Shown here: positions 1 to 64,000 of the stretch, piece by piece
Layout: every line of letters starts with the position of its first letter
Numbering within the stretch: position 1 is the first letter of the stretch
Assembly (NCBI RefSeq): GCF_002982315.1
Contig: NZ_MWZD01000017.1
Span: 806,001-870,000 of the forward strand
DNA length: 64,000 bases
Direction of reading: 5' to 3'
Source: Leucobacter massiliensis
GTDB lineage: Bacteria > Actinomycetota > Actinomycetes > Actinomycetales > Microbacteriaceae
Translations under genes and position numbers: made by a program
The notes under the pieces: generated by a model
Database searches by the model: none
The model's input: the letters and a program-made list of their open reading frames with translations, nothing else
Told to the model about the DNA's origin: nothing

Positions 1-887
1 TCGAAGACGAGCGGTGCGGGCAGCGCCACCCGAACCCTGCCGGCACGCAGGTAGGCCGTCGACCCCGAGCTCTGCGCCTGCTCCGCGCCCGTGATCAGCC
101 GCTTCAGCCCGTTGTCCCACATCACGTTCTTCATCGTGCCGAGCCACGCGGCCGGATCGTCCGCTCGCAGCACCAGCAGATCGAGCTGCCCGTCGTCGGG
201 CGCAGCATCGGGGAGCAGGGTGATGCCGCCCATGAGGCTCCCGCAGTTCGCGATCAGCACCGTGTGCGCGCGCTCGGCGAGCGGCTCGGCGTCGTCGAGG
301 CGCAGCGCGAACTCGACGACCTCCGCGCCCACGGCCGCCCGCCCGAGCGACTCCACGTATGCGAGCCAGCCCGTGCGCGCCTTGAGCTCGTCATCGGTTT
401 CGACGATCATCTGCGCATCGATGCCGAACCCCGCCATCACGACGAAACCGTGCCGCTCCTCGCGGCCGTCCGCGGTGCGCAAGTCCACCACGCCCAGGTC
501 GAGCGGGGCCGAGGCGCCAGCCAGCACCCGGGCGAATGCGGCGCGGGTGTCCCCGACCGGCACCCCGAGGTTGCGCGCGAGCAGGTTGCCGGTGCCGAGC
601 GGCAGGATCCCGAGCTCGGCGGCGGGAACCCCCGTGCTTCCGAGCGCCTCGGCGACGACGCGCACCGTCCCGTCCCCGCCGGCGGCGACGACGACCCCGC
701 AGCCCTGGGCAATGGCCTCGGCCGTCTGCCCCATCCCCGGATCCTCCACGGTCGTGGGAAACCACAGGCACTCGGGGGGCGCGTCACCCGCCGACACCGA
801 GCGCTCCACGGCTTCGGCGACGTCGGCCCGCAGCTCCTCCTCGCCGACCTTGCTCGGGTTCCAGACGATGCCGATCGTGCCGCTCAT
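1..887 (-). CDS. Diacylglycerol/lipid kinase family protein, C-terminus beyond window
   Basis: The ATG is at 887 and the frame stays open to base 1, giving about 295 residues without a stop, so the C-terminus is outside the window. The N-terminus (MSGTIGIVWNPSK) opens the first beta-strand of the DAGK catalytic domain. A GGDGT nucleotide-binding motif lies at residues 70-74 and a PLGTGN motif at 96-101, both diagnostic of the YegS/BmrU/DgkB kinase group. The expected reaction is ATP-dependent phosphorylation of diacylglycerol or a related lipid at the membrane face. Actinobacterial relatives also include sphingosine-kinase-like proteins, so the exact lipid is not known. It is divergent from the dGTPase gene, with a short remnant reading frame between them. 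Confidence 0.9.
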   Translation of the reverse strand, partial: MSGTIGIVWNPSKVGEEELRADVAEAVERSVSAGDAPPECLWFPTTVEDPGMGQTAEAIAQGCGVVVAAGGDGTVRVVAEALGSTGVPAAELGILPLGTGNLLARNLGVPVGDTRAAFARVLAGASAPLDLGVVDLRTADGREERHGFVVMAGFGIDAQMIVETDDELKARTGWLAYVESLGRAAVGAEVVEFALRLDDAEPLAERAHTVLIANCGSLMGGITLLPDAAPDDGQLDLLVLRADDPAAWLGTMKNVMWDNGLKRLITGAEQAQSSGSTAYLRAGRVRVALPAPLVF

Positions 888-911
888 GGGCCCAGCGTAG
901 CGGCAGCGGGG

Positions 912-1091
912 TCACAGCGCGGACAGCAGCCCCTTCCAGTGCGCGCGCCACTCCTCGATGCGCTCTCCGCTCGCGAGACCGTCCTGGCTCACCGCGAGCA
1001 CCGTCGTGCCGCCGTTCGGCGTGGCCGGCACCTCGCGCCCGCACGGCGACGGCACACCGTGACGCGCGGCCGGATGGTTGAATGGCTCCAT
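912..1091 (-). pseudogene. C-terminal remnant of an SRPBCC/AHSA1-type protein
   Basis: A 59-codon frame could start at the ATG at 1091, which would overlap the start of the dGTPase gene on the other strand. Its last 40 residues (PNGGTTVLAVSQDGL, then EEWRAHWKGLL) resemble the end of AHSA1/SRPBCC proteins, where a strand GTxxxxxxxxGL is followed by a long W-x(3)-W helix. The N-terminal two thirds of such a domain are absent and the first 20 codons look non-coding. I read it as the surviving tail of a gene cut off by the neighbouring gene's promoter and start. It could also be a chance frame; the family assignment rests on a short stretch. Confidence 0.4.
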
Positions 1092-2766
1092 GACCGCACT
1101 GCGAGGGGACCGACCGGAGGCGGGCGGCGCACGCCGCGAGCGGGACGCCGCCGGGGAGCCGGAGACGGGGCGCGAGGCTTCGGCCCGCGAGTCGCGCCGA
1201 TACGTGGAGCACGTCTCCTCCCAGCACCGGGCCGCGGGCATCGACGACGCGGAGGCGATCGCTCCCGGCGTGCGCAGCCCGCAGGAATACCGCGTCGACC
1301 TGGAGCGCATCCGCTTCTCCTCCTACTTCGCCCGCCTCTCCGACGTCACCCAGGTCGTTCCCCAGTCCGGCGTGGGACCCGTGATGCACAACCGCCTCAC
1401 CCACTCGCTGAAGGTCAGCGCCGTGGCGCGGGTGATCGCGGCGCAGCTCGCGGGGCACGCCGCCCGGCACGCCGCGCACCTCCAGCGGGAGCTCCCGGAG
1501 GACGACGAGACCGGGGCCGTGATCGCGCGGCTCGGCGGCTGCGACACGATCGTCGCCCAGGCGGCCGCGCACGCGCACGATCTGGGTCATCCGCCCTTCG
1601 GGCACCTGGGCGAGCGGGTGCTCGACCGCGTGGCGCGCCAGCGTCTCGGCCTCGCGGAGGGCTTCGAGGGGAATGCGCAGAGCTTCCGGATCCTCACCCG
1701 GCTCGACACGCTGGGGCGCGACTTCCCCGGGCTCAACCTCACGGCCGCCACCCGGGCCGCGACCCTCAAGTACCCCTGGACCCGTGCCGAGTGGATCGGC
1801 GTGACCGAGGAGCGCGTCGGCGCCTCCGAGCGTCCGCGCGGCGTGGGCACCGATCCCGTCGAGGGTGCCGAGAAGTTCTCCGCCTACGCGCTGGAGGCAG
1901 CCGAGATGGAGCGGGTGCTCGCGGCGTTCCCCCACATCGCCCGCGGCCGCCAGACCGTGGAGTGCGCCGTCATGGACCTCGCCGACGACATCGCCTACGC
2001 GGTGCACGACCTGGACGACTTCACGCGCGCGGGCGTGCTGCAGCGCTCGGCGGTCTCCGGCGAGCTGCGGGCCTGGCTGGAGCACGCCGGGGCCTTCGGG
2101 GTCGAGGACCTCGCCGAGCTCGCTGCGGCCTGGCGCTCGCCCGGGCGCTCCCTCGAACTGCTGTGGCGGCGTCTGAGCGTGAAGGACGCCTGGATCGCGG
2201 ATCGTGAGGCCTTCGCCTCCGCGGTGCGGCGGGTCAGCGAGGAGGTGGGGGAGTCACTGCTCGCGGCCCCCTACGACGGCGGCATCGACAGCGAGCGGGC
2301 CGTGTCGAGCTTCACACGCCGGTGGATCGAGCACCTGCGCACCTCGATCGTCGTGGAGGAGCACCCGAATGTGCGCGGCGGCCACGTGCGCCTCGACCAG
2401 CAGGCCTGGCACGAGGTGATGGTGCTGAAGTTCGTCCACGCCCACTTCGTGCTCGAGCGTCCGGAGCTGGGGCAGACGCAGCGCGGTCAGGCGCGCGTGG
2501 TCGAGGAGCTGGCGCTCGGCTTCGATGCCTGGCTGAGCGATCCGGTGGATGCGGGTCGCGCGCCGCGCCGGCTCCTCGAATGGGTGGAGGAGGCGACGGA
2601 GGCCGGCTTCGCGCTGCGCGGTGAGCGCCCCGAGCTGCTGATCGGGGACACGAGCGAGGCGGGGCTGCGCCGTCAGGGCCGCGCCCGGGCGATCCTCGAC
2701 TACGTCGCCTCCCTCAGCGACCAGCAGGCCGTCACCACGCACCGCAACCTCACCGGCGCCGCCTGA
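1090..2766 (+). CDS. dgt: Deoxyguanosinetriphosphate triphosphohydrolase-like protein
   Basis: The 558-residue protein belongs to the HD-domain dNTP triphosphohydrolases, which split dNTPs into nucleoside and tripolyphosphate and so influence dNTP pools. The HD metal site is visible: RLTHSLKV (His105), then HAHDLGHPPFGHLGE about 60 residues on, and a later DLADDIAYAVHDLDD segment supplying the last Asp. These three blocks in this order are typical of Dgt/SAMHD1-like enzymes. I start at ATG 1090; a TTG at 1078 (four codons earlier) is possible. The Arg/Glu-rich first 35 residues are poorly conserved by nature in this family. It converges on the Nudix gene. Confidence 0.9.
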   Translation: MTALRGDRPEAGGARRERDAAGEPETGREASARESRRYVEHVSSQHRAAGIDDAEAIAPGVRSPQEYRVDLERIRFSSYFARLSDVTQVVPQSGVGPVMHNRLTHSLKVSAVARVIAAQLAGHAARHAAHLQRELPEDDETGAVIARLGGCDTIVAQAAAHAHDLGHPPFGHLGERVLDRVARQRLGLAEGFEGNAQSFRILTRLDTLGRDFPGLNLTAATRAATLKYPWTRAEWIGVTEERVGASERPRGVGTDPVEGAEKFSAYALEAAEMERVLAAFPHIARGRQTVECAVMDLADDIAYAVHDLDDFTRAGVLQRSAVSGELRAWLEHAGAFGVEDLAELAAAWRSPGRSLELLWRRLSVKDAWIADREAFASAVRRVSEEVGESLLAAPYDGGIDSERAVSSFTRRWIEHLRTSIVVEEHPNVRGGHVRLDQQAWHEVMVLKFVHAHFVLERPELGQTQRGQARVVEELALGFDAWLSDPVDAGRAPRRLLEWVEEATEAGFALRGERPELLIGDTSEAGLRRQGRARAILDYVASLSDQQAVTTHRNLTGAA

Positions 2767-2793
2767 CGCCCCCGCGGCGCGGGCCGGGCGGCG

Positions 2794-3474
2794 TCAGCCG
2801 CGCACCTCGAAGGTACGGGCTCGGTCCCAGGGGCGCTCCCAGCCGAGCTGCTCGAAGAGCGTCGCGAGCAGGATCCCCGTGAACCCCCACACGATGTGGC
2901 CGCCGAGGCGGGGCGAGAGCCGGAATGCGGCCCCGCGGTGCGTGAAACCCGCCCGGCTGAGCACCGAGGTGCCGCGGGCGGCTGGATCGAGCAGCTCCGC
3001 CACGGGCACCCGGAAGACCTCGACGGACTCGGCGTGATCGGCCGCGACGGCGCTCGGCAGCCGCCACCAGCCGACCACCGGAGTGACGAGGTTGTTGCTC
3101 ACGGGGATGTGCACCTCTGGCAGCGCGCCCAGCACCTCGACCCCCGCGGGGTCGAGCCCCGTCTCCTCCTCGGCCTCGCGCAGCGCGGTCGCGGCGGGTC
3201 CTGAGTCCCCGGCTTCGGCGCCTCCCCCGGGGAAGGCGATCTGCCCGGCGTGGTGGCGCATGCGGTCGGCGCGGCGCGTCAGCAGCACGTCGAGCTCGGG
3301 TGAGACGGTGGGCGCTGCGGCGCTGGCGGGCAACCGGTCGAGCGCGCCGAACAGGATCAGCACCGCCGAGCGCCGCCGGGGCGTCACGGCGAGGGGGCCC
3401 TGGGGCGGAATGTCGAGCAGCGCGCCGCGGCGCATCAGCTCGCGGAGATCCTGCTCCGCCGACGGCCGCTCCAT
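2794..3474 (-). CDS. Nudix hydrolase, CoA pyrophosphatase type
   Basis: This 226-residue protein has a complete Nudix box: GGG at 83-85 and REAEEETGL at 99-107, preceded by the GQIAFPGG strand typical of the NudL/YeaB coenzyme A diphosphatase group. The MRHHAGQIAFPGG context matches the UPF0035/CoA signature region just before the Nudix box. Predicted role: hydrolysis of CoA or acyl-CoA to 3',5'-ADP and (acyl)phosphopantetheine. It is the third gene of a minus-strand run after the carboxylase beta and epsilon genes (61-bp gap), so it may share their transcript, which would fit acyl-CoA turnover. The substrate is inferred from the family, not proven here. Confidence 0.88.
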   Translation of the reverse strand: MERPSAEQDLRELMRRGALLDIPPQGPLAVTPRRRSAVLILFGALDRLPASAAAPTVSPELDVLLTRRADRMRHHAGQIAFPGGGAEAGDSGPAATALREAEEETGLDPAGVEVLGALPEVHIPVSNNLVTPVVGWWRLPSAVAADHAESVEVFRVPVAELLDPAARGTSVLSRAGFTHRGAAFRLSPRLGGHIVWGFTGILLATLFEQLGWERPWDRARTFEVRG

Positions 3475-3535
3475 GCTCCCTCGATCCCGACTCCGGTGTC
3501 CCGAGTCCAGTATGCCGTCTCGCTGCGCGCGCCGC

Positions 3536-3817
3536 TCAGCTCTCCAGCAACAGCTCCGAGATCCCCTCGGGCACGCGCTGCGATCGCGCCCACGGCTCGC
3601 GGTCCCGGCGCTCGACCCGCTTCGCCCGGTGCGTCTCCTCGGCGCGCGCCTGCGTGAGCACCGCGATCACGGCGGCCCGCTCCGCGGCGCTCACCCCGCG
3701 GGTGACGAAGCGGATGTCCTCGCCGCGGAGCGTGTCGTCGGCCGTGCCGAGCTCCTCGCGCTTCGCGGCGTCGCGCTGGGCGGCGTCGGGCGGCAGCGGC
3801 GTCTCGTTCTCGCTCAT
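3536..3817 (-). CDS. Acyl-CoA carboxylase epsilon subunit
   Basis: The product is a short, charged protein of 93 residues. The segment DIRFVTRGVSAAERAAVIAVL is the conserved core of actinobacterial AccE/PccE epsilon subunits, followed by a tail ending in a W-containing stretch (EPWARSQR). These small proteins bind between the biotin-carrying alpha chain and the carboxyltransferase beta chain and stimulate activity. Its position 112 bp downstream of the beta-subunit gene on the same strand is the standard actinobacterial arrangement and makes the assignment secure despite the low complexity of the N-terminus. No alpha (biotin) subunit gene is in the window. Confidence 0.88.
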   Translation of the reverse strand: MSENETPLPPDAAQRDAAKREELGTADDTLRGEDIRFVTRGVSAAERAAVIAVLTQARAEETHRAKRVERRDREPWARSQRVPEGISELLLES

Positions 3818-3929
3818 GGTGCCTTTCGCTTCCGATGCTCTCTGGTGCGGCTCGCCCCGGGGGCGGCGAGCGGTGACGGTTCCGGATCGCGGCCGCGATC
3901 CGATCCCGGACCGCGAACGCGCCGCCCGG

Positions 3930-5540
3930 CTACAGCGGAATGTTGCCGTGCTTCTTCGCGGGCAGCTCCTCGCGCTTGCCGCGCAGGCCGCGCAGCGCCT
4001 TGATGATCGCGAGGCGCGTCCCGGCGGGCTCCAGCACGTTGTCGAGTTCGCCGCGCTCCGCCGCGAGGAAGGGGCTCGACACCTCTGCCGTGTACTTCGC
4101 CGTGAGCTCGGCGCGCAGCGCCTCGACGTCCTCGCCGCGCTCGGCCGCCGCGGCCAGTTCCTTGCGGTAGAGGATGTTCACCGCGCCGGCGCCGCCCATC
4201 ACCGCGATCTCCGCGGTGGGCCAGGCGATGTTGAAGTCGGCGCCCATCTGCTTGGACCCCATCACGATGTAGGCGCCGCCGTAGGCCTTGCGCGTGATGA
4301 TCGTGACGAGCGGCACGGTCGCCTCGGCGTAGGCGTAGAGCAGCTTCGCACCGCGGCGGATCACGCCCTGGAACTCCTGATCGGTGCCGGGCAGGTAACC
4401 CGGCACGTCGACGAGCGTGACGATCGGGATCGAGAACGCGTCGCAGAAGCGCACGAAGCGGGCGGCCTTCTCGCTCGCGTCGATGTTCAGGGTGCCGGCC
4501 ATCTGCGCCGGCTGGTTGGCGACGATGCCGACGGTGCGCCCCTCGACCCGGCCGAAGCCGATGAGCATGTTCGGGGCGAACAGCGGCTGCACCTCGAGGA
4601 AGTCGCCGCCGTCGAGGATCGCCTCGACGATGGTGCGCATGTCGTAGGGCTGGTTGGGGCTGTCGGGGATGATGGTGTTGAGCTTGCGATCCGCGTCGGT
4701 GATCTCGAGCGCGGTGTCGCTGTCGTAGACGGGGGCCTCGGCGAGGTTGTTGTCCGGCAGGTAGCTGATGAGGGTGCGCGCGTAGTCGAGGGCGTCGAGC
4801 TCGTCGCTCGCGAGGTAGTGCGAGACGCCGCTGGTCTTGTTGTGGGTGAGCGCGCCGCCCAGCTCCTCGAAGCCGACCTCCTCGCCGGTGACGGTCTTGA
4901 TCACGTCGGGGCCGGTCACGAACATGTGGCTCGTCTTGTCGACCATGATGACGAAGTCGGTGAGCGCGGGGGAGTAGACGGCGCCGCCGGCCGAGGGGCC
5001 CATGACGATCGAGATCTGCGGGATGACGCCCGAACAGGCGGTGTTGAGGCGGAAGATGTTCGCGTACTTCGAGAGCGCGACGACGCCCTCCTGGATGCGC
5101 GCGCCGCCCGAGTCGAGGATGCCGAGGATCGGAGCGCCCGTCTTCAGCGCGAACTCCATCGCCTTCACGATCTTCTCGCCGGCGACCTCGCCGAGCGAGC
5201 CGCCGAAGGTGGTGAAGTCCTGCGAGAACACGACGACCTGGCGGCCGTGGATGGTGCCGGCGCCGGTCACCACCGAGTCGCCGAAGGGGCGGCTGTGCTC
5301 CATGCCGAAGCCGTGGGTGCGGTGCTTGACGTACTTGTCGAATTCGACGAAGGAGCCCGGGTCGAGCAGCGCCGCGATGCGCTCACGAGCGGTCATCTTG
5401 CCGCGCGGATGCTGCTTCGCGGCGGCGGCGGCGTCGCGGTCGCCCACGGCCTCCTGATACTTGCGGCGATGGTCGGCGATGCGGCCCGCGGTGGTCGCGA
5501 GCTGCTCGGCCGCCGGTCCCGAGGCGTTGTCTCCAGTCAC
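3930..5540 (-). CDS. pccB: Acyl-CoA carboxylase beta subunit (carboxyltransferase)
   Basis: This is a 536-residue carboxyltransferase of the AccD5/PccB type, transferring CO2 from carboxybiotin to propionyl- or acetyl-CoA to make methylmalonyl- or malonyl-CoA. The N-terminal crotonase-like half carries [13 protein letters not shown] and the oxyanion region GGARIQEG. The C-terminal half carries [12 protein letters not shown] and the [12 protein letters not shown] region that binds CoA and biotin. The GTG start at 5540 gives the usual N-terminus; an in-frame ATG lies 17 codons upstream but precedes atypical sequence. The birA gene starts divergently 165 bp away, fitting the need to biotinylate the partner alpha subunit. 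Whether propionyl- or acetyl-CoA is preferred cannot be decided by eye. Confidence 0.93.
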
Positions 5541-5623
5541 GCATGCCAGCCTAGCGCGGCGCACATGCGGAGGGCTGCAGTGACCCTCCAACGGAAGCCG
5601 GGAAGCTTGGTGGGGATCCTCCT

Positions 5624-5687
5624 GCTGCCGGGGAGCTACCGGGGAGCTGCCGGGGAGCTACTGGGGAGCCGCCGGGGAGCGGCCGGG
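5624..5687. repeat. 11-bp tandem repeat, five copies, between pccB and birA
   Basis: Five consecutive 11-base units of the form GCYRCYGGGGA occupy 5624-5678 (variants GCTGCCGGGGA, GCTACCGGGGA, GCTACTGGGGA, GCCGCCGGGGA). A partial sixth follows to about 5687. They end 19-28 bases before the birA start codon. The spacing is close to one DNA helical turn, so a repeated protein site on one DNA face is possible; slippage-generated repeat is the simpler reading. Confidence 0.85.
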
Positions 5688-5705
5688 CTGCAGTAGCGTG
5701 AGGGG

Positions 5706-6710
5706 ATGGAACTGCCCCGCACCCGCGAACTCCTGCCCCGCGTGATCTGGCGCGACAGCTCGCCCTCGACGAACGGTGAACTGCGCGAGCTGGCGGCCGA
5801 GCACGACGCCGCGGGAACCCCGCTGCCCCACGGCACCCTCCTCGCGACCGCCGAGCAGACCGCCGGCCGGGGCCGGCTCGACCGCGGCTGGGTGATGCCG
5901 CCCGGCACGGCGGTGGCGACATCCGTGCTGGTGCGGGGCTTCGGCGGGGGGGGGGGGGGGGGGGGTGGGCCTTTTACAACTCTGGCCGCGGCGGCCGTCA
6001 GCAGGTTGTGGGGTGCCGTTGCGGGGCCTAGTGATCACAAAAAAAAACAAGTGTAGTGGCCCGCCCAGGCCCCCCCGCGGCTGGGGGCGGGGCCGCCCTG
6101 GGACCCCGTCTCCCTCGGCGCGCGCGAGCACGGCGGGGGGCCACTTCACGCCCACGCGCAGCCCCTCTTCGGCGAGGGCCTGCGCGTGGGCGTGAAGTGG
6201 CCGAACGACGTGCACGTGCGCGACGAGGAAGACGCGGTCGCGGGGCGGCCCGGCCGCAAGCTGTGCGGGATCCTGTGCGAGATGATCGACCCCGGCGCGG
6301 TGATCGTGGGGGCGGGAATCAACCTGCTCATCCCCGAGTGGGAGCTGCCGACCGAGCGCGCGGCCTCCCTGCTCTCGGCGGGGGCGCGGATCGGGGGCGA
6401 TCCCGATTCGGCGGAACCGCCCACGCTCTCCGATCCGGTGGGCCGGGCACTGGCGGACCGCGTGATCGCGGCCTACGCCGCAGAGCTGCTGCGGCTGGTC
6501 GAGCTTGCCGCGGAGGATCCCGCGGCGGCCCGCGCTCGCGCCGCACGGCGCTCGCTCACGCTCCGCACGGAGGTGCGCGTGCACCTGCCAGGCGGCGACA
6601 TCGTCGACGGCAGGGCCCGGGAGCTCGCCGCGGACGGCGCTCTCCTCGTCGAGCTGCCGACGGGCGGCGTGCTCACGGTCTCCGCGGGCGACGTCGAGCA
6701 CCTGCGCTGA
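5706..6710 (+). pseudogene. birA: Biotin--[acetyl-CoA-carboxylase] ligase, split by an apparent assembly artefact
   Basis: Two halves of one biotin protein ligase are visible. The 5' half (5706-5945) encodes the start of the catalytic domain with the ATP/biotin-binding block EQTAGRGRLDRGW. The 3' half resumes near 6162 with GLRVGVKWPNDV, then KLCGILCE, VGAGINL and a C-terminal SH3-like domain ending at 6710. There is no N-terminal HTH, so this is a mono-functional ligase. Between the halves lie a 20-G run, adapter-like sequence, poly-A and an inverted noisy copy of 6180-6281, which break the frame. The intact gene probably exists in the organism and encodes some 30-40 residues now missing (my estimate from family length). 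It would attach biotin to the acyl-CoA carboxylase complex encoded next door. Confidence 0.85.
5946..6161. other. Sequencing/assembly artefact inside birA (poly-G, adapter-like tract, poly-A, fold-back)
   Basis: In order: 20 consecutive G (5946-5965). Then 5971-6038 resembles a degraded Nextera i5 adapter read-through: CTTTTACAACTCTG against CTTATACACATCTG (12 of 14 bases), with about the expected total length before poly-A. Then nine A (6039-6047). Then 6060-6161 is an inverted copy of 6180-6281, with the inner 23 bases perfect and 58 of 79 outer bases matching without gaps. Poly-G, poly-A after an adapter, and a noisy fold-back are features of low-quality read ends, not of a mobile element. 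Confidence 0.8.
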
Positions 6711-6736
6711 GCGGATCCGCGCCGGCCGGGGAGCGC

Positions 6737-6967
6737 TCAGGCGTGTCCGTCGACGATCTGCGTGGTCAGCTGCTCCACCTCCGCGTCGGGGAGCTCCACG
6801 CCCGCGCGCTGCAGGCGTTCCCGGATCATCTCCGCGATCTGCTCGCGTTCCGCCGTGGGCGCGGTGTCGCGCACCTCGGCGAGGATCGTGGCGACCGTCG
6901 CCGTCGGCTCCTCCACCGGCGGCGCGGGATCCGTCGCTCCCGCAGCGCCGTCCTGTGCATCGCTCAT
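6737..6967 (-). CDS. Small acidic hypothetical protein
   Basis: The product is 76 residues, starting at the ATG at 6967. It has a Pro/Ala/Glu-rich N-terminus (about 1-25) followed by two amphipathic stretches, ATILAEVRDTAPTAEREQIAEMI and RLQRAGVELPDAEVEQLTTQI, that look helical. No catalytic motif, membrane segment or Cys cluster is present. It converges with birA, 26 bp after the birA stop. I do not recognise the family; conserved short proteins of this style occur in Microbacteriaceae. Codon use is normal for the window, which supports a real gene. Confidence 0.6.
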   Translation of the reverse strand: MSDAQDGAAGATDPAPPVEEPTATVATILAEVRDTAPTAEREQIAEMIRERLQRAGVELPDAEVEQLTTQIVDGHA

Positions 6968-7162
6968 GGTGTCCCCCGTTCCTGTCCCTCGCCGGGTCGG
7001 CCGGCCCGGCGATCCCGGACCTCCGCGCACCCCGGCTCACGCCGACGCTACCGTCTCGAGCGGGGAGGCGTCCAGGGCTGGCGCGCCTCGTGCGGATGCG
7101 CCACCCTGGGGCGAGACGGATCGTCGCTCGCCGCGGCGGACCGGGAGAGGACGGGAGACGAG

Positions 7163-7867
7163 GTGAGCGGGATCCGCAGGGCGGCGTGGTGGGCGCTCGA
7201 CTACGCCTATGCGCTGTGGTGGCAGCTGAGAGCGCGCGTGACGCGGGCCGTTCCCACCGCCTTCAGCGACGGCGACGGCACGCCCGTGCTCGTGATCCCC
7301 GGGGTGTACGAGTCGTGGCGATTCCTGCTGCCGCTCATCCGCGAGCTGCACGGCGCTGGCCACCCGGTGCTCGTCGTCGACCCGCTCGGGAGCAACCGCG
7401 TGCCGGTCGCCGAGGGCGCCCGCCGCGTGGACGCGGCGCTCGCCGCGGCGGGCGCCGAGGAGGTCGTGATCGTGGCGCACAGCAAGGGCGGCCTCGTCGG
7501 CAAGCACGTGATGGCCTTCGGCCGCGAGGCCCCGCGGGTCCGCTCCATGGTCGCGATCGCATCGCCCTTCGGGGGATCGCGCTACGCGCGGCTGCTCCCC
7601 GGACGCACGCTGCGCGCCTTCTCGCCGCGTGACGAGACCCTGCTGCGGCTCGCGACCGCGGCGGCGGTGAACGCGCGCATCGTCTCGGTCTACGCGGCTT
7701 TCGACCCGCACATCCCCGAGGGCAGCGAGCTCCCGGGCGCCCGGAACGTGCGGCTCGACACGGGCGGCCACTTCCGGATCCTCGCGCACCCGCGCACCCT
7801 GGCCGAGGTGCGGCGGGAGGTGGCCCGCGCGGCGCGCGAGGGAACGCACCAGGAGGAGGCCTCATGA
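7163..7867 (+). CDS. Alpha/beta-hydrolase, lipase/esterase-like
   Basis: The 234-residue protein starts at GTG 7163 behind a GGGAGAGG ribosome-binding site. The fold is recognisable: strand VLVIPGVYESW with the oxyanion region, then the nucleophile elbow AHSKGG around residue 110 (A-H-S-K-G, the variant of GxSxG found in lipases of the LipA/triacylglycerol-lipase type), and a late DTGGHF providing the His. No signal peptide is visible, so the product is probably cytoplasmic or membrane-associated. It overlaps the next gene by four bases (ATGA), so the two are translated together. Substrate unknown. Confidence 0.82.
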   Translation: MSGIRRAAWWALDYAYALWWQLRARVTRAVPTAFSDGDGTPVLVIPGVYESWRFLLPLIRELHGAGHPVLVVDPLGSNRVPVAEGARRVDAALAAAGAEEVVIVAHSKGGLVGKHVMAFGREAPRVRSMVAIASPFGGSRYARLLPGRTLRAFSPRDETLLRLATAAAVNARIVSVYAAFDPHIPEGSELPGARNVRLDTGGHFRILAHPRTLAEVRREVARAAREGTHQEEAS

Positions 7868-8472
7868 CCGGGCCGGCACGGGAGGTGCTGACGGTGGGGC
7901 ACTCGACGCACCCGCTGGAGGAGTTCCTCGCGCTGCTCGACGGAGCCGGAGCCGCAGCGGTCGTCGATGTGCGCAGGCTCCCCGGATCGCGCCGCTTCCC
8001 CTGGTTCGACGAGGAGCCGCTGCGGGCGAGCCTCGCCGAGCACGGCATCGCCTACCATCGCATCCCCGAGCTCGCCGGCCGGCGGGGGGCGCAGCGCGAT
8101 GTGCCGCCGGAGCTCAATGCCTTCTGGCAGAACCGGAGCTTCCGCAACTACGCCGACCACGCCCTCGGCGAGGAGTTCGCGGCGGGCATCGAGGCGCTGC
8201 TCGGGGTCGCCACGCGGGCGCGGCCCGCGGTGATGTGCGCCGAGGCGGTGTGGTGGCGCTGCCACCGGCGGATCATCGCGGACCACCTGATCGCCCGGGG
8301 CGTGCCCGTGCGTCACCTCATGCCCGACGGCCGCCTCGCCGAGGCCGCGATGACGCGGGGCGCCGTGCCGGCGGGCGGGCGGGTCACGTACCCCGGGCCG
8401 GAGGCAGCGGAGCCCGCGGAGCCCGCGCCACCCCGGGCTCAGGCGCGGTGCATCTCCTCGCCGCGCACGTAG
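7864..8472 (+). CDS. DUF488 family protein
   Basis: This is a 202-residue protein of the DUF488 family. It shows the conserved opening TVGHSTH, the VVDVRRLPGSRRFPWF block, and the terminal MCAEAVWWRCHRRIIAD segment with the two conserved Cys and the CHR triad. Biochemical function of the family is unsettled; it often sits next to DNA-repair or stress genes, and the conserved Cys/His suggest metal or redox chemistry. Translation is coupled to the upstream hydrolase. The 3' end overlaps the convergent amidohydrolase gene by 34 bases; the last 20 residues (Pro/Ala/Glu-rich) look like an unconserved extension. Confidence 0.85.
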   Translation: MTGPAREVLTVGHSTHPLEEFLALLDGAGAAAVVDVRRLPGSRRFPWFDEEPLRASLAEHGIAYHRIPELAGRRGAQRDVPPELNAFWQNRSFRNYADHALGEEFAAGIEALLGVATRARPAVMCAEAVWWRCHRRIIADHLIARGVPVRHLMPDGRLAEAAMTRGAVPAGGRVTYPGPEAAEPAEPAPPRAQARCISSPRT

Positions 8473-10079
8473 GTGCTGAGCACCCGGGCGCCGAGCAGCG
8501 CGCTCGGCGCCGCCTCGAGCGGGTTGACGTCGAGCACGATGAAGTTCGCGTCGAGGCCCACGCTCACCCGCCCGCAGCTGTCCTCCATCTCACCGGCGTA
8601 GGCGCCGCCCGCCGTGAGGGCGGTCAGCGCCTCGGCGGGGGTGAAGACCCGCTCGGGGTGGTACGGCGGCAGCTCGGGGGAGAGCACCGATCCTGCGGTC
8701 AGCGCGATGTAGAGGTTCGGCAGCGGCTCGTGGGGGGCGGTCGGTGCGTCGGTTCCGAGGGTGAGCGCAACGCCCGCCTCGCGGAACTTGTGCCAGGGGA
8801 AGCCGGCCTCGCCGCGCGCGTCGCCGAGCATCGCCTTCCAGTTGTCGAGCACGGCGGGGTCGCAGTGCACAGGCTGCATGGAGGCGGTCACGCCGAGCTC
8901 GGCCATGCGCGCGATGGTCGTGTCCGCGACCGACTCCAGGTGCTCGATGCGGTGGCGCCGGGGGCGAGGGCCGTTCTCGCGGATCGCCTGCTCGACGGCG
9001 TCGAGGGCGATCTCGCTCGTGCGGTCCCCGATCGCGTGCATCGCGATCTGCAACCCTGCCCGGTCGGCGGCGGCGACCACGGGCATCACCCGCTCCGCGT
9101 TCCAGATCGGCTCGGCGTTGCTGCCGTTGGCGTAGGGCGCGCGCATGGTCGCGGTGCAGGCGTCGATCACGCCGTCCATGATGAGCTTCACGCCGGCGAT
9201 CCGAAGCCAGGGCGCGGCGTCGCTCGCCGCGATCTCGTCGCGCAGCCGCACGATGCCCTCGACTGCGGCGAGGTCCCGAGCGGTGTCGCCGCTCGGCTCG
9301 ATGATCCAGTGAGCGGTGATCGGGAAGGGGAGCCGTCCGTCTCGCGCCACGATCGCGCGCAGCGCCGCCACCTGGGGCGCGTTCAGCGACATCTCGGTCG
9401 CGCCCGTCACGCCGACGCCCAGATACGTCTCGAAGGCGAGATCGAGGGCGCGCACCGTGTCGGCCTCGGTGTGCTGGGCCTCGAGGAAGTTCCAGGCGTA
9501 CTGCGTGCCGGCGGTCTCGTAGAGCATGCCGGTGGCGTCGCCGTTCTCGTCCCGTGCGATCTCTCCGCCGATCGGGTCGGGGGTGTCGCGGGTGATCCCC
9601 ATCTCGCGCAGCGCCGCCGAGTTCACCCACACGGAGTGCAGGTCGTTGGCGTCGAGGTAGGCCGGCACCTCGGGTAGCACCTCGTCGATCATCGCCGCCG
9701 TGGGCTTGCCGCCCTCGATCGCGTCGAAGAGCCAGCTGATGCCGAGGATCCTCGGTGCCTCGGGGTCGGCCTCGCGCGCGGCGAGGAGGCGCTGCTGGAT
9801 CTCGTCGAGCGAGCCGCAGTCGCGCAGCTGCACCTTCGAGAGGGCGTTGCCGAAGCCGGTCAGGTGGGAGTGCGAGTCGATGATCCCCGGCGAGACGAAG
9901 GCGCCGCCGAGGTCGAGTTCGGCGAGGGCCTCTGCTCCGCTGACCGCCGTGCGCACCTCGTCGAGTGACCCGACCGCCGAAAAGCGGCCGTCGGTCACGG
10001 CGAAGGCGTCGACGACGGCGGGGAACGGTGCCGCGTCGGCGGTGAAGACGGTGGCATTCCGGTAGATGGTGGTGGGCAT
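8439..10079 (-). CDS. Amidohydrolase, YtcJ / N-substituted formamide deformylase-like (copy 1)
   Basis: A 546-residue metal-dependent amidohydrolase starting at ATG 10079 behind GGAAAGGAG. Metal ligands of the TIM-barrel superfamily are visible: H70-S-H72, a Lys in GVKLIMDG, His in MHAIGD, His in RIEHLE and Asp in LGTDAPT. Length and sequence style match the YtcJ/NfdA subgroup, whose characterised member removes formyl from N-substituted formamides; other members are uncharacterised, so the substrate is inferred only. It lies 26 bp behind the APC permease gene on the same strand, so uptake and hydrolysis appear coupled. A second, clearly related but divergent pair lies at 12492-15583. Cytoplasmic, no signal peptide. 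Confidence 0.88.
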   Translation of the reverse strand: MPTTIYRNATVFTADAAPFPAVVDAFAVTDGRFSAVGSLDEVRTAVSGAEALAELDLGGAFVSPGIIDSHSHLTGFGNALSKVQLRDCGSLDEIQQRLLAAREADPEAPRILGISWLFDAIEGGKPTAAMIDEVLPEVPAYLDANDLHSVWVNSAALREMGITRDTPDPIGGEIARDENGDATGMLYETAGTQYAWNFLEAQHTEADTVRALDLAFETYLGVGVTGATEMSLNAPQVAALRAIVARDGRLPFPITAHWIIEPSGDTARDLAAVEGIVRLRDEIAASDAAPWLRIAGVKLIMDGVIDACTATMRAPYANGSNAEPIWNAERVMPVVAAADRAGLQIAMHAIGDRTSEIALDAVEQAIRENGPRPRRHRIEHLESVADTTIARMAELGVTASMQPVHCDPAVLDNWKAMLGDARGEAGFPWHKFREAGVALTLGTDAPTAPHEPLPNLYIALTAGSVLSPELPPYHPERVFTPAEALTALTAGGAYAGEMEDSCGRVSVGLDANFIVLDVNPLEAAPSALLGARVLSTYVRGEEMHRA

Positions 10080-10105
10080 GATGTCGTTGCTCCTTTCCGG
10101 GCAGC

Positions 10106-11527
10106 TCAGTCGCGGCCGGTGTGCAGGGGGTACTCCTCGGCGAGGGCGTCGATCGCCTCGGTCGAGGGGGCGTCCTCGGAGAAGTCGAGCTTCGGGACGG
10201 GGCGCCGGAAGAAGCCGGTCTTGAGGGCGAGGATGATCACGCCGATGAGCATCCAGATCCCGCCGACGAGCCAGGTGAGGGCTTCGAGCGAGGTCCACAG
10301 CCAGATGGTGAGTCCGAAGCCGATGAGGGGGATCGCGCCGTACCGGATCACCTGCCAGGTGGTGAGCGGATCCTGCCGCCCGCCCTTCGGGAAGAGGTAG
10401 CTGCGGATGACCGCCAGGTTCACCATCGCGAAGGCGGCCAGCGCGCCGAAGGAGATCATGAACGCGGCCTGGTCGAGGCTGAGGAAGAGCCCCGAGAGGG
10501 CGAACACCGAGACGACGGTGGCGGCGACGACGGGGGTGCCGAAGCGCTTGGAGAGGATGCCGAGGGGCCGGGGGAGGATGCCGTCGCGCCCCATCGAGTA
10601 GAGGATCCGCGAGACCGCGACCTGTCCGGCGAGGCCGGATCCGAAACAGCCCGCGACGGTGATGATGATGAAGATCACGGTGAGCACTTCGCCGCCGACG
10701 TGGGAGAAGAGCACGACGCCGGCCGCATCGAGGAGCTGCTGCGAGGCCTGGCTCCAGTCGTCGAGGAAGTAGGCGCGGGCGCCGACCCAGGACACGAAGA
10801 TGAAGAGCAGGCCGCCGATGATGGTGGTGAGCATGATGGCGCGCGGGATGTCCGTGCGGGGGCGCTTCGCCTCCTCGGAGAGCGTGGAGACGGCGTCGAA
10901 ACCGAGGAATGACAGGGCGAGCACGGCGGCGCCGGTGAAGATGGGGCTGTAGCCGGCGGAGCCGGGGATGAAGGGCTCGATGAGGCTCGGCGCGTTCGGG
11001 TCGTTGATCGCCGTCTTGATGGCGAGGATCGCGAAGACGAGCACGGCGGCGAGGGAGACGACCACGATGGCGGTGTTGATCTTGCCGACGAGCGAGATGC
11101 CGAGCACGTTGAAGATGAACACGCCGACGAGCGCGGCGAGCGTGAACACCCAGCTGGGCACGCTCGGGAACTGGGTGCCGACGTAGAGGCCCAGGATCAG
11201 GAAGTTGATCATGGGGATGAAGAGGTAGTCGAGGAGCAGCACCCAGCCGGTGAGGAAGCCGGCGGCACCGCCGAAGGACTGCTGCGAGTAGGTGTAGGCC
11301 GAGCCGGCGACCGGGTAGCGGCGCACCATTGCGGCGTAGCTCGACGCCGTGAAGAGCATGACGACCAGGGCGACCACGTAGGAGGCGACGAGGTGGCCCT
11401 CGGTGATCTGGTTCACGATGCCGTAGGTGGTGAACACCGTGCCGATCGCCATGTAGGACAGGCCGAAGAGGGTCAGGGTGACGGGACCCAGCGTTCGCCT
11501 GAGGTGTGGCGCGGAGGCTGTGGACAT
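10106..11527 (-). CDS. APC-family amino acid/amine permease (copy 1)
   Basis: This 473-residue integral membrane protein has about 12 hydrophobic segments and APC-superfamily blocks: AGSAYTYSQQSFGG in helix 2-3, LSFLGFDAVSTLSEEAKRP in the central region, and SRILYSMGRDGILPRPL later. The overall look is that of the putrescine/amine importer-like APC subgroup. The ATG at 11527 follows AAAGGAG. It is the first gene of a two-gene unit with the amidohydrolase at 8439 and is divergent from the tetR gene, with an inverted repeat in the shared promoter region. Substrate is presumably the amidohydrolase substrate or its product (inference). Confidence 0.9.
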   Translation of the reverse strand: MSTASAPHLRRTLGPVTLTLFGLSYMAIGTVFTTYGIVNQITEGHLVASYVVALVVMLFTASSYAAMVRRYPVAGSAYTYSQQSFGGAAGFLTGWVLLLDYLFIPMINFLILGLYVGTQFPSVPSWVFTLAALVGVFIFNVLGISLVGKINTAIVVVSLAAVLVFAILAIKTAINDPNAPSLIEPFIPGSAGYSPIFTGAAVLALSFLGFDAVSTLSEEAKRPRTDIPRAIMLTTIIGGLLFIFVSWVGARAYFLDDWSQASQQLLDAAGVVLFSHVGGEVLTVIFIIITVAGCFGSGLAGQVAVSRILYSMGRDGILPRPLGILSKRFGTPVVAATVVSVFALSGLFLSLDQAAFMISFGALAAFAMVNLAVIRSYLFPKGGRQDPLTTWQVIRYGAIPLIGFGLTIWLWTSLEALTWLVGGIWMLIGVIILALKTGFFRRPVPKLDFSEDAPSTEAIDALAEEYPLHTGRD

Positions 11528-11590
11528 CGGATCTCCTTTGATACGTCGTGAGGGGTGTCGCGGGGCGCCCGCGATGGGAAGGCGGTCTAA

Positions 11591-11610
11591 AATGAACAAG
11601 GTTCTTTTTC
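11591..11610. promoter_or_regulatory. Candidate TetR operator between APC permease 1 and tetR
   Basis: The 13-base core AACAAGGTTCTTT at 11595-11607 is an imperfect inverted repeat, sitting in a TGAAC context. It resembles the perfect AACGAAGTTCGTT at 15630-15642 upstream of the second module, differing at three positions. It lies 68 bases before the permease start and 94 before tetR, well placed for repression of both directions. Confidence 0.6.
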
Positions 11611-11700
11611 CCGAGCATAGACTATACCCCGAAGAGCACCGAGGCCGAAGCGCAGCTCCCGCCGCGCCGTGAGCCCCGTGCCGAGACGAGAGAGTGCCAC

Positions 11701-12537
11701 ATGGACAGTGCCGTTCAGAGCGCCAAACGATCGGGCCGCCGCAGGGTGGGCCGGCCGAGCCAGCAAGTGCTGTCGCGGAAGAAGATCATCGAAACCGCCC
11801 TGCGGCTCCTCGACGCGCACGGGCAGGACGGTTTCGGCATGCGCGACATCGCCGCCGAGCTGGGGGTGCGCGCCTCCGCGCTCTACAACCACGTCGAGGG
11901 CAAGGAGGACATCTTCCGGGGCATCCGCGAGCTCATCGGCGAGCGGATCTCGGGCGAGATGTTCGAGACCGATCCCTGGGACGTCGCCCTCGTCGCCTGG
12001 GCGCGCGAGTACCGCGACGCCTTCGCCGCCCACCCGCCCACGATCGCCCTGCTCGCGGTCATGCCGCTGCATCCCGAGTCCTCCGTGAGCCTCGCCTACG
12101 ACCGGGTGATCCGCTCCCTCGCAGCGGAAGGGTGGAGCCGGGACGAGGCCCTCAACATCCTCGTGTCCCTCGAGTCCTTCATCCTCGGCTCCGCACTCGA
12201 CGCCGCCGCGGCGCCCGACATGATGGATCCGGGCCCGCGCGCAGACGTGCCCGAGTTCTCGGCCGCCTACGCCGCGCGAGCCGTGCTCGTCGAGCGCACC
12301 GCGACCCCGCCCGCGGACCTCGCCTTCGAGACCGGCCTGCGTCTCATCCTGAACGGCCTCCGAGCCGAGCGGGCCGAGCGGTCCGGGCGCCGCCGCCCGG
12401 ACCGCTCCGGCGTCCCCGGTGAGCCCGCCTCCGGTCCCGCGCCGGAGGCGCAGGACTCAGCGGATCCCTCCGAGGATGCTCCCCGCACCGCTCAGGCGCG
12501 TCCGGTGCCCTCGAGCGGGTACTCCTCCGCGAGCTGA
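11701..12537 (+). CDS. TetR/AcrR-family transcriptional regulator
   Basis: The protein has 278 residues. The DNA-binding domain is at about 25-75: KKIIETALRLLDAHGQDGFGMRDIAAELGVRASALYNHVEGKEDI, a complete TetR helix-turn-helix. A ligand-binding helical domain of the TetR_C type follows to about 215. The last 60 or so residues are Arg/Pro/Ser-rich, begin at a strong hairpin (12376-12407) and overlap the convergent permease gene by 46 bases; they look like read-through rather than domain. Placed between two amidohydrolase-permease modules and divergent from the first, it is the likely local repressor of both and of itself, via the related inverted repeats at 11595 and 15630. Ligand unknown. Confidence 0.88.
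   Translation: MDSAVQSAKRSGRRRVGRPSQQVLSRKKIIETALRLLDAHGQDGFGMRDIAAELGVRASALYNHVEGKEDIFRGIRELIGERISGEMFETDPWDVALVAWAREYRDAFAAHPPTIALLAVMPLHPESSVSLAYDRVIRSLAAEGWSRDEALNILVSLESFILGSALDAAAAPDMMDPGPRADVPEFSAAYAARAVLVERTATPPADLAFETGLRLILNGLRAERAERSGRRRPDRSGVPGEPASGPAPEAQDSADPSEDAPRTAQARPVPSSGYSSAS
12376..12407 (+). terminator. Strong hairpin inside the 3' end of tetR
   Basis: The arms GAGCGGTCCGGGCG (12376-12389) and its exact reverse complement (12394-12407) enclose a 4-base loop. No T tract follows. The tetR frame runs straight through it, which is why I suspect the original stop codon lay near here. Confidence 0.5.
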
Positions 12538-13925
12538 TCGATCTGCTCGGTGGTCGGATCCGACTCGGAGAAGTCCATCTTCGGCACCGGCCGCTTGAAG
12601 AAGCCGGTCACGAGCGCGATGATGACCACGCCGACCGCGAGCCAGATGAGGCCGACCAGCCAGGTGGTCGCCTCCAGGGAGGTCCACAGCCAGATCGTCA
12701 GGGCGAAGCCGATGAGCGGGAGCACGCCGTAGCGGATCACCTGCCAGGCGGTGAGCGGACCCTGCCTGCCTCCCCGCGGGAAGAGGTAGGTCCGGATCAC
12801 CGAGAGGTTGACCATCGCGAAGGCGGCCAGTGCCCCGAAGGAGATCATGAAGGCGACCACGTCGAGCGGGAGGAACAGTGCGGAGAGCGCGAACACCGAC
12901 ACCACGCAGGCGGCGACGACCGGGGTGCCGAAGCGGCGGTGCAGGCGCGACAGCGGCCTCGGCAGCATCCCGTCCCGGCCCATCGCGTAGAGGATCCGCG
13001 ACACCGACACCTGGCCGGTCATCCCCGAACCGAAGGCGCCCACCACGTAGACCGCGACGAAGAACGAGGTGAGCCAGTCCACGCCGAAGGTGTCCATGAC
13101 GGTGGTGCCCGCGGCGTCGATCTGCTCGGGGGTGAGGGTGCTCCAGTCGGGGTGGAAGGCGAGACCGCCGGACCAGGAGACGAGGATGAAGAACAGGCCG
13201 CCCACCAGGGTGGCGAGCACGATCGCCCGCGGGATGTCCTTCCGGGGGCGCTTCGCCTCCTCCGAGAGGGTCGACACCGCGTCGAAGCCGAGGAAGGAGA
13301 GCGCCAGGATGGCGGCGCCGGAGGCGACCGCGCCGATCCCGCCCTCCCCGAAGGAGAACGGCTCCAGGATCCCGACGGACATGTCGCCGCCCAGGTACTC
13401 CTTGAAGGCGAGGGCCATGAACACGACGACCAGCACCACCGACAGCGCGATGATGACGAAATTCGCCTTGTTGACCAGGGTGATGCCCAGCACGTTGAAC
13501 AGCAGCACGAGCAGCAGCGCCGCAAGGGTGAACACCCACACCGGGATCGCGGGGAACTCGGTGTTGAGATAGATCCCGATGAGCATGAAGTTGATCATCG
13601 GGATGAAGAGGTAGTCGAGCAGCATCACCCAGCCGGTGAGGAATCCCGCGGCGCCGCCGAAGGACTGCTGGGTGTAGGTGTACGCGGATCCTGCCACCGG
13701 GTACTTGCGCACCATCGCGGCGTAGCTGCCAGCGGTGAAGAGCATGGTGACGACGGCGACGACGTAGGAGGCGGGGAGGTGCCCGTCGGTCACCTGATTG
13801 ACGATGCCGTAGGTGGTGAAGACCGTGATGACGGTCATGTAGGTGACGCCGAAGAGCGTCAGGCCGAGGAGGCCGAGCTCTCGCTTCAGCCGGGGCCGCT
13901 GCGCGGACGTGGTCTCGGTACTCAC
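12492..13925 (-). CDS. APC-family amino acid/amine permease (copy 2)
   Basis: This 477-residue paralogue of the permease at 10106-11527 has the same blocks: AGSAYTYTQQSFGGAAGFLTGW, YLFIPMINFM, LALSFLGFDAVSTLSEEAKRP, SRILYAMGRDGMLPRPL, and the same tail ending in LAEEYPL. The GTG at 13925 follows GAAGGAG. It sits 44 bp behind amidohydrolase copy 2 on the same strand, so gene order is reversed relative to module 1 (there permease first, here hydrolase first). The 3' end overlaps tetR by 46 bases, tail to tail. Twelve membrane segments are predicted by eye. Probably imports the substrate of the neighbouring hydrolase. Confidence 0.9.
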   Translation of the reverse strand: MSTETTSAQRPRLKRELGLLGLTLFGVTYMTVITVFTTYGIVNQVTDGHLPASYVVAVVTMLFTAGSYAAMVRKYPVAGSAYTYTQQSFGGAAGFLTGWVMLLDYLFIPMINFMLIGIYLNTEFPAIPVWVFTLAALLLVLLFNVLGITLVNKANFVIIALSVVLVVVFMALAFKEYLGGDMSVGILEPFSFGEGGIGAVASGAAILALSFLGFDAVSTLSEEAKRPRKDIPRAIVLATLVGGLFFILVSWSGGLAFHPDWSTLTPEQIDAAGTTVMDTFGVDWLTSFFVAVYVVGAFGSGMTGQVSVSRILYAMGRDGMLPRPLSRLHRRFGTPVVAACVVSVFALSALFLPLDVVAFMISFGALAAFAMVNLSVIRTYLFPRGGRQGPLTAWQVIRYGVLPLIGFALTIWLWTSLEATTWLVGLIWLAVGVVIIALVTGFFKRPVPKMDFSESDPTTEQIDQLAEEYPLEGTGRA

Positions 13926-13969
13926 GGTGTTCTCCTTCGAATGAGTGAGCGGGGGGGGGGAAGGGGGGA

Positions 13970-15583
13970 TCAGGCGGTGAAGGTGGGCGCGCCCGCGAGC
14001 CAGGTGCCGCGCACCTCGATCTCGGGAATCGCCCCGGGGGCGACGAGCAGGGGATCGGCGGAGAGCCACACCGCGTCCGCCGCCTGCCCGAGCTCGAGCG
14101 TTCCGCGGTCGGGCGCGAGCGCCTGGCGCGCGATGCCGCGGGTGTAGGCCGCGAACGCCGTGGCGGGATCCACGCGCTCCTCGGGCAGCCAGGCGGCCTC
14201 CGCGGGCTCGTCGTGGCCGTGACGGGTGATCGCCGTCGCGAGCGCCGGCCGCCAGTCCGGGGTGGTGACCGGCCAGTCGCTGCCGAAGGTCACGGTGGCG
14301 CCCGAGCGGTGCACCGAGCCGATGAGGTACTGCCACTCGTCGCGCGGGTGGCCGAGATGCGGGATGGTGAGCGCGCGCATCACGGCGTCGCACTGCGCCC
14401 AGTACGGCTCGAAGTTGGCGATGACGCCGAGCGCGGCGAAACGTTCCACGTCATCCGGGGCCAGCACGGCCACGTGCGCGATCACGTGATGGCGCTCGCG
14501 CGGCGCATTCGCGGCCTGCGCCGCCTCCAGAGCGTCGAGCGCGAAGCGGTTCGCGGCGTCCCCGATAGCGTGCAGATGCAGCTGGAAGCCGGCGGCGTCG
14601 AAAGCGGCGGTCGCGGCGCTCAGCTCCTCGGGGCTCCAGTTGGGCAGGCCCCGCTCGTCCGGGCGGTCGGCGTAGGGCTCGATGAGCGCGGCGGTGTGGT
14701 TCTCCACGACGCCGTCCACGAAGAACTTCACCGTGTGCGCGGTGAGACGCTCGTGGCCGAGACCGCGCACTTGCTCGCGCATCTCCGCGAACTCCGTGAG
14801 CTGCTCGCGCCAGCGCGCGGGGTCCGCGCGGAAGGCGAGGTTCACCCGGGCGTGCAGGCGGCCCTCCTCGGCCGCCGCGAAGTAGACGGCCAGATCCGCC
14901 GGTTCCACCCACGCGTCCTGCACCCAGGTGGTGCCCTGGGCGGCGTAGCGCCGGGTGGCGCGCTCGATGGCGGCGACCCGCTGTTCGAGTGCGAACGCCG
15001 GGGCGACGTTCGCGAGGAAGTCGTTCGCGGCCGCCTCCTGCAGCGTGCCCAGCGGCGAGCCGTCCTCGCGGCGCACGATGCGCCCGAGCGCGGGATCGGG
15101 GGTGTCTGCGGTGATCCCGCCCGCCGCGAGCGCCGCGGAGTTGACCCACGCGGTGTGATAGTCCCAGGCGCGCAGGATGGTGGGCGTGTCGCCGGTCACC
15201 TCGTCGAGCCAGCGAGCGTCGAAGAGTCCGCCCTCGGCGAAGGTGGCGTCATAGCTGCCGCCGACGATCCACTCGGCCTCCGGGTGCTCGGTCTTCCAGG
15301 CCGCGACCGCGTCCAGGACGCCGCGCAGATCGGAGGCGGCGCGGATCGCGGGGCCCAGGTCCTCCTGGCCGCCCAGCAGGGGGTGCGCGTGACCGTCCCC
15401 GGGCGCCGGGGCGAGCGTGCCTCCGGCGAGGTCCACGACGGAGAAGCCGGGCTGCCCGGCGAGCGCGGCGGCATCCTCGCCGAGCGCGATCACGGAGCCG
15501 TCACGCACGGCGAGCGCGTGGCTGCGCTGCGCCGACTCGGGATCCACCAGGACGGTCCCGCCGAGAAAAACCGTGCTCGTCAT
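13970..15583 (-). CDS. Amidohydrolase, YtcJ / N-substituted formamide deformylase-like (copy 2)
   Basis: The 537-residue amidohydrolase starts at ATG 15583; an upstream in-frame ATG would place translation inside the operator. Metal-site residues: H65-A-H67, Lys in HTVKFFVDG, His in HLHAIGDAA, His in HHVIAHVA and Asp in FGSDWPV. It is clearly the same subgroup as copy 1 but well diverged, so a different substrate range is likely. It is first in a unit with permease 2. Between the two genes is a 10-G run at 13951-13960. The promoter region carries the perfect inverted repeat at 15630-15642. Confidence 0.88.
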   Translation of the reverse strand: MTSTVFLGGTVLVDPESAQRSHALAVRDGSVIALGEDAAALAGQPGFSVVDLAGGTLAPAPGDGHAHPLLGGQEDLGPAIRAASDLRGVLDAVAAWKTEHPEAEWIVGGSYDATFAEGGLFDARWLDEVTGDTPTILRAWDYHTAWVNSAALAAGGITADTPDPALGRIVRREDGSPLGTLQEAAANDFLANVAPAFALEQRVAAIERATRRYAAQGTTWVQDAWVEPADLAVYFAAAEEGRLHARVNLAFRADPARWREQLTEFAEMREQVRGLGHERLTAHTVKFFVDGVVENHTAALIEPYADRPDERGLPNWSPEELSAATAAFDAAGFQLHLHAIGDAANRFALDALEAAQAANAPRERHHVIAHVAVLAPDDVERFAALGVIANFEPYWAQCDAVMRALTIPHLGHPRDEWQYLIGSVHRSGATVTFGSDWPVTTPDWRPALATAITRHGHDEPAEAAWLPEERVDPATAFAAYTRGIARQALAPDRGTLELGQAADAVWLSADPLLVAPGAIPEIEVRGTWLAGAPTFTA

Positions 15584-15624
15584 CCGTGGCCCCCATTGCC
15601 GATCCCGAAGTAGTCCCGAACTCA

Positions 15625-15645
15625 TAATGAACGAAGTTCGTTATT
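15625..15645. promoter_or_regulatory. Candidate TetR operator upstream of amidohydrolase 2
   Basis: The sequence AACGAAGTTCGTT (15630-15642) is a perfect inverted repeat (6+1+6) within an AT-rich patch TAATGAACGAAGTTCGTTAT. It lies about 47 bases upstream of the amidohydrolase start. It matches the repeat next to tetR at ten of thirteen core positions and shares the TGAAC flank, suggesting the same TetR protein binds both. Confidence 0.65.
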
Positions 15646-15820
15646 GGTCCGGGCACGAGACTAGTACGAATTGCTCGCGTGCGCGCGCAATCGCCCGCCG
15701 GGTATCGCGTTACGCGGCCGTGCGGCCGCGCGAGGGCGCACCCGGGTGCGCCGCCGCACGGGCTCCGGACCCCATGCGCGCCTGCGGGAACACGGCAACG
15801 GGCATCCGCCCGCGCGCGGG

Positions 15821-16705
15821 TCAGCGGAAGATGATCGTGCGATCCCCGTCGGCGAGGATCCGGTTCTCCGCGAACCAGCCCACCGCGCGGCGCAGCACCC
15901 GCGCCTCCTCGTCCTGGCCCAGCTGCACCAGCTCGGGCGGCGAGTAGGAGTGGTCGACGCGCACCACGTCCTGCTCGATGATGGGTCCCTCGTCGAGGTC
16001 CGTCGTGACGAAGTGGGCCGTGGCGCCGATCAGCTTCACCCCGCGCTGATGCGCCTGACGGTACGGGTTCGCGCCCTTGAAGCCGGGCAGGAAGGAGTGG
16101 TGGATGTTGATGGCGCGGCCGGCCAGAGCAGCGCACAGCTCGGGCGACAGGATCTGCATGTAGCGCGCCAGCACCACGAGCTCGATGTCGTGCTGTTCGA
16201 CGGCTTCGAGCACGCGCGCTTCGAAGTCCGCGCGCTCCTCTGGGCTCGCGATCGCGCGATGCTCGAAGGGCACGCCGTAGAACTCCGCGATGTCGCGCAC
16301 GGTCTCGTGGTTGGAGAGGATCAGCGGCACCTCGATGGGCAGCTGACCCCCGCGGCGGCGGTAGAGCAGGTCGTTGACGCAGTGGGTGGCGGTCGAGGCG
16401 AGCAGGAGCGTGCGCACGGGCCGGCCCACCACGTCGAGGCGCCAGCTCATGTCGTAGCGCGCGGTGACGGGGGCGAGCGCGTCGCCGAAGCGGTCCTCGA
16501 AGCCGTGCTCCTGCTCCGCGGCGCTCACCTGGAGACGCATGAAGAAACGGCCGGTGTCGGCGCTCGCGAACTGCTGGCTCTCCTCGATATTGCCGCCGGC
16601 CGTCACGACGGCGCCGCTGACGGCGTGCACGATGCCGGGCCCGTCGATGCAGGAGAGTGTCAGCACCCACTGGGGTGCGGGAGCGTGGTTCGCGTTGGGA
16701 GTCAC
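15821..16705 (-). CDS. purU: Formyltetrahydrofolate deformylase
   Basis: The 294-residue protein starts at GTG 16705. It has an N-terminal ACT-like domain (about 5-85; LTLSCIDGPGIVHAVSGAV) and a C-terminal formyltransferase fold. The catalytic region INIHHSFLPGFKGANPY followed by GATAHFVTTDLDEGPII contains the Asn, His and Asp triad positions of PurU/GART enzymes. It hydrolyses 10-formyl-THF to THF plus formate, balancing the one-carbon pool. It is divergent from glyA-folD and upstream of amidohydrolase 2 on the same strand, with a 237-bp gap, so it is probably its own transcription unit. Confidence 0.93.
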   Translation of the reverse strand: MTPNANHAPAPQWVLTLSCIDGPGIVHAVSGAVVTAGGNIEESQQFASADTGRFFMRLQVSAAEQEHGFEDRFGDALAPVTARYDMSWRLDVVGRPVRTLLLASTATHCVNDLLYRRRGGQLPIEVPLILSNHETVRDIAEFYGVPFEHRAIASPEERADFEARVLEAVEQHDIELVVLARYMQILSPELCAALAGRAINIHHSFLPGFKGANPYRQAHQRGVKLIGATAHFVTTDLDEGPIIEQDVVRVDHSYSPPELVQLGQDEEARVLRRAVGWFAENRILADGDRTIIFR

Positions 16706-16779
16706 GGAGAACCAGGGTAGTGGATGCGCCGAGGCGGAAGCGCCGGGGCTCCGCTCGCTCCGGCCGGTCCTCGCCCCGC

Positions 16780-16817
16780 CAGCGTTTCCGATCCCGAATC
16801 CGCTTGCTAAGCTGATG
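16780..16817 (+). promoter_or_regulatory. Promoter before the glyA riboswitch
   Basis: An extended -10, TTGCTAAGCT, ends at about 16813, with a weak TTTCCG 17 bases upstream of the hexamer. Transcription would start near 16818, right at the first conserved bases of the ZTP aptamer, which supports the call. Confidence 0.45.
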
Positions 16818-16893
16818 GGGTCGTGACTGGCGTGCAGATGGGACACCATCGGGGAACGACACCATCTCGTGAATTGGCCGCTCGCCTGGGTCG
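16818..16893 (+). ncRNA. ZTP riboswitch (pfl motif) upstream of glyA-folD
   Basis: The conserved 5' block GGGTCGTGACTGGCG (16818-16832), the central GGGACACCATCGGGGAACG stretch, and the 3' pseudoknot block GGCCGCTCGCCTGGGT (to about 16891) match the pfl/ZTP aptamer as I know it. ZTP and ZMP (AICAR ribotide) signal 10-formyl-THF shortage, and glyA and folD are classic targets. A short CCCGCG-CGTG-CGCGGG hairpin (16905-16920) sits just before the GGAG ribosome-binding site, with no T tract, so control is probably at translation. Confidence 0.85.
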
Positions 16894-16940
16894 AAATTCT
16901 GGATCCCGCGCGTGCGCGGGGGAAACGCAGAGGAGCACAC

Positions 16941-18224
16941 ATGTCCACCCAGTCCGCATTCTTCAACGAGCCGCTCGAGGCCGTCGACCCCGAGATCGCC
17001 GAGGTGCTCAGGAACGAGCTCGGCCGACAGCGCGGCACCCTCGAGATGATCGCGAGCGAGAACTTCGTGCCGCGCGCCGTCCTCGAGGCGCAGGGCTCCG
17101 TCCTCACCAACAAGTACGCCGAGGGCTACCCGGGACGCCGGTACTACGGCGGCTGCGAGTTCGTCGACGTCGCCGAGGATCTGGCCCGCGAGCGCGCGAA
17201 GGCCCTGTTCGGAGCCCGCTACGCGAACGTGCAGCCCCACTCGGGCGCCTCGGCCAACGCGGCGGTGCTCTCCGCCATCGCGGAGCCCGGCGACACGATC
17301 CTCGGCCTGGAGCTGGCCCACGGCGGCCACCTCACGCACGGCATGCCGCTGAACTTCTCCGGCAAGCTCTACCGGGTCGCGTCCTACGGCGTCGATCCCG
17401 AGACCTTCCTCGTCGACATGGACGTGGTGCGCCAGCAGGCGCTCGAGCACCGCCCGAAGGTGATCATCGCGGGCTGGTCCGCCTACCCCCGCACCCTCGA
17501 CTTCGCTCGGTTCCGCGAGATCGCCGATGAGGTGGGCGCGACCCTGTGGGTCGACATGGCGCACTTCGCCGGCCTCGTCGCCGCCGGGCTCCACCCCAAT
17601 CCGGTCCCGCACGCGCACGTCGTCTCCTCGACCGTGCACAAGACCATCGGCGGGCCCCGCTCGGGCTTCATCCTCACCAACGACGCCGAGATCTCGAAGC
17701 GCATCAACTCGAACGTGTTCCCGGGACAGCAGGGCGGCCCGCTCATGCACGTGATCGCGGCGAAGGCGACCGCCTTCAAGCTCGCGGCGAGCGAGGAGTT
17801 CAAGGATCGCCAGATCCGCACGCTCTCGGGCGCCAAGCTGCTCGCCTCCTCGCTCACCACCGAGGCTTCGCGTGACGCGGGCGTCGACGTGCTCACGGGC
17901 GGCACCGACGTGCACCTGGTGCTCGCCGATCTGCGCAACTCGCAGCTCGACGGCAAGCAGGCCGAGGATGCGCTGCACGCGGTCGGCATCACCGTGAACC
18001 GCAACTCCGTCCCCTTCGATCCGCGGCCCCCGATGATCACCAGCGGCCTGCGGATCGGCACGCCGGCGCTGGCCACCCGCGGCTTCGGCGACGCCGAGTT
18101 CGCGGAGGTCGCCGAGATCATCGCGCTGACCCTGCAGCAGGCCGCCGATACGGAGGCGCTGCGCGCCCGCGTGAATGCGCTCGCCGAGGCCTTCCCGCTC
18201 TACCCGGGCCTCGAGGAGTGGTGA
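16941..18224 (+). CDS. glyA: Serine hydroxymethyltransferase
   Basis: The 427-residue PLP enzyme interconverts serine plus THF with glycine plus 5,10-methylene-THF. Visible features: [14 protein letters not shown] near the N-terminus, [15 protein letters not shown] substrate region, [18 protein letters not shown], and the PLP Lys234 in [14 protein letters not shown], followed by FPGQQGGPL. The ATG at 16941 is behind AGAGGAG; upstream in-frame codons fall inside the leader. It is headed by a ZTP riboswitch and followed after 7 bp by folD, forming a one-carbon operon. GAG strongly dominates over GAA in its codons. Confidence 0.96.
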
Positions 18225-18231
18225 GCGGCGC

Positions 18232-19119
18232 ATGACGGCTCAACTGCTCGATGGGATTGCTGCTGCGGCGCAGATCAAGGGGGAGCTCGCCGTGCGGGTC
18301 GCCGCGCTGCGGGAACGGGGGATCGTGCCGGGCCTGGCGACCGTGCTCGTCGGGGACGATCCCGGCTCCCGCTGGTACGTCGCGGGCAAGCACCGCGACT
18401 GCGCCGAAGTGGGCATCGCGTCCATCCGGCGCGAACTGCCCGCGACCGTCACCCAGGACGCCCTCGACACGGTCATCGACGAACTCAACCAGGACCCCGC
18501 CTGCACCGGCTTCATCGTGCAGCTCCCCCTGCCCGCGCACATCGACACCGACCGTGTTCTCGAACGCATCGACCCCGCCAAAGACGCCGACGGCCTCCAC
18601 CCCACCAACCTCGGCCGCCTCGTCCTCAACGCCACCACCCCGATCCGCTCCCCCCTGCCCTGCACCCCCCGCGGCGTCATCGAGCTCGTGGAACGCAACG
18701 GCCTGTCCTGGGCCGGGAAACACGTCGTCGTCATCGGGCGCGGCGTGACCGTGGGACGCCCCATCGGGCCCCTCCTGACCCGCCGCGAACACAACGCGAC
18801 CGTCACCCTCACCCACACCGGCACCCAGGACCTCCCGGCCCTGCTGCGCGAAGCCGACGTGATCGTCGCCGCCGCCGGCAGTCCCGGCATCGTCCGCCCC
18901 GAGCACGTCCGCCCCGGCGCGATCGTCCTCGACGTGGGCGTGTCCCGTCACACCGACCCCGGCACCGGGAAGAGCCGCATCGCCGGCGACGTCGACCCCG
19001 CCGTCGCCCAGACCGCCGCCTGGCTCTCCCCGAACCCCGGCGGCGTCGGCCCCATGACCCGCGCCCTCCTCCTCCAGAACGTCGTCGAAATGGCCGAACG
19101 CACCACCCACCACCCCTAA
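18232..19119 (+). CDS. folD: Bifunctional methylene-THF dehydrogenase / methenyl-THF cyclohydrolase
   Basis: The 295-residue protein converts 5,10-methylene-THF to 10-formyl-THF using NADP. The catalytic Lys lies in [17 protein letters not shown], the conserved QLPLP and [11 protein letters not shown] follow, and the NADP loop is [13 protein letters not shown], with [10 protein letters not shown] near the end. It follows glyA by 7 bp under the same riboswitch. Codon use is unusual: GAA and AAA are frequent and third positions are overwhelmingly C, unlike glyA. This suggests replacement by transfer. The sequence immediately 3' is an adapter artefact, so the downstream neighbour is not reliably known. 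Confidence 0.94.
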
Positions 19120-19388
19120 CCCCTCCAGATCTATTGCATGCACTCACATTTTTTTTTTTTTTCCAAGAAAAGGCCGCCATACGAGACCACCCTCGGTCTC
19201 GTGGGCTCGGAGATGTGTAAAAGAGCCCCCCCCCCAACCCCCCGGCCCCCCGCCCGCACACGCGACAGCGAGCGGCGGTGCCGTGCGCGAGCCAAACCCC
19301 AAGGCATGGCGCACACCACCGCCACTCGCACACCACCACCACTCACCGCAGCCGAGAACCAACCGGACAGGAAGAAACAGGGGCAGGG
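19120..19388. other. Illumina adapter and low-quality junction sequence; no gene
   Basis: 14 T (19149-19162) lead into a degraded P7 primer (19164-19187, 18 of 24 bases match, including CATACGAGA). An 8-base index-like CACCCTCG (19188-19195) follows. Then comes a perfect GTCTCGTGGGCTCGG (19196-19210) and 16 of 19 bases of the Nextera transposon end (19211-19229). The following 150 bases are homopolymer-rich and non-coding. Read on the minus strand this is a read running through insert, adapter and into poly-A. It is not genomic, and the two flanks may not be neighbours. Confidence 0.95.
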
Positions 19389-22139
19389 TCAGAGAACGGT
19401 ACGGACCGTGGCCTGATCGCCGGCGAGCAGCCCCATGCGCGTCGCCTGCAGGATCGCCTCCTCCCGGCCCCGCGATCGGAGCTTGCGGTAGACGGCGTTC
19501 AGGTGCTTCTTCACCGTGGCCGCGGTGACGAACAGCGCTTCAGCCGTCGTGCCGATCGAGCGGTAGCGCGCGATGGCGCGAAGGGTCCGCAGCTCCATCT
19601 CCGTGAGCCGCTCATACCGGCGGCTGCGCGCAGGCTCGGGCACCGCGTCGACCTCCGAGGTGAGATCGCACACCCCGGCGTCGCGTGCGGCCGTGGCGAG
19701 GGCGTGCAGTTCGTCGTACGGCACGCCGCGCAGCGGGGTGCGCAGCGCGTGCTCGCGCAGCAGCGCCGCCGCCTCTCCGAGGGCCTCGAAGGCCTCGCGC
19801 TGCCGCCCGCATCCCCAGGCGGCGAGGGCCGTGATCAGCGTGCGATCCGCGCGCTGCCGCACCGTGAGCCCCGCACCCGCCTGCTGCGCCAGGAGCAGCG
19901 CCTGCAGATCGTCCAGCGCGAAGAGCGAGAGGCGAGCCCGCTCCAGGCGAGTGGCCGGCCGGTCCGGATCGATCATGCTGAGCAGCGATGCGGCGCCGGC
20001 CAGGTCCCCGAGCGCACTGCACAGCGAGGCACGGTAGAGCACCTTCCACTCCCGCCATGGCTCGGCCTCCCAGCCGAAGTCGCCGATCCGGCCGTGCGCG
20101 GCAGCGGGGGCGGGCTCGGCGGCGTCGTCCGCGTCCGCCACCGCTTCTGCCGCCGCGGGCCCCGGTTCCGGTGCGAGCTGAGCCGCGGCCCACTCCACGC
20201 CGCGCAGTGAGCGCACCGCCTCGGCCTCGATCATCAGCAGGAAGGGCGACGCCTCGATGCGGTCCCGCAGCGGCGTCAGCCGTTCGAGCGCAGCGCGGAG
20301 CATCTCGTCGTCTTCGTGCTCGATCGCGAGCGCCGCGCGGGCCACCTCCCCCACCACCCAGGTCGATGCCGGGCTGGTGACGCCGGCCTCCACGCCCAGC
20401 CTCGCGCACTCGTCGAGCAGCTCGGCGCAGCGGGCCATCCGCCCGTCGAGGGCGTCCGTGAACGCGAGACCGCCGAGCGCCGCGAGCCGCCAGCGGCGGC
20501 CCGACACCGCGTCGCCGACCGTGCGGGCGGGGTCGCGCACGAGCGGCTCGACCGCGCCGCGCTCGATGAGCGCCTCGGCGTGGCCGAGCATCCGGTTCCA
20601 GTTGCGGCGCGCGCGTTCGAGATCGCCGAGGCGCAGCGCCGTCATCGCGATCTCGCGGTAGTACACGAGCGCCGCGCCGAACTCGGGAACGGAGTTCGCG
20701 GCGGCGAATCGTCCGGCGGCACGCTCGTCGGGCGCCGGAGCGGGAGCGATCCTGGTCTCCAGTTCGCGAGCGTCGCGCGCCGCAGCGGCCGTGTCCCCGG
20801 CGGCACGTGCGAGCACCAGGCGCTGGGCGATGGTGGCGAGCCGCGTCTCCGGCGGAGGCTCAGCGCCCGCGGAGGCGAGGGCGCGCGCCTCGACCACCCG
20901 CTCGCTCACTCCGGCGCGCATGAGCTCGATGAGCCGCACGGTCGTGCTCGTCGGCGTGGCCGGATCGCCCGTTTCGAGCAGCAGCCGGGCCGAGGCGAAG
21001 GCGGGGTGCGCCGAGAACGCCCGCTCGGGCAGGCCGCGCAGGAATGCCAGGAGCGTCTCGCTCTCCTCGGTGAGGGTGATGAACCGGCGCGCGAGCACGC
21101 GCTCGGCGGCGGCGAGGTCGCCGGAGGCGCTGAACAGCTGGAATGCGGTCACGGGGGCCGCGTGCTCCAGCTCGCGGGCGCGGCCGTGCAGCAGGGCCGC
21201 ACGCTGCTCGGGGGTCAGGGAGCGCTCGGAGCGTCGCGCGAAGGCCGGCCGCACGGCCGGATTGCACACGAACTCGGTGCTGCCCGCGGTGCTGACCGGA
21301 AGCAGCACCCCGAGCTCGATGAGCTCGTGCAGCACCTCGCGCAATTCGGCGTCCCGCGCGCCCGTGAAATCCTCGAGTTGCGCGAAGGAGACGCCGTCGA
21401 GCACGGAGGCGGCGAAGAGGACGTGGCGCCCCGCATCGTTGACGATCTCGAGGTGGTTCAGCGCGAAGCGGCTGAGCTCGGTGCGGGGGTCGGGCGGATC
21501 CGCCTGCCTCTGCGGGGCGGTGTCCTCGTGCGCCGTAGCGGGGCCGAGCGCGGCGCGTGCGGCGAGCGGCCAGCCTCGGGCGTCGCGGATCGCCGCGTGC
21601 AGGCGGACGTCGTCGGCGCGGTGGTAGAGCGCCGCGAAGGCGGCGGCCTCCTCGGGGGTGAAGGCCAGTTCCTCCGCATCGAAGATGCGCACCGGGGTGC
21701 GGCTGGTGACCAGCGGGCCGTCGAGCACGCGCACGCGGCGAGCGAGCACCACCAGCGTGACGAGGGGATTGCTCGACGCGAGCTCGGCGATCAGCTGATC
21801 GTTCTCGGGCGACACCGCGTGATGGTAGTCGTCGAGCACGAGGGTGAGGGGCGCGGGCACGCGTGCGAGGATCTCGCGCACGGCGGCGAGGGGGAACTCG
21901 GGAGTCGTCGCCTGGGCGTCGAGCGTCAAGCTGAGCCGCTGAGCGACGTAACGCCAGAGCGAGTCGGCGCGGGCGGCGGAGCAGTCGATCCAGAGGGATC
22001 GGGAGGCGTCCTGCTCGATCCAGTTCCGCGCGGCGGTGGTCTTCCCGTACCCGGCGGGGGCGCGCAGCAGGAGCAGCCGGGAGCGGTCGCGGCTCTCCGA
22101 GAGCTGCTCCGAGAGTCGCGGACGGTCGAGGAGGCGCAT
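19389..22139 (-). CDS. Large ATP-binding LuxR-family regulator (MalT/LAL type)
   Basis: The 916-residue protein has an N-terminal STAND-like ATPase: Walker A APAGYGKTT at 27-35 and Walker B LVLDDYHH at about 100-107. A long, Ala/Leu/Glu-rich helical, TPR-like middle follows, and a C-terminal LuxR helix-turn-helix spans about 844-905 (LTEMELRTLRAIA, then AATVKKHLNAVYRKL). This is the MalT/LAL plan, in which an inducer and ATP trigger oligomerisation and DNA binding. No obvious target operon is adjacent; DedA is divergent 326 bp away. The 3' side adjoins the adapter artefact, but the stop codon and HTH are complete. Inducer unknown. Confidence 0.9.
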   Translation of the reverse strand: MRLLDRPRLSEQLSESRDRSRLLLLRAPAGYGKTTAARNWIEQDASRSLWIDCSAARADSLWRYVAQRLSLTLDAQATTPEFPLAAVREILARVPAPLTLVLDDYHHAVSPENDQLIAELASSNPLVTLVVLARRVRVLDGPLVTSRTPVRIFDAEELAFTPEEAAAFAALYHRADDVRLHAAIRDARGWPLAARAALGPATAHEDTAPQRQADPPDPRTELSRFALNHLEIVNDAGRHVLFAASVLDGVSFAQLEDFTGARDAELREVLHELIELGVLLPVSTAGSTEFVCNPAVRPAFARRSERSLTPEQRAALLHGRARELEHAAPVTAFQLFSASGDLAAAERVLARRFITLTEESETLLAFLRGLPERAFSAHPAFASARLLLETGDPATPTSTTVRLIELMRAGVSERVVEARALASAGAEPPPETRLATIAQRLVLARAAGDTAAAARDARELETRIAPAPAPDERAAGRFAAANSVPEFGAALVYYREIAMTALRLGDLERARRNWNRMLGHAEALIERGAVEPLVRDPARTVGDAVSGRRWRLAALGGLAFTDALDGRMARCAELLDECARLGVEAGVTSPASTWVVGEVARAALAIEHEDDEMLRAALERLTPLRDRIEASPFLLMIEAEAVRSLRGVEWAAAQLAPEPGPAAAEAVADADDAAEPAPAAAHGRIGDFGWEAEPWREWKVLYRASLCSALGDLAGAASLLSMIDPDRPATRLERARLSLFALDDLQALLLAQQAGAGLTVRQRADRTLITALAAWGCGRQREAFEALGEAAALLREHALRTPLRGVPYDELHALATAARDAGVCDLTSEVDAVPEPARSRRYERLTEMELRTLRAIARYRSIGTTAEALFVTAATVKKHLNAVYRKLRSRGREEAILQATRMGLLAGDQATVRTVL

Positions 22140-22465
22140 GCTCGGAACCTCAGCGCGCGGTGCCGCGCGTCGTGGCCTGCGCGCGGTGCTCGGGCGGGAT
22201 GCTGCGGTGCTGCATGGGTGGGTGTCTCACTCGGCCGGGGACTGGGTCGCGGGAGGCCGCGACGACCGCGTGTGTTCCCCCCGCCCCCATCCTACTGTTT
22301 CACCCCGGACTCCGTCCGAAGTTCTGGTGCCGGCCTGCAGAGCATCCGCATCGCGTCCGTCCGTGCGCAGCCCGCCCGCCTGGGGGCCTCTCAGAAGGTG
22401 CGTGCATACTGGTGGGGGCGGCGCCATCGTCGTCCGCGCCGCGACCACCGACGAAAGCCGAGCCC
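22140..22465. other. 326-bp divergent intergenic region between luxR and dedA genes
   Basis: No gene is supported here. A candidate extended -10 for the dedA gene, TGCATACT at about 22403-22410, lies some 56 bases before its GTG start; no matching -35 is clear. I see no strong inverted repeat. Confidence 0.5.
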
Positions 22466-23188
22466 GTGCCCTCGATCCTCGCCCTGCACGTCCCGCACGC
22501 CATGACCGAGCTCGCCGCGGTGCCGGCGCTGTTCGGCATCGAGTGGCTCGATCCCGAGACGCTGCTCAAGGCCGGAGGGTGGGCGGCCCTGATCCTCGCG
22601 TGCGCCTTCGTGTTCCTGGAGACGGGCGTGCTCGTGCTCTCGTTCCTCCCGGGGGACTCGCTGCTGTTCACGGTCGGGCTCTTCAGCGCGACGGGCATCA
22701 TCGACGTCCCGATCTGGATCACCTGCCTCCTGCTCTTCGTCTTCGCCTTCGCCGGGGACCAGATGGGATTCATGATCGGCCGCAAGCTCGGGCCGGCGAT
22801 CTTCAAGCGCGAGAGGAGCCGCTTCTTCAACCCCGAGAACGTGGAGCGCACCCACGCCTTCTTCGAGAAGCACGGCCCGAAGGCGATCATCATCGCCCGG
22901 TTCCTTCCCGTGTTCCGCGCCTTCGTCCCGGCGGCGGCCGGCGTCGGCCACATGAGCTACCGGCACTTCGTGACCTTCAACGCGATCGGTGCCCTGCTCT
23001 GGGGCGTGGGGATCACGCTCATCGGCTACTTCCTGGGGCAGATCCCCTTCGTGCGGGAGTACAGCGAGGTCTTCATCATCGTGCTGGTGCTGCTGCCGGG
23101 GATCCCGATCCTCATCGAGCTCTCCCGCGCCATCGGGGCGGCCCGCGCGCGTCGCCGCGCGGCCAGGACGGCCGAGACCGCCGAGTAG
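22466..23188 (+). CDS. DedA family membrane protein
   Basis: The 240-residue protein is a DedA/SNARE-associated (VTT) family member. Hallmarks: FLPGDSLLFTVG loop after the first membrane helix, GDQMGFMIGRKLG, HAFFEKHGPKAIIIARFLPVFRAFVPAAAGVGHMSYRHF (the conserved re-entrant and Arg-containing segment), and late hydrophobic helices. Family members act in lipid scrambling (undecaprenyl-phosphate or phosphatidylethanolamine recycling) and membrane-potential-linked stress tolerance. The start is GTG 22466; ATG 22502 is an alternative. It stands alone before the nucleoside-salvage genes. Confidence 0.9.
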   Translation: MPSILALHVPHAMTELAAVPALFGIEWLDPETLLKAGGWAALILACAFVFLETGVLVLSFLPGDSLLFTVGLFSATGIIDVPIWITCLLLFVFAFAGDQMGFMIGRKLGPAIFKRERSRFFNPENVERTHAFFEKHGPKAIIIARFLPVFRAFVPAAAGVGHMSYRHFVTFNAIGALLWGVGITLIGYFLGQIPFVREYSEVFIIVLVLLPGIPILIELSRAIGAARARRRAARTAETAE

Positions 23189-23356
23189 CCCCCGCGCCCG
23201 CTTCCCTCCCTCCCTCCCCCAAGGACACTGGCCCGCCGAGCGGGGAAACACGCAGGCTCACTCGCCCCGTCGAGCTGCATTCCTCCTCTCTCGGAGAGGT
23301 GACCGGGAGGGGAGCGGAGGCAGAGGCCGGGGCGGGGGACACGGCAGAATGGGAGC

Positions 23357-24322
23357 ATGGCCACGAAGATCCTGCTCGACTGCGACACCGGCGTCGACGA
23401 CGCGATGGCGATCATGTACGCCGCGCTGCACCCCGAGATCGAGCTGCTCGGCGTCGGAACCGTGTGGGGCAACGTGGAGGTGCCGCTCGCCACCCGCAAC
23501 ACGCTGCGAGTGCTCGGCCTCGTCGGCGGCGACACGATCCCCGTCGCGCCGGGCGCCGCCGGGCCGCTCGCGGGCGGCCCCGCGAGCTTCGCGCACCACG
23601 TGCACGGCGACGACGGCCAGGGCAACATCCACGACGGGGTCGCGGTCCGCAGCCCCGCAGGTATCTCCGCCGCCCAGCAGATCGTCGAGCTGGCGCGCAA
23701 GCACCCCGGCCAGCTGTGGCTCGTCCCCGTCGGCCCGCTCACCAATGTCGCCGCGGCGCTCGCCCTCGATCCCGAGCTGCCGCGCCTGGTGGCGGGAGTC
23801 TCGCTCATGGGCGGGGCCGCCGGCTGTCCCGGGAACGTGACCCCGGTCGCCGAGGCGAACATCCACAAGGATCCGGATGCCGCGGCCGCCGTGTTCCGGG
23901 CTCCGTGGCGCATCGTCATGGCCGGACTCGACGTGACGACCACGGTGCTGCTCACGGCGGCCCACCGGGAGCGCCTCGCGGCGGGAGGGGAGGCCGGCCG
24001 CTATCTCGCGCGCATCCTGCAGCACTATGGGGAGTACTACCGCGACGAGGTATTCGGCGAATGGGCGTGCTGCATGCACGACACCCTCGCCGTCGCCGCC
24101 GCCGCGGGAACGCTCGCGGTGCGGCTCGCGCCCGTCGTGCACGTCGAGGTCGACACCTCGGACGGGCCCGCCAGGGGGCAGACCATCGCGGATCTGCGCG
24201 GTGCGCACCGGGGCTATCCGGAGCAGCCGGGCGCGCACACGACCGTGCTGCTCGAGGTGGACCCGCGGCTCGCCGAGGAGGCCGTCGAGCTGATCGCCGC
24301 GCACCGCGGGAGCGCGCGATGA
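23357..24322 (+). CDS. Nucleoside hydrolase (inosine-uridine preferring type)
   Basis: The 321-residue enzyme starts with KILLDCDTGVDDAMAI, the calcium-binding DxDxxxDD signature of N-ribohydrolases at residues 8-15. It continues with GNVEVPLATRNTLRVL, VPVGPLTNVAAAL, SLMGGAAG and NIHKDPDAAAAVF, all standard blocks. It hydrolyses nucleosides to free base and ribose. The next gene, overlapping by four bases, is ribokinase, which would phosphorylate the released ribose. Purine or pyrimidine preference cannot be read from sequence. Cytoplasmic; nucleoside uptake gene not seen nearby. Confidence 0.92.
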   Translation: MATKILLDCDTGVDDAMAIMYAALHPEIELLGVGTVWGNVEVPLATRNTLRVLGLVGGDTIPVAPGAAGPLAGGPASFAHHVHGDDGQGNIHDGVAVRSPAGISAAQQIVELARKHPGQLWLVPVGPLTNVAAALALDPELPRLVAGVSLMGGAAGCPGNVTPVAEANIHKDPDAAAAVFRAPWRIVMAGLDVTTTVLLTAAHRERLAAGGEAGRYLARILQHYGEYYRDEVFGEWACCMHDTLAVAAAAGTLAVRLAPVVHVEVDTSDGPARGQTIADLRGAHRGYPEQPGAHTTVLLEVDPRLAEEAVELIAAHRGSAR

Positions 24323-25248
24323 GCGGCGCCGTGCTCGTCGTCGGCAGCGCGAACGCCGATCTCGTGGCGGAGGTCCCGCGCCGTCCGGGTGCGGGCGAGA
24401 CGCTGCTGGGAGGCGACCTCCGGCTGCTGCCCGGCGGCAAGGGCGCGAACCAGGCGGTTGCCGCAGCGCGCTGCGGCGCCGCCACCGTCATGCTGGGGTG
24501 CGTGGGCCGGGACGCCAATGGCGCCTTCCTGCGGGAGCGGCTGATTGCGGCTGGCGTGGAGGTGAGCGGACTGGCCGAGGTCGACCGGCCGACGGGAGCC
24601 GCGCTGATCCTCGTGACGCCCGACGGCGAGAACTCCATCGTCGTCGCTCCCGGTGCGAATGCCGAGGCCGGTCCCGAGCTCCTCGAGCGCGGGGCTGCGG
24701 CCCTCGCCGATGCGCGGATCCTCGTGCTGAGCCTCGAGATTCCCGCCGAGACGGCCTTCGCGTTCGCCGCTGCGGCTGCGCGGTCAGGCACCCGGACGGT
24801 GTTCAACGCCGCACCGGCGCGGAGCATCCCGGCGGAGGTGCTGCGCAGCTGCGATCCGCTCATCGTCAACGAGCACGAGGCGTGCGCCGCGCTCGGTGAG
24901 CCTGAGACGGAGGTCACCGATTTCGAAGCGCTCGCGCGGCGCCTGCTCGCGGCGGGCGCCCGCTCCGTCGTCATCACGCTCGGCGCGGAAGGGGCCGTGG
25001 TTGCCGAGGGGACCGGCGGCGGCGATCCCGTCGTGGCGCGGATCGCCGCCCACCGCGTGCGCGCGGTGGACACGACGGGCGCGGGCGACGCCTTCGTGGG
25101 GGCCGTGGCGTGCGAGCTCGCGCGCGGCGCGGAGCTCGACGAGGCGGTGCGCTTCGCCACGGCCGTCTCCGCGATGGTGGTGCAGCGGCTCGGAGCGCAG
25201 TCCTCCGTTCCCGAACGGGCCGAGACGGAGGCCTATCTCGCGCGCTGA
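24319..25248 (+). CDS. rbsK: Ribokinase
   Basis: The 309-residue PfkB-family kinase shows VLVVGSANADLV at the N-terminus, LLPGGKGANQAVAAAR (sugar-binding GGKGANQA), and the C-terminal anion-hole and catalytic motif DTTGAGDAFVGA with the general-base Asp. Length and motifs match RbsK rather than fructokinase. The ATG at 24319 overlaps the stop of the nucleoside hydrolase gene, indicating translational coupling. Together they convert nucleosides to base plus ribose-5-phosphate for the pentose pathway. It converges on the GDPD gene with a 20-bp gap. Confidence 0.9.
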   Translation: MSGAVLVVGSANADLVAEVPRRPGAGETLLGGDLRLLPGGKGANQAVAAARCGAATVMLGCVGRDANGAFLRERLIAAGVEVSGLAEVDRPTGAALILVTPDGENSIVVAPGANAEAGPELLERGAAALADARILVLSLEIPAETAFAFAAAAARSGTRTVFNAAPARSIPAEVLRSCDPLIVNEHEACAALGEPETEVTDFEALARRLLAAGARSVVITLGAEGAVVAEGTGGGDPVVARIAAHRVRAVDTTGAGDAFVGAVACELARGAELDEAVRFATAVSAMVVQRLGAQSSVPERAETEAYLAR

Positions 25249-25268
25249 GCCGCCCGTGCCGCCGCGTC

Positions 25269-27143
25269 TCAGGGAATCGTGACGAAGCGGGTCAGCGCGT
25301 CGATCAGCACGCCCGAGAGCCCGTCCTCCCGGGCGATCTGCCCGCGGAGCGCGAGCGCCTCGTCCGGATGGTCGGTGATGACTCCGTCGGCTCCCATCCG
25401 CAGCTGCTCGGAGATCCCGGCGGCGTCGTTGACGGTCCACGCCATGAAGCCGAGCCCTGCGGCGCGCGCGCCGTCGAGCATGCTCCTGGTCGCGCTCCAC
25501 TGCTCGACGACGATGAAGTCGGCCGGGGTCTCGGGCACGCCGCCTCCGGCGAATGCCATCGTGTATCCGACCGTGAGGTCGGGGCGCAGCTGCTTCAGCC
25601 GTGCCACGCTCGCGGCGTCCAGCGAGTGGTAGATGTTGGACTCGAGCGCGTCGAGCCGTTCCAGCTCGGCGACGAGACGCTCGACGTGGTCCGGGGTCTC
25701 GCCGCCGCCCAGTTTGATCTCGATCAGCAGCGGCATGCCGAGCTCCGCGGCGCGGGTGACGTAGTCGGCGAGGGCGGGGATCCGGCCCTCGTGCCCCTGG
25801 AGGTCGTGCACCGTGAGCGCCGTGAGCTGCTCGACGCTCAGGTCCTTGACGGCGTCGGGCCGATCGGCGAGCCTGCCCAGGGTGGCGTCGTGCATCGCGA
25901 CGAAGCCGCCGTCCGCGGTCTGCATCACGTCCATCTCCACGAGGTCGGCGCCGGCGGCGGCCGCGGCCTCCAAGCCTCCGAGCGTGTTCTCCACGCCTCC
26001 CTGCGAGAAGCCGCGATGCCCGAGCACGAGGGTGCCGGGTGCATCCGAGAGGCGCTGCATCGTGCCCGTCGCCGCGCCGCCGAATCCGAGCGCGAGGACG
26101 AGCAGGCCCGCGGCCAGCACCAGCCGGCGACGGCGTGAGGGACGCGGCGAGGGCGCGCCGGGCTCCGCGCCGAGGCGCGGAGCTGCGCCGGGGAGGGCAT
26201 CCGTGGCGAAGACGGTGCTGGGAGTGAGCCGGTCCCTGCCCCGGAGGACGTGCGCGATCAGCACCCCGCCCAGCAGGACCGTGGTGCAGGCCCCCAGCAG
26301 CAGCGCCGCGGCCTGCGCGGCGCCGAGGGAGAATGCCGCGACGAGCGGTGAGGCGGAGGGCGCGACGAGGTCGGTGAGTACGGTCGGCATCGCCGAGACC
26401 AGGATCAGCGCAGCGGCTGCGACGCCCGCGAGCACGATCACCGTCGCGATCGCCAGGACGAGCGGCACCGAGGCTCGCAGTCCGCGCGTCAGCCGCCAGC
26501 TCGATCGCGCCGCTCCCCGCCCGTCGGTGAGGACGAACACCGGAACGGTGAGCGAGAGGCGCACATTGAGCAGCAGGAGCACGAGGAGGAAGAGGAGCAG
26601 CCCGACGCCTCCCGAGGTACTCTTGAGCAGCTCGCCCGTGATGAAGGCGGGAATGGCGATCCGCTGGGTCAGCGCCGAGGTGAAGCCGAAGCCGGTGAGC
26701 GGCAGCAGCAGGAAGAGGTAGAGCAGCAGCGGGGCCGAGGAGGGGCGGAGGAGCTTGCGGCTGACCCGGCCGAACTCGCCGAGCAGCCCGCGCAGCGAGA
26801 GGCCCGGCCGGTGCAGCAGGACGACGACGGCCGTGAACTGCAACGCGAGGAGCCAGAAGGCGAGCACCACGATCAGCACGATCAGGACGGCGGTGAGCGG
26901 CCACGCGCCGCCGAGGCGCAGCTGGCCGAGGTCGAGTCCCGTCATGCCGCCCGCCCGGAGGGCTTCGCGGAAGAGCCACCCGAGGACGGGCTGGGCGACG
27001 AGGAGCACGAGGAGCTGACCGAGCACGGCGAGCGCGAGCAGGCGGGAGCCTCCCGCGCGGGCGAGGCGCCGGCTCTCCCGCAGCAGCTCACGGTACTCGC
27101 ACCAGATGCCGGGCCGTGGCACCCCCGTCGTCGCAGTCGGCAT
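25269..27143 (-). CDS. Membrane-anchored glycerophosphodiester phosphodiesterase
   Basis: The 624-residue protein has two parts. Residues 1-360 hold seven or so hydrophobic helices of the GDPD membrane-domain type, ending in a further helix at about 341-360. Residues 370-624 form the catalytic GDPD barrel, with H376-R377, E385 in VENT, E403-x-D405 in VEMDV and H418 in MHDA, all expected active-site positions. It would cleave glycerophosphodiesters to alcohol plus sn-glycerol-3-phosphate, with the catalytic part probably outside the membrane (topology inferred). I start at ATG 27143; upstream in-frame sequence lies in repetitive intergenic DNA. Confidence 0.9.
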   Translation of the reverse strand: MPTATTGVPRPGIWCEYRELLRESRRLARAGGSRLLALAVLGQLLVLLVAQPVLGWLFREALRAGGMTGLDLGQLRLGGAWPLTAVLIVLIVVLAFWLLALQFTAVVVLLHRPGLSLRGLLGEFGRVSRKLLRPSSAPLLLYLFLLLPLTGFGFTSALTQRIAIPAFITGELLKSTSGGVGLLLFLLVLLLLNVRLSLTVPVFVLTDGRGAARSSWRLTRGLRASVPLVLAIATVIVLAGVAAAALILVSAMPTVLTDLVAPSASPLVAAFSLGAAQAAALLLGACTTVLLGGVLIAHVLRGRDRLTPSTVFATDALPGAAPRLGAEPGAPSPRPSRRRRLVLAAGLLVLALGFGGAATGTMQRLSDAPGTLVLGHRGFSQGGVENTLGGLEAAAAAGADLVEMDVMQTADGGFVAMHDATLGRLADRPDAVKDLSVEQLTALTVHDLQGHEGRIPALADYVTRAAELGMPLLIEIKLGGGETPDHVERLVAELERLDALESNIYHSLDAASVARLKQLRPDLTVGYTMAFAGGGVPETPADFIVVEQWSATRSMLDGARAAGLGFMAWTVNDAAGISEQLRMGADGVITDHPDEALALRGQIAREDGLSGVLIDALTRFVTIP

Positions 27144-27210
27144 GACGACCAGTGTACGGATACCGCGGGGCTCCGCCCGGCGTCCCGCAAGCTTCTGTCG
27201 CGTCCGCGCG

Positions 27211-27343
27211 CCTCCGCCGAGTCCGCATGCCTCCGCCGAGTCCGCATGCTTCGGGGGCTCGGTTCCGGGTGCGCTCGGCGGAAGCATGCGGGCTCGGGGC
27301 TGCGAGGGGGCGTGCGGCGGCGGCGAGGGGGCGTGCGGCGGCG
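27211..27343. repeat. Tandem and inverted repeats before ccsB
   Basis: There are two perfect 19-base direct units, CCTCCGCCGAGTCCGCATG (27211-27229, 27230-27248). There is an inverted pair CCGCATGCTTC (27242-27252) and GAAGCATGCGG (27281-27291). Two perfect 21-base units occupy 27302-27322 and 27323-27343. All sit in the 252-bp gap between the divergent GDPD and ccsB genes. No gene is seen there. Confidence 0.85.
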
Positions 27344-27395
27344 GGGGTGAGGGGCGCGGGCCAGTTCTCAGGCGACGGGTCTACCCTGGGCGATT

Positions 27396-28415
27396 GTGAG
27401 CGAGCTGGAATATATCTCGACGATCGCCCTCTACTCGGCGATGATCGTGTACGCGATCGCCTTCGTCTTCTACGTGGTGGATCTGGCCAACCGCAGCGGC
27501 GACGGGAGCGCGGCGCTCGCCGCCGGCTCCGGACGCGCAGCGGGCGCTCGCGTTTCCGGCGCAGCGCTGACGGCAGGCGCCGGCGGCACGGCGACGCTCG
27601 TCCGCGCGGCCGCCGAGACCGGTGCCTCCGACCGCGCGGCTGCATCGCGTCAGCCGCGCTCGCGGGCCCTGCGCATCGGCTTCTCGCTCACGGTGCTCGC
27701 CTTCGCGCTGCACCTGGTCGCGACCGTGCTGCGCGGCATCGGGGCGGAGCGCGTGCCGTGGGCGAACATGTACGAGTTCGCGCTCACCGCCACCTGCGCG
27801 ATCGTGCTCGTCTTCCTGCTCGTGCAGTTCGTGGTGGACCTGCGCTTCCTCGGAGCGCTGATCACGGGCATGACGGTGCTCTTCCTCGGGCTCACGAAGA
27901 TCAATTTCTACGTCGCCATCGTGCCCCTGCAGCCCGCACTCGACTCCTACTGGCTCGTCATCCACATCCTCGTGGCCGTGCTGGCGGTCGGTTTCCTGAC
28001 GCTCTCCTTCGGCCTCGCGGTGCTGCAGCTCATGCAGACGAAGCGGGAGGCCAGGATCGCGGCCGGCGAGGCCGGTGGCATGGACTTCCTGAGCACGCTG
28101 CCGCGCGCGGTGCGACTGGAGGACCTCGCCTACCGGCTCGCGATCATCGGCTTCGTGTTCTGGACCTTCACCCTCATCGCCGGCTCGATCTGGGCGGAGC
28201 GCGCGTGGAGCCGCTACTGGGGGTGGGACACCAAGGAGGTGTGGACCTTCGTGATCTGGGTGCTGTACGCCGGCTTCATCCACGCGCGCGCGACGCGCGG
28301 CTGGCGCGGGACCCGCTCGGCGTGGCTGAACGTGATCGCCTACGCCGCCGTGATCTTCAACTTCTCGATCGTCAACGTGTTCTTCAAGGGGCTGCACGCC
28401 TACTCGGGACTGTGA
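27396..28415 (+). CDS. ccsB: Cytochrome c biogenesis protein CcsB (ResC type)
   Basis: The 339-residue polytopic membrane protein of system II cytochrome c maturation would handle haem and attach it to apocytochrome c with ResB. The C-terminal third carries the haem-handling motif YWGWDTKEVWTF followed by GFIHARATRGWRG, typical of CcsB/CcmF. Residues 32-92, after the first helix, form a long Ala/Gly/Arg-rich low-complexity insertion. The start is GTG 27396. The usual partners resA, ccdA and resB are not present on either side, so it is either separated from them or a rearranged remnant of that operon. Confidence 0.9.
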   Translation: MSELEYISTIALYSAMIVYAIAFVFYVVDLANRSGDGSAALAAGSGRAAGARVSGAALTAGAGGTATLVRAAAETGASDRAAASRQPRSRALRIGFSLTVLAFALHLVATVLRGIGAERVPWANMYEFALTATCAIVLVFLLVQFVVDLRFLGALITGMTVLFLGLTKINFYVAIVPLQPALDSYWLVIHILVAVLAVGFLTLSFGLAVLQLMQTKREARIAAGEAGGMDFLSTLPRAVRLEDLAYRLAIIGFVFWTFTLIAGSIWAERAWSRYWGWDTKEVWTFVIWVLYAGFIHARATRGWRGTRSAWLNVIAYAAVIFNFSIVNVFFKGLHAYSGL

Positions 28416-28461
28416 GCCGCGGGCGCTGCCGGGCGCCGCGCCCGCGGATCCTCGCCTGCGC

Positions 28462-29502
28462 TCAGCCGCCGACGACGGGGAAGGTGCCGGTCGGCGTCTC
28501 GCCCTCGTCGTAGACGGTCGCGGGCGCGCCGATGAGCTTCGGATCGGGGGTGCCGACCACCCGCTCGTCCTTGTCCGGGTAGTCGAAGCGCGACAGCACC
28601 CACCGCATGGCCTCGAGGCGGGCCCGCTTCTTGTCGTTCGACTTCACGACCGTCCACGGCGCGTGCGGGGTGTCGGTGTAGAAGAACATCGCCTCCTTCG
28701 CCTCGGTGTAGGCATCCCACTTGTCGAGCGAGGCGAGGTCGGTGGGGGAGAGCTTCCACTGCTTCACCTCGTCGGAGGAGCGCGAGACGAAGCGGGCGTG
28801 CTGCTCGGCCTTGCCGACGGAGAACCAGAACTTGATGAGGTGGACGCCCGAGTTGACCAGCATCCGCTCGAACTCGGGAGCGGAGCGGGTGAACTCGAGG
28901 TACTGCTGCGGCGTGCAGTAGCCCATGACGCGCTCGACCCCGGCGCGGTTGTACCAGGAGCGGTCGAACATCACGATCTCGCCCGCCGCGGGGAGGTGGG
29001 CGACGTAGCGCTGGAAGTACCACTGCGTGCGCTCGCGCTCGGTGGGGATCTCGAGCGCGACGACGCGCGCACCGCGCGGGTTCATGTGCTCGGTGAAGCG
29101 CTTGATCGCGCCGCCCTTGCCCGCGGCGTCGCGGCCCTCGAAGAGGATGACGATCTTCTGCCCGGTTTCCTTCACCCACGCCTGCAGCTTCAGCAGCTCG
29201 ATCTGCAGCTTGCGCTTCTCACGCTCGTAGACGGCGGTTGAGATCTTGCGGTCGTAGGGGTATCCCTGCCGCCACGGCGCGTCGGGGCCGTTGTCGGCGC
29301 GCTTCTTCTTGCCCTTCCGCCGCAGCTCGGCGATCTCGTCGATCTCGGGCGTCACGTCCACCTGGCCTGGCGCGGCGAGCTCGAAGGACTCCTCCGGTGC
29401 GGCCGTGCCGGCTTCGGGCGCGGATACCGCCGCCGTGGCGTCCGCATCGGTGCGGGGCTCCGGAGCGGCTGCCTCGGGGACGGGGGTGCGGTCTTCACTC
29501 AT
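28462..29502 (-). CDS. ppk2: Polyphosphate kinase 2
   Basis: The 346-residue kinase moves phosphate between polyphosphate and nucleotides. The first 75 residues are acidic and low-complexity. The core carries Walker A FEGRDAAGKGG (121-131), EIPTERERTQWYFQRYV, lid/Walker B FDRSWYNRAGVERVMGYC, and FWFSVGKAEQHARF, matching the PPK2 family that includes the Pseudomonas PA0141 group. The ATG at 29502 is chosen because it follows a gap after csoR; the frame is open further upstream. It is the last gene of a minus-strand run GNAT-RarD-CsoR-PPK2, so polyphosphate metabolism may be coupled to copper status here (inference). Confidence 0.92.
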   Translation of the reverse strand: MSEDRTPVPEAAAPEPRTDADATAAVSAPEAGTAAPEESFELAAPGQVDVTPEIDEIAELRRKGKKKRADNGPDAPWRQGYPYDRKISTAVYEREKRKLQIELLKLQAWVKETGQKIVILFEGRDAAGKGGAIKRFTEHMNPRGARVVALEIPTERERTQWYFQRYVAHLPAAGEIVMFDRSWYNRAGVERVMGYCTPQQYLEFTRSAPEFERMLVNSGVHLIKFWFSVGKAEQHARFVSRSSDEVKQWKLSPTDLASLDKWDAYTEAKEAMFFYTDTPHAPWTVVKSNDKKRARLEAMRWVLSRFDYPDKDERVVGTPDPKLIGAPATVYDEGETPTGTFPVVGG

Positions 29503-29560
29503 GCCTGAACCTCCATATCGGGGTGAGGATCGATGTTCGGTTGTGGTGGTGAGAGTCCGC

Positions 29561-29875
29561 TCAGCGCACCAGCCGCGCGATCGCGGCGGACGCCTCACTG
29601 AGCTTCTCGGCGGCCACGTCACCCCCGTCGGAGGCCGCCGATGCGACGCAGTGCCGCAGGTGGTCGTCGAGGAGCGCGAGTGCGACGCGCTCGAGCGCTT
29701 TCGTGACGGCGGAGAGCTGCGTGAGGATGTCGATGCAGTAGTCGTCGTTCTCCACCATGCGCTGCACGCCGCGCACCTGGCCTTCCGCCCGGCGCAGCCG
29801 CTTCAGCAGCTCGTCCTTGTGCTCGATGTAGCCGTGCGTGTGATGCTCGCACGCCTCACCCGTCACTTCGCTCAT
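29561..29875 (-). CDS. csoR: CsoR-family metal-sensing repressor
   Basis: The 104-residue all-helical regulator of the CsoR/RcnR family has the Cu(I) ligand set: C47 in DDYCIDIL, H72 and C76 in DDHLRHCV. The family core KRLRRAEGQVRGVQRMV is present. The N-terminus is His-rich (H11, H12, H14, H19). CsoR proteins release DNA on Cu(I) binding. No copper ATPase or chaperone is adjacent; the neighbours are a RarD-type exporter 9 bp upstream and ppk2 58 bp downstream. The ligand set favours copper over nickel/cobalt or persulfide, but the targets are not visible. Confidence 0.88.
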   Translation of the reverse strand: MSEVTGEACEHHTHGYIEHKDELLKRLRRAEGQVRGVQRMVENDDYCIDILTQLSAVTKALERVALALLDDHLRHCVASAASDGGDVAAEKLSEASAAIARLVR

Positions 29876-29884
29876 GACAGCACT

Positions 29885-30808
29885 TTACACGGCGGCCTGC
29901 GGCCTCCCGGGGCCGCGATCTCGGAGCATCCGCGCGATCCCGCCGACGACCAGCACGAGAACCGCCACCCAGATCGCGCCGTAGACGGCGAGCTCGCCCC
30001 GGTCGATCCGTTCGCCGCTCAGCAGCGAGGCGATCATGAGCAGGGCGGGCTCGAGGTAGCTGAGCAGGCCGAAGACGCTCATCGTGAGCAGGCGCGAGGC
30101 GGCGAGGTAGAGCATGAGCGCGACGCCCGAGCCGAGCGCGAAGGCCGGGCCGAGCCACCACAGCGCCGGGTTCGCCGAGAGCGCCGAGCCGCGCGCGACC
30201 TCCGCGGTGAGGATCACGGCGGCGACGGGCGCGAGCAGCACGAACTCCCAGAGCATGCCGCCGAGGTGGCCGGTGCCGAGGCTGCGGCGCAGCACGAAGT
30301 AGACCGGATATCCGAGGCAGACGAGCAGGGTCTCCCAGGAGACCCCGCCGGCGCGCAGGAGCTCGAGGCCCACGCCCACCGCGGCGATCGCTGCGGCCAG
30401 CCACTGCCACCAGACGAGACGGTCGCGGTAGAGCACCCGGCCGACGACGACCAGCACGAGTGGCAGCAGGAAGTAGCCGAGTGCGACGTGCAGGCCGCGG
30501 CCGTGCAGGGGGGCCCAGCTGAAGACCCAGAGCTGCGCGGCGAGGAGGATCCCCGAGGCGAGCAGTCCGAGGAGCAGTGCCGGCCGCCGCCTGATCCGCG
30601 CGCCGATCTCGGAGAAACTGCGCCACTGCCGCAGGGCGATGAGCGCGAGCGCGATGATCGGGATCGTGACGAGGTTGCGCACTCCCCAGATCGCCTCGGC
30701 TGGCGCCGGGGCGAGCGCGGGGGTGATGAAGTAGACGCCGCCGAATGCGAGCGAGGATCCGACGGATGCGAGGAGGCCGCGGCTCCCCGTGCTGAGGAGC
30801 CGGGTCAC
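29885..30808 (-). CDS. rarD: EamA/RarD family transporter
   Basis: The 307-residue membrane protein has ten hydrophobic segments in two EamA repeats. The opening FGGVYFITPALAPAPAEAIWGVRN and the middle YFLLPLVLVVVGRVLYRDRL (residues about 112-131) are typical of RarD-type drug/metabolite transporters. Substrate unknown. The start is GTG 30808, two bases after the GNAT stop, and the next gene csoR starts nine bases after its stop, so these genes are almost certainly cotranscribed. Confidence 0.82.
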   Translation of the reverse strand: MTRLLSTGSRGLLASVGSSLAFGGVYFITPALAPAPAEAIWGVRNLVTIPIIALALIALRQWRSFSEIGARIRRRPALLLGLLASGILLAAQLWVFSWAPLHGRGLHVALGYFLLPLVLVVVGRVLYRDRLVWWQWLAAAIAAVGVGLELLRAGGVSWETLLVCLGYPVYFVLRRSLGTGHLGGMLWEFVLLAPVAAVILTAEVARGSALSANPALWWLGPAFALGSGVALMLYLAASRLLTMSVFGLLSYLEPALLMIASLLSGERIDRGELAVYGAIWVAVLVLVVGGIARMLRDRGPGRPQAAV

Positions 30809-30810
30809 GC

Positions 30811-31263
30811 TCAGAGGTCGATCGCGCCGATGACCTCGCCGTAGGGGGTCTCGCCGATCGGCCGGAAGCCGATGTGCAGGAAGAACTCCTCAGGCCCCTC
30901 CTCGCCGCGCTCCCAGAGCACGGTGAGCCGGTCCAGTCCGCGCTGTCGCGCCTCCTCGATGAGCGCTCGGACCGCGAAGGTGCCGACGCCGCGACCCTGC
31001 GCGCCGGCGTCGACGTTGATGCGCCAGAGCGCCGCGCGGAACTCCTCCTGCGGGGAGTCGGGATCGAAGTTGCCGTGGATGAAGCCGACGACGCGGTCGC
31101 CCTCGAGCACGACCCGCTGCCAGGCCGTCTGCGGCGGGATCACCGCTGCGGCGGCGGCGTAGGAGACCGGTGTGATGAACTGCTCCTGGCCGGGCTTCAG
31201 GCCCAGGGCGTTCACGGCCACGATGGTCGCGGCGGACAGTTCTTCGAGTCTCAGGTCGCTCAT
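30811..31263 (-). CDS. GNAT-family N-acetyltransferase
   Basis: The 150-residue single-domain acetyltransferase shows the acetyl-CoA motif A as VDAGAQGRGVGTFAVRALIEEA, with preceding strand ALWRINVD and following FFLHIGFRP. The N-terminal half resembles spermine/spermidine-type GNATs (QRVVLEGDRVVGFIHG), but substrate assignment is not safe. It is the first gene of the tight minus-strand run with rarD, csoR and ppk2. The icd promoter region is divergent, 244 bp to the icd start. Confidence 0.82.
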   Translation of the reverse strand: MSDLRLEELSAATIVAVNALGLKPGQEQFITPVSYAAAAAVIPPQTAWQRVVLEGDRVVGFIHGNFDPDSPQEEFRAALWRINVDAGAQGRGVGTFAVRALIEEARQRGLDRLTVLWERGEEGPEEFFLHIGFRPIGETPYGEVIGAIDL

Positions 31264-31344
31264 GTCCCCAGGCTAGCGTGTGAAGCGGGGCCGGCAAAGG
31301 GGCCGGGCGGTGCTCGCCTGGCGTGCGGCAGCCGCGTGGATATA

Positions 31345-31382
31345 TCTCGATGTCGAGAGACTCTCTGTTTCTCCGGTAGACT
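31345..31382 (+). promoter_or_regulatory. icd promoter overlapped by a palindrome
   Basis: TAGACT at 31377-31382 is a good -10. 18 bases upstream is TCGAGA (31353-31358), a weak -35, which is also the right arm of the palindrome TCTCGA-TG-TCGAGA (31345-31358). A repressor bound there would block RNA polymerase. The regulator is not identified. Confidence 0.5.
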
Positions 31383-31507
31383 GGCACGGGCCCCGTGGGG
31401 CCTGCCGGGACCGGCGCCTGCGCCCCGATCCCGAGACTGGCGGCAGCGCGCGGCGATCGCCGGGCTGCTCGCCCCCGAGCTCACACATCACGACACTGGG
31501 AGAAGCG

Positions 31508-32722
31508 TTGGCGAAGATCAAGGTTGAGGGCACGGTCGTCGAACTCGACGGCGACGAGATGACCCGCATCATCTGGCAGTTCATCAAGGACCGCCTCATC
31601 CACCCCTACCTCGACGTCACGCTCGAGTACTACGACCTCGGCATCGAGCATCGCGACGCGACGGACGACCAGGTCACGATCGACGCGGCCAACGCGATCA
31701 AGAAGCACGGCGTCGGCGTGAAGTGCGCCACGATCACCCCCGACGAGGCGCGCGTCGAGGAGTTCGGCCTGAAGAAGATGTGGCGCAGCCCCAACGGCAC
31801 GATCCGCAACATCCTCGGCGGCGTCGTCTTCCGCGAGCCGATCATCATCTCGAACATCCCGCGCCTGGTGCCGGGCTGGAACAAGCCGATCATCATCGGC
31901 CGTCACGCCCACGGCGACCAGTACAAGGCCACGGACTTCAAGGCCGGCCCCGGCAAGGTCACGATCACCTTCGAGCCCGAGGACGGCTCCGAGCCCCAGA
32001 AGTTCGAGGTCGTGACCCTGCCCGAGGGCGGCGGCGTGATCCAGGGACAGTACAACTTCAACGACTCGATCCGCGACTTCGCCCGTGCCTCGTTCAAGTA
32101 CGGCCTCTCGCGCAACTATCCGGTGTACCTCTCGACGAAGAACACCATCCTGAAGGCCTACGACGGCCAGTTCAAGGACCTCTTCCAGGAGGTCTTCGAC
32201 GAGGAGTTCAAGGCCGAGTTCGATGCCCGCGGCCTGACGTACGAGCACCGCCTCATCGACGACATGGTCGCCTCGGCCATGAAGTGGGAGGGCGGCTACG
32301 TCTGGGCGTGCAAGAACTACGACGGTGATGTGCAGTCGGACACGGTGGCCCAGGGCTTCGGCTCGCTCGGGCTCATGACCTCGGTGCTCATGACCCCGGA
32401 CGGCCAGACCGTCGAGGCGGAGGCCGCGCACGGCACGGTCACCCGCCACTACCGCCAGCATCAGCAGGGCAAGCCCACCTCCACGAACCCGATCGCCTCG
32501 ATCTTCGCGTGGACGCGCGGGCTCGCGCACCGCGGCAAGCTCGACGGCAACCAGGAGCTCATCGACTTCTCGGAGACGCTGGAGGACGTGGTCGTGAAGA
32601 CCGTCGAGTCCGGCAAGATGACGAAGGATCTGGCGCTGCTGGTGGGGCCGGACCAGCCCTTCCAGACCACCGAGGAGTTCCTCGCCACGATCGATCAGAA
32701 CCTGCAGCAGCGACTCGCATAG
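31508..32722 (+). CDS. icd: NADP-dependent isocitrate dehydrogenase
   Basis: The 404-residue TCA-cycle enzyme oxidises isocitrate to 2-oxoglutarate. The N-terminus ([20 protein letters not shown]) and the substrate block [19 protein letters not shown] place it in the homodimeric, eukaryote-like NADP-IDH group. The later [22 protein letters not shown] and [10 protein letters not shown] blocks are complete. The start is a TTG at 31508 behind GGGAGAA; this gives the family's standard N-terminus (MAKIKVEG). The gene has its own promoter and ends before a double hairpin. No other TCA genes are adjacent. Confidence 0.96.
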
Positions 32723-32744
32723 GCAAAACGCGATAGCGTTTTGC
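32723..32744 (+). terminator. Palindrome immediately after icd
   Basis: GCAAAACGC (32723-32731), loop GATA, GCGTTTTGC (32736-32744): a perfect 9-bp stem starting at the first base after the icd stop codon. It is followed by two direct copies of TCGCGCCACCGCGCGAG at 32757-32773 and 32796-32812. Confidence 0.6.
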
Positions 32745-32821
32745 GCGGGTCGCTGGTCGCGCCACCGCGCGAGTTGGCATAGAGCGAAACGCTGCTCGCG
32801 CCACCGCGCGAGCTCGCGTGA

Positions 32822-32858
32822 GCGAAGGGGGCCGGTGCGTTGCGCCGGCCCCCTTCGC
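32822..32858. terminator. Strong bidirectional hairpin between icd and lacI-type gene
   Basis: GCGAAGGGGGCCGG (32822-32835) and its exact reverse complement (32845-32858) form a 14-bp stem with a 9-base loop. It ends three bases before the convergent LacI-type gene's stop, so it probably terminates both transcripts. Confidence 0.8.
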
Positions 32859-32861
32859 GAT

Positions 32862-33899
32862 TCATCCCCGCGGCGGGCGGCTCGTGGATTCCCGGATGTC
32901 GAGGGTGGCCCGCGGGACCGAGAGCGGTCCTTCGACCCGCTCGCCCTCCGCGAGCCGCACCGCGATCTCGACGGCGCGCTGCGCCGTCTCCTCGGGGCGG
33001 AGATTGAGCGTGGTGACCGTGGGCCGCGAGGTGCGGTTCTGCAGGGATCCCGAGCCGGCCGCCAGGAGCAGGTCCTCGGGCACGCGGATCCCGCGACGCG
33101 TGGCGGCCTGCAGCACGCCGGCGGCGTGCCTGCCGGTGAGGCAGAAGACGGCGTCGGGGTGCTCGGCGCGCTCGCCGGCGAAGAAGTGATCGACGATCGC
33201 CTCGCCGGCGCGTTCTCCCTCCACCTCGGGGAGCGAGAGGATCAGCGGCTCGTGACCGCGGGCGGCGCACCAGCGCTCGAGCGTGCGCTGCGAGCCGAGG
33301 TTCCAGTCGTTGCGATCGGTGCCCGTCACGAGCGCGATGCGCTGTGCGCCGGCCTCGGCGAGGTGGGTGATCATGAGCTGGGCCTGCTGGTCGGCGCCCT
33401 CGTCGAGGGTGATGAACTCGTCACGGCGTGCGGGGTCGGCTCCGACGGTCACGAAGGGGATGTGCTGCTCGGACAGCATCGTGAGGACGGGGTCGTTCTC
33501 GAAGGGCTCGGTGACGATGTAGGCGTCGGCGGCCCTCGCGCTGAAGGGCACTCCCGGGCGGGTGGGATCGTCGACCATCATCAGGCTGTAGCCGTGTTCC
33601 ATCGCCGTGACTCCGGCGGCGCCGGCGATGCGGAGGAAGTAGTCGACGCCCTCCGGCAGGAAGGTGTCGAGGCTGTGGAAGGGGCGGATGACGAGCGCGA
33701 GCAGCCCGAGACGTGAGCGCTGCAGTCCCTGCGCGATCGGGCTGGGCCGGTAGCCGATCTCGGTGGCGACGCGCTGCACCCGCTCGACCGTCTCCTTGCG
33801 CACGGTGCCCTTGCCGTTGAGCGCGTGGGAGACGGTGGTCGGAGAGACCCCGGCCGCCCGGGCCACGTCCCGGATCGTCGGTCTTCCGCTGCGTTGCAC
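32862..33899 (-). CDS. LacI-family transcriptional regulator
   Basis: The 345-residue regulator has an N-terminal LacI HTH, TIRDVARAAGVSPTTVSHALNGKGTV (8-33) with hinge IGYRPSPIAQGL. A periplasmic-binding-protein-like ligand domain follows: FVTVGADPARRDEF, ALVTGTDRNDWN, DAVFCLTGRHAAGVL, and RPTVTTLNLRPEE near the end. It is divergent from the peptide ABC transporter operon, whose promoter region contains two LacI-type sites at 33983-34008. It very likely represses that operon; the inducer would be the transported compound or its breakdown product. Confidence 0.92.
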   Translation of the reverse strand: MQRSGRPTIRDVARAAGVSPTTVSHALNGKGTVRKETVERVQRVATEIGYRPSPIAQGLQRSRLGLLALVIRPFHSLDTFLPEGVDYFLRIAGAAGVTAMEHGYSLMMVDDPTRPGVPFSARAADAYIVTEPFENDPVLTMLSEQHIPFVTVGADPARRDEFITLDEGADQQAQLMITHLAEAGAQRIALVTGTDRNDWNLGSQRTLERWCAARGHEPLILSLPEVEGERAGEAIVDHFFAGERAEHPDAVFCLTGRHAAGVLQAATRRGIRVPEDLLLAAGSGSLQNRTSRPTVTTLNLRPEETAQRAVEIAVRLAEGERVEGPLSVPRATLDIRESTSRPPRG

Positions 33900-33982
33900 C
33901 TCGTCAGGATAGCCTCACCGGCACCCGCGGCGCCTGGTGACCGGCTGCCGAAACGCCGAATCCGTTACGCGAACGTGACATC

Positions 33983-34008
33983 CAAATCGTTTTTCACAAA
34001 TCGTTTTG
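33983..34008. promoter_or_regulatory. Paired LacI-type operator sites
   Basis: CAAATCGTTTTT (33983-33994) and CAAATCGTTTTG (33997-34008) both have the central CG flanked by A-rich left and T-rich right halves seen in LacI/GalR operators. Centres are 14 bases apart. They sit in the 206-bp gap between the LacI-type gene (start 33899) and the transporter operon (start 34106). Confidence 0.7.
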
Positions 34009-34105
34009 GGTGCTACGATCCTGCTTGGGTCTTCGGGTGGCCGCGGTGTCGTGCATCGCGCCGGCTCGTGAAGATTCAACGACGAATACTTCAAAGGAGA
34101 ACAAC

Positions 34106-35761
34106 GTGAAACTCGCACAGACCAGGGCCGCCGTCGCCCTGTTCGCCATCACGGGGTTGGCGCTCGCGGGCTGCGCTTCGGGCAGCCGCGGCGGTGGGGA
34201 CGCCGAGTCCGGTGGGAAGGCGCTCGAACTGCTGCAGACGACCCCCGAGGCGAAGGGCGAACTCGACCGGGTCACCTGGAACTCGACCTACGGCGAGCTC
34301 GCCAGCCTCGATCCCGCCAAGGCCTTCAACTACCCCGAGAACACCATCGTCTCGAACCTGTGCGAGCCGCTCTTCCAGATGCAGCCGGACTTCTCGGTCA
34401 AGCCGAACCTCGCGACCGAGGCGAGCACCGAGGACGGCCTCACCTGGACCGTCGCGCTGCGCGACGACGTGACCTTCTGGGACGGCACCCCGATGACGGT
34501 CGACGACGTGGTCTACTCGCTGAAGCGCCACAGCGACCCCGCCGAGGGCAGCTACTGGACCGGCGGCGTCACCGCCAACATCACGGACGTCGTGGCCAGC
34601 GGCGACTCCGAGATCACGATCAGCCTCGCGTCGCCCGACCAGCTCCTGCCCTCCTCCCTGTCGACGGTGCTCGGCGTCGTCGTGCAGGAGAAGCAGCGCA
34701 AGGCGGCCGGCGAGAACTACGGCAACCCCGAGACGGGCGTGATGTGCACCGGGCCGCTCTCCTTCACCCCCGGCGACTGGAAGCAGGGTCAGTCGATCAC
34801 GCTGCAGCGCTACGACGGCTACTGGAACGCGGACAAGCGCGCGAAGGTGAAGGAGGTCGAGATCGGCTTCGTCGTCGACCCCACCGCCATCGCGACGAGC
34901 CTCGCCGCCGGTGAGGTGCAGGGCTCCTACGACGTGCCCCTGCCGGCCCTCGGCGAGCTCTCCTCCACCGACAGCGGTGAGCTCGTCTACGGCGAAGGCA
35001 TGCAGATCATGGCGATCATCTCCACCGGCGAGGGCGCCTTCGGCGATCCCGCGGTCCGCCGTGCGCTCACCCGGGCCACCGACCGTCAGGCCATCGCCGA
35101 CACCGTCTACGAGGGAACCGCGACCGTCTCCCGTTCCGTCGTGCCGCAGTCGCCGTGGGATGCCGTCTCCGGCGCCGCGGAGCTGCGCGACGAGGAGCTG
35201 CCGGATCTCAGCTATGACCTCGACGCGGCGAAGGAAGAGCTGAAGGCGGCCGAGGTCGACACCTCGCAGCCGATCAAGATCGCCTACCCGAGCGAGCGCG
35301 GCTTCTACGCGGACATCCTCAATGAGATGGCCAACGGTGCGAAGGAACTCGGCCTCACCCTCGAGCCCACCGGCGTTCCCAGCGCGCAGTTCGGCGCCTT
35401 CTTCTCCGATCCCGCCGCCCGCGAAGGGTTCGACGGCTTCGTCACCACCAACTACCTGAGCGCCCCCGATCCGCTCCTGCACCTCATCAGCGTGGCGAAG
35501 ACCGGTTCCGACCAGAACTACTCGAACTTCTCGGATCCGGCCGTCGACGCCGCTCTCGACGCGGCGCTCGCCGAGAGCGACCCGGACAAGCGCACCGAGC
35601 TGACGGTCGAGGCCGAGGCACTCGTCATGCAGCAGCAGCCGTGGGTGCCGATCAACGACCTCGCGGTCCGCCTCTACATGAACGACGCCGTCACCGGGGC
35701 GCCCGCCTCGTTCGTCTACCTCTACTACCCCTGGGCCGCCGACCTCGGCTCCGCCGAGTAA
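34106..35761 (+). CDS. Peptide-type ABC transporter substrate-binding lipoprotein (operon 1)
   Basis: The 551-residue family-5 solute-binding protein starts at GTG 34106 after AAAGGAG. A lipoprotein signal is clear: a hydrophobic stretch, then LALAGC with Cys23 as lipidation site. The SBP_bac_5 core follows: SLDPAKAFNYPENTIVSNLCEPL, RDDVTFWDGTPMTVDDVVYSLKRH and VRRALTRATDRQAI. It would bind a peptide or similar solute outside the membrane and deliver it to the two permeases encoded next. First gene of a six-gene operon ending with a C45-type hydrolase and controlled by the divergent LacI regulator. Confidence 0.93.
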   Translation: MKLAQTRAAVALFAITGLALAGCASGSRGGGDAESGGKALELLQTTPEAKGELDRVTWNSTYGELASLDPAKAFNYPENTIVSNLCEPLFQMQPDFSVKPNLATEASTEDGLTWTVALRDDVTFWDGTPMTVDDVVYSLKRHSDPAEGSYWTGGVTANITDVVASGDSEITISLASPDQLLPSSLSTVLGVVVQEKQRKAAGENYGNPETGVMCTGPLSFTPGDWKQGQSITLQRYDGYWNADKRAKVKEVEIGFVVDPTAIATSLAAGEVQGSYDVPLPALGELSSTDSGELVYGEGMQIMAIISTGEGAFGDPAVRRALTRATDRQAIADTVYEGTATVSRSVVPQSPWDAVSGAAELRDEELPDLSYDLDAAKEELKAAEVDTSQPIKIAYPSERGFYADILNEMANGAKELGLTLEPTGVPSAQFGAFFSDPAAREGFDGFVTTNYLSAPDPLLHLISVAKTGSDQNYSNFSDPAVDAALDAALAESDPDKRTELTVEAEALVMQQQPWVPINDLAVRLYMNDAVTGAPASFVYLYYPWAADLGSAE

Positions 35762-35794
35762 CCGCGCGGTGCATTCCGCAGGAGGGGATCGTCC

Positions 35795-36745
35795 ATGATC
35801 TACGTGCTCAAACGGCTCGGTGCGCTCGCCGCCGTGCTCGTGGTGTCCAGCTTCATCGTGTTCTCCGGCATGTATCTCGCACCCGGGAGCCCGGAGCAGT
35901 TCCTGGTCCAGGGCCGCACGGTGAGCCCCGAGGTGCTCGCCGCGATCCGGGCGCAGTACGGGCTGGACGATCCCTTCCTGCTGCGCTTCTGGCACTGGTT
36001 CGTGGCGGCGCTCCAGGGCGACTTCGGGCGCTCGCTGCTCACGCAGCAGGACGTCGGGACGCTCGTGGCCTCCCGGCTCCCGACCACCCTGTTCCTCGCC
36101 GCCTTCGCCGCAGTGCTCATCATCGTCCTGGGCGTGGGGCTGGGCGTGCTCGCCGCCACTCGCTCCGGGGTGTTCGAGAAGCTCGTCGTGTTCGGATCCA
36201 ATCTCGGATTCGCCGTGCCGACCTTCTTCGCGGCGGTGATCCTGATGTTCGTCTTCGCATCGAATCTCGGCTGGTTCCCGGTGTCGGGCTCCGGCGAGGG
36301 TTTCGCCGACCGCCTCTGGCACCTCACGCTCCCGGCCTTCGCGCTCGCCTTCCCCGGCATCGCCGTGGTCGCCCGCATCACCCGCACCGCCGTCCGCGAA
36401 GAACAGGGATCGGAGCACGTGGTGATGGCGATCGCGCGCGGCGTGCCCCAGCGGCTGGTGCTGTGGCGGCACACGATCCGCAACTCGATGCTGCCGGTCA
36501 GCACCGTGCTGGGCACGCAGATCGCGGGTCTCCTTGCGAGCGCCTTCGTCATCGAGTACGCCTTCACGCTCGACGGCATCGGCTCGCTCCTCGTCAACTC
36601 CGTCCAGAAGAAGGACTTCGCCGTGGTGCAGGCCATCGCGCTCATCATGGTCCTCGCCTTCGGCCTGATCAACCTCGTCGTCGACCTGCTCTACGCGGTC
36701 ATCGACCCCCGCGTACGACTGAGCAAGGGAGTTGCGGCACGATGA
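35795..36745 (+). CDS. Peptide-type ABC transporter permease, DppB-like (operon 1)
   Basis: The 316-residue permease has six membrane helices and the N-terminal motif LKRLGALAAVLVVSSFIVF followed by APGSPEQFL, typical of DppB/OppB. The cytoplasmic EAA-type loop ARGVPQRLVLWRHTIRNSMLP contacts the ATPase, and the final segment LLYAVIDPRVR is standard. It pairs with the DppC-like permease, whose start overlaps its stop by four bases. Confidence 0.92.
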   Translation: MIYVLKRLGALAAVLVVSSFIVFSGMYLAPGSPEQFLVQGRTVSPEVLAAIRAQYGLDDPFLLRFWHWFVAALQGDFGRSLLTQQDVGTLVASRLPTTLFLAAFAAVLIIVLGVGLGVLAATRSGVFEKLVVFGSNLGFAVPTFFAAVILMFVFASNLGWFPVSGSGEGFADRLWHLTLPAFALAFPGIAVVARITRTAVREEQGSEHVVMAIARGVPQRLVLWRHTIRNSMLPVSTVLGTQIAGLLASAFVIEYAFTLDGIGSLLVNSVQKKDFAVVQAIALIMVLAFGLINLVVDLLYAVIDPRVRLSKGVAAR

Positions 36746-37677
36746 CCCCGCAGAAGCTCACCAGGAAGCCGGACACCGCCACCGCCGCCCAGGACACCGT
36801 CGCGGTCCAGCTGCTGCGCAAGCACCGCCGCGACGCGCCCCTCTCGGGCTGGCGGCTGCTCGTGAAGCGGCTCGGCCCCGTCGGCATCGTCAGCGCCGCC
36901 GTGATCGCCGTCGTCGTGCTCATGGCCGTGCTCGCCCCCGTGATCGCGCCCTACGACCCCTACGAAGGAGCCGTCACGGGCCGCCACGAGATGTCGAGCC
37001 TCGCGCACCTCATGGGCACAGACCAGTCCGGACGCGACATCTTCTCGCGCATCGTGTGGGGAGCGCGCACCAGCCTGCTCGGCCCGCTGATCGTGATCGT
37101 GATCACCGCGGTGCTCGCCACGGTGCTCGCGCTCACCGCGGTGTGGTTCGGCGGCAAGGTCGACGCGCTCATCAGCCGCGTGCTCGACATCCTCTTCGCA
37201 TTCCCCAATATGCTCCTCGCGATCCTCGCCGTCGCCATCTTCGGCCCGTCGCTCCTGACCGCCTCGATCGCGCTCGCGATCGGTTTCACGCCGTACTCGG
37301 CCCGGGTGATCCGCTCGGTCGCGCTGCGCGAGCGCAACCTCCCCTACGTCGCCTCCGCGCAGCTGCAGGGCATCTCCGGGTTCCTCATCACGGCACGGCA
37401 CATCCTCCCCAACGTCCGCACGCAGATCCTCACCGGCATGACCATCAACTTCGGCTACGCCATGATCGAGCTCGCGGCCCTCTCGTTCCTCGGCCTGGGC
37501 GTGCAGCCGCCCGCCCCGGACTGGGGACTGATGGTCTCGAACGGCCAGGCCTCGCTGCAGCAGGGCTACTGGGAGCAGAGCGTCTTCGCCGGCCTCATGA
37601 TCGTCATCACCGTCGCGGCCTTCGGCTACGTGGGCGAGCAGCTCGGCGGCCGGCGCGCCGCAGGAAGGACCCGCTGA
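36742..37677 (+). CDS. Peptide-type ABC transporter permease, DppC-like (operon 1)
   Basis: The 311-residue permease has the characteristic second-permease N-terminus: a cytoplasmic segment, one helix, then LAPVIAPYDPYEGAVTGR and HLMGTDQSGRDIFSRIVWGARTSL. The ATPase-contacting loop is SAQLQGISGFLITARHILPNVR, and the family ending LSFLGLGVQPPAPDWGLMV is present. The ATG at 36742 overlaps the upstream stop, and its own stop overlaps the next ATG (TGATG), so the operon is translationally coupled throughout. Confidence 0.92.
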   Translation: MTPQKLTRKPDTATAAQDTVAVQLLRKHRRDAPLSGWRLLVKRLGPVGIVSAAVIAVVVLMAVLAPVIAPYDPYEGAVTGRHEMSSLAHLMGTDQSGRDIFSRIVWGARTSLLGPLIVIVITAVLATVLALTAVWFGGKVDALISRVLDILFAFPNMLLAILAVAIFGPSLLTASIALAIGFTPYSARVIRSVALRERNLPYVASAQLQGISGFLITARHILPNVRTQILTGMTINFGYAMIELAALSFLGLGVQPPAPDWGLMVSNGQASLQQGYWEQSVFAGLMIVITVAAFGYVGEQLGGRRAAGRTR

Positions 37678-38552
37678 TGCTCCAGGTCGAGAACCTCGTG
37701 CTCACCGTCGTCGACCCCGACACCGGAGCGCGGACCGAGATCCTGCACGGCAACTCCTTCGCACTCGCCCAGGGCGAGGCGCTCGGGCTCGTCGGCGAAT
37801 CGGGATCCGGCAAGTCGATGACGCTCAAGTGCATCCTCGGCATCGAGCCCGCCGGGGCGAAGGTCGAGGGCCGGATCGTGCTCGACGGCACCGAGCTGCT
37901 CTCCGCCCGCGGCGAGCAGCTGCGCCGGGTCCGCGCCGAGCAGCTCGCGCTCATCGCGCAGAACCCCCACGGCGCCCTCAACCCCGTGCTTCCCGTCGGC
38001 CGCTTCCTGGTCGAGGGGATGAGCGACGCGCGGTCCCTGGGCCGTGCCGAGGCGGAGCGTCGGGCGGCGGAGCTGCTGCGACAGGTCGGGATCACGGACA
38101 CCGAGCGGGTGCTCGCCTCGTATCCGCACCAGCTCTCGGGCGGCATGCTCCAGCGCGTCGTGATCGCGGGAGCCATCTCGGGCGAGCCGCGGCTGCTCCT
38201 CGCGGATGAGCCCACGACCGCGCTCGACGTGACGACCCAGGCCGAGGTCGTCGCCATCCTCGACGAGATGCGCCGCGAGCACGGGCTCTCGATGATCTTC
38301 GTCACCCACGACCTCGACCTCGCCGCGGCCGTGTGCGACCGGCTCGCGGTCATGAAGGACGGGGAGATCCTCGAGGTGGGCACGCCCGAGGAGATCCGGG
38401 ACCGCCCGCGCACCGAGTACGCGCGGGCACTCATGGCGGCACGCCCGCTGCTCTACCCCGCCGGTCACGCACCCGCGGGCCTTCCGGACGCCCCGGAGTC
38501 CGGAAGGGACGCCGCCCCGCGACCGCAGCACCCCGAGGAGGCCGAGGCATGA
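37677..38552 (+). CDS. ABC transporter ATP-binding protein, DppD-like (operon 1)
   Basis: The 291-residue ATPase has Walker A GESGSGKSMT, Q-loop region IAQNPHGALNP, signature LSGGMLQRV, Walker B LLLADEPTTALD and H-loop VTHD. The protein ends shortly after the ATPase core with a Pro-rich tail; the oligopeptide-type C-terminal Cys cluster is not present. It is the first of two ATPases powering import through the adjacent permeases. Confidence 0.92.
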   Translation: MLQVENLVLTVVDPDTGARTEILHGNSFALAQGEALGLVGESGSGKSMTLKCILGIEPAGAKVEGRIVLDGTELLSARGEQLRRVRAEQLALIAQNPHGALNPVLPVGRFLVEGMSDARSLGRAEAERRAAELLRQVGITDTERVLASYPHQLSGGMLQRVVIAGAISGEPRLLLADEPTTALDVTTQAEVVAILDEMRREHGLSMIFVTHDLDLAAAVCDRLAVMKDGEILEVGTPEEIRDRPRTEYARALMAARPLLYPAGHAPAGLPDAPESGRDAAPRPQHPEEAEA

Positions 38553-39379
38553 GCCAGACACCGATCATCGAGGTCGAGCGCCTCGACCGCACCTTCCACC
38601 TCGGACGGAAGGCGAGCGTGCACGCACTCGACGACGTCTCCTGCGAGCTGGGCGCCGGCCGGTGCCTCGCGGTGGTCGGCGAGTCCGGCTCGGGCAAGTC
38701 GACGCTCGCCCGGGTGATCGTCGGCCTCGAATCCGCCGACTCGGGCACCGTGCGCATCGCCGGCGCCGAGGTGCGGCCCACCACCGCGCGGCGCGAACTG
38801 CGACGGCGGGCGAAGCTGGTGCAGATGGTGTTCCAGGACCCGCAGGGCTCCCTCAACCGTTCCCTGCCGGTCTCGGCGACGATCGACGAGATGCTGCGAG
38901 CCCACCGGCCCGAGCTCGATCGCGCCGCGCGCCGCGCCCGGGTCCTCGAGCTCTTCGCCGAGGTGGGGCTGAACGAGCGCCACGCCGACGCGAAGCCGGC
39001 GGCGCTCTCCGGCGGGCAGAAGCAGCGCGTGGCCATCGCCCGTGCGCTCGCCGCGGAGCCGCGGATCATCGTGCTCGACGAGGCCGTCTCGGCGCTCGAC
39101 GTGTCGGTGCAGTCGCAGGTGCTCGATCTGCTCAAGCGCCTGCGCCGGGAGCACGGGCTCTCCTACCTCTTCATCACCCACGACCTGTCGGTGGTGCGCG
39201 ACATCGCGGACGATGTCGTGGTGATGCGGAGCGGCCGGATCATCGAGCGGGGCACCGTCGACGAGGTCCTCGACTCGCCGCGTGAGCCCTACACGCGCCT
39301 GCTCATCGCCTCGGCTCCGCGGCCGGGGTGGAAGCCCAGACGGGGGCTGCGAGACGCGCTCCTGGGATCCGGGGCCTGA
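38549..39379 (+). CDS. ABC transporter ATP-binding protein, DppF-like (operon 1)
   Basis: The 276-residue ATPase has Walker A GESGSGKSTLAR, Q-loop MVFQDPQGSLN, signature LSGGQKQRVAIARAL, Walker B IIVLDEAVSALDVSVQ and H-loop FITHD. The ATG at 38549 overlaps the previous stop by four bases. It completes the transporter: lipoprotein, two permeases, two ATPases. The C45-type hydrolase follows after 98 bp. Confidence 0.92.
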   Translation: MSQTPIIEVERLDRTFHLGRKASVHALDDVSCELGAGRCLAVVGESGSGKSTLARVIVGLESADSGTVRIAGAEVRPTTARRELRRRAKLVQMVFQDPQGSLNRSLPVSATIDEMLRAHRPELDRAARRARVLELFAEVGLNERHADAKPAALSGGQKQRVAIARALAAEPRIIVLDEAVSALDVSVQSQVLDLLKRLRREHGLSYLFITHDLSVVRDIADDVVVMRSGRIIERGTVDEVLDSPREPYTRLLIASAPRPGWKPRRGLRDALLGSGA

Positions 39380-39477
39380 TCCGCCCCGCACGCTCTCCAT
39401 CCGCCCGGCCGGCGGTCGCACCGCGACCGGCGTCCCGTATCCGTCACGCATCCGCGTCGCGACCGAAAGCCAGAGGA

Positions 39478-40542
39478 ATGACCGAACACACCGAACGCCT
39501 CCACCTCGCCGTCAGCGGCGCCAGCCACCGCGAGCGCGGCGTGCGCCGCGGGACCCTGCTCGCCGCCACTCTCCCCGCCGCGTACACCCGGTACGCGGAG
39601 CTGTTCCGCCTGCTCGGCGTTGACGAGGCCGCGGAGCGGGACGGCGTCGCCCGCGTCGCCGAGACGCTGGGCTCGTGGCGGCCGCGCGTGCTGGAGGAGC
39701 TGGAGGGGGTCGCCGAGGGCGCCGGCATCGAAGCGGAGCAGGTGATCGCGCTCAACGCGCGCACCGAGATCATCGCTCTGGGCGCTCGCGGCTCGCACGA
39801 GTGCTCGACGGTCACGGCGTGGCTCGGCGGGCGGCCGCTCGGGGTGCAGACCTGGGACTGGCACATCGAGCTCGACGAGTTCTGGCACACCCACGAGGTC
39901 GCCGGGCCCGGATACCGTCACGCCGGGCTCACCGAGCAGGGCATCCTGTCGAAGATCGGGGTCAACGAGCGCGGCCTCGCCCTCCACTTCAACATCCTCG
40001 GGCATCGTGACGACGCGCCCTCGGGCGTCCCGATGCACCTGCTGTCGAGCGTCGTGCTCTCCGAGTGCGCCTCGGTGTCCGAGGCGATCGACGTGATCGC
40101 CTCCGCGCCGATCTCCTCGTCCTCCGCCTTCACGATGCTCGACACGAGCCGCACGGTCTCGGTCGAGATGAGCCCGGCGGGCTTCGCCGTGATCGACGAG
40201 CTCGACGGCTCGGTGCAGCGCACCAACCACTTCCAGGCGGCGGAGCTGCTCGCCGGGCAGAAGAACGAGTCGTACGAGCCGGACTCGTCCGAGCGGCTCG
40301 CGCTCGTGCGCTCGCGCCTGGCCGGGGGCTCGCCGGCGAGCGGCGAGGAACTGGTGCGGCTGCTCGTCTCGGGTGAGGGCGAGGCGCCGCTGAGCTGCCG
40401 GGCCGATATGTCGAAGGGCTACGGCGAACGGTGGGCGACCCTCGCGACCGTGGTCAGCGATCCCGCGGCGCGGAGCATCCGCATCCTCGACGGCATGCCC
40501 ACCGATGCCGAGACCGGCTCGTGGCGGGAGCTCACCGTCTGA
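39478..40542 (+). CDS. C45-family peptidase / acyltransferase (isopenicillin-N acyltransferase-like)
   Basis: The 354-residue Ntn-hydrolase-type protein resembles the C45/AAT family. Supporting features: the SHECSTVTAW block with Cys109 as probable nucleophile exposed by self-cleavage, QTWDWHIE, EQGILSKIGVNERGLALHFN, and a late NHFQ. C45 enzymes process N-acylated amino acids or small peptides; substrates of most bacterial members are unknown. Being last in the LacI-controlled transporter operon, it probably hydrolyses the imported compound in the cytoplasm (no signal peptide). An alternative reading as a choloylglycine-hydrolase-like amidase is less likely. Confidence 0.82.
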   Translation: MTEHTERLHLAVSGASHRERGVRRGTLLAATLPAAYTRYAELFRLLGVDEAAERDGVARVAETLGSWRPRVLEELEGVAEGAGIEAEQVIALNARTEIIALGARGSHECSTVTAWLGGRPLGVQTWDWHIELDEFWHTHEVAGPGYRHAGLTEQGILSKIGVNERGLALHFNILGHRDDAPSGVPMHLLSSVVLSECASVSEAIDVIASAPISSSSAFTMLDTSRTVSVEMSPAGFAVIDELDGSVQRTNHFQAAELLAGQKNESYEPDSSERLALVRSRLAGGSPASGEELVRLLVSGEGEAPLSCRADMSKGYGERWATLATVVSDPAARSIRILDGMPTDAETGSWRELTV

Positions 40543-40581
40543 GGCCCGTCTGAGGGCCCCGCGGGGTCCGGAGCCGGCCCC

Positions 40582-42492
40582 TCAGTCGGCGAAGCCCACC
40601 GCTCCCGTCGGAACCGTGCAGCAGCTCAGCACCTGCCCCTCCGGCACCGCGACCGCGGGCTCGCAGAGGTACTCCACCTCGCCGAAGTCGAGTTCTCGCG
40701 CGCACGTGCCGCAGGCGCCGCTGCGGCAGCCGGAGACCCAGCCCCGTCCGGCGGCCTCCGCGAGGTCCAGCAGGGTGCCTCGGCCGGGCGTCCAGCTCAC
40801 GAGTTCGGCGCCGAAGCTCACCGGGTGCGGCCCGGCGGTCGACGGGGCGCGGAGCGGTGCCTGCCTGGCCGCCGCGGGCGAGAAGAACACCTCGTTGCGG
40901 ATCTGCGGGCCCGGAACGCCCAGCTCGAGGAGCGCGCCGCGCACGGCGTCCACGAACGGCGGCGGCCCGCACAGGAAGGCGTCGAGCCGGGCGGGGTCCA
41001 GGCCGTCGAGCGCGTGCCGCAGCGCCTCGGCTCCGGGCCGTCCGCTCCTCGCCCCGAGCGCGCGCACGCTCGCAGCGTCCGGTTCGCGAGTCAGGAAGAG
41101 CTCGGCGCGTGCGCCGGGCACGGCCGCGACCGCCTCGCGCACCTCCGGCCACAGCGCGAGATCGGCGGCCTCGCGCGCCACGTGCAGCACCCGGATGCCG
41201 CGGCCCGCTCCGTCTGCCGGCGCCTTCCCGGTCTCCTCCGACCGCAGCGCGCGGAGCATCGCCGCGGTCGGGGTGATCCCCACCCCGGCCGAGATCAGCA
41301 GCAGATCGGAGTCCCGCACCGGATCGAGGGTCACCTCGCCGAAGGGGCCGGTGATCCCGATGCGGTCGCCGGCGGAAGCGAGCGCGTGGAGCTCACCCGA
41401 CACCCGCCCGTGGCGCTTCACGCTGATCCTGAAGCGGCCCGGCTCGACCGCCGAGAGGGTGTAGCAGCGCCAGCCGGGCGCGGCGGCCCCCGGCAGGTGC
41501 ATGCGCACGTGCTGACCAGGGAGCGCGCCGTCGACGATGCCGAGGGGATCCGCGAACCAGAAGCTCGTCACCGCGGGGCTCTCAGCCTCGATCGCCAGCA
41601 GCTCGGCGGCCCGGGGCCACTCGGGCAGCGCGTCGGGAAGCGGCGCCAACGTCTCCCCGAGCGGTTCGAGGGAGTCGCCGCAGGTGACGTCCCCCGCGCG
41701 CACGACGCGGGCGTAGACCCCGCAGAACAGGTGCCCGAAGCCGCTCGCGAGCAGCCCGGGCACGTTGAGGTCGGAGACGGCGCTGTCGGGCCCGATCGTG
41801 GTCGCCCGGCAGCGGTCGGTCGGCTGGACGATGTCGAGCACGGCGGTGCCGATCCGCACCCGCCGCCCGAGCAGCGCGAGCTCGCCCCAGGGTCCGAGAC
41901 CCGAGACGTACAGGTTCCCTCGGAAGCGCCGGTGGTCGACCGGCTGGCCGGCGGCATCGGAGAGCGCCTCGACGGTGTCGAGGTTGATGATCGAGAGGTG
42001 CGCGTCCGGCCAGTCCCAGAGCCCCCGCTGCGCCCGCACGAGCCGCGGCTCGGGGAAGGCGGGAGTCGCGGGCGCACCGCCCCCCTCCGTCAGCGCGGAG
42101 CTCGAGGCACCCAGGCCGGCCGACCGGAGGGCCCCGGCGAGGAAGTCGTCTGCGCGGGCACGGTCGCGCTCGAAGCCCGCCGGGTCCAAGGCGAGCCGGA
42201 TGCTGCGTCCGCCGTATCCGAGCTCCAGCTCGGCCGCCGCAGCATCCCCGTCGTCCGGCTCCGCTCCGTGCAGCGCGAGCTCGACGCGGGCGATCGCCTC
42301 GTGCCGAGCGAGATGGAAGTAGCTCTCGCGCGGATTCCAGCCGCCGGGCTGCTCCGGAGCGACCACTCCGTTCTCGATCGCGAGGAGCCGGTCACCGCGC
42401 AGGCCGCGCCCCGGTGACAGCGCTTCGCGGTTCGATTCGACGCCTCGCAAGCCCTTCACGGGGTAGCGCACGATGCGGCTCAGGCGGGCCAT
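40582..42492 (-). CDS. MOSC - ferredoxin reductase - 2Fe-2S ferredoxin fusion protein
   Basis: The 636-residue protein has three domains. MOSC (1-285) begins with VRYPVKGLRG and carries conserved Cys228 in PTDRCRATT, used in sulfur or molybdenum-cofactor chemistry. A flavodoxin-reductase-like FAD/NAD domain (about 290-540) has RCYTLSAVEPG, GDRIGITGPFGE and ISAGVGITPTAAMLRAL. A plant-type 2Fe-2S ferredoxin forms the C-terminus (Cys589, 594, 597 and 624 or 625). Such fusions resemble an mARC-like MOSC reductase joined to its electron-transfer chain, so NAD(P)H-driven reduction of an N-oxygenated or sulfur substrate is plausible (inference). Stand-alone gene. Confidence 0.88.
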   Translation of the reverse strand: MARLSRIVRYPVKGLRGVESNREALSPGRGLRGDRLLAIENGVVAPEQPGGWNPRESYFHLARHEAIARVELALHGAEPDDGDAAAAELELGYGGRSIRLALDPAGFERDRARADDFLAGALRSAGLGASSSALTEGGGAPATPAFPEPRLVRAQRGLWDWPDAHLSIINLDTVEALSDAAGQPVDHRRFRGNLYVSGLGPWGELALLGRRVRIGTAVLDIVQPTDRCRATTIGPDSAVSDLNVPGLLASGFGHLFCGVYARVVRAGDVTCGDSLEPLGETLAPLPDALPEWPRAAELLAIEAESPAVTSFWFADPLGIVDGALPGQHVRMHLPGAAAPGWRCYTLSAVEPGRFRISVKRHGRVSGELHALASAGDRIGITGPFGEVTLDPVRDSDLLLISAGVGITPTAAMLRALRSEETGKAPADGAGRGIRVLHVAREAADLALWPEVREAVAAVPGARAELFLTREPDAASVRALGARSGRPGAEALRHALDGLDPARLDAFLCGPPPFVDAVRGALLELGVPGPQIRNEVFFSPAAARQAPLRAPSTAGPHPVSFGAELVSWTPGRGTLLDLAEAAGRGWVSGCRSGACGTCARELDFGEVEYLCEPAVAVPEGQVLSCCTVPTGAVGFAD

Positions 42493-42656
42493 ACGGGTCC
42501 TCTCGGCGGCGCAGCGGAACGCGCGTTCCGGCCCTCCGATGCTATCCAGCCGCCCGAGCCGCGGTCAAACGGCTGGCGCCGATCCCGCACGCGCCCCGAT
42601 TCCGCTCGGACGGTGGCGCCGCGCGGGCGCCGATCCCGCTCGGGCTCCGACCCCGC

Positions 42657-43736
42657 TCAGCCGCCGAGCAGCTCCCGCACCCGGGGCATCACCTCGCGGC
42701 CGTAGAGCTCGATGCTCGCGAGCAGCTGCTCGTGCGGCATCGTGCCGTTCGCGTACTTCAGGTCGAAGCGGTCCGCGCCGAGCACGCGCACGGTGCGGGC
42801 GATGCGCTGCGCCACCGTCTCCGGCGAGCCGACATAGAGGGATCCGGCATCGGCCTCCCGCTCGAACTCGGCACGCGTGGTGCGCGGCCAGCCGCGCTCG
42901 GCGCCGATGCGGTTGCGGTTGTGCTCGAAGTGCGGCCACAACTGCTCGCGCGCCTCGGCGTCGGTGGCGGCGATGTGGCCGGGGGAGTGCACGCCGAGCG
43001 GCATCGGCTCTCGTCCGAGCTCTTGCTGCGCCTGCCGGTAGAGATCGGCGAAGGGCGCGAAGCGGGCCGGATCGCCGCCGATGATGGCGAGCATCATCGG
43101 GATCCCCACCTGCACGGTGCGCAGCACGGACTGGGGACTGCCGCCCACCCCGATCCAGGCGCGGACGCCGTCCGGCTGCTCCGTCTTCGGGTAGACCTCC
43201 TGCTCGACGAGCGGGCTGCGGTGGCGGCCCGACCAGGTGACCGGCCCTTCGCCGCGCAGCTTCGCGAACAGCTCGAGCTTTTCCGAGAAGAGCGTGTCGT
43301 AGTCGCTCAGCTCATAGCCGAAGAGGGGGAAGGACTCGGTGAAGGAACCGCGCCCGAGCACAGCCTCGGCGCGTCCGGAGCTGACGGCGTCGAGCGTGGC
43401 GAAGCGCTCATACACTCGCACCGGGTCGTCGCTGGAGAGCACGGTCACGCCGGTGCCGAGCAGGATCCGCTCCGTGCGGCCGGCGATGGCGGCGAGCGCG
43501 ATCTCCGGGCTGCTCAGTGCGAAGTCGTCGCGGTGATGCTCGCCGAGGGTGATCGCGTCGACGCCGAGACGGTCTGCGAGCACCGCCTGCTCCACGACGT
43601 CCCGGATCACCTGCGCCGGGTGGACGGGATCGCCTGAGCGAGTGCGGGTGACGTCTCCGAAGGTGTCGAGACCGAGGATCAGCTGCTCGGGAGTCGCGCC
43701 GGCGACGGCGCGCAGCGGGGCGGGGGAAGGGCTCAT
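42657..43736 (-). CDS. LLM-class flavin-dependent oxidoreductase
   Basis: The 359-residue luciferase-like monooxygenase fold is recognisable from LILGLDTFGD at the N-terminus, DAITLGEHHRDDFALSSPEIALAAIAGRT, GTGVTVLSSDDPVRVYERFATLD and RAEAVLGRGSF, and the late GSPETVAQRI. These are typical FMN/F420-dependent family blocks. The start at ATG 43736 is preferred over ATG 43751. The short YrdB-like membrane gene starts upstream on the same strand with a 28-bp gap, so the two may be cotranscribed. Substrate unknown. Confidence 0.88.
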   Translation of the reverse strand: MSPSPAPLRAVAGATPEQLILGLDTFGDVTRTRSGDPVHPAQVIRDVVEQAVLADRLGVDAITLGEHHRDDFALSSPEIALAAIAGRTERILLGTGVTVLSSDDPVRVYERFATLDAVSSGRAEAVLGRGSFTESFPLFGYELSDYDTLFSEKLELFAKLRGEGPVTWSGRHRSPLVEQEVYPKTEQPDGVRAWIGVGGSPQSVLRTVQVGIPMMLAIIGGDPARFAPFADLYRQAQQELGREPMPLGVHSPGHIAATDAEAREQLWPHFEHNRNRIGAERGWPRTTRAEFEREADAGSLYVGSPETVAQRIARTVRVLGADRFDLKYANGTMPHEQLLASIELYGREVMPRVRELLGG

Positions 43737-43764
43737 GCGCCCCTCAACCACGCGTCGCGTCGCG

Positions 43765-44130
43765 CTATTCCGTGCGGGTCGAGGCGAGGAAGCCGACGAC
43801 CGCCCCGGCGACGCCGAAGAGCGCAGGCCACAACCAGAACACGCCCAGGTCGATGAGCGCCGCCACGGCGGCCGCGAGCAGCAGCAGCTCGAAGAGTGCC
43901 TGAGCGTAGCGGTCGACGCGCAGCACGGGGCGCGGAGACAGGAAGAGCGCCCACAGCAGCACCGCGAGGACGAGCAGCACGAGCCCGGTGACGATCCCGG
44001 GGACCGGCAGGCGTCCCGCGAGGAAGCCCCAGACCGCGATCGACAGCACCGCGACGAGGTGGAACACTCCGCGGGCGAACTGCAGGATCGCGGTCGAGCG
44101 GCGGGGCTGTGCGTCGGAGGTGCTGGTCAC
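43765..44130 (-). CDS. YrdB-family (DUF2568) small membrane protein
   Basis: The 121-residue protein has four hydrophobic segments separated by short loops: about 15-38, 43-63, 78-95 and 97-115. The pattern ARGVFHLVAVLSIAVWGF, LLWALFLSPRP and FGVAGAVVGFL fits the YrdB/DUF2568 family of bacterial membrane proteins. Function unknown. It lies immediately upstream of the LLM oxidoreductase gene on the same strand. Confidence 0.75.
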   Translation of the reverse strand: MTSTSDAQPRRSTAILQFARGVFHLVAVLSIAVWGFLAGRLPVPGIVTGLVLLVLAVLLWALFLSPRPVLRVDRYAQALFELLLLAAAVAALIDLGVFWLWPALFGVAGAVVGFLASTRTE

Positions 44131-44187
44131 CCGCCCATTCTACCCGGCCAGGCTTCCGGCCCTGGGCCGCCCGTCGCCCGCCTGCTC

Positions 44188-44264
44188 CGGCGTATACCTT
44201 TTTCGCGAGCGTGTACCTGAATTACCGTGCGTAAGGTACACGGCGGCGAGAAAGGTACACGCCG
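44188..44264. repeat. Nested inverted repeats upstream of amidohydrolase 3
   Basis: The outer arms 44188-44206 and 44246-44264 match at 17 of 19 bases when one is inverted (core CGGCGTRTACCTTTYTCGC). The inner arms CGTGTACCT (44210-44218) and AGGTACACG (44234-44242) are a perfect inverted pair. Four copies of a GTACCT-type box thus occur within 77 bases, between the divergent yrdB-like and amidohydrolase genes. They look like a clustered regulator-binding region. Confidence 0.7.
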
Positions 44265-44352
44265 ACGGGAACGAGGCGGTGCGCGCGGGGTGAGCGCGCA
44301 CTGGGTCGGGCAGGTGGCGCTACGCACAGGCTGCGGTGCTCGGCGGTAGGGT

Positions 44353-45591
44353 GTGGGCGTGGAGGCTGAGCGGCAGGCAAGGGAGGCGTCGCCCGCGGAA
44401 CGGGCGGGCACCGCCGCACGGGTGGGTGCGGGCGGCGTGCGCGCGATCCGGGTGCTCGACGCGCGCGGCGGCTTCGGGGCGCCCCGGCGCGTGGGCTGGC
44501 GTGACGGGGTCTTCGCACTGGATGGCCTCCCGCAGGCTGACGACCTCGACGGCTCCGGGCTGTGGTTGATCCCCGGACTCGTCGATGCGCATCTGCACGC
44601 CTCCTGGCACGCCTTCGGGGCTTCCGAGCGGGAGGAACTCGATGCGGCCCGCACTCGCGAACTGACGGCGGCGGGATTGCGCCGCACGCTGGCCGCCGGG
44701 TTCACCAGCGCGCGCGACGCCGGCGGGCTGGATCCGGCGGAGCTCTCCGGGATTCCCGAGACGGAGCGTCCTCGGATCCAGTGCGCGGTGACCCTGATCG
44801 ATCGCACCGTGGCGGACGCCGCCGGCGGGATCGGCCGGGCGGTCGAGCAGGCGCTCGCCGCGGGCGCGCGGTGGGTGAAGCTCGTCGCCACGGGGGGAGT
44901 GGCGACGGCGGGCGGCTCCGGTCTCGACCCCGTGTTCACGGCCGCGGAGATGCGCGCGGCCGTGCGGCTGGCCGAGGGGGCGGGAGCCGGGGTGATGGTG
45001 CATGCCTGGGGCGGCGAGGCGATCGATGACGCCGTCGAGGCGGGCGCGATGAGCCTGGAGCACGGCATCTTCCTGACGGACGCGCAGGCGGAGCGGGCCG
45101 CCGAACGCGGCGTGACCCTTGTGCCCACCCTGCGCATCTATCGTCTCGTGCGGCGCATGATCGATCGCGGCGAGCTGCCGGCGACGTTGCGTGCGCGCCT
45201 GGACGAGGCGACCGGCGCCCACCCGCGGGCGGTGCAGCGAGCTCGTGATGCGGGCCTCTCGATCGCGCTCGGCACGGACTCCGGCACTCCGCAGCAGCAC
45301 GGGAGCAATGCGCGGGAGTTCGACGCGCTGGTCTCGGCCGGGCTCACGCCGGGCGAGGCTCTGCTCGCGGCGACGCGCTCCGGAGCAGAACTGCTCGGTC
45401 GGGTCGCGATGCGCTCCGGAGCGCCCGCGCCGTCTCCCGCTTCTGCGGGCACGGTCGTCGACGGGGCGCCGGCCGACGCGGTGATCCTGCGCCGCGACCC
45501 GCGTCTTCCCGGTGCGCTCGCGGATCCGGACGCGATCGCCGCGGTGGTGCTCGCCGGCAGGGTGCTGGATCCTGCGGTGCTGCGCACCTGA
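44353..45591 (+). CDS. Amidohydrolase family protein (imidazolonepropionase-like group)
   Basis: The 412-residue metal-dependent hydrolase has H80-L-H82 in LVDAHLHASWH, Lys in RWVKLVATGG, His in VMVHAWGG, His in SLEHGIF and Asp in ALGTDSGTP. The domain starts with an N-terminal composite beta-domain (about 25-75) and ends with ADAVILRRDPR. It belongs to a different subgroup from the two YtcJ-like enzymes; members include prolidase-like and imidazolonepropionase-like enzymes, so the substrate is open. The start is a GTG at 44353; GTG 44359 is also possible. It stands alone downstream of a repeat-rich promoter region. Confidence 0.85.
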   Translation: MGVEAERQAREASPAERAGTAARVGAGGVRAIRVLDARGGFGAPRRVGWRDGVFALDGLPQADDLDGSGLWLIPGLVDAHLHASWHAFGASEREELDAARTRELTAAGLRRTLAAGFTSARDAGGLDPAELSGIPETERPRIQCAVTLIDRTVADAAGGIGRAVEQALAAGARWVKLVATGGVATAGGSGLDPVFTAAEMRAAVRLAEGAGAGVMVHAWGGEAIDDAVEAGAMSLEHGIFLTDAQAERAAERGVTLVPTLRIYRLVRRMIDRGELPATLRARLDEATGAHPRAVQRARDAGLSIALGTDSGTPQQHGSNAREFDALVSAGLTPGEALLAATRSGAELLGRVAMRSGAPAPSPASAGTVVDGAPADAVILRRDPRLPGALADPDAIAAVVLAGRVLDPAVLRT

Positions 45592-45632
45592 GGGCCCGCG
45601 GCCGTGCCGGATGATCCGGCCTCACCGGAACA

Positions 45633-45673
45633 CACGTGCGCCATGCCCCGAAGCGACGGGCATGGCGCACGTG
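45633..45673. terminator. Bidirectional hairpin between amidohydrolase 3 and ctaF
   Basis: CACGTGCGCCATGCCC (45633-45648) and its exact reverse complement (45658-45673) form a 16-bp stem with a 9-base loop. It lies centrally between two converging genes. No T tract is present on either side. Confidence 0.75.
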
Positions 45674-45683
45674 GTCCTGCGTG

Positions 45684-46106
45684 CTACCGGGCGAAGTTGC
45701 CGCGGTAGTACTCGTAGATCCAGCCGCAGACGGCGATGGGCACGAGCGGCAGCGAGAAGAAGAAGAGCCAGTAGGTCCCCTGCAGGCAGACCCCGAGCAC
45801 CACGAGGGCCGCGCCGCCCGCGAGCGTGAACGGCCACCAGCTGTGGGGCGGGAACTCCCCGATCTCGGGGTCGCCGTCGTCGATGTCGGAGTCAGGACGG
45901 TCTTCGACGAGCACGCCCCCCTGCTTGCGCTTCACCAGCATCAGGTAGATGGCGATGAGCGCAGCGAGCCCGCCCGAGAGCAGGATCGCCAGGGAGCCTG
46001 CCAGTTCGAGCGTCCCCTCCGCGGCGTAGTGCCACGCCGAGTAGAGCACGGAGACGACGATGAAGTATGCCGTGAGAAACCAGAAGATCACGATGGTGGG
46101 TTTCAT
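45684..46106 (-). CDS. ctaF: Cytochrome c oxidase subunit 4 (CtaF)
   Basis: The 140-residue actinobacterial subunit 4 has four hydrophobic helices: about 5-27, 35-58, 93-110 and 112-130. The linker DGDPEIGEFPPHSWWPF and the ending GWIYEYYRGNFAR are characteristic of the family. It follows ctaD by 21 bp on the same strand and belongs to the aa3-type oxidase that terminates the bc1-aa3 chain. Confidence 0.92.
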   Translation of the reverse strand: MKPTIVIFWFLTAYFIVVSVLYSAWHYAAEGTLELAGSLAILLSGGLAALIAIYLMLVKRKQGGVLVEDRPDSDIDDGDPEIGEFPPHSWWPFTLAGGAALVVLGVCLQGTYWLFFFSLPLVPIAVCGWIYEYYRGNFAR

Positions 46107-46127
46107 GGCCCGAGGTCCTTTCGGTCG

Positions 46128-47813
46128 TTACCGCTGCGCGGGGGGCTCGGCGTCGTGCCTGTCGAGGGCTGCGAGCGCCTTCTCACGCTCACCGGCCTGC
46201 ACGGGCGCGGGCTGCTCGACGCCGCTGACCTCGGGATGGTGGAGGTCGAACGCCGGCGACTCGGAGCGAATGCGCGGGATCGATGTGAAGTTGTGCCGCG
46301 GCGGCGGGCAGGAGGTGGCCCACTCCAGCGACCGGCCGGTGCCCCACGGGTCGTCGACCGTGACCTTCGGCGCACGTCGTGCCGTGACGTACACATTGAC
46401 CAGGAAGGGGATCGTCGCCGCACCGAGGAGGATGGACCCCACCGTGGAGAGCTCGTTCATCCAGGTGACTCCGTCGCTCGGCAGGTAGGTGTAGTAGCGC
46501 CGCGGCATGCCGATCACGCCCATCCAGTGCTGCACGAGGAAGGTCATGTGGAAGCCGATGAAGAGGCTCCAGAAGTGGATCTTGCCGAGGCGCTCGTTGA
46601 GCATCTTGCCGGTCCACTTGGGCCACCAGAAGTAGAAGCCGGCGAACATCGCGAAGACGACGGTGCCGAAGATCGTGTAGTGGAAGTGCGCGACCACGAA
46701 GTACGTCTCGCTCAGGTGGAAGTCGAGGGCCGGCGAGGCCAGGAGCACGCCGGTGAGGCCGCCGAAGACGAAGGTGAGCAGGAAGCCGATGGCGAAGACG
46801 ATGGGCGTCTCGAAGGTGATCGAGCCGCGCCACATCGTGCCCACCCAGTTGAAGATCTTCACGCCGGTCGGCACCGCGATGAGCATGGTCAGCAGGGCGA
46901 AGAACGGCAGCAGCACCGAGCCGGTGACGTACATGTGGTGCGCCCACACCGTCATCGAGAGCGCGCCGATGGAGATGGTGGCGTAGATCAGGGTCTTGTA
47001 GCCGAAGAGCGGCTTTCGGCTGAAGACGGGCACGACCTCGGAGATGATGCCGAAGAACGGCAGCGCGAGCACGTAGACCTCGGGGTGACCGAAGAACCAG
47101 AAGAGGTGCTGGAAGAGGATCGCGCCCCCCTCCCCGGCGAAGACCTGGGCGCCGAAGATGCGATCCGCGGCGAGCCCGAAGAAGGCGGCCGCGAGGATCG
47201 GGAAGATGAGGATGATGAGCACGGAGGTGATCATCGTGTTCCAGGTGAACACCGACATGCGCCACATCGTCATGCCGGGGGCGCGCATGGTGATGATGGT
47301 GGTGAGGAAGTTGACCCCGCCCATGATGGTGCCGAAGCCGCCGATCCCGAGCCCGAGGATCCACAGATTGCCTCCGATGCCGGGCGAGTACTCGGCCGAG
47401 GAGAGCGGCGGGTAGGCGAACCAGCCGAAGGACGCGGCGCCCTGGGGGGTGAGGAACGCGCCGACCGCGAGGAGGGAGCCGAAGGTGTAGAGCCAGAATG
47501 CGAAGGCGTTGAGCCGCGGGAAGGCCACGTCCGGCGCGCCGATCTGCAGCGGCATGAGCACGTTCGCGAAGCCCGAGAAGAGCGGCGTCGCGAACATCAG
47601 CAGCATGATGGTCGCGTGCATCGTGAACAGCTGGTTGTACTGATCCGGCGTCGACACCACCTCGAGCCCCGGCTGGAAGAGCTGGGCGCGGATCACCAGG
47701 GCCATCAGGCCGCCGATGAGGAAGTAGACGAACGAACTGATCAGATACATGTAGCCGATCACCTTGTGATCGGTGGAGGTGATCCACGAGACGATCACAT
47801 TGCCCTTTTTCAT
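46128..47813 (-). CDS. ctaD: Cytochrome c oxidase subunit I (CtaD)
   Basis: The 561-residue catalytic subunit has haem a ligands H66 (TMHATIML) and H378 (HFHYTIFG), haem a3 ligand H376, CuB ligands H243, H292 and H293, and the His-Tyr crosslink pair H243/Y247 in GHPEVY. Twelve helices are present. I choose ATG 47813 because GAGGGAAA precedes it at good spacing; ATG 47825 is possible. The gene usually follows ctaC; here its upstream neighbour is a divergent transporter gene, so the CuA subunit is encoded elsewhere or this is a second ctaD-ctaF copy. Confidence 0.96.
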
Positions 47814-48084
47814 GCTTTCCCTCATCTCACGGGCGAGAACGGACGGAGCCGATTCGAGGCTACGTCTGGGCAGTGAAGGGGCTGTGTCGGACGGTGCCTT
47901 TTGAGTACTGGGGGCGACTGGGGGAGTAGCCCGAGGAGGTGGACTAGGTAGTTTCGCTCAGACAACGGTGGTTCACCGGCGCGAGCGCGAATTGGTCTAT
48001 TGCATTCCCTCTCAGTACGGTGGAAATCTAGACCACCTGCGCCGCCCGCGGCGTCCAGCCGCGCTCCCCCGAAGGGTCACCACC

Positions 48085-49659
48085 GTGCACGAGCCGAACC
48101 TCGCCAAGCCCCGCCTCGCCCTCGCCGCAGCCGCGCTCGCCGGCGCCCTCGCACTCAGCGCCTGCGCCTCCGCGCCGGCGGGCGTACCCGGCCCCGCCTC
48201 GGCAGGGGATCCGGTCGCCGGGGGCACCCTCACCCTCGGCCGGGTCGCCGCCGTCAACGATCTCGACCTCAATCAGCAGATCACCGCGAACAACGCCTTC
48301 GCGATCGACAAGATCTTCGAACCGCTCGTCGCCTTCGACGAGCGGGGCGAGATCGGTCCCTGGCTCGCCGAGTTCACCGAGAGCGAGGACGGGCTCGTCT
48401 ACACCTTCACGCTGCGCGAGGGGCTGCAGTTCTCGGACGGCACCCCAGTCACCCCTGACGACGTGGTCTTCTCCCTGAACCGGCATCTCGAGCTCGGCGG
48501 CCCACTGCCGCTGACCGCGCCCATCGCGTCGATCGAGCCGAGCGGCGAGCGCGACGTCGTGATCACCCTCGACAGCCCCTACACCCCGTTCCTCTCCGAG
48601 CTCGCCGGCTTCTCGAACGGCATCTTCCCCGCCGACTTCGGCGGCAGGAGCGAGGAGGCGTTCTTCGCGGACCCCGTGGGCACCGGACCCTTCGTCGTCG
48701 ACGAGTGGGACCCGAACGGCGACATCTCCTTCGTGCGCAACGAGCACTACTGGCAGGAGGGCAAGCCCTACCTCGATCGTCTCGTCTACAAGTTCGTCGC
48801 CGACGACACGCAGCTCCGGCAGCAGCTCGCGGCCGGCCAGCTCGACGCGATCGACACGGTGCCCGCGGCGAACGCGGCCGAGGTGGACCAGGCCGCGAAC
48901 ACGGTGCTCTCGCAGACCGCGGGCTGGTCGACCGAGCAGATCTTCTTCAACACCCAGCGCGAGGAATTCGCCGACCGGCACGTGCGCCGCGCGATCGCGC
49001 ACGCGCTCGACCGCGACGGCATCACCGCGGCGACCACCTTCGGCACGGCCGAGACCGCCAACGCGCTGCTTCCGCCGACCATCCAGTACTCCGCGAACGA
49101 CACTGTCGAGGCACTCGGCTTCGACGTCGGCGCCGCGAAGGCCGAGCTGGCTCGGTCGGCCTATCCCGACGGCTTCGAGGTCACGCTGCTCCTCGCGAGC
49201 GGCAATTCCCAGCGCGCTCAGATCGCCCAGATCGTGCAGGAGTCGCTCGCCGCGATCGGCATCACGGTGAAGATCGAGACGCTCGACATCGCGGTCTTCC
49301 GCGAGCGCTTCTTCGACTACGACTTTGACTTCATGCTCAACAGCGGTCAGTCCGACGCGCCCGATCCCGACGGCTTCATCACCTTCCAGGCCGACCCCGA
49401 GGGCTTCAGCAAGTCCTACTGGACCCACTTCACCGACGACCGCGTCACCGAGCTGATGCGCGCGGGCCGGACCACCCCGGACGGGCCCGAGCGCGAGCGG
49501 ATCTACGCGGAGATCCAGCAGATCCTCGCAGACGAGGTGCCGTACGTCCCCCTCTTCTTTCCCGCGAACCTGAAGGCGACGAGTGACCGCGTCCACGGCT
49601 TCACGGTGCTGCCCAACTCGAGCATTCGCCTGCAGGACGCCTGGGTGGAGGCGGAGTAG
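48085..49659 (+). CDS. Peptide-type ABC transporter substrate-binding lipoprotein (operon 2)
   Basis: The 524-residue family-5 binding protein starts at GTG 48085. The signal peptide ends in a lipobox LSAC with Cys27. The core motifs DLNQQITANNAFAIDKIFEPL, REGLQFSDGTPVTPDDVVFSLNRH, VGTGPFVVDEW and VRRAIAHALDRDGI define it. It shares the fold but little sequence with the protein of operon 1. It is followed by a DppB-like permease and a permease-ATPase-ATPase fusion. It is divergent from ctaD across 271 bp in which I see no clear operator. Confidence 0.92.
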   Translation: MHEPNLAKPRLALAAAALAGALALSACASAPAGVPGPASAGDPVAGGTLTLGRVAAVNDLDLNQQITANNAFAIDKIFEPLVAFDERGEIGPWLAEFTESEDGLVYTFTLREGLQFSDGTPVTPDDVVFSLNRHLELGGPLPLTAPIASIEPSGERDVVITLDSPYTPFLSELAGFSNGIFPADFGGRSEEAFFADPVGTGPFVVDEWDPNGDISFVRNEHYWQEGKPYLDRLVYKFVADDTQLRQQLAAGQLDAIDTVPAANAAEVDQAANTVLSQTAGWSTEQIFFNTQREEFADRHVRRAIAHALDRDGITAATTFGTAETANALLPPTIQYSANDTVEALGFDVGAAKAELARSAYPDGFEVTLLLASGNSQRAQIAQIVQESLAAIGITVKIETLDIAVFRERFFDYDFDFMLNSGQSDAPDPDGFITFQADPEGFSKSYWTHFTDDRVTELMRAGRTTPDGPERERIYAEIQQILADEVPYVPLFFPANLKATSDRVHGFTVLPNSSIRLQDAWVEAE

Positions 49660-49732
49660 CGACTCCGCCGGGAGGGGGATCCCGCTCCCGGCTCTCCCTA
49701 TCCTGGAGGGGAGCGAGCGGGAGCGAGGTGCG

Positions 49733-50689
49733 ATGAGGAGAGCAGTGCGCGCGGCCGGGCGGCTGCTCGCCCGCGTCGTGCCGGTGATGCTCGGCGTGGT
49801 CGTCGCGGTCTTCCTGCTGCTGCGCCTCGTGCCCGGCGACCCCGCTGCGATGATCCTCGGCGAGCGCGCCACCCCCGAGTCCATCGCCGAGCTGCGCCAC
49901 CGCCTCGGTCTCGACCTGCCCCTGTGGCAGCAGTTCGCCGACTTCGCGGTGCAGCTCGTCACTCGCTTCGACACCGGTGACTCGCTCGTCACCGGTCAGC
50001 CGGCGCGCGAGCTGATCCTCGCCACAGCGCCGGTCAGCCTGGGCATCGTGGGCCTCTCCGTGCTGTTCGCGATCCTGATCGCGGTGCCGCTCGCGCTCGC
50101 GGCCGCGCTCGGCAAGGACGGCTGGGCGGATCATCTCGTGCGCATCCTCCCAGCTGTCGGCCTCGGGATGCCGCTGTTCTGGATCGGCCTGCTGCTCATC
50201 ATCGTGTTCGCGGTGCAGTTGCGCTGGTTCCCCGTGGGAGGCGTGGGCTCGGGACCGGGCGAGCCGCTGCGCAGCCTGATCCTTCCCGCGCTGGCGGTGG
50301 CGCTCGGCCTCGCGCCCCCGCTGATCCGCTCGCTGCGGTCGCAGCTGCTGGAGGTGCTCGACGCCGACTTCGTGACGACGCTGCGCGCGGCCCGCATTCC
50401 CGAACGCCGCGTGCTCGGGCGGCACGTGCTGCGCGCGGCGGCCCTGCCGACGCTCACGCTGCTGAGCGTGAACGCCGCCTATCTGATCGGCGGCACCCTC
50501 GTCGTCGAGAAGGTGTTCGGCATCGGGGGACTCGGCACGCTGCTCTTCCAGTCGATCGGAAGCCGGGACTTCCCCGTGGTGCAGGGGGTGGCGCTCTTCT
50601 GCGCGGTGCTCGTCGTGCTCGTCACGACACTCGCCGGGGTGCTCGCGACGCTGCTCGATCCGCGACTGCGGACGGGAGGCGGGCGATGA
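49733..50689 (+). CDS. Peptide-type ABC transporter permease, DppB-like (operon 2)
   Basis: The 318-residue permease has six helices, LRLVPGDPAAMILGERATPESIAELRHRLGLD early (typical DppB/OppB), the coupling loop AARIPERRVLGRHVLRAAALP, and the ending LLDPRLR. The ATG at 49733 follows GAGCGAGGTG. It overlaps the next gene by four bases. It would form the membrane channel together with the permease domain of the following fusion. Confidence 0.92.
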   Translation: MRRAVRAAGRLLARVVPVMLGVVVAVFLLLRLVPGDPAAMILGERATPESIAELRHRLGLDLPLWQQFADFAVQLVTRFDTGDSLVTGQPARELILATAPVSLGIVGLSVLFAILIAVPLALAAALGKDGWADHLVRILPAVGLGMPLFWIGLLLIIVFAVQLRWFPVGGVGSGPGEPLRSLILPALAVALGLAPPLIRSLRSQLLEVLDADFVTTLRAARIPERRVLGRHVLRAAALPTLTLLSVNAAYLIGGTLVVEKVFGIGGLGTLLFQSIGSRDFPVVQGVALFCAVLVVLVTTLAGVLATLLDPRLRTGGGR

Positions 50690-53300
50690 CGCCGCGGGAC
50701 CGGGTCGGGGACGCGGACCGAGACGGGGATCGGACGCGGGATCGGGACCGCTTCCGTCCGGGCCCGGCGCTGTGGGCCGGTGGCCTCCTGTTCGCGCTGA
50801 TCCTGCTGGCCGCGATCCTCGCCCCCGTGCTCGCCCCCGACGACCCCGCCGCGCAGGACCTCACCGGCGGCCTGCTGCCCCCGTCGGCCGAGCACTGGTT
50901 CGGCACCGATCAGCTCGGCCGGGACGTGCTCTCGCGGATGCTCTTCGCGGCCCGCACCGATCTGCGCCTCGCGGTGCTCGCCGCGCTCGCCCCCTTCGTC
51001 ATCGGCGTGGCGGTGGGTCTCGTCTCGGGGTACTTCGGCGGTGCCGTCGACTGGGCGGCGTCGCGCCTCACCGACACCGTCATCGCCTTCCCCTTCTACG
51101 TGATCGTGATCGCGATCGTGTTCGCCGTGGGGGCGGGGGAGGGCGGCATCGTGGTCGCCTTCGCCCTGGTCGGCTGGGTGGGCTACGCGCGGGTCCTGCG
51201 GGCGGCTGGGTGGGCTACGCGCGGGTCCTGCGGGCGATGACGGCGTCGCTGCGGGACGCGGGCTGGGTGCAGGCGGCGCGGGGCGGCGGGCTGTCGCACG
51301 CGCGCGTGCTGCTGCGGCACCTGCTGCCCAATGTGCTGCCGCAGGCGGTCGTGCTGCTCGCGACGGAGATCGTGCTGATCATGGTCGCGATCGTCACCCT
51401 CGGCTACCTGGGGCTCGGGATCCAGCCGCCGACGCCCGACTGGGGCACCATGATCGCCGACGGGCAGCAGTTCGTCACGACGCAGTGGTGGCTTTCCGCC
51501 TTCCCCGGCTTCGCGGTCGTGCTGACCGGGATCGCACTGTCGCTGCTGGGCGACGGGGTGGGCGACGTCCTGCGCGCGGACGCTCGGGGGGTTCCGCGTC
51601 GCGGCCGGCGCCGAGGGCGGATCGCGCGCGCCTCGCGGGCCGGGCGGCCCCGCCGGGCGGACGGCGACCCGGGCACGATTGCGGCGGGCGCGGTCGCCGT
51701 GCGCGAGCTGCGCATCGAGAGCGACACGGGATCGGCGCTGGTCGAGGGGCTGTCGTTCTCGGTGGAGCCGGGTGGAGCGCTCGGGATCGTGGGCGGGTCG
51801 GGGTCGGGCAAGAGCCTGACCCTGCGGGCGCTGCTCGGCATGCTTCCGCGGGGAACCCGCGTGGCGGGGGGCGAGCTGCGGGTGGGCGGCCGGGTGGGCA
51901 TGGTGTTCCAGGATCCGCTCACCGCGCTCGACCCGCTGAGCCGCGTGGGCGTGCAGCTGCGCGAAGCGGTCGAGGCGGCGGGCGTTCCGCGCGGGCGGGC
52001 TGCCGAACGGGTGCACGAGCTGCTGCGGCAGGTCGAGCTGCCCGACGCCGAGCGGATGGCGCGCTCGTACCCGCACGAGCTCTCGGGCGGGCAGCGACAG
52101 CGGCTCGTGATCGCGATGGCGCTCGCGGGCGATCCCGCCGTGCTGCTCTGCGACGAGCCGACGACCGCGCTCGACGTCACCGTGCAGCGGCAGGTGCTCC
52201 GACTGCTGCGCCGCCTCCGGCGGGAACACGGCCTGACGCTGGTGTTCGTGAGCCACGACCTCGCCGTGGTCGCCGAGGTGTGCGAGCGCATCGTCGTGAT
52301 GCGCTCGGGGAGCATGATCGAATCGGGGTCGATCGAGGAGGTGCTGGGGAGTCCGCGGGACGCCTATACCCGCTCCCTGATCGCGGCGGTGCCGCGGCTG
52401 CCGGGGCGCGGCGACGATTCCGCTCGGCGGCGCGGCGCGGCCCCCGGAGCGCAGCTCGATCCCGCACCCGCGGGAGCGCGGGATCCCGGCGCCACCGCGC
52501 CCACCGCTCCCGGCGGGCCCGGGCCGTCCCCGGACCCGGCGCCGCTGCTCGAGGTGCGCGAGGCGACCGTGCGCTACGGCGGCTTCACCGCCGTGGATGG
52601 GGTCTCCTTCGTCCTCGGGCGGGGCGGCGCGCTCGGCGTCGTCGGGGAGTCCGGCTCGGGAAAGACGAGCCTCGCGCGCTGCCTCGCCGGGCAGCTGCGG
52701 CTCTCCGGAGGAGAGATCGTCTTCGACGGCGCGCCGCTGCCGGCGAAGCGCCCGCGCGAGCTCGCCCGGCTGATCCAGCTCGTGCCTCAGGATCCCGCGT
52801 CCTCCCTCGACCCGCGCATGACGGTGGGACAGACGCTCGGCGAGCTGCTGCGTGCGCACCGGCTCGTGCCCCGGTCACGGGTGCGGGCCCGCGTCGCGGA
52901 GCTGCTCGAGGGGGTGCGCCTCGATCCGGCGCTCGCGCGCTTCCGGCCGCACCGGCTCTCGGGAGGGCAGCGGCAGCGCGTGGCGCTGGCCCGCGCGCTC
53001 GCGGTCGAACCGGAGGTGCTCGTGGCTGACGAGCCGACGAGCGCGCTCGACGTCTCGGTGCAGGCGAGCGTGATCGAGCTGCTCCGGGAGCTGCGGCGGG
53101 AGACCGGTGTGGCGCTGGTGCTCGTATCGCACGATCTGGGCGTGGTCCACGAGCTGTGCGACGAGGTGCTCGTGATGCGCGGCGGCGGAGTCGTCGAACG
53201 CGGCGGCCGCGGCTTCTTCTCCGCCCCCGAGAGCCGGTACGGCCGCGAGCTGCTGGATGCCGTGCCGGTGCTGCCGCTCGGCTCTTCCCCGCTTGCGTGA
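50686..53300 (+). pseudogene. DppC permease - DppD ATPase - DppF ATPase fusion, frame broken by a 32-bp duplication
   Basis: One reading frame, once the duplicated 32 bases at 51172-51235 are reduced to a single copy, encodes about 861 residues. The order is: DppC-like permease (about 1-290; GTDQLGRDVLSRMLFAARTDL, then LGLGIQPPTPDWGTM), ATPase 1 (GGSGSGKSLTL, LSGGQRQRLVIA, LLCDEPTTALD) and ATPase 2 (GESGSGKTSLAR, LSGGQRQRVALA, VADEPTSALD). No stop or plausible ribosome-binding site separates the domains. As written, translation from 50686 ends at 51240. Translation of the distal part could restart, for example at ATG 51238. Either a disabled gene or a sequence error; all motifs downstream are intact, which favours recent or artefactual damage. 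Confidence 0.85.
51172..51235. repeat. Perfect 32-bp tandem duplication inside permease domain
   Basis: Bases 51172-51203 are repeated exactly at 51204-51235. The unit encodes the GWVGYARVLRA coupling segment. 32 is not a multiple of three, so the second copy shifts the frame; removing one copy restores an ordinary permease sequence. Confidence 0.95.
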
Positions 53301-53357
53301 GTGTCGTGGGGCATTGATACCCTCGCAGTAAGGCTTAGTGGCGAAAGGAGGGGCGGC

Positions 53358-53966
53358 ATGGACGGGCTCTTCAGCTGGTTCGAACGTCTGCTCGACGGCT
53401 CGCTCTTCGCCGGGGGCATCTTCCTCATCATCGGGATCGTGGGCGGCGTGCTGCTGCTCGTCTCGCTGCTGCTCGACGGCATCTTCGAGGCCTTCGACTT
53501 CGGCGACGGGCCGCTGAGCCTCACCACCATCGCCGCCTTCACGGCGATCTTCGGCTTCACCGCCTTCGCGAGCGTCGGAGCCGGCATGCCCACCCCGCTC
53601 GCCGCCGTCCTCGGCGCGCTCGCGGGGCTCGTGGGCGGTGCCGCGGCGTGGTGGCTGTCGCGCCTGATCCGCAGCGCCGAGTCGAGTACCGCGGTGAGCG
53701 GCGGCGATCTCGTGGGCGCCGAGGCCGTCGTCGTGCTCGCGATCCCCGCCGGCGGTCTGGGCGAGGTGGCGCTCACGCGGCACGGGGAGCGCATTTCGCT
53801 GTCGGCGACGTCGGAACTGCCGGTCGCCCGGGGCAGCGCCGTGCGGGTGCTGCAGATCGTCTCGTCGACCTCGGTGCGCGTGGAACCGCTGAGCGCCGCA
53901 CCGCCGCCCGAGGACGGCGGCGGCCCCGGCTCCGGTTCCCGCCGCGACCCGTCCGCCCGGGGCTGA
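53358..53966 (+). CDS. NfeD-like membrane protein
   Basis: The 202-residue short-form NfeD relative starts at ATG 53358 after AAAGGAG. The three hydrophobic segments are roughly 17-38, 53-75 and 77-100. The soluble C-terminal part (about 118-180) has GDLVGAEAVVVLAIPAGGLGEV and later VARGSAVRVLQIVSSTSVRVEPL, an OB-fold-like NfeD-C pattern. The N-terminal protease domain of long NfeD proteins is absent. It directly precedes a flotillin gene, the usual partner of this family in membrane-microdomain organisation. Confidence 0.82.
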   Translation: MDGLFSWFERLLDGSLFAGGIFLIIGIVGGVLLLVSLLLDGIFEAFDFGDGPLSLTTIAAFTAIFGFTAFASVGAGMPTPLAAVLGALAGLVGGAAAWWLSRLIRSAESSTAVSGGDLVGAEAVVVLAIPAGGLGEVALTRHGERISLSATSELPVARGSAVRVLQIVSSTSVRVEPLSAAPPPEDGGGPGSGSRRDPSARG

Positions 53967-54008
53967 CCGGCCCATCACGACCCAGCCCTTCCACTGAACG
54001 GAGACTGA

Positions 54009-55655
54009 ATGTTCCTCGCAAGCCCGGCGATCGTCGGCATCTTCGGTGCGGTCATCGCACTCGTGCTGGTGGCGCTCGTCATCATCAAGCGGTACAAGAT
54101 CGCGAAACCCGACGAGGCGATCATCGTCACCGGCGGCAAGGGCAAGGAGGTGGTCGACGCCGCGGGCAACAAGACCCGAGACCTCTCGGGACAGAAGGTC
54201 GTCACCGGCGGCGGCGTGTTCGTGCTGCCCTTCGTGCAGAAGTCCTTCACCATCTCGCTGCGTTCGCGCCGCCTCTCGATCACGACCGAGGCGCAGACCA
54301 CCGACGGCATCACGATCCAGGCGCAGGCCGTCGCCGTGGTGAAGGTCGGCGGCACGCAGGAGATGATCCGCGCCGCCGCACAGCGATTCCTCTCCAACTC
54401 CGACGAGATCGACGAATCGACGCAGGAGGTGCTGTCCGGCTCGCTGCGCTCGATCATCGGCGGCCTCACGGTGCTGCAGATCATCCGCGACCGCGCCGTG
54501 GTGGCGCAGAGCGTGCTGGAGGCCGCCGAGGAGGCTCTGACCAAGCAGGGTCTCGTGGTCGACACGCTGCAGATCCAGGAGATCCGCGACGGCGCCGACT
54601 ACATCGCCAACATCGGACGCCCCGAGGCCGCGAAGGTCCGCCAGGCGGCCGACATCGCGGAGACGAACGCCTACCAGGCCTCGCAGGAGGCGAAGATCGC
54701 CGCCGAGCAGGTGCTCGTCGACCGCAATCGCGAGCTGAAGCTGCGACAGGCGGCCGTGCAGGTCGAGACGGACAAGGCGACCGCGCAGGCATCGGCGGCG
54801 GAGCCGCTCGAGCAGGCCATCCAGCAGCAGGCCATCGTCGAGCAGCAGCGCATCACCGCTCAGAAGGGCGTCGCGCTGCGCACCGAGCAGCTCAACGCGG
54901 ATGTCCGCGCCGTGGCCGAGGCCGAGGCGTACCGGGTCGAGGCGCTGGCGAAGGCCGAGGCCGCCGCATCGGTCTCCGCGGCCGAGGGGCGCGCGCAGGC
55001 GATCGAGCGCGAGGGCCTTGCGAACCGAGCGGCACGCATCGCGGCCTCCGAGGCACTGGAGGCCGAGGGCCGTGCGGAGGCGGCGGCGCTGGAGGCGAAG
55101 GGCACCGCGGAGGCCGCGGCCATCGACGCCCGCGCACGCGCGCTGGAGACGCAGTCGCAGGCGGTCCTGGCGCAGGAACTCATCCACCTGCTCCCGGAGA
55201 TCGCGGGCAAGTACGCCGATGCCATCGGCGCCATCGACAACATGACGGTGGTCTCCGCCGACGGCACTTCCAAGGTGGCGGGCGAGGCGATGGGCAACAT
55301 CAAGGGCATGCTCGAGATGGCGAAGGACACCGTGGGAGTGGACCTCGTCGGACTGCTGAACGGCGCTGTCACGGGCGGCGTCGCCGGTGGCGCTGCCGGC
55401 CGGGCCGCTGCCGCGGGCGCCGACCGCGGGGTGTCGTCGCGCCGTGACCGTCAGGCCGCCGGTGCTTCCCCCGATCCGGAGCCCGCTGCGCGGTTCGCCA
55501 CGGCGGGCGAGGGGCTCGCCGAGTCCGCGTCCCGGGCTGCCGAATCCGCGGCGGAGGCGGCCTCGCTCGCGGCCGACGCCGCCGAGGACGCGGTGGGGCG
55601 CGCGAGCGACGGGACCGACGCTCTCGGCGGCTCGGCACCGCGCAAGGCAGAATAG
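54009..55655 (+). CDS. Flotillin family (SPFH domain) protein
   Basis: The 548-residue protein has an N-terminal membrane helix (about 8-26), an SPFH/band-7 domain (about 30-200; IAKPDEAIIVTGGKGKEV, VFVLPFVQKSF and LQIQEIRDGADYIANIGRPEAAKV), then a long Ala/Glu/Gln-rich coiled coil (about 210-400) characteristic of flotillins, and a Gly/Ala-rich tail. Flotillins scaffold membrane microdomains and affect fluidity and secretion. The gene lies 42 bp after the NfeD-like gene and four bases before the PH-domain gene, so the three form one unit. Confidence 0.92.
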   Translation: MFLASPAIVGIFGAVIALVLVALVIIKRYKIAKPDEAIIVTGGKGKEVVDAAGNKTRDLSGQKVVTGGGVFVLPFVQKSFTISLRSRRLSITTEAQTTDGITIQAQAVAVVKVGGTQEMIRAAAQRFLSNSDEIDESTQEVLSGSLRSIIGGLTVLQIIRDRAVVAQSVLEAAEEALTKQGLVVDTLQIQEIRDGADYIANIGRPEAAKVRQAADIAETNAYQASQEAKIAAEQVLVDRNRELKLRQAAVQVETDKATAQASAAEPLEQAIQQQAIVEQQRITAQKGVALRTEQLNADVRAVAEAEAYRVEALAKAEAAASVSAAEGRAQAIEREGLANRAARIAASEALEAEGRAEAAALEAKGTAEAAAIDARARALETQSQAVLAQELIHLLPEIAGKYADAIGAIDNMTVVSADGTSKVAGEAMGNIKGMLEMAKDTVGVDLVGLLNGAVTGGVAGGAAGRAAAAGADRGVSSRRDRQAAGASPDPEPAARFATAGEGLAESASRAAESAAEAASLAADAAEDAVGRASDGTDALGGSAPRKAE

Positions 55656-55659
55656 TCTC

Positions 55660-56310
55660 ATGCACACCCCCCGCTCGGTCACGGAGGAGGTCGAGTCGGT
55701 GCTCGGCCCGGCCCCTCCGGGCTACGATCAGGCGGAGATGGTGGTGCTGCGCTTCCGGCGGCACGGACATCGGCTCGTGCCGCCGGTCATCGCCCTGGGG
55801 GTGATCGCCGCCGCAGCCGGCTACTGGGTCGGAGCGCTGCCCGAGGCCTGGATGAATGTGCTCGCAGGCGTCGGCGCCGCGGTGCTCGCCCTCGTGCTCG
55901 GCGTGCTGCCGGTGCTCGGGTGGCTGGCGCGCCGGACGACGGTCACCACGCGCCGCGTCATCCTGCGCAGGGGCCTCTTCGCGCATCACCGGACGGAGCT
56001 CGGGGTCGGGCGCGTGCGCGAGGTGTGCACACGACGCGGGCCGTTGCAGCGCCTGCGCGGCTCGGGCGACATCGAACTGCTGCACGGCACGGAGAGCCTG
56101 CGCCTCGACGACGTGCCGGGCGTCGCGCACATCGCCGATGCGCTGCGCGAGCTGGTCGAGCGCAACTACGCGCACGCGACGCGGGTGCAGCAGCGCCTCG
56201 GCGTGCACCCCGGCGGGCCTCCGATGCCCGAGGCAGGCCTGCTCGCGAGCGCGGGCCGCGGCTCGGACCCTGCGCCGCAGGGCCGCGTCGGCCGGTGGCG
56301 GCGACCCTGA
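55660..56310 (+). CDS. PH domain-containing membrane protein
   Basis: The 216-residue protein has two membrane helices (about 44-60 and 66-88), followed by a bacterial PH-like (bPH2) domain: RRTTVTTRRVILRRGLFAHHRTELGVGRVREVCTRRGPLQRLRGSGDIEL. This arginine-rich pattern is typical of YdbT-like proteins that lie at the inner face of the membrane. The ATG at 55660 starts four bases after the flotillin stop. Function unknown; the context suggests a role in membrane organisation. Confidence 0.82.
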   Translation: MHTPRSVTEEVESVLGPAPPGYDQAEMVVLRFRRHGHRLVPPVIALGVIAAAAGYWVGALPEAWMNVLAGVGAAVLALVLGVLPVLGWLARRTTVTTRRVILRRGLFAHHRTELGVGRVREVCTRRGPLQRLRGSGDIELLHGTESLRLDDVPGVAHIADALRELVERNYAHATRVQQRLGVHPGGPPMPEAGLLASAGRGSDPAPQGRVGRWRRP

Positions 56311-56322
56311 TCCTGATCCGCC

Positions 56323-56910
56323 TCAGCTGGTGCGGGCGATGAGTTCGTCGATGAGGCGGCCGGCCAGCGTCACCAGGCGCTCGATCTCGTTCTCGTCGCG
56401 GTCGACCCAGCGGCACTGAGGGTCGCCCACCGGCACGAAGTTCTCGTGCCGTTCCCACACCACGAGCGTGCGTTCGGCGCCGAGGACGTACTGCTGCCAC
56501 CAGATCTGACGCAGGTAGTGCCGCGGGATCGAGCGCCACTCCTTGTTGGTGGTCTTGATCTCCGCGAGTTCGACGGAGCCCCCCTCCCGCTGGGACAGGC
56601 CGTCGGGCGTCGCCAGGTGCCGCAGATCGAACTCCGCGTGGAAGAGGGCCTGGCTCGGCGCGATTCCGTGCTCGCGGAGCACCCACGAGGCGATCTCGGG
56701 CTCGCGTGCCTTGCCGTGCTCGGTGTACGCGTTGCCGGTGAAGCGGCTCCCGTGGAGCTTCTGGTGGGCCATGGCCTCGATGGAGCGCGGCGAAGACAGC
56801 TTGGCCACATCGGTGGCGGTGATTCCCCGGGCGCGAGCGCGCAGCCAGGCGATCCGGTCGCTGCCGTCGGTCACCATCCGGCTGAGATAGCTGGAGATCG
56901 CTTCGGACAC
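56323..56910 (-). CDS. YqaJ-like viral recombinase family nuclease
   Basis: The 195-residue protein fits the YqaJ/lambda-exonuclease-like PD-(D/E)xK group: early GITATDVAKL, GNAYTEHGKAREPEIASWV with the conserved Gly and Glu, the acidic Asp in LATPDGL, and ELAEIKTT providing the E-x-K catalytic pair, followed by YLRQIWWQQYVLGAERTLVVWE. Such nucleases resect DNA ends in phage recombination systems. No recombinase or phage genes are adjacent, so this appears to be a chromosomal single gene, as also seen in other Microbacteriaceae (from memory). Converges with the PH-domain gene. Confidence 0.82.
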   Translation of the reverse strand: MSEAISSYLSRMVTDGSDRIAWLRARARGITATDVAKLSSPRSIEAMAHQKLHGSRFTGNAYTEHGKAREPEIASWVLREHGIAPSQALFHAEFDLRHLATPDGLSQREGGSVELAEIKTTNKEWRSIPRHYLRQIWWQQYVLGAERTLVVWERHENFVPVGDPQCRWVDRDENEIERLVTLAGRLIDELIARTS

Positions 56911-57448
56911 CCCTCAAGTCTCCCACGTGCTCGCAGGCGCGGCGGTCAGGGCCCGCGGGTCGTGTCCATACTGCCGCCCCCTGCGCGCTGAACGCGCGGC
57001 CGCGGCGCGCGATGGAGGCTCGCCCGGCGTGCACGGGGCGGGGCCGGGACTCACCGATTGATTTGGAATGAAATCTGAAGATTGCAGTGTGTCCGCGGTC
57101 TCCATCAGCAGTGCATCGGGCGGAAGCGGCAGTGAATTTCCTGGGAGTTTGACAGGGTGATGTGGTGTTGCTCGTGGGCGGCCTGCCTCCCAGACCCGCA
57201 TGAAATCAAGGATCTCGAGGCCTCCAGGGTCCCCGGACGCCGCCTCGGGGGCCCGCGGTGCACGCCGGACTGCGCGGAGAAGGGTTGGGGTGGGGAGTCG
57301 CGGAGGGATATGCTCGGCCACGAAAGCGCCAGGGGATCGACTCGTGATGAGACGTCGTCGGGGTAGTCCGCGGCAGGCCTGGGAACCCGCCAGCGGTGGT
57401 GCTTTCGCGAACGGCCCGGGACCGTAATGAAGGAGTAGTGTCCAGCAC
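56911..57448. other. 538-bp region without a gene upstream of the response regulator
   Basis: No supported reading frame. The middle part (57050-57200) is lower in GC than its surroundings. A possible promoter for the regulator is TTGGGG (57285-57290), an 18-base spacer and TATGCT (57309-57314), giving a leader of about 130 bases. I see no recognised riboswitch or tRNA. Confidence 0.5.
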
Positions 57449-58171
57449 ATGGATTCACAGGCACTCAAGCGCGCGGACGGCGGCAAGATCCGCGCACTCG
57501 TCGTCGATGACGAGGAATCGATCACGCAGCTCGTGGCGATGGCGCTCCGTTACGAGGGCTGGGAAGTCGAGACGGCGGCCAGTGGCACGGAGGCGCTCGA
57601 CAAGGTCAAGTCCTTCGATCCCGATGTGGCGGTCTTCGACATCATGCTGCCGGATCTCGACGGCATGCAGCTGCTCGCGAAGCTGCGCGGCAACGGCGAC
57701 ATGGTGCCGGTGCTGTTCCTCACGGCGCTCGACTCGGTGGAGGATCGCGTCAATGGGCTCACGGCGGGCGGCGATGACTACGTGGTGAAGCCGTTCAGCC
57801 TGGAAGAGCTCATCGCCCGTCTGCGCGGCCTCGTCCGCCGCTCGCAGCTGGCGCTCGCTCAGCAGCCCGATCCCGTGCTCCGCGTCGGAGACCTCACCCT
57901 CAACGAGGACAGCTACGAGGTCGAGCGCGGCGGCGATCCGATCGTCGTCACCAACACCGAGTTCGAGCTGCTGCGCTACCTGATGCGCAATCCGAACCGG
58001 GTGCTGTCGAAGGCGCAGATCCTGGACCGTGTCTGGGCTTACGACTTCAGCGGCAAGTCGACCGTCGTCGAGCTCTACATCTCTTACCTGCGGAAGAAGA
58101 TCGACTCGGGTCGCGAGCCGATGCTCCACACCGTGCGCGGCGCGGGTTACATGCTCAAGCCCGCGGGCTGA
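57449..58171 (+). CDS. OmpR/PhoB-type response regulator (orphan)
   Basis: The 240-residue regulator has a receiver domain at 14-128, with acidic pair D20/D21, phospho-acceptor D64 in VAVFDIMLPDLDG and the conserved Lys in VVKPFS. A winged-helix DNA-binding domain (about 145-238) has EFELLRYLMRNPNRVLSKAQIL and TVVELYISYLRKKI, ending HTVRGAGYMLK. No histidine kinase gene is adjacent, so the partner kinase must be elsewhere. The leader is preceded by an unusually long non-coding region. A strong terminator follows. Confidence 0.94.
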   Translation: MDSQALKRADGGKIRALVVDDEESITQLVAMALRYEGWEVETAASGTEALDKVKSFDPDVAVFDIMLPDLDGMQLLAKLRGNGDMVPVLFLTALDSVEDRVNGLTAGGDDYVVKPFSLEELIARLRGLVRRSQLALAQQPDPVLRVGDLTLNEDSYEVERGGDPIVVTNTEFELLRYLMRNPNRVLSKAQILDRVWAYDFSGKSTVVELYISYLRKKIDSGREPMLHTVRGAGYMLKPAG

Positions 58172-58181
58172 GCGGTTCCGC

Positions 58182-58223
58182 CACGAGGGGGCTTCGGTGC
58201 GCGTGCGCCGGAGCCCCCTCGTG
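58182..58223 (+). terminator. Terminator after the response regulator gene
   Basis: CACGAGGGGGCTTCGG (58182-58197) pairs with CCGGAGCCCCCTCGTG (58208-58223), a 16-bp stem with one G-T wobble and a 10-base loop. It ends just before the rplJ promoter. Confidence 0.75.
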
Positions 58224-58381
58224 TGTGATACAGTGATCCCTGGCCAAAGACCGCCGGTACGGATCCGTCAGGATCCCGGAACGCCTGCTCAGCAGGGACC
58301 AGCGCAGGTGCAGAACTCCTTGAGTGGGGATCACGATCCCGAACTCTCTGAAGCTCCGTGCGTGCGCGCCGGGGCTTTTTT
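58224..58381 (+). ncRNA. Ribosomal protein L10 leader with intrinsic terminator
   Basis: The block TGGCCAAAGACCGCCGGT (58241-58258) and the later AGCGCAGGTGCAG (58302-58314) fit the actinobacterial L10 leader, which L10(L12)4 binds to repress its own operon. It is preceded by a TGTGATACAGT-like -10 near 58222-58232. A hairpin AGCTCC/GGGGCT followed by six T (58352-58381) is an attenuator or terminator in the leader. Confidence 0.75.
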
Positions 58382-58470
58382 CGTCGCCGGGGTCACCCGG
58401 CGGGGAGTCCCCGAGCGGCGCGGCCCCCGAGCGGCATCCGCCGCGCGGGTACGACAAGTTAGGGAGCGCC

Positions 58471-58980
58471 ATGGCTACGAAGGACGCTACGGTCGCCGAA
58501 CTTCAGCGCAGGTTTGAAGAGTCGGACGCCGTTCTGCTGACTGAGTACCGCGGTCTCACGGTTGCCGAGCTGCGGGATCTCCGCAACAGCATCCGCGAGC
58601 ACGCGACGTACGCCGTGGCGAAGAACACGCTGACCAAGATTGCGGCCAACAACGCCGGGATCACCGCATTCGATGACGAGCTCGCCGGTCCCTCGGCGCT
58701 CGCCTTCGTGCACGGTGACACCGTCGCGGTCGCCAAGGCTCTGCGTGACTTCGCCAAGGCACACCCTCATCTGGTGGTGAAGGCGGGCTACTTCGATGGC
58801 AACGCCCTTTCCGCCGCTGAGGTGGGCAAGCTTGCCGATCTCGAGAGCCGCGAGGTGCTGCTGGCCAAGGCCGCCGGCGCCATGCAGGCTGCTCTGGTCG
58901 GCGCCGCGCAGCTCTTCAACGCACTGCCCGCCAAGGCCGCACGCGGCTTCGGCGCGCTGCAGGAGAAGCAGGACGCGTAA
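58471..58980 (+). CDS. rplJ: 50S ribosomal protein L10
   Basis: The 169-residue protein starts at ATG 58471 after TTAGGGAG. The N-terminal segment ATKDATVAELQRRFEESDAVLLTEYRGLTVAELRDLR is standard L10, with KNTLTKIA and GPSALAF following, and a C-terminal helix that binds L7/L12 dimers. It forms the stalk base of the large subunit. It is headed by the L10 leader and followed by rplL after 79 bp. Neither rplKA nor rpoBC is adjacent. Confidence 0.97.
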   Translation: MATKDATVAELQRRFEESDAVLLTEYRGLTVAELRDLRNSIREHATYAVAKNTLTKIAANNAGITAFDDELAGPSALAFVHGDTVAVAKALRDFAKAHPHLVVKAGYFDGNALSAAEVGKLADLESREVLLAKAAGAMQAALVGAAQLFNALPAKAARGFGALQEKQDA

Positions 58981-59059
58981 GGATCGGCTCTCGCCGTTCC
59001 GGTAGACGAAAACCCCGCTCGGACGCGCCGCGCCCGGGCACACACCAAGGAGAAACACA

Positions 59060-59443
59060 ATGGCTAAGCTTTCCACCGAAGAGCTGCTCGAGCAGTTCAA
59101 GGAGCTCACCCTCATCGAGCTCTCCGAGTTCGTGAAGGCCTTCGAGGAGACCTTCGACGTCTCCGCCGCCGCCCCCGTCGCGGTCGCCGCTGCGCCCGCC
59201 GCCGGCGGCGCCGCTGAGGCCGTCGAGGAGAAGGACGAGTTCGACGTCGTTCTCGAGTCGGCCGGCGACAAGAAGATCCAGGTCATCAAGGTCGTGCGTG
59301 AGCTGACCGGCCTGGGCCTGGGCGAGGCGAAGGCCCTCGTCGAGGAGGCTCCCAAGAACGTGCTCGAGGGCGCGAAGAAGGAGGACGCCGAGGCGGCCAA
59401 GGCCAAGCTCGAGGAGGCCGGCGCGGGCGTCAAGCTCGCCTAA
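59060..59443 (+). CDS. rplL: 50S ribosomal protein L7/L12
   Basis: The 127-residue stalk protein has an N-terminal dimerisation helix pair ([28 protein letters not shown]), an Ala-rich hinge at about 36-55, and a C-terminal domain [40 protein letters not shown]. It recruits translational GTPases. It is preceded by AAGGAG and followed by a clear terminator at 59468-59499. Confidence 0.98.
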
Positions 59444-59467
59444 GGCACTCGGCTCCGCCGAATTCGG

Positions 59468-59499
59468 GGCGGGATCACCTCCGGGTGGTCCCGCCCTTT
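59468..59499 (+). terminator. Rho-independent terminator after rplL
   Basis: GGCGGGATCACC (59468-59479), loop TCCG, GGTGGTCCCGCC (59484-59495), then CTTTC. Eleven of twelve positions pair canonically and one is a wobble-type mismatch. The rest of the 328-bp gap to the next gene (to 59771) shows no gene. Confidence 0.85.
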
Positions 59500-59771
59500 C
59501 GCGTGCCGGCGGCCGGGACCGCGCCGCTGCCGCCTGGGCCGTCGGCGCTCTGGCGGGCCGGGCGGGCGGCGCCGGCGACTCGCGGTGGCTGACTCCTGAG
59601 CAGACCGCCGCACGTGCGCTCTGGTCTTCGCCGTCCGGTTCTGGTACTGTGTCCCGGCTGCCTGTGCTCGGACCTTTCCGCGGGCGTGACCGCCCCGGGG
59701 GCGGCGGGCGTCTCTGTCGAGTGAGTGTCAGAGGTGCGGGTCATGATGACGGGCAGGACGAAAGGAACCTC

Positions 59772-61508
59772 GTGGCGCTTCTCTCACTCGCTCTTCGACA
59801 CGCCAGGAAATACTGGGTGTTCGTAGCCGCTGTGCTCGTGCTGCAGCTCCTGTCGACGATCGCGGCGCTGTGGCTGCCCAGTCTGAACGCGCAGATCATC
59901 GACCAGGGCATCGCGAAGGGCGACACCGGCTTCATCTGGCGCACCGGCGGCTTCATGCTGATCGTTTCGCTCGGTCAGCTCGTCACCGCCGTCGCGGCCG
60001 TCTACTTCGGAGCGCGCACCGCGATGGGCGTGGGCCGTGATCTGCGGCGGGAGGTCTACCGGAAGGTCGATTCGCTGAGCACCCTCGAGGCGACGCGCTT
60101 CGGAGCCGGCACGCTCATCACCCGCGGCACCAATGACGTGCAGCAGATTCAGATGCTCGTGCTGATGACCCTCAACTTCATGGTGTCCGCGCCGATCATG
60201 GCGGTCGGCGGGATCATCATGGCGCTGCGCGAGGACGCGGGGATGTCGTGGCTGGTGTGGGCCTCGGTCGCCGTGCTCGCCGTGATCGTGAGCTTTCTCG
60301 TCTGGCTGCTGCTTCCGCTGTTCCGCACCATGCAGGAGCGCGTGGACGCGATCAACTCGGTGCTGCGCGAGCAGATCATGGGTATCCGCGTGGTGCGCGC
60401 CTTCGTGCGCGAGGCCTTCGAGACGGAGCGCTACGGAGCCGCCAATCGCGACATCACCGAGGTCTCGGTGAAGGTCGGCAACATCTTCGTGCTCATGTTC
60501 CCGGTGATCATGATGGTGCTGCACATCGCGACGGCGGCGGTGCTGTGGTTCGGCGGCCACCGGGTCGACGACGGACTGGTGGAGGTCGGATCCCTCACGG
60601 CGTTCCTGCAGTACCTGCTCCAGATCCTCATCGCGGTGATGATGGGCGTGTTCATGACGATGATGATCCCGCGCGCGGTGGTGTGCGCGGAGCGCATTCG
60701 AGAGCTCCTCGACACGCGTTCGACTCTCACCTTCCCCGAGACCGCCACCCGGGAGACCCCGTCCGCGGGCCGCGTGGAGTTCTCGGGGGTGACCTTCGGC
60801 TTCCCCGGCGCCGAGCAGCCGGTCATCACGGATGTCAGCTTCGTCGCCGAGCCGGGACGGACGACGGCGATCATCGGATCCACGGGCGCGGGCAAGACGG
60901 TCCTCCTCAACCTCATCCTGCGGCTCTACGATCCGCAGCGCGGTTCGATCACGATCGACGGCGTGCCCGTGGCCGATCTGACCCGGGAGCAGATGGCTCG
61001 GACGGTCAGCCTCGTGCCGCAGCGTCCCTATCTGTTCTCGGGCACGATCGCCTCCAATCTGCGTTTCGGCCGCGGCAACGCGAGCGACGAGGAACTCTGG
61101 GAGGCGCTGCGCATCGCGCAGGGGGACGACTTCGTGCGCGCAAAGGAGCACGCGCTCGACGAGCCCGTGTCGCAGGGCGGCACCAGCGTCTCGGGAGGAC
61201 AGCGGCAGCGGCTCTCCATTGCGCGGGCGCTCGTCGCGCGACCACGCGTGTACCTGTTCGACGACTCCTTCTCGGCGCTCGACGTGGCCACGGACGCGCG
61301 GCTGCGCGCTGCGCTCCCCGAGGCGACGGCCGGGGCGACCACCATCATCGTCGCCCAGCGGGTGTCGACCATCACGGAGGCGGACCAGATCCTGGTCGTC
61401 GAGGGCGGCGAGATCGTCGGGCGCGGCACCCACGCGCAGCTGCTCGAGACGAGCCCGGTGTACCAGGAGATCGTCCGATCGCAGCTCGAAGAGGCGGAGG
61501 CGGCGTAA
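59772..61508 (+). CDS. ABC exporter half-transporter, degenerate-site subunit
   Basis: The 578-residue protein is a six-helix ABC_membrane domain (about 1-320) fused to an ATPase. Start GTG 59772 follows AAAGGAACC. ATPase motifs: Walker A GSTGAGKTVLL, signature VSGGQRQRLSIARAL, Walker B YLFDDSFSALD. The residue after the Walker B Asp is Asp rather than the catalytic Glu. It overlaps by one base with the next exporter gene, with which it should form a heterodimer. Multidrug or lipid export is the common role of this group; substrate unknown. Confidence 0.92.
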   Translation: MALLSLALRHARKYWVFVAAVLVLQLLSTIAALWLPSLNAQIIDQGIAKGDTGFIWRTGGFMLIVSLGQLVTAVAAVYFGARTAMGVGRDLRREVYRKVDSLSTLEATRFGAGTLITRGTNDVQQIQMLVLMTLNFMVSAPIMAVGGIIMALREDAGMSWLVWASVAVLAVIVSFLVWLLLPLFRTMQERVDAINSVLREQIMGIRVVRAFVREAFETERYGAANRDITEVSVKVGNIFVLMFPVIMMVLHIATAAVLWFGGHRVDDGLVEVGSLTAFLQYLLQILIAVMMGVFMTMMIPRAVVCAERIRELLDTRSTLTFPETATRETPSAGRVEFSGVTFGFPGAEQPVITDVSFVAEPGRTTAIIGSTGAGKTVLLNLILRLYDPQRGSITIDGVPVADLTREQMARTVSLVPQRPYLFSGTIASNLRFGRGNASDEELWEALRIAQGDDFVRAKEHALDEPVSQGGTSVSGGQRQRLSIARALVARPRVYLFDDSFSALDVATDARLRAALPEATAGATTIIVAQRVSTITEADQILVVEGGEIVGRGTHAQLLETSPVYQEIVRSQLEEAEAA

Positions 61509-63697
61509 TGGCTGGCACACGGAAGACGCGGACGGCTCAGGCGAAGGAGCAGACGGAGCAGTTCGAACTGCCCGAGGACTACCAGCCGGACAACGACGAC
61601 TGGTTCGGCGGCCAGCCCGCGAAGAAGGCGAAGCATTTCTGGCCCGCAGCGAAGCGGCTCATCGGCCTGCTCGCCCCCGAGAAGTGGCTGTTCTCGCTCG
61701 TGGTGCTGCTGGTGGTCGGGTCTGTCGTGCTCACCGTCATCGCACCCAAGGTGCTCGGGCAGGCGATGGACGTCATCTTCAACGGGATCCTCGGCAAGCA
61801 GCTCCCCGCGGGGGTGCCGCTCGACCGGATCGTCGCGGAGGCGCGGGCGGAGGGGAACGCGCAGTTCGCGGACGTGCTCGAGGGAGCCCAGGTGGTGCCG
61901 GGCGAGGGCATCGACTTCGGCCTGCTCAGTCGGCTGATCCTGGCAGTGCTGGCCCTCTACCTCGTCGCGTCCTTCCTCATGTGGTTGCAGGGCTACCTGC
62001 TCAACCGGCTCGTCATGCGCATCGTCTACCAGCTGCGTGCCGACATCGAAGCCAAGATCAACCGGCTCCCGCTGAGCTACTTCGACGGGCGGCAGCGGGG
62101 CGACGTGCTCTCGCGGGTCACCAACGACGTCGACAACATCCAGCAGGCACTGCAACAGGCGTTCTCGCAGCTCGTGCAGTCCCTGCTCACCGTGATCGGC
62201 ATCGCCGCGATGATGTTCGTCGTGTCCTGGCAGCTCGCGCTCATCGCGCTTATCGCCCTGCCGCTCTCGGGCATCATCGCGGGCGTGGTGGGCGTCCGGG
62301 CGCAGAAGCTGTTCGTCGCCCAGTGGAAGCACACGGGCGAGCTCAACGGGCACATCGAGGAGTCGTTCACCGGGCACGAGCTCGTGCGCATCTTCAATCG
62401 CGACACCGAGATGACCGCCGAGTTCGACCGCCGCAACGAGAGCCTCTTCGGCGCCTCGTACCGTGCGCAGGCGCTGTCCGGCACCATCATGCCCGCCATG
62501 CAGTTCGTGCAGTACCTCAGCTACGTGCTCATCGCGGTCGTCGGCGCCCTGCGCGTGACCGCCGGGCAGATGACCCTCGGCGATGTGACCGCGTTCATCC
62601 AGTACTCGCGCGAGTTCTCGCAGCCCATCGGCGAGATGGCGGGCATGGCGAATATGCTGCAGTCCGGCGTCGCCTCGGCGGAGCGCACCTTCGAACTGCT
62701 CGATGCCGAGGAGCAGCAGCCCGACGAGGCGTCCGAACGTCTGCCGGAGCGCAGCGAAGGGCACGTCGAGTTCCAGGACGTCTCCTTCAGCTACCTGCCC
62801 GATCAGCCGCTCATCGAGGGCCTCTCGCTCGAGGCGCGGCCCGGGCACACGATCGCGATCGTCGGGCCGACGGGGGCGGGCAAGACCACCCTCGTCAACC
62901 TCATCATGCGCTTCTACGAGCTCGACTCAGGCCGGATCCTGCTCGACGGCGTCGACATCACGCGGCTGTCGCGCGCCGAGCTGCGCGGTCAGGTGGGGAT
63001 GGTGCTGCAGGATGCGTGGCTGTTCGACGGCACCATCCGGGAGAACATCCGCTACGGGCGGCTCGACGCCACCGATGAGGAAGTGGTCGCCGCCGCCGAG
63101 GCGACAATGGTCGACCGCTTCGTGCGGCTGCTGCCCGAGGGATACGACACGGTGATCTCCGAGAACGGCTCCTCGCTCTCCGCGGGCGAACGGCAGCTGC
63201 TCACGATCGCGCGGGCCTTCATCGCGAACCCCTCGCTGCTCATCCTCGACGAAGCGACCTCCTCGGTCGACACGCGCACCGAGGTCCTCGTGCAGCGGGC
63301 CATGCGGGCGCTGCGCGCCGACCGCACCTCCTTCGTCATCGCGCACCGGCTCTCCACGATCCGGGACGCGGACACGATCCTCATGATGGAGCACGGCCGG
63401 ATCGTCGAGCAGGGCTCCCACGATCAGCTGCTGGCCGGCCGCGGCGCGTACTACGCGCTCTACCAGGCCCAGTTCGCGGGGGAGGACGCGGAGGAGCGCG
63501 CCGAGGCGCTGCTCGCGGAAGCACCGCCGACCGGCCCCGTCCCCGTCACCGCGGCCGACCCGCCCGTGGCGGTGCCGGGCGCTCCCTCGGCCACCGGCGG
63601 AGTGCCGCTCCCGGGCCCAGACGGCGGCTCGGCGGCCACGCCGGCGCGCCCCTCCGACGACCCGGGCGCGCCCGCGGAGGGCGACGGGATCCGCTAG
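61508..63697 (+). CDS. ABC exporter half-transporter, catalytic-site subunit
   Basis: The 729-residue partner has a charged cytoplasmic N-terminus (1-45), a six-helix membrane domain with a sizeable external loop after helix 1 (about 85-125), and an ATPase with Walker A GPTGAGKTTLVN, signature LSAGERQLLTIARAF and Walker B LLILDEATSSVD with catalytic Glu. A Pro/Ala-rich tail covers about 660-729. The non-canonical LSAGE signature would pair with the Asp-containing Walker B of the first subunit, leaving one active ATP site, as in heterodimeric exporters such as TM287/288. The ATG overlaps the upstream TAA. Confidence 0.93.
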   Translation: MAGTRKTRTAQAKEQTEQFELPEDYQPDNDDWFGGQPAKKAKHFWPAAKRLIGLLAPEKWLFSLVVLLVVGSVVLTVIAPKVLGQAMDVIFNGILGKQLPAGVPLDRIVAEARAEGNAQFADVLEGAQVVPGEGIDFGLLSRLILAVLALYLVASFLMWLQGYLLNRLVMRIVYQLRADIEAKINRLPLSYFDGRQRGDVLSRVTNDVDNIQQALQQAFSQLVQSLLTVIGIAAMMFVVSWQLALIALIALPLSGIIAGVVGVRAQKLFVAQWKHTGELNGHIEESFTGHELVRIFNRDTEMTAEFDRRNESLFGASYRAQALSGTIMPAMQFVQYLSYVLIAVVGALRVTAGQMTLGDVTAFIQYSREFSQPIGEMAGMANMLQSGVASAERTFELLDAEEQQPDEASERLPERSEGHVEFQDVSFSYLPDQPLIEGLSLEARPGHTIAIVGPTGAGKTTLVNLIMRFYELDSGRILLDGVDITRLSRAELRGQVGMVLQDAWLFDGTIRENIRYGRLDATDEEVVAAAEATMVDRFVRLLPEGYDTVISENGSSLSAGERQLLTIARAFIANPSLLILDEATSSVDTRTEVLVQRAMRALRADRTSFVIAHRLSTIRDADTILMMEHGRIVEQGSHDQLLAGRGAYYALYQAQFAGEDAEERAEALLAEAPPTGPVPVTAADPPVAVPGAPSATGGVPLPGPDGGSAATPARPSDDPGAPAEGDGIR

Positions 63698-63705
63698 ACT
63701 GGTAC

Positions 63706-63793
63706 GGCTCCCCACGTGGCGCTATCTCGGGAAACTCCCCCAGGGCAGAAATGCAGCAAGGGTACTCGGGCTCTGGCGGGTGCGTGGGGAGTC
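63706..63793 (+). ncRNA. ffs: Signal recognition particle RNA, small bacterial type (4.5S)
   Basis: The terminal arms GGCTCCCCACG (63706-63716) and CGTGGGGAGTC (63783-63793) pair. The conserved apical region CAGGGCAGAAATGCAGCAAGG (63751-63771, 21 positions) contains the GNAR tetraloop and the asymmetric loop that bind Ffh. Length about 88 nt, typical of the Alu-less bacterial form. A TAGACT -10 at 63695-63700 sits in the last codons and stop of the preceding exporter gene, giving a start near 63706. Confidence 0.9.
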
Positions 63794-63839
63794 TTGCATC
63801 TCCCCCCCCCGCCCCGCCGCCCGTGCGTAGACTGGGGGC

Positions 63840-64000
63840 ATGAGCACGCTGGGGAACGCCGCCGTGATCGGTTCGGGTCCCAACGGGCTCGCCGCCGCAG
63901 TGACGCTCGCGCGAGCCGGCGTTCCGGTGACGGTCTTCGAAGCCTCGGAGACGGCAGGTGGCGGAACCCGCACCACCGAGCTCGTCGAAGCCGGCGTGCT
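63840..64000 (+). CDS. FAD/NAD(P)-dependent oxidoreductase, phytoene desaturase-like (cut by window end)
   Basis: The first 53 residues are visible. [42 protein letters not shown] is a Rossmann FAD-binding motif with the GSGPNGL variant and GGGTRT second loop found in CrtI/phytoene-desaturase-related proteins of actinobacteria. The rest lies beyond the window, so carotenoid chemistry is only a suggestion. It starts 46 bp after the SRP RNA; the short gap contains a 9-C run. Confidence 0.8.

Follow-up and report, generated by a model that had tools for sequence, protein, structure and literature searches.

Moeller et al. 2024 (PMC11536531) describe adapter contamination in MGnify genomes, both of isolates and of metagenome-assembled genomes (MAGs). 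In the cases set out there, exact 12-mers of the TruSeq adapter were counted, and these clustered at the ends of contigs, which they interrupt. The stretch of DNA analysed here (the window, 64 kb in length) resembles these cases in that an Illumina adapter was left in a deposited microbial assembly. It differs from them in that the adapter is of the Nextera and not the TruSeq type, degraded instead of exact, and located in the interior of a contig instead of at its end, within a block that is present twice. The exact Nextera Read-2 22-mer was found in at least 120 stretches of GTDB r220, and among the 129 matches listed 128 lie no further than 200 bp from the end of a contig. The window carries the same exact 22-mer but, unlike most of the listed cases, inside a contig of 876 kb. 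The only interior match among those listed (JAOAJQ010000047.1; L137 3943-3964) is a Read-2 adapter preceded by a run of N and an index-like 8-mer. The present case is an artefact of a known kind, which is unusual by its position in a contig interior and by its double use.

The adapter construct between folD and the LuxR-type ORF

The features of the region are listed below; coordinates are those of the window.

18232-19119, plus strand: folD (Pfam THF_DHG_CYH and THF_DHG_CYH_C), the left gene of the join
19121-19148: 28-nt piece common to the window and the copy at C9:49.5 kb
19149-19162, plus strand: run of 14 T, which is poly-A after P7 on the minus strand
19164-19187, plus strand: degraded Illumina P7, 18 of 24 positions, ungapped
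19188-19195, plus strand: i7 index CACCCTCG, 7 of 8 positions to CAGCCTCG
19196-19210, plus strand: Nextera Read-2 sequence GTCTCGTGGGCTCGG, 15 of 15 positions
19211-19229, plus strand: degraded mosaic end, 15 of 19 positions
19230-19414: insert of the chimera, shared with C9:49.5-49.8 kb, including the final 26 bases of the LuxR-type ORF
19389-22139, minus strand: LuxR-type regulator ORF, 916 aa as listed (Pfam AAA_22 above the cut-off)
22160-23188, plus strand: VTT/DedA-type gene (Pfam VTT_dom), start codon uncertain, the next gene beyond luxR

Between positions 19149 and 19229, the plus strand presents 14 T, a degraded P7, an 8-base index, the Nextera Read-2 sequence and a degraded mosaic end in this order, with a single C separating the T run from the P7-like stretch. 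When the full P7-N8-Read-2-mosaic-end construct was matched without gaps and with the exact 8-base index spacing, 48 of its 58 fixed positions agreed, and the runner-up site on either strand of the window reached 30 of 58. The Read-2 sequence and the mosaic end combined agree at 30 of 34 positions. The matching used the adapter oligo sequences of Illumina Nextera libraries; P7 followed by an index placeholder is also printed in PMC4712552. Read on the minus strand, the same interval gives insert, mosaic end, Read-2 sequence, 8-base index, P7 and 14 A, which is the library order. The original prediction had placed a P7-index-Nextera adapter between folD and the luxR-type gene, and its coordinates were right. 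Its individual elements (14 T, the P7 matches, the 8-base index, a perfect 15-base sequence and most of the mosaic end) were all re-counted as claimed, and the read-through signature that it recognised on the minus strand, with the parts in library order and poly-A beyond P7, was confirmed as well. Positions 19149-19229 are a leftover Illumina Nextera adapter and not natural DNA.

The bare 15-mer is weak evidence when taken alone, since about one chance match is expected when two mismatches are allowed: at this threshold we found one match in the window (the exact one) compared to a mean of 0.85 in shuffled sequences. The case for an adapter therefore rests on the ordered construct and on its recurrence through the genome. 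The sequences to the left of the T run were scored as adapter candidates as well. The 28-nt piece is not supported by itself as a degraded Read-1/i5/P5 or P7 adapter, as between 229 and 1483 of 2000 shuffles attained its scores in four comparisons, and the folD side (19085-19120) shows no adapter signal (1922 of 2000 shuffles scored as high).

Recurrence of one library across the assembly

The assembly consists of 24 contigs (3.14 Mb), and the window is located in contig C9 (876,166 bases). Three pattern searches, merged by hand, yielded 48 degraded Nextera matches including that of the window (36 from the mosaic-end, 6 from the Read-2 and 6 from the i5-Read-1 search); this total counts separately two matches that overlap at the C17 start, and some of its 3-mismatch matches may be due to chance, though the reversed controls gave none. 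All 36 mosaic-end matches were obtained with up to 3 mismatches, a threshold at which the reversed pattern gave no match and which leaves out the window's own mosaic end with its 4 mismatches. Not one of the 36 is exact: a single match has 1 mismatch, and the remainder have 2 or 3. Nearly all of the 48 matches would thus escape a screen that looks for exact adapters. Of the 36, 24 lie in contig interiors and the other 12 no more than 200 bp from an end. Among 59 other genomes, the mosaic end was absent at the same threshold from 53, and G003, G024 and G034 had one match each. Several degraded mosaic ends were observed in G056 (4), G023 (5) and G021 (7), those of G023 all lying within 100 bp of contig starts. 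The reversed pattern occurred once each in G006, G011 and G031.

The Read-2 22-mer gave 7 matches in the assembly (control 0), of which that of the window is the only exact one. With the i5-Read-1 pattern we obtained 16 matches (control 0), and the index ACTGCATA was exact in 7 of these. Because this pattern itself contains the index, we prefer the less biased count at mosaic ends flanked by Read-1, where ACTGCATA was exact in 6 of 20 cases, two of these six being located in one shared block of C10. The i7 index CAGCCTCG was found exactly at C7:63595 and with one base off both in the window and at C5:185369; for the i7 side, the P7-N8-Read-2 pattern with 3 mismatches was noisy (19 matches versus 5 for the reversed pattern), and only rows that agreed with Read-2 matches were used. 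Both sequences are among the Nextera/Illumina indices listed in PMC4712552 and PMC9702565. In the former, CAGCCTCG is given as index 710, the same letters being printed for 711, and ACTGCATA as index 506. Since this i7 and i5 pair is shared among the copies, one dual-indexed library accounts for them. When up to 3 mismatches were allowed, no full P7 was detected in the genome, and every P7 copy, including that of the window, is therefore more degraded than that. Index sharing and enrichment over both the relatives and the reversed control were both found here, and they mark these matches as a Nextera read-through artefact.

The 19-bp mosaic end is common to Nextera adapters and engineered Tn5, and the mosaic end of the window could thus be read as the trace of an engineered Tn5-type transposon insertion. 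However, the Read-2 sequence, the index and P7 are library oligos, and all three are present beside it. The folD-luxR gap of 270 bp contains no transposase or marker ORF, and degraded copies that share one index pair occur throughout the assembly, in part close to contig ends. An engineered insertion was rejected on these grounds, and the chance that it is the correct explanation is vanishingly small.

A second copy of the block and the tail of the LuxR-type ORF

The sequence from 19121 to 19414 is repeated within contig C9, at a distance of about 776 kb, with 92.7% identity (291 of 314 positions with 13 gaps in the alignment of 19111-19414 to C9:49.5-49.8 kb). The shared block measures 294 bp in the window and 302 bp at C9:49527-49828, and it runs from the 28-nt piece through the poly-T, the adapter and the insert to 26 bases of coding sequence. 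Searching the genome with positions 19100-19400 returned a single further match of nearly full length, along with five short matches to the adapter part. The range predicted for the artefact (19120-19388) was thus nearly right, but the alignment to the C9 copy extends it to about 19414, into the 3' end of the luxR ORF. The second copy (C9:49506-49828; L005 1405-1727) is flanked by a formyltransferase-type gene and by a GntR/FCD regulator gene (Pfam GntR, FCD), the latter being the gene that is ended by the shared codons at C9:49.8 kb. To the left of this copy, a degraded mosaic end of the opposite side abuts the 28-nt piece (score 49 versus a best score of 40 in 2000 shuffles). Between the two copies, the insert shows 2 substitutions and a difference of one 10-base unit, so that the copies do not represent one identical read.

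The LuxR-type ORF, in which GerE scores just below the Pfam cut-off (22.5 versus 23.5 bits), remains in frame through the junction and ends (tail GLLAGDQATVRTVL) in the same codons as the GntR/FCD gene. The three LuxR-type relatives that are adjacent to folD align with it only up to residue 905-907 of 916, and their C-termini read MGLLSAAPAE, MGLLD and MGILDGLPEQTA. In contrast, four GntR/FCD relatives (52-70% identical) align through the final residue. Their tails (HVRHFEDTVRSVL, HVRHFEATVRSAL, HVRHFDSAVRTVL and HVQHFDSAVRMVL) can be compared with that of the C9 GntR/FCD gene (HVRNFEATVRTVL), and the native C-terminus of this gene is ATRTVL-like in all four. Because the GntR relatives align to the end and the LuxR-type relatives do not, the insert 19230-19414 most likely derives from the 3' side of the GntR/FCD gene at C9:49.8 kb. 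Its non-coding part had no significant match in the relatives' stretches of either locus (best E 0.21). Judged from these alignments, the C-terminal 7 residues (ATVRTVL) of the LuxR-type ORF are probably foreign, as is its stop codon, both having been grafted from the GntR/FCD tail.

That the ORF is in frame over the junction, and that the inserts differ in the way two real copies might, would also be consistent with a true duplication, in which the 3' end of the GntR gene and its downstream DNA really are present behind luxR as well and adapter-bearing reads of the repeat were built into both places. We consider this very improbable, as poly-T, adapter and 28-nt piece, none of which can be genomic, are part of the shared block as well, and as the lengths of this block (294 and 302 bp) fit a read.

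Gene order around folD and the proposed origin of the filling

Of 59 relatives with a folD match, the best 19 (L009-L027) were examined in stretches that extend about 1.5 kb past folD, with neighbour distances measured between alignment ends. In all 19, folD is preceded by glyA. Downstream, a convergent LuxR-type gene is located 61-249 bp past folD in 3 of the 19 (G033, G008 and G006; proteins 39-60% identical), and a VTT/DedA-type gene 18-967 bp past folD in 12, while neither type was found within the roughly 1.5 kb examined in 4. The two sets of relatives thus both place the right-hand sequence beside folD. Against this stand the 39-60% identity of the three LuxR-type proteins and the result that no VTT/DedA-type gene was found in the 12-kb stretches around them. 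The order folD - luxR - VTT/DedA gene is probably real, with only the filling being false. These relatives accordingly do not support the advice that the neighbourhood of folD and the LuxR-type gene be disregarded.

These data also bear on the possibility that the tail of a luxR-local read joined two unrelated contigs, which would make the folD/LuxR-type neighbourhood itself false. The junction does consist of adapter, the 4 relatives with neither gene would be in line with a chance neighbourhood, and the same assembly has many other adapter joins in contig interiors. However, the gene order in the other relatives speaks against such a join, and so does the insert adjoining luxR, which is most likely that of the GntR locus and not luxR's own. 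We therefore regard a join of unrelated contigs as unlikely. It is, by contrast, very probable that a chimeric, adapter-bearing piece from the GntR locus was reused as a false filling between folD and luxR, the gene order itself being most likely right. Points that weigh against this reading are the 28-nt piece, which resembles no adapter part significantly, the differences between the two inserts, the non-coding insert that matched no relative significantly, the 4 relatives with neither gene, the lack of a VTT/DedA-type gene around the LuxR-type relatives, and the genome-wide absence of a P7 with 3 mismatches or fewer. The idea of a read tail joining contigs thus holds insofar as adapter read-through serves as filling inside a contig, but the filling is a copy of the distant block.

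The reused piece probably arose as follows. A tagmentation (Nextera) library that carried a single index pair (i7 CAGCCTCG, i5 ACTGCATA) would have been sequenced with reads longer than many of the inserts, such that minus-strand read-through on a short insert produced insert, Read-2 adapter, i7, P7, poly-A and noise. As the remaining copies are degraded, recognisable adapters were presumably removed before assembly or deposition, and error-ridden copies would have survived in the reads. A chimeric piece composed of the GntR/FCD 3'-side insert, adapter and noise would then have been built in at its home locus, C9:49.5 kb, and the same piece used once more to close the gap that separates folD from the luxR end (19121-19414), where the true spacer and the 3' end of luxR should be. 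Either gap filling or the extension of contigs may have been the step that reused the chimera. With its length of around 300 bases, the block would fit one read, the reads presumably having been about 300 bases long.

As an artefact, the filling says nothing on the organism. We recommend masking positions 19121-19414 together with the C-terminal residues of the LuxR-type protein; the gene order over the join is usable with caution, and the other places in the list of 48 matches deserve the same check. We tentatively suggest, as a possibility falling somewhat short of an even chance, that degraded adapter tails act in this assembly as a small artificial repeat family. Pieces ending in such tails would be interchangeable gap fillers. 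In this way, a chimeric stretch some 300 bp long would be copied from one locus to a distant one and could supply an unrelated gene with an in-frame C-terminus that looks plausible; such errors would be missed by exact-match screens of contig ends and may be common in deposited Nextera assemblies.

Further adapter-bearing structures were observed in other contigs. Two Read-1 adapters are oriented towards one another at C7:64.4-64.6 kb; together with the mosaic end that abuts the block at C9:49.5 kb, this indicates that tail-to-tail joining of adapter-bearing sequence recurs in the assembly. In the same region of C7, an inverted repeat of 336 bp with 99.1% identity (C7:63.15-63.49 and 64.78-65.12 kb; L003 1039-1373 and 2669-3003) encloses three adapter remnants. 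A 509-bp block with Read-1/i5 adapter is present twice in C10 with 98.8% identity (C10:140.2-140.7 and 149.8-150.3 kb; L242 711-1219 and L243 756-1264), which suggests that an adapter-bearing piece was reused here in a similar manner. In addition, L243 (C10:149.5-150.1 kb) contains a duplication of 301 bp with 99.3% identity beside another adapter remnant.
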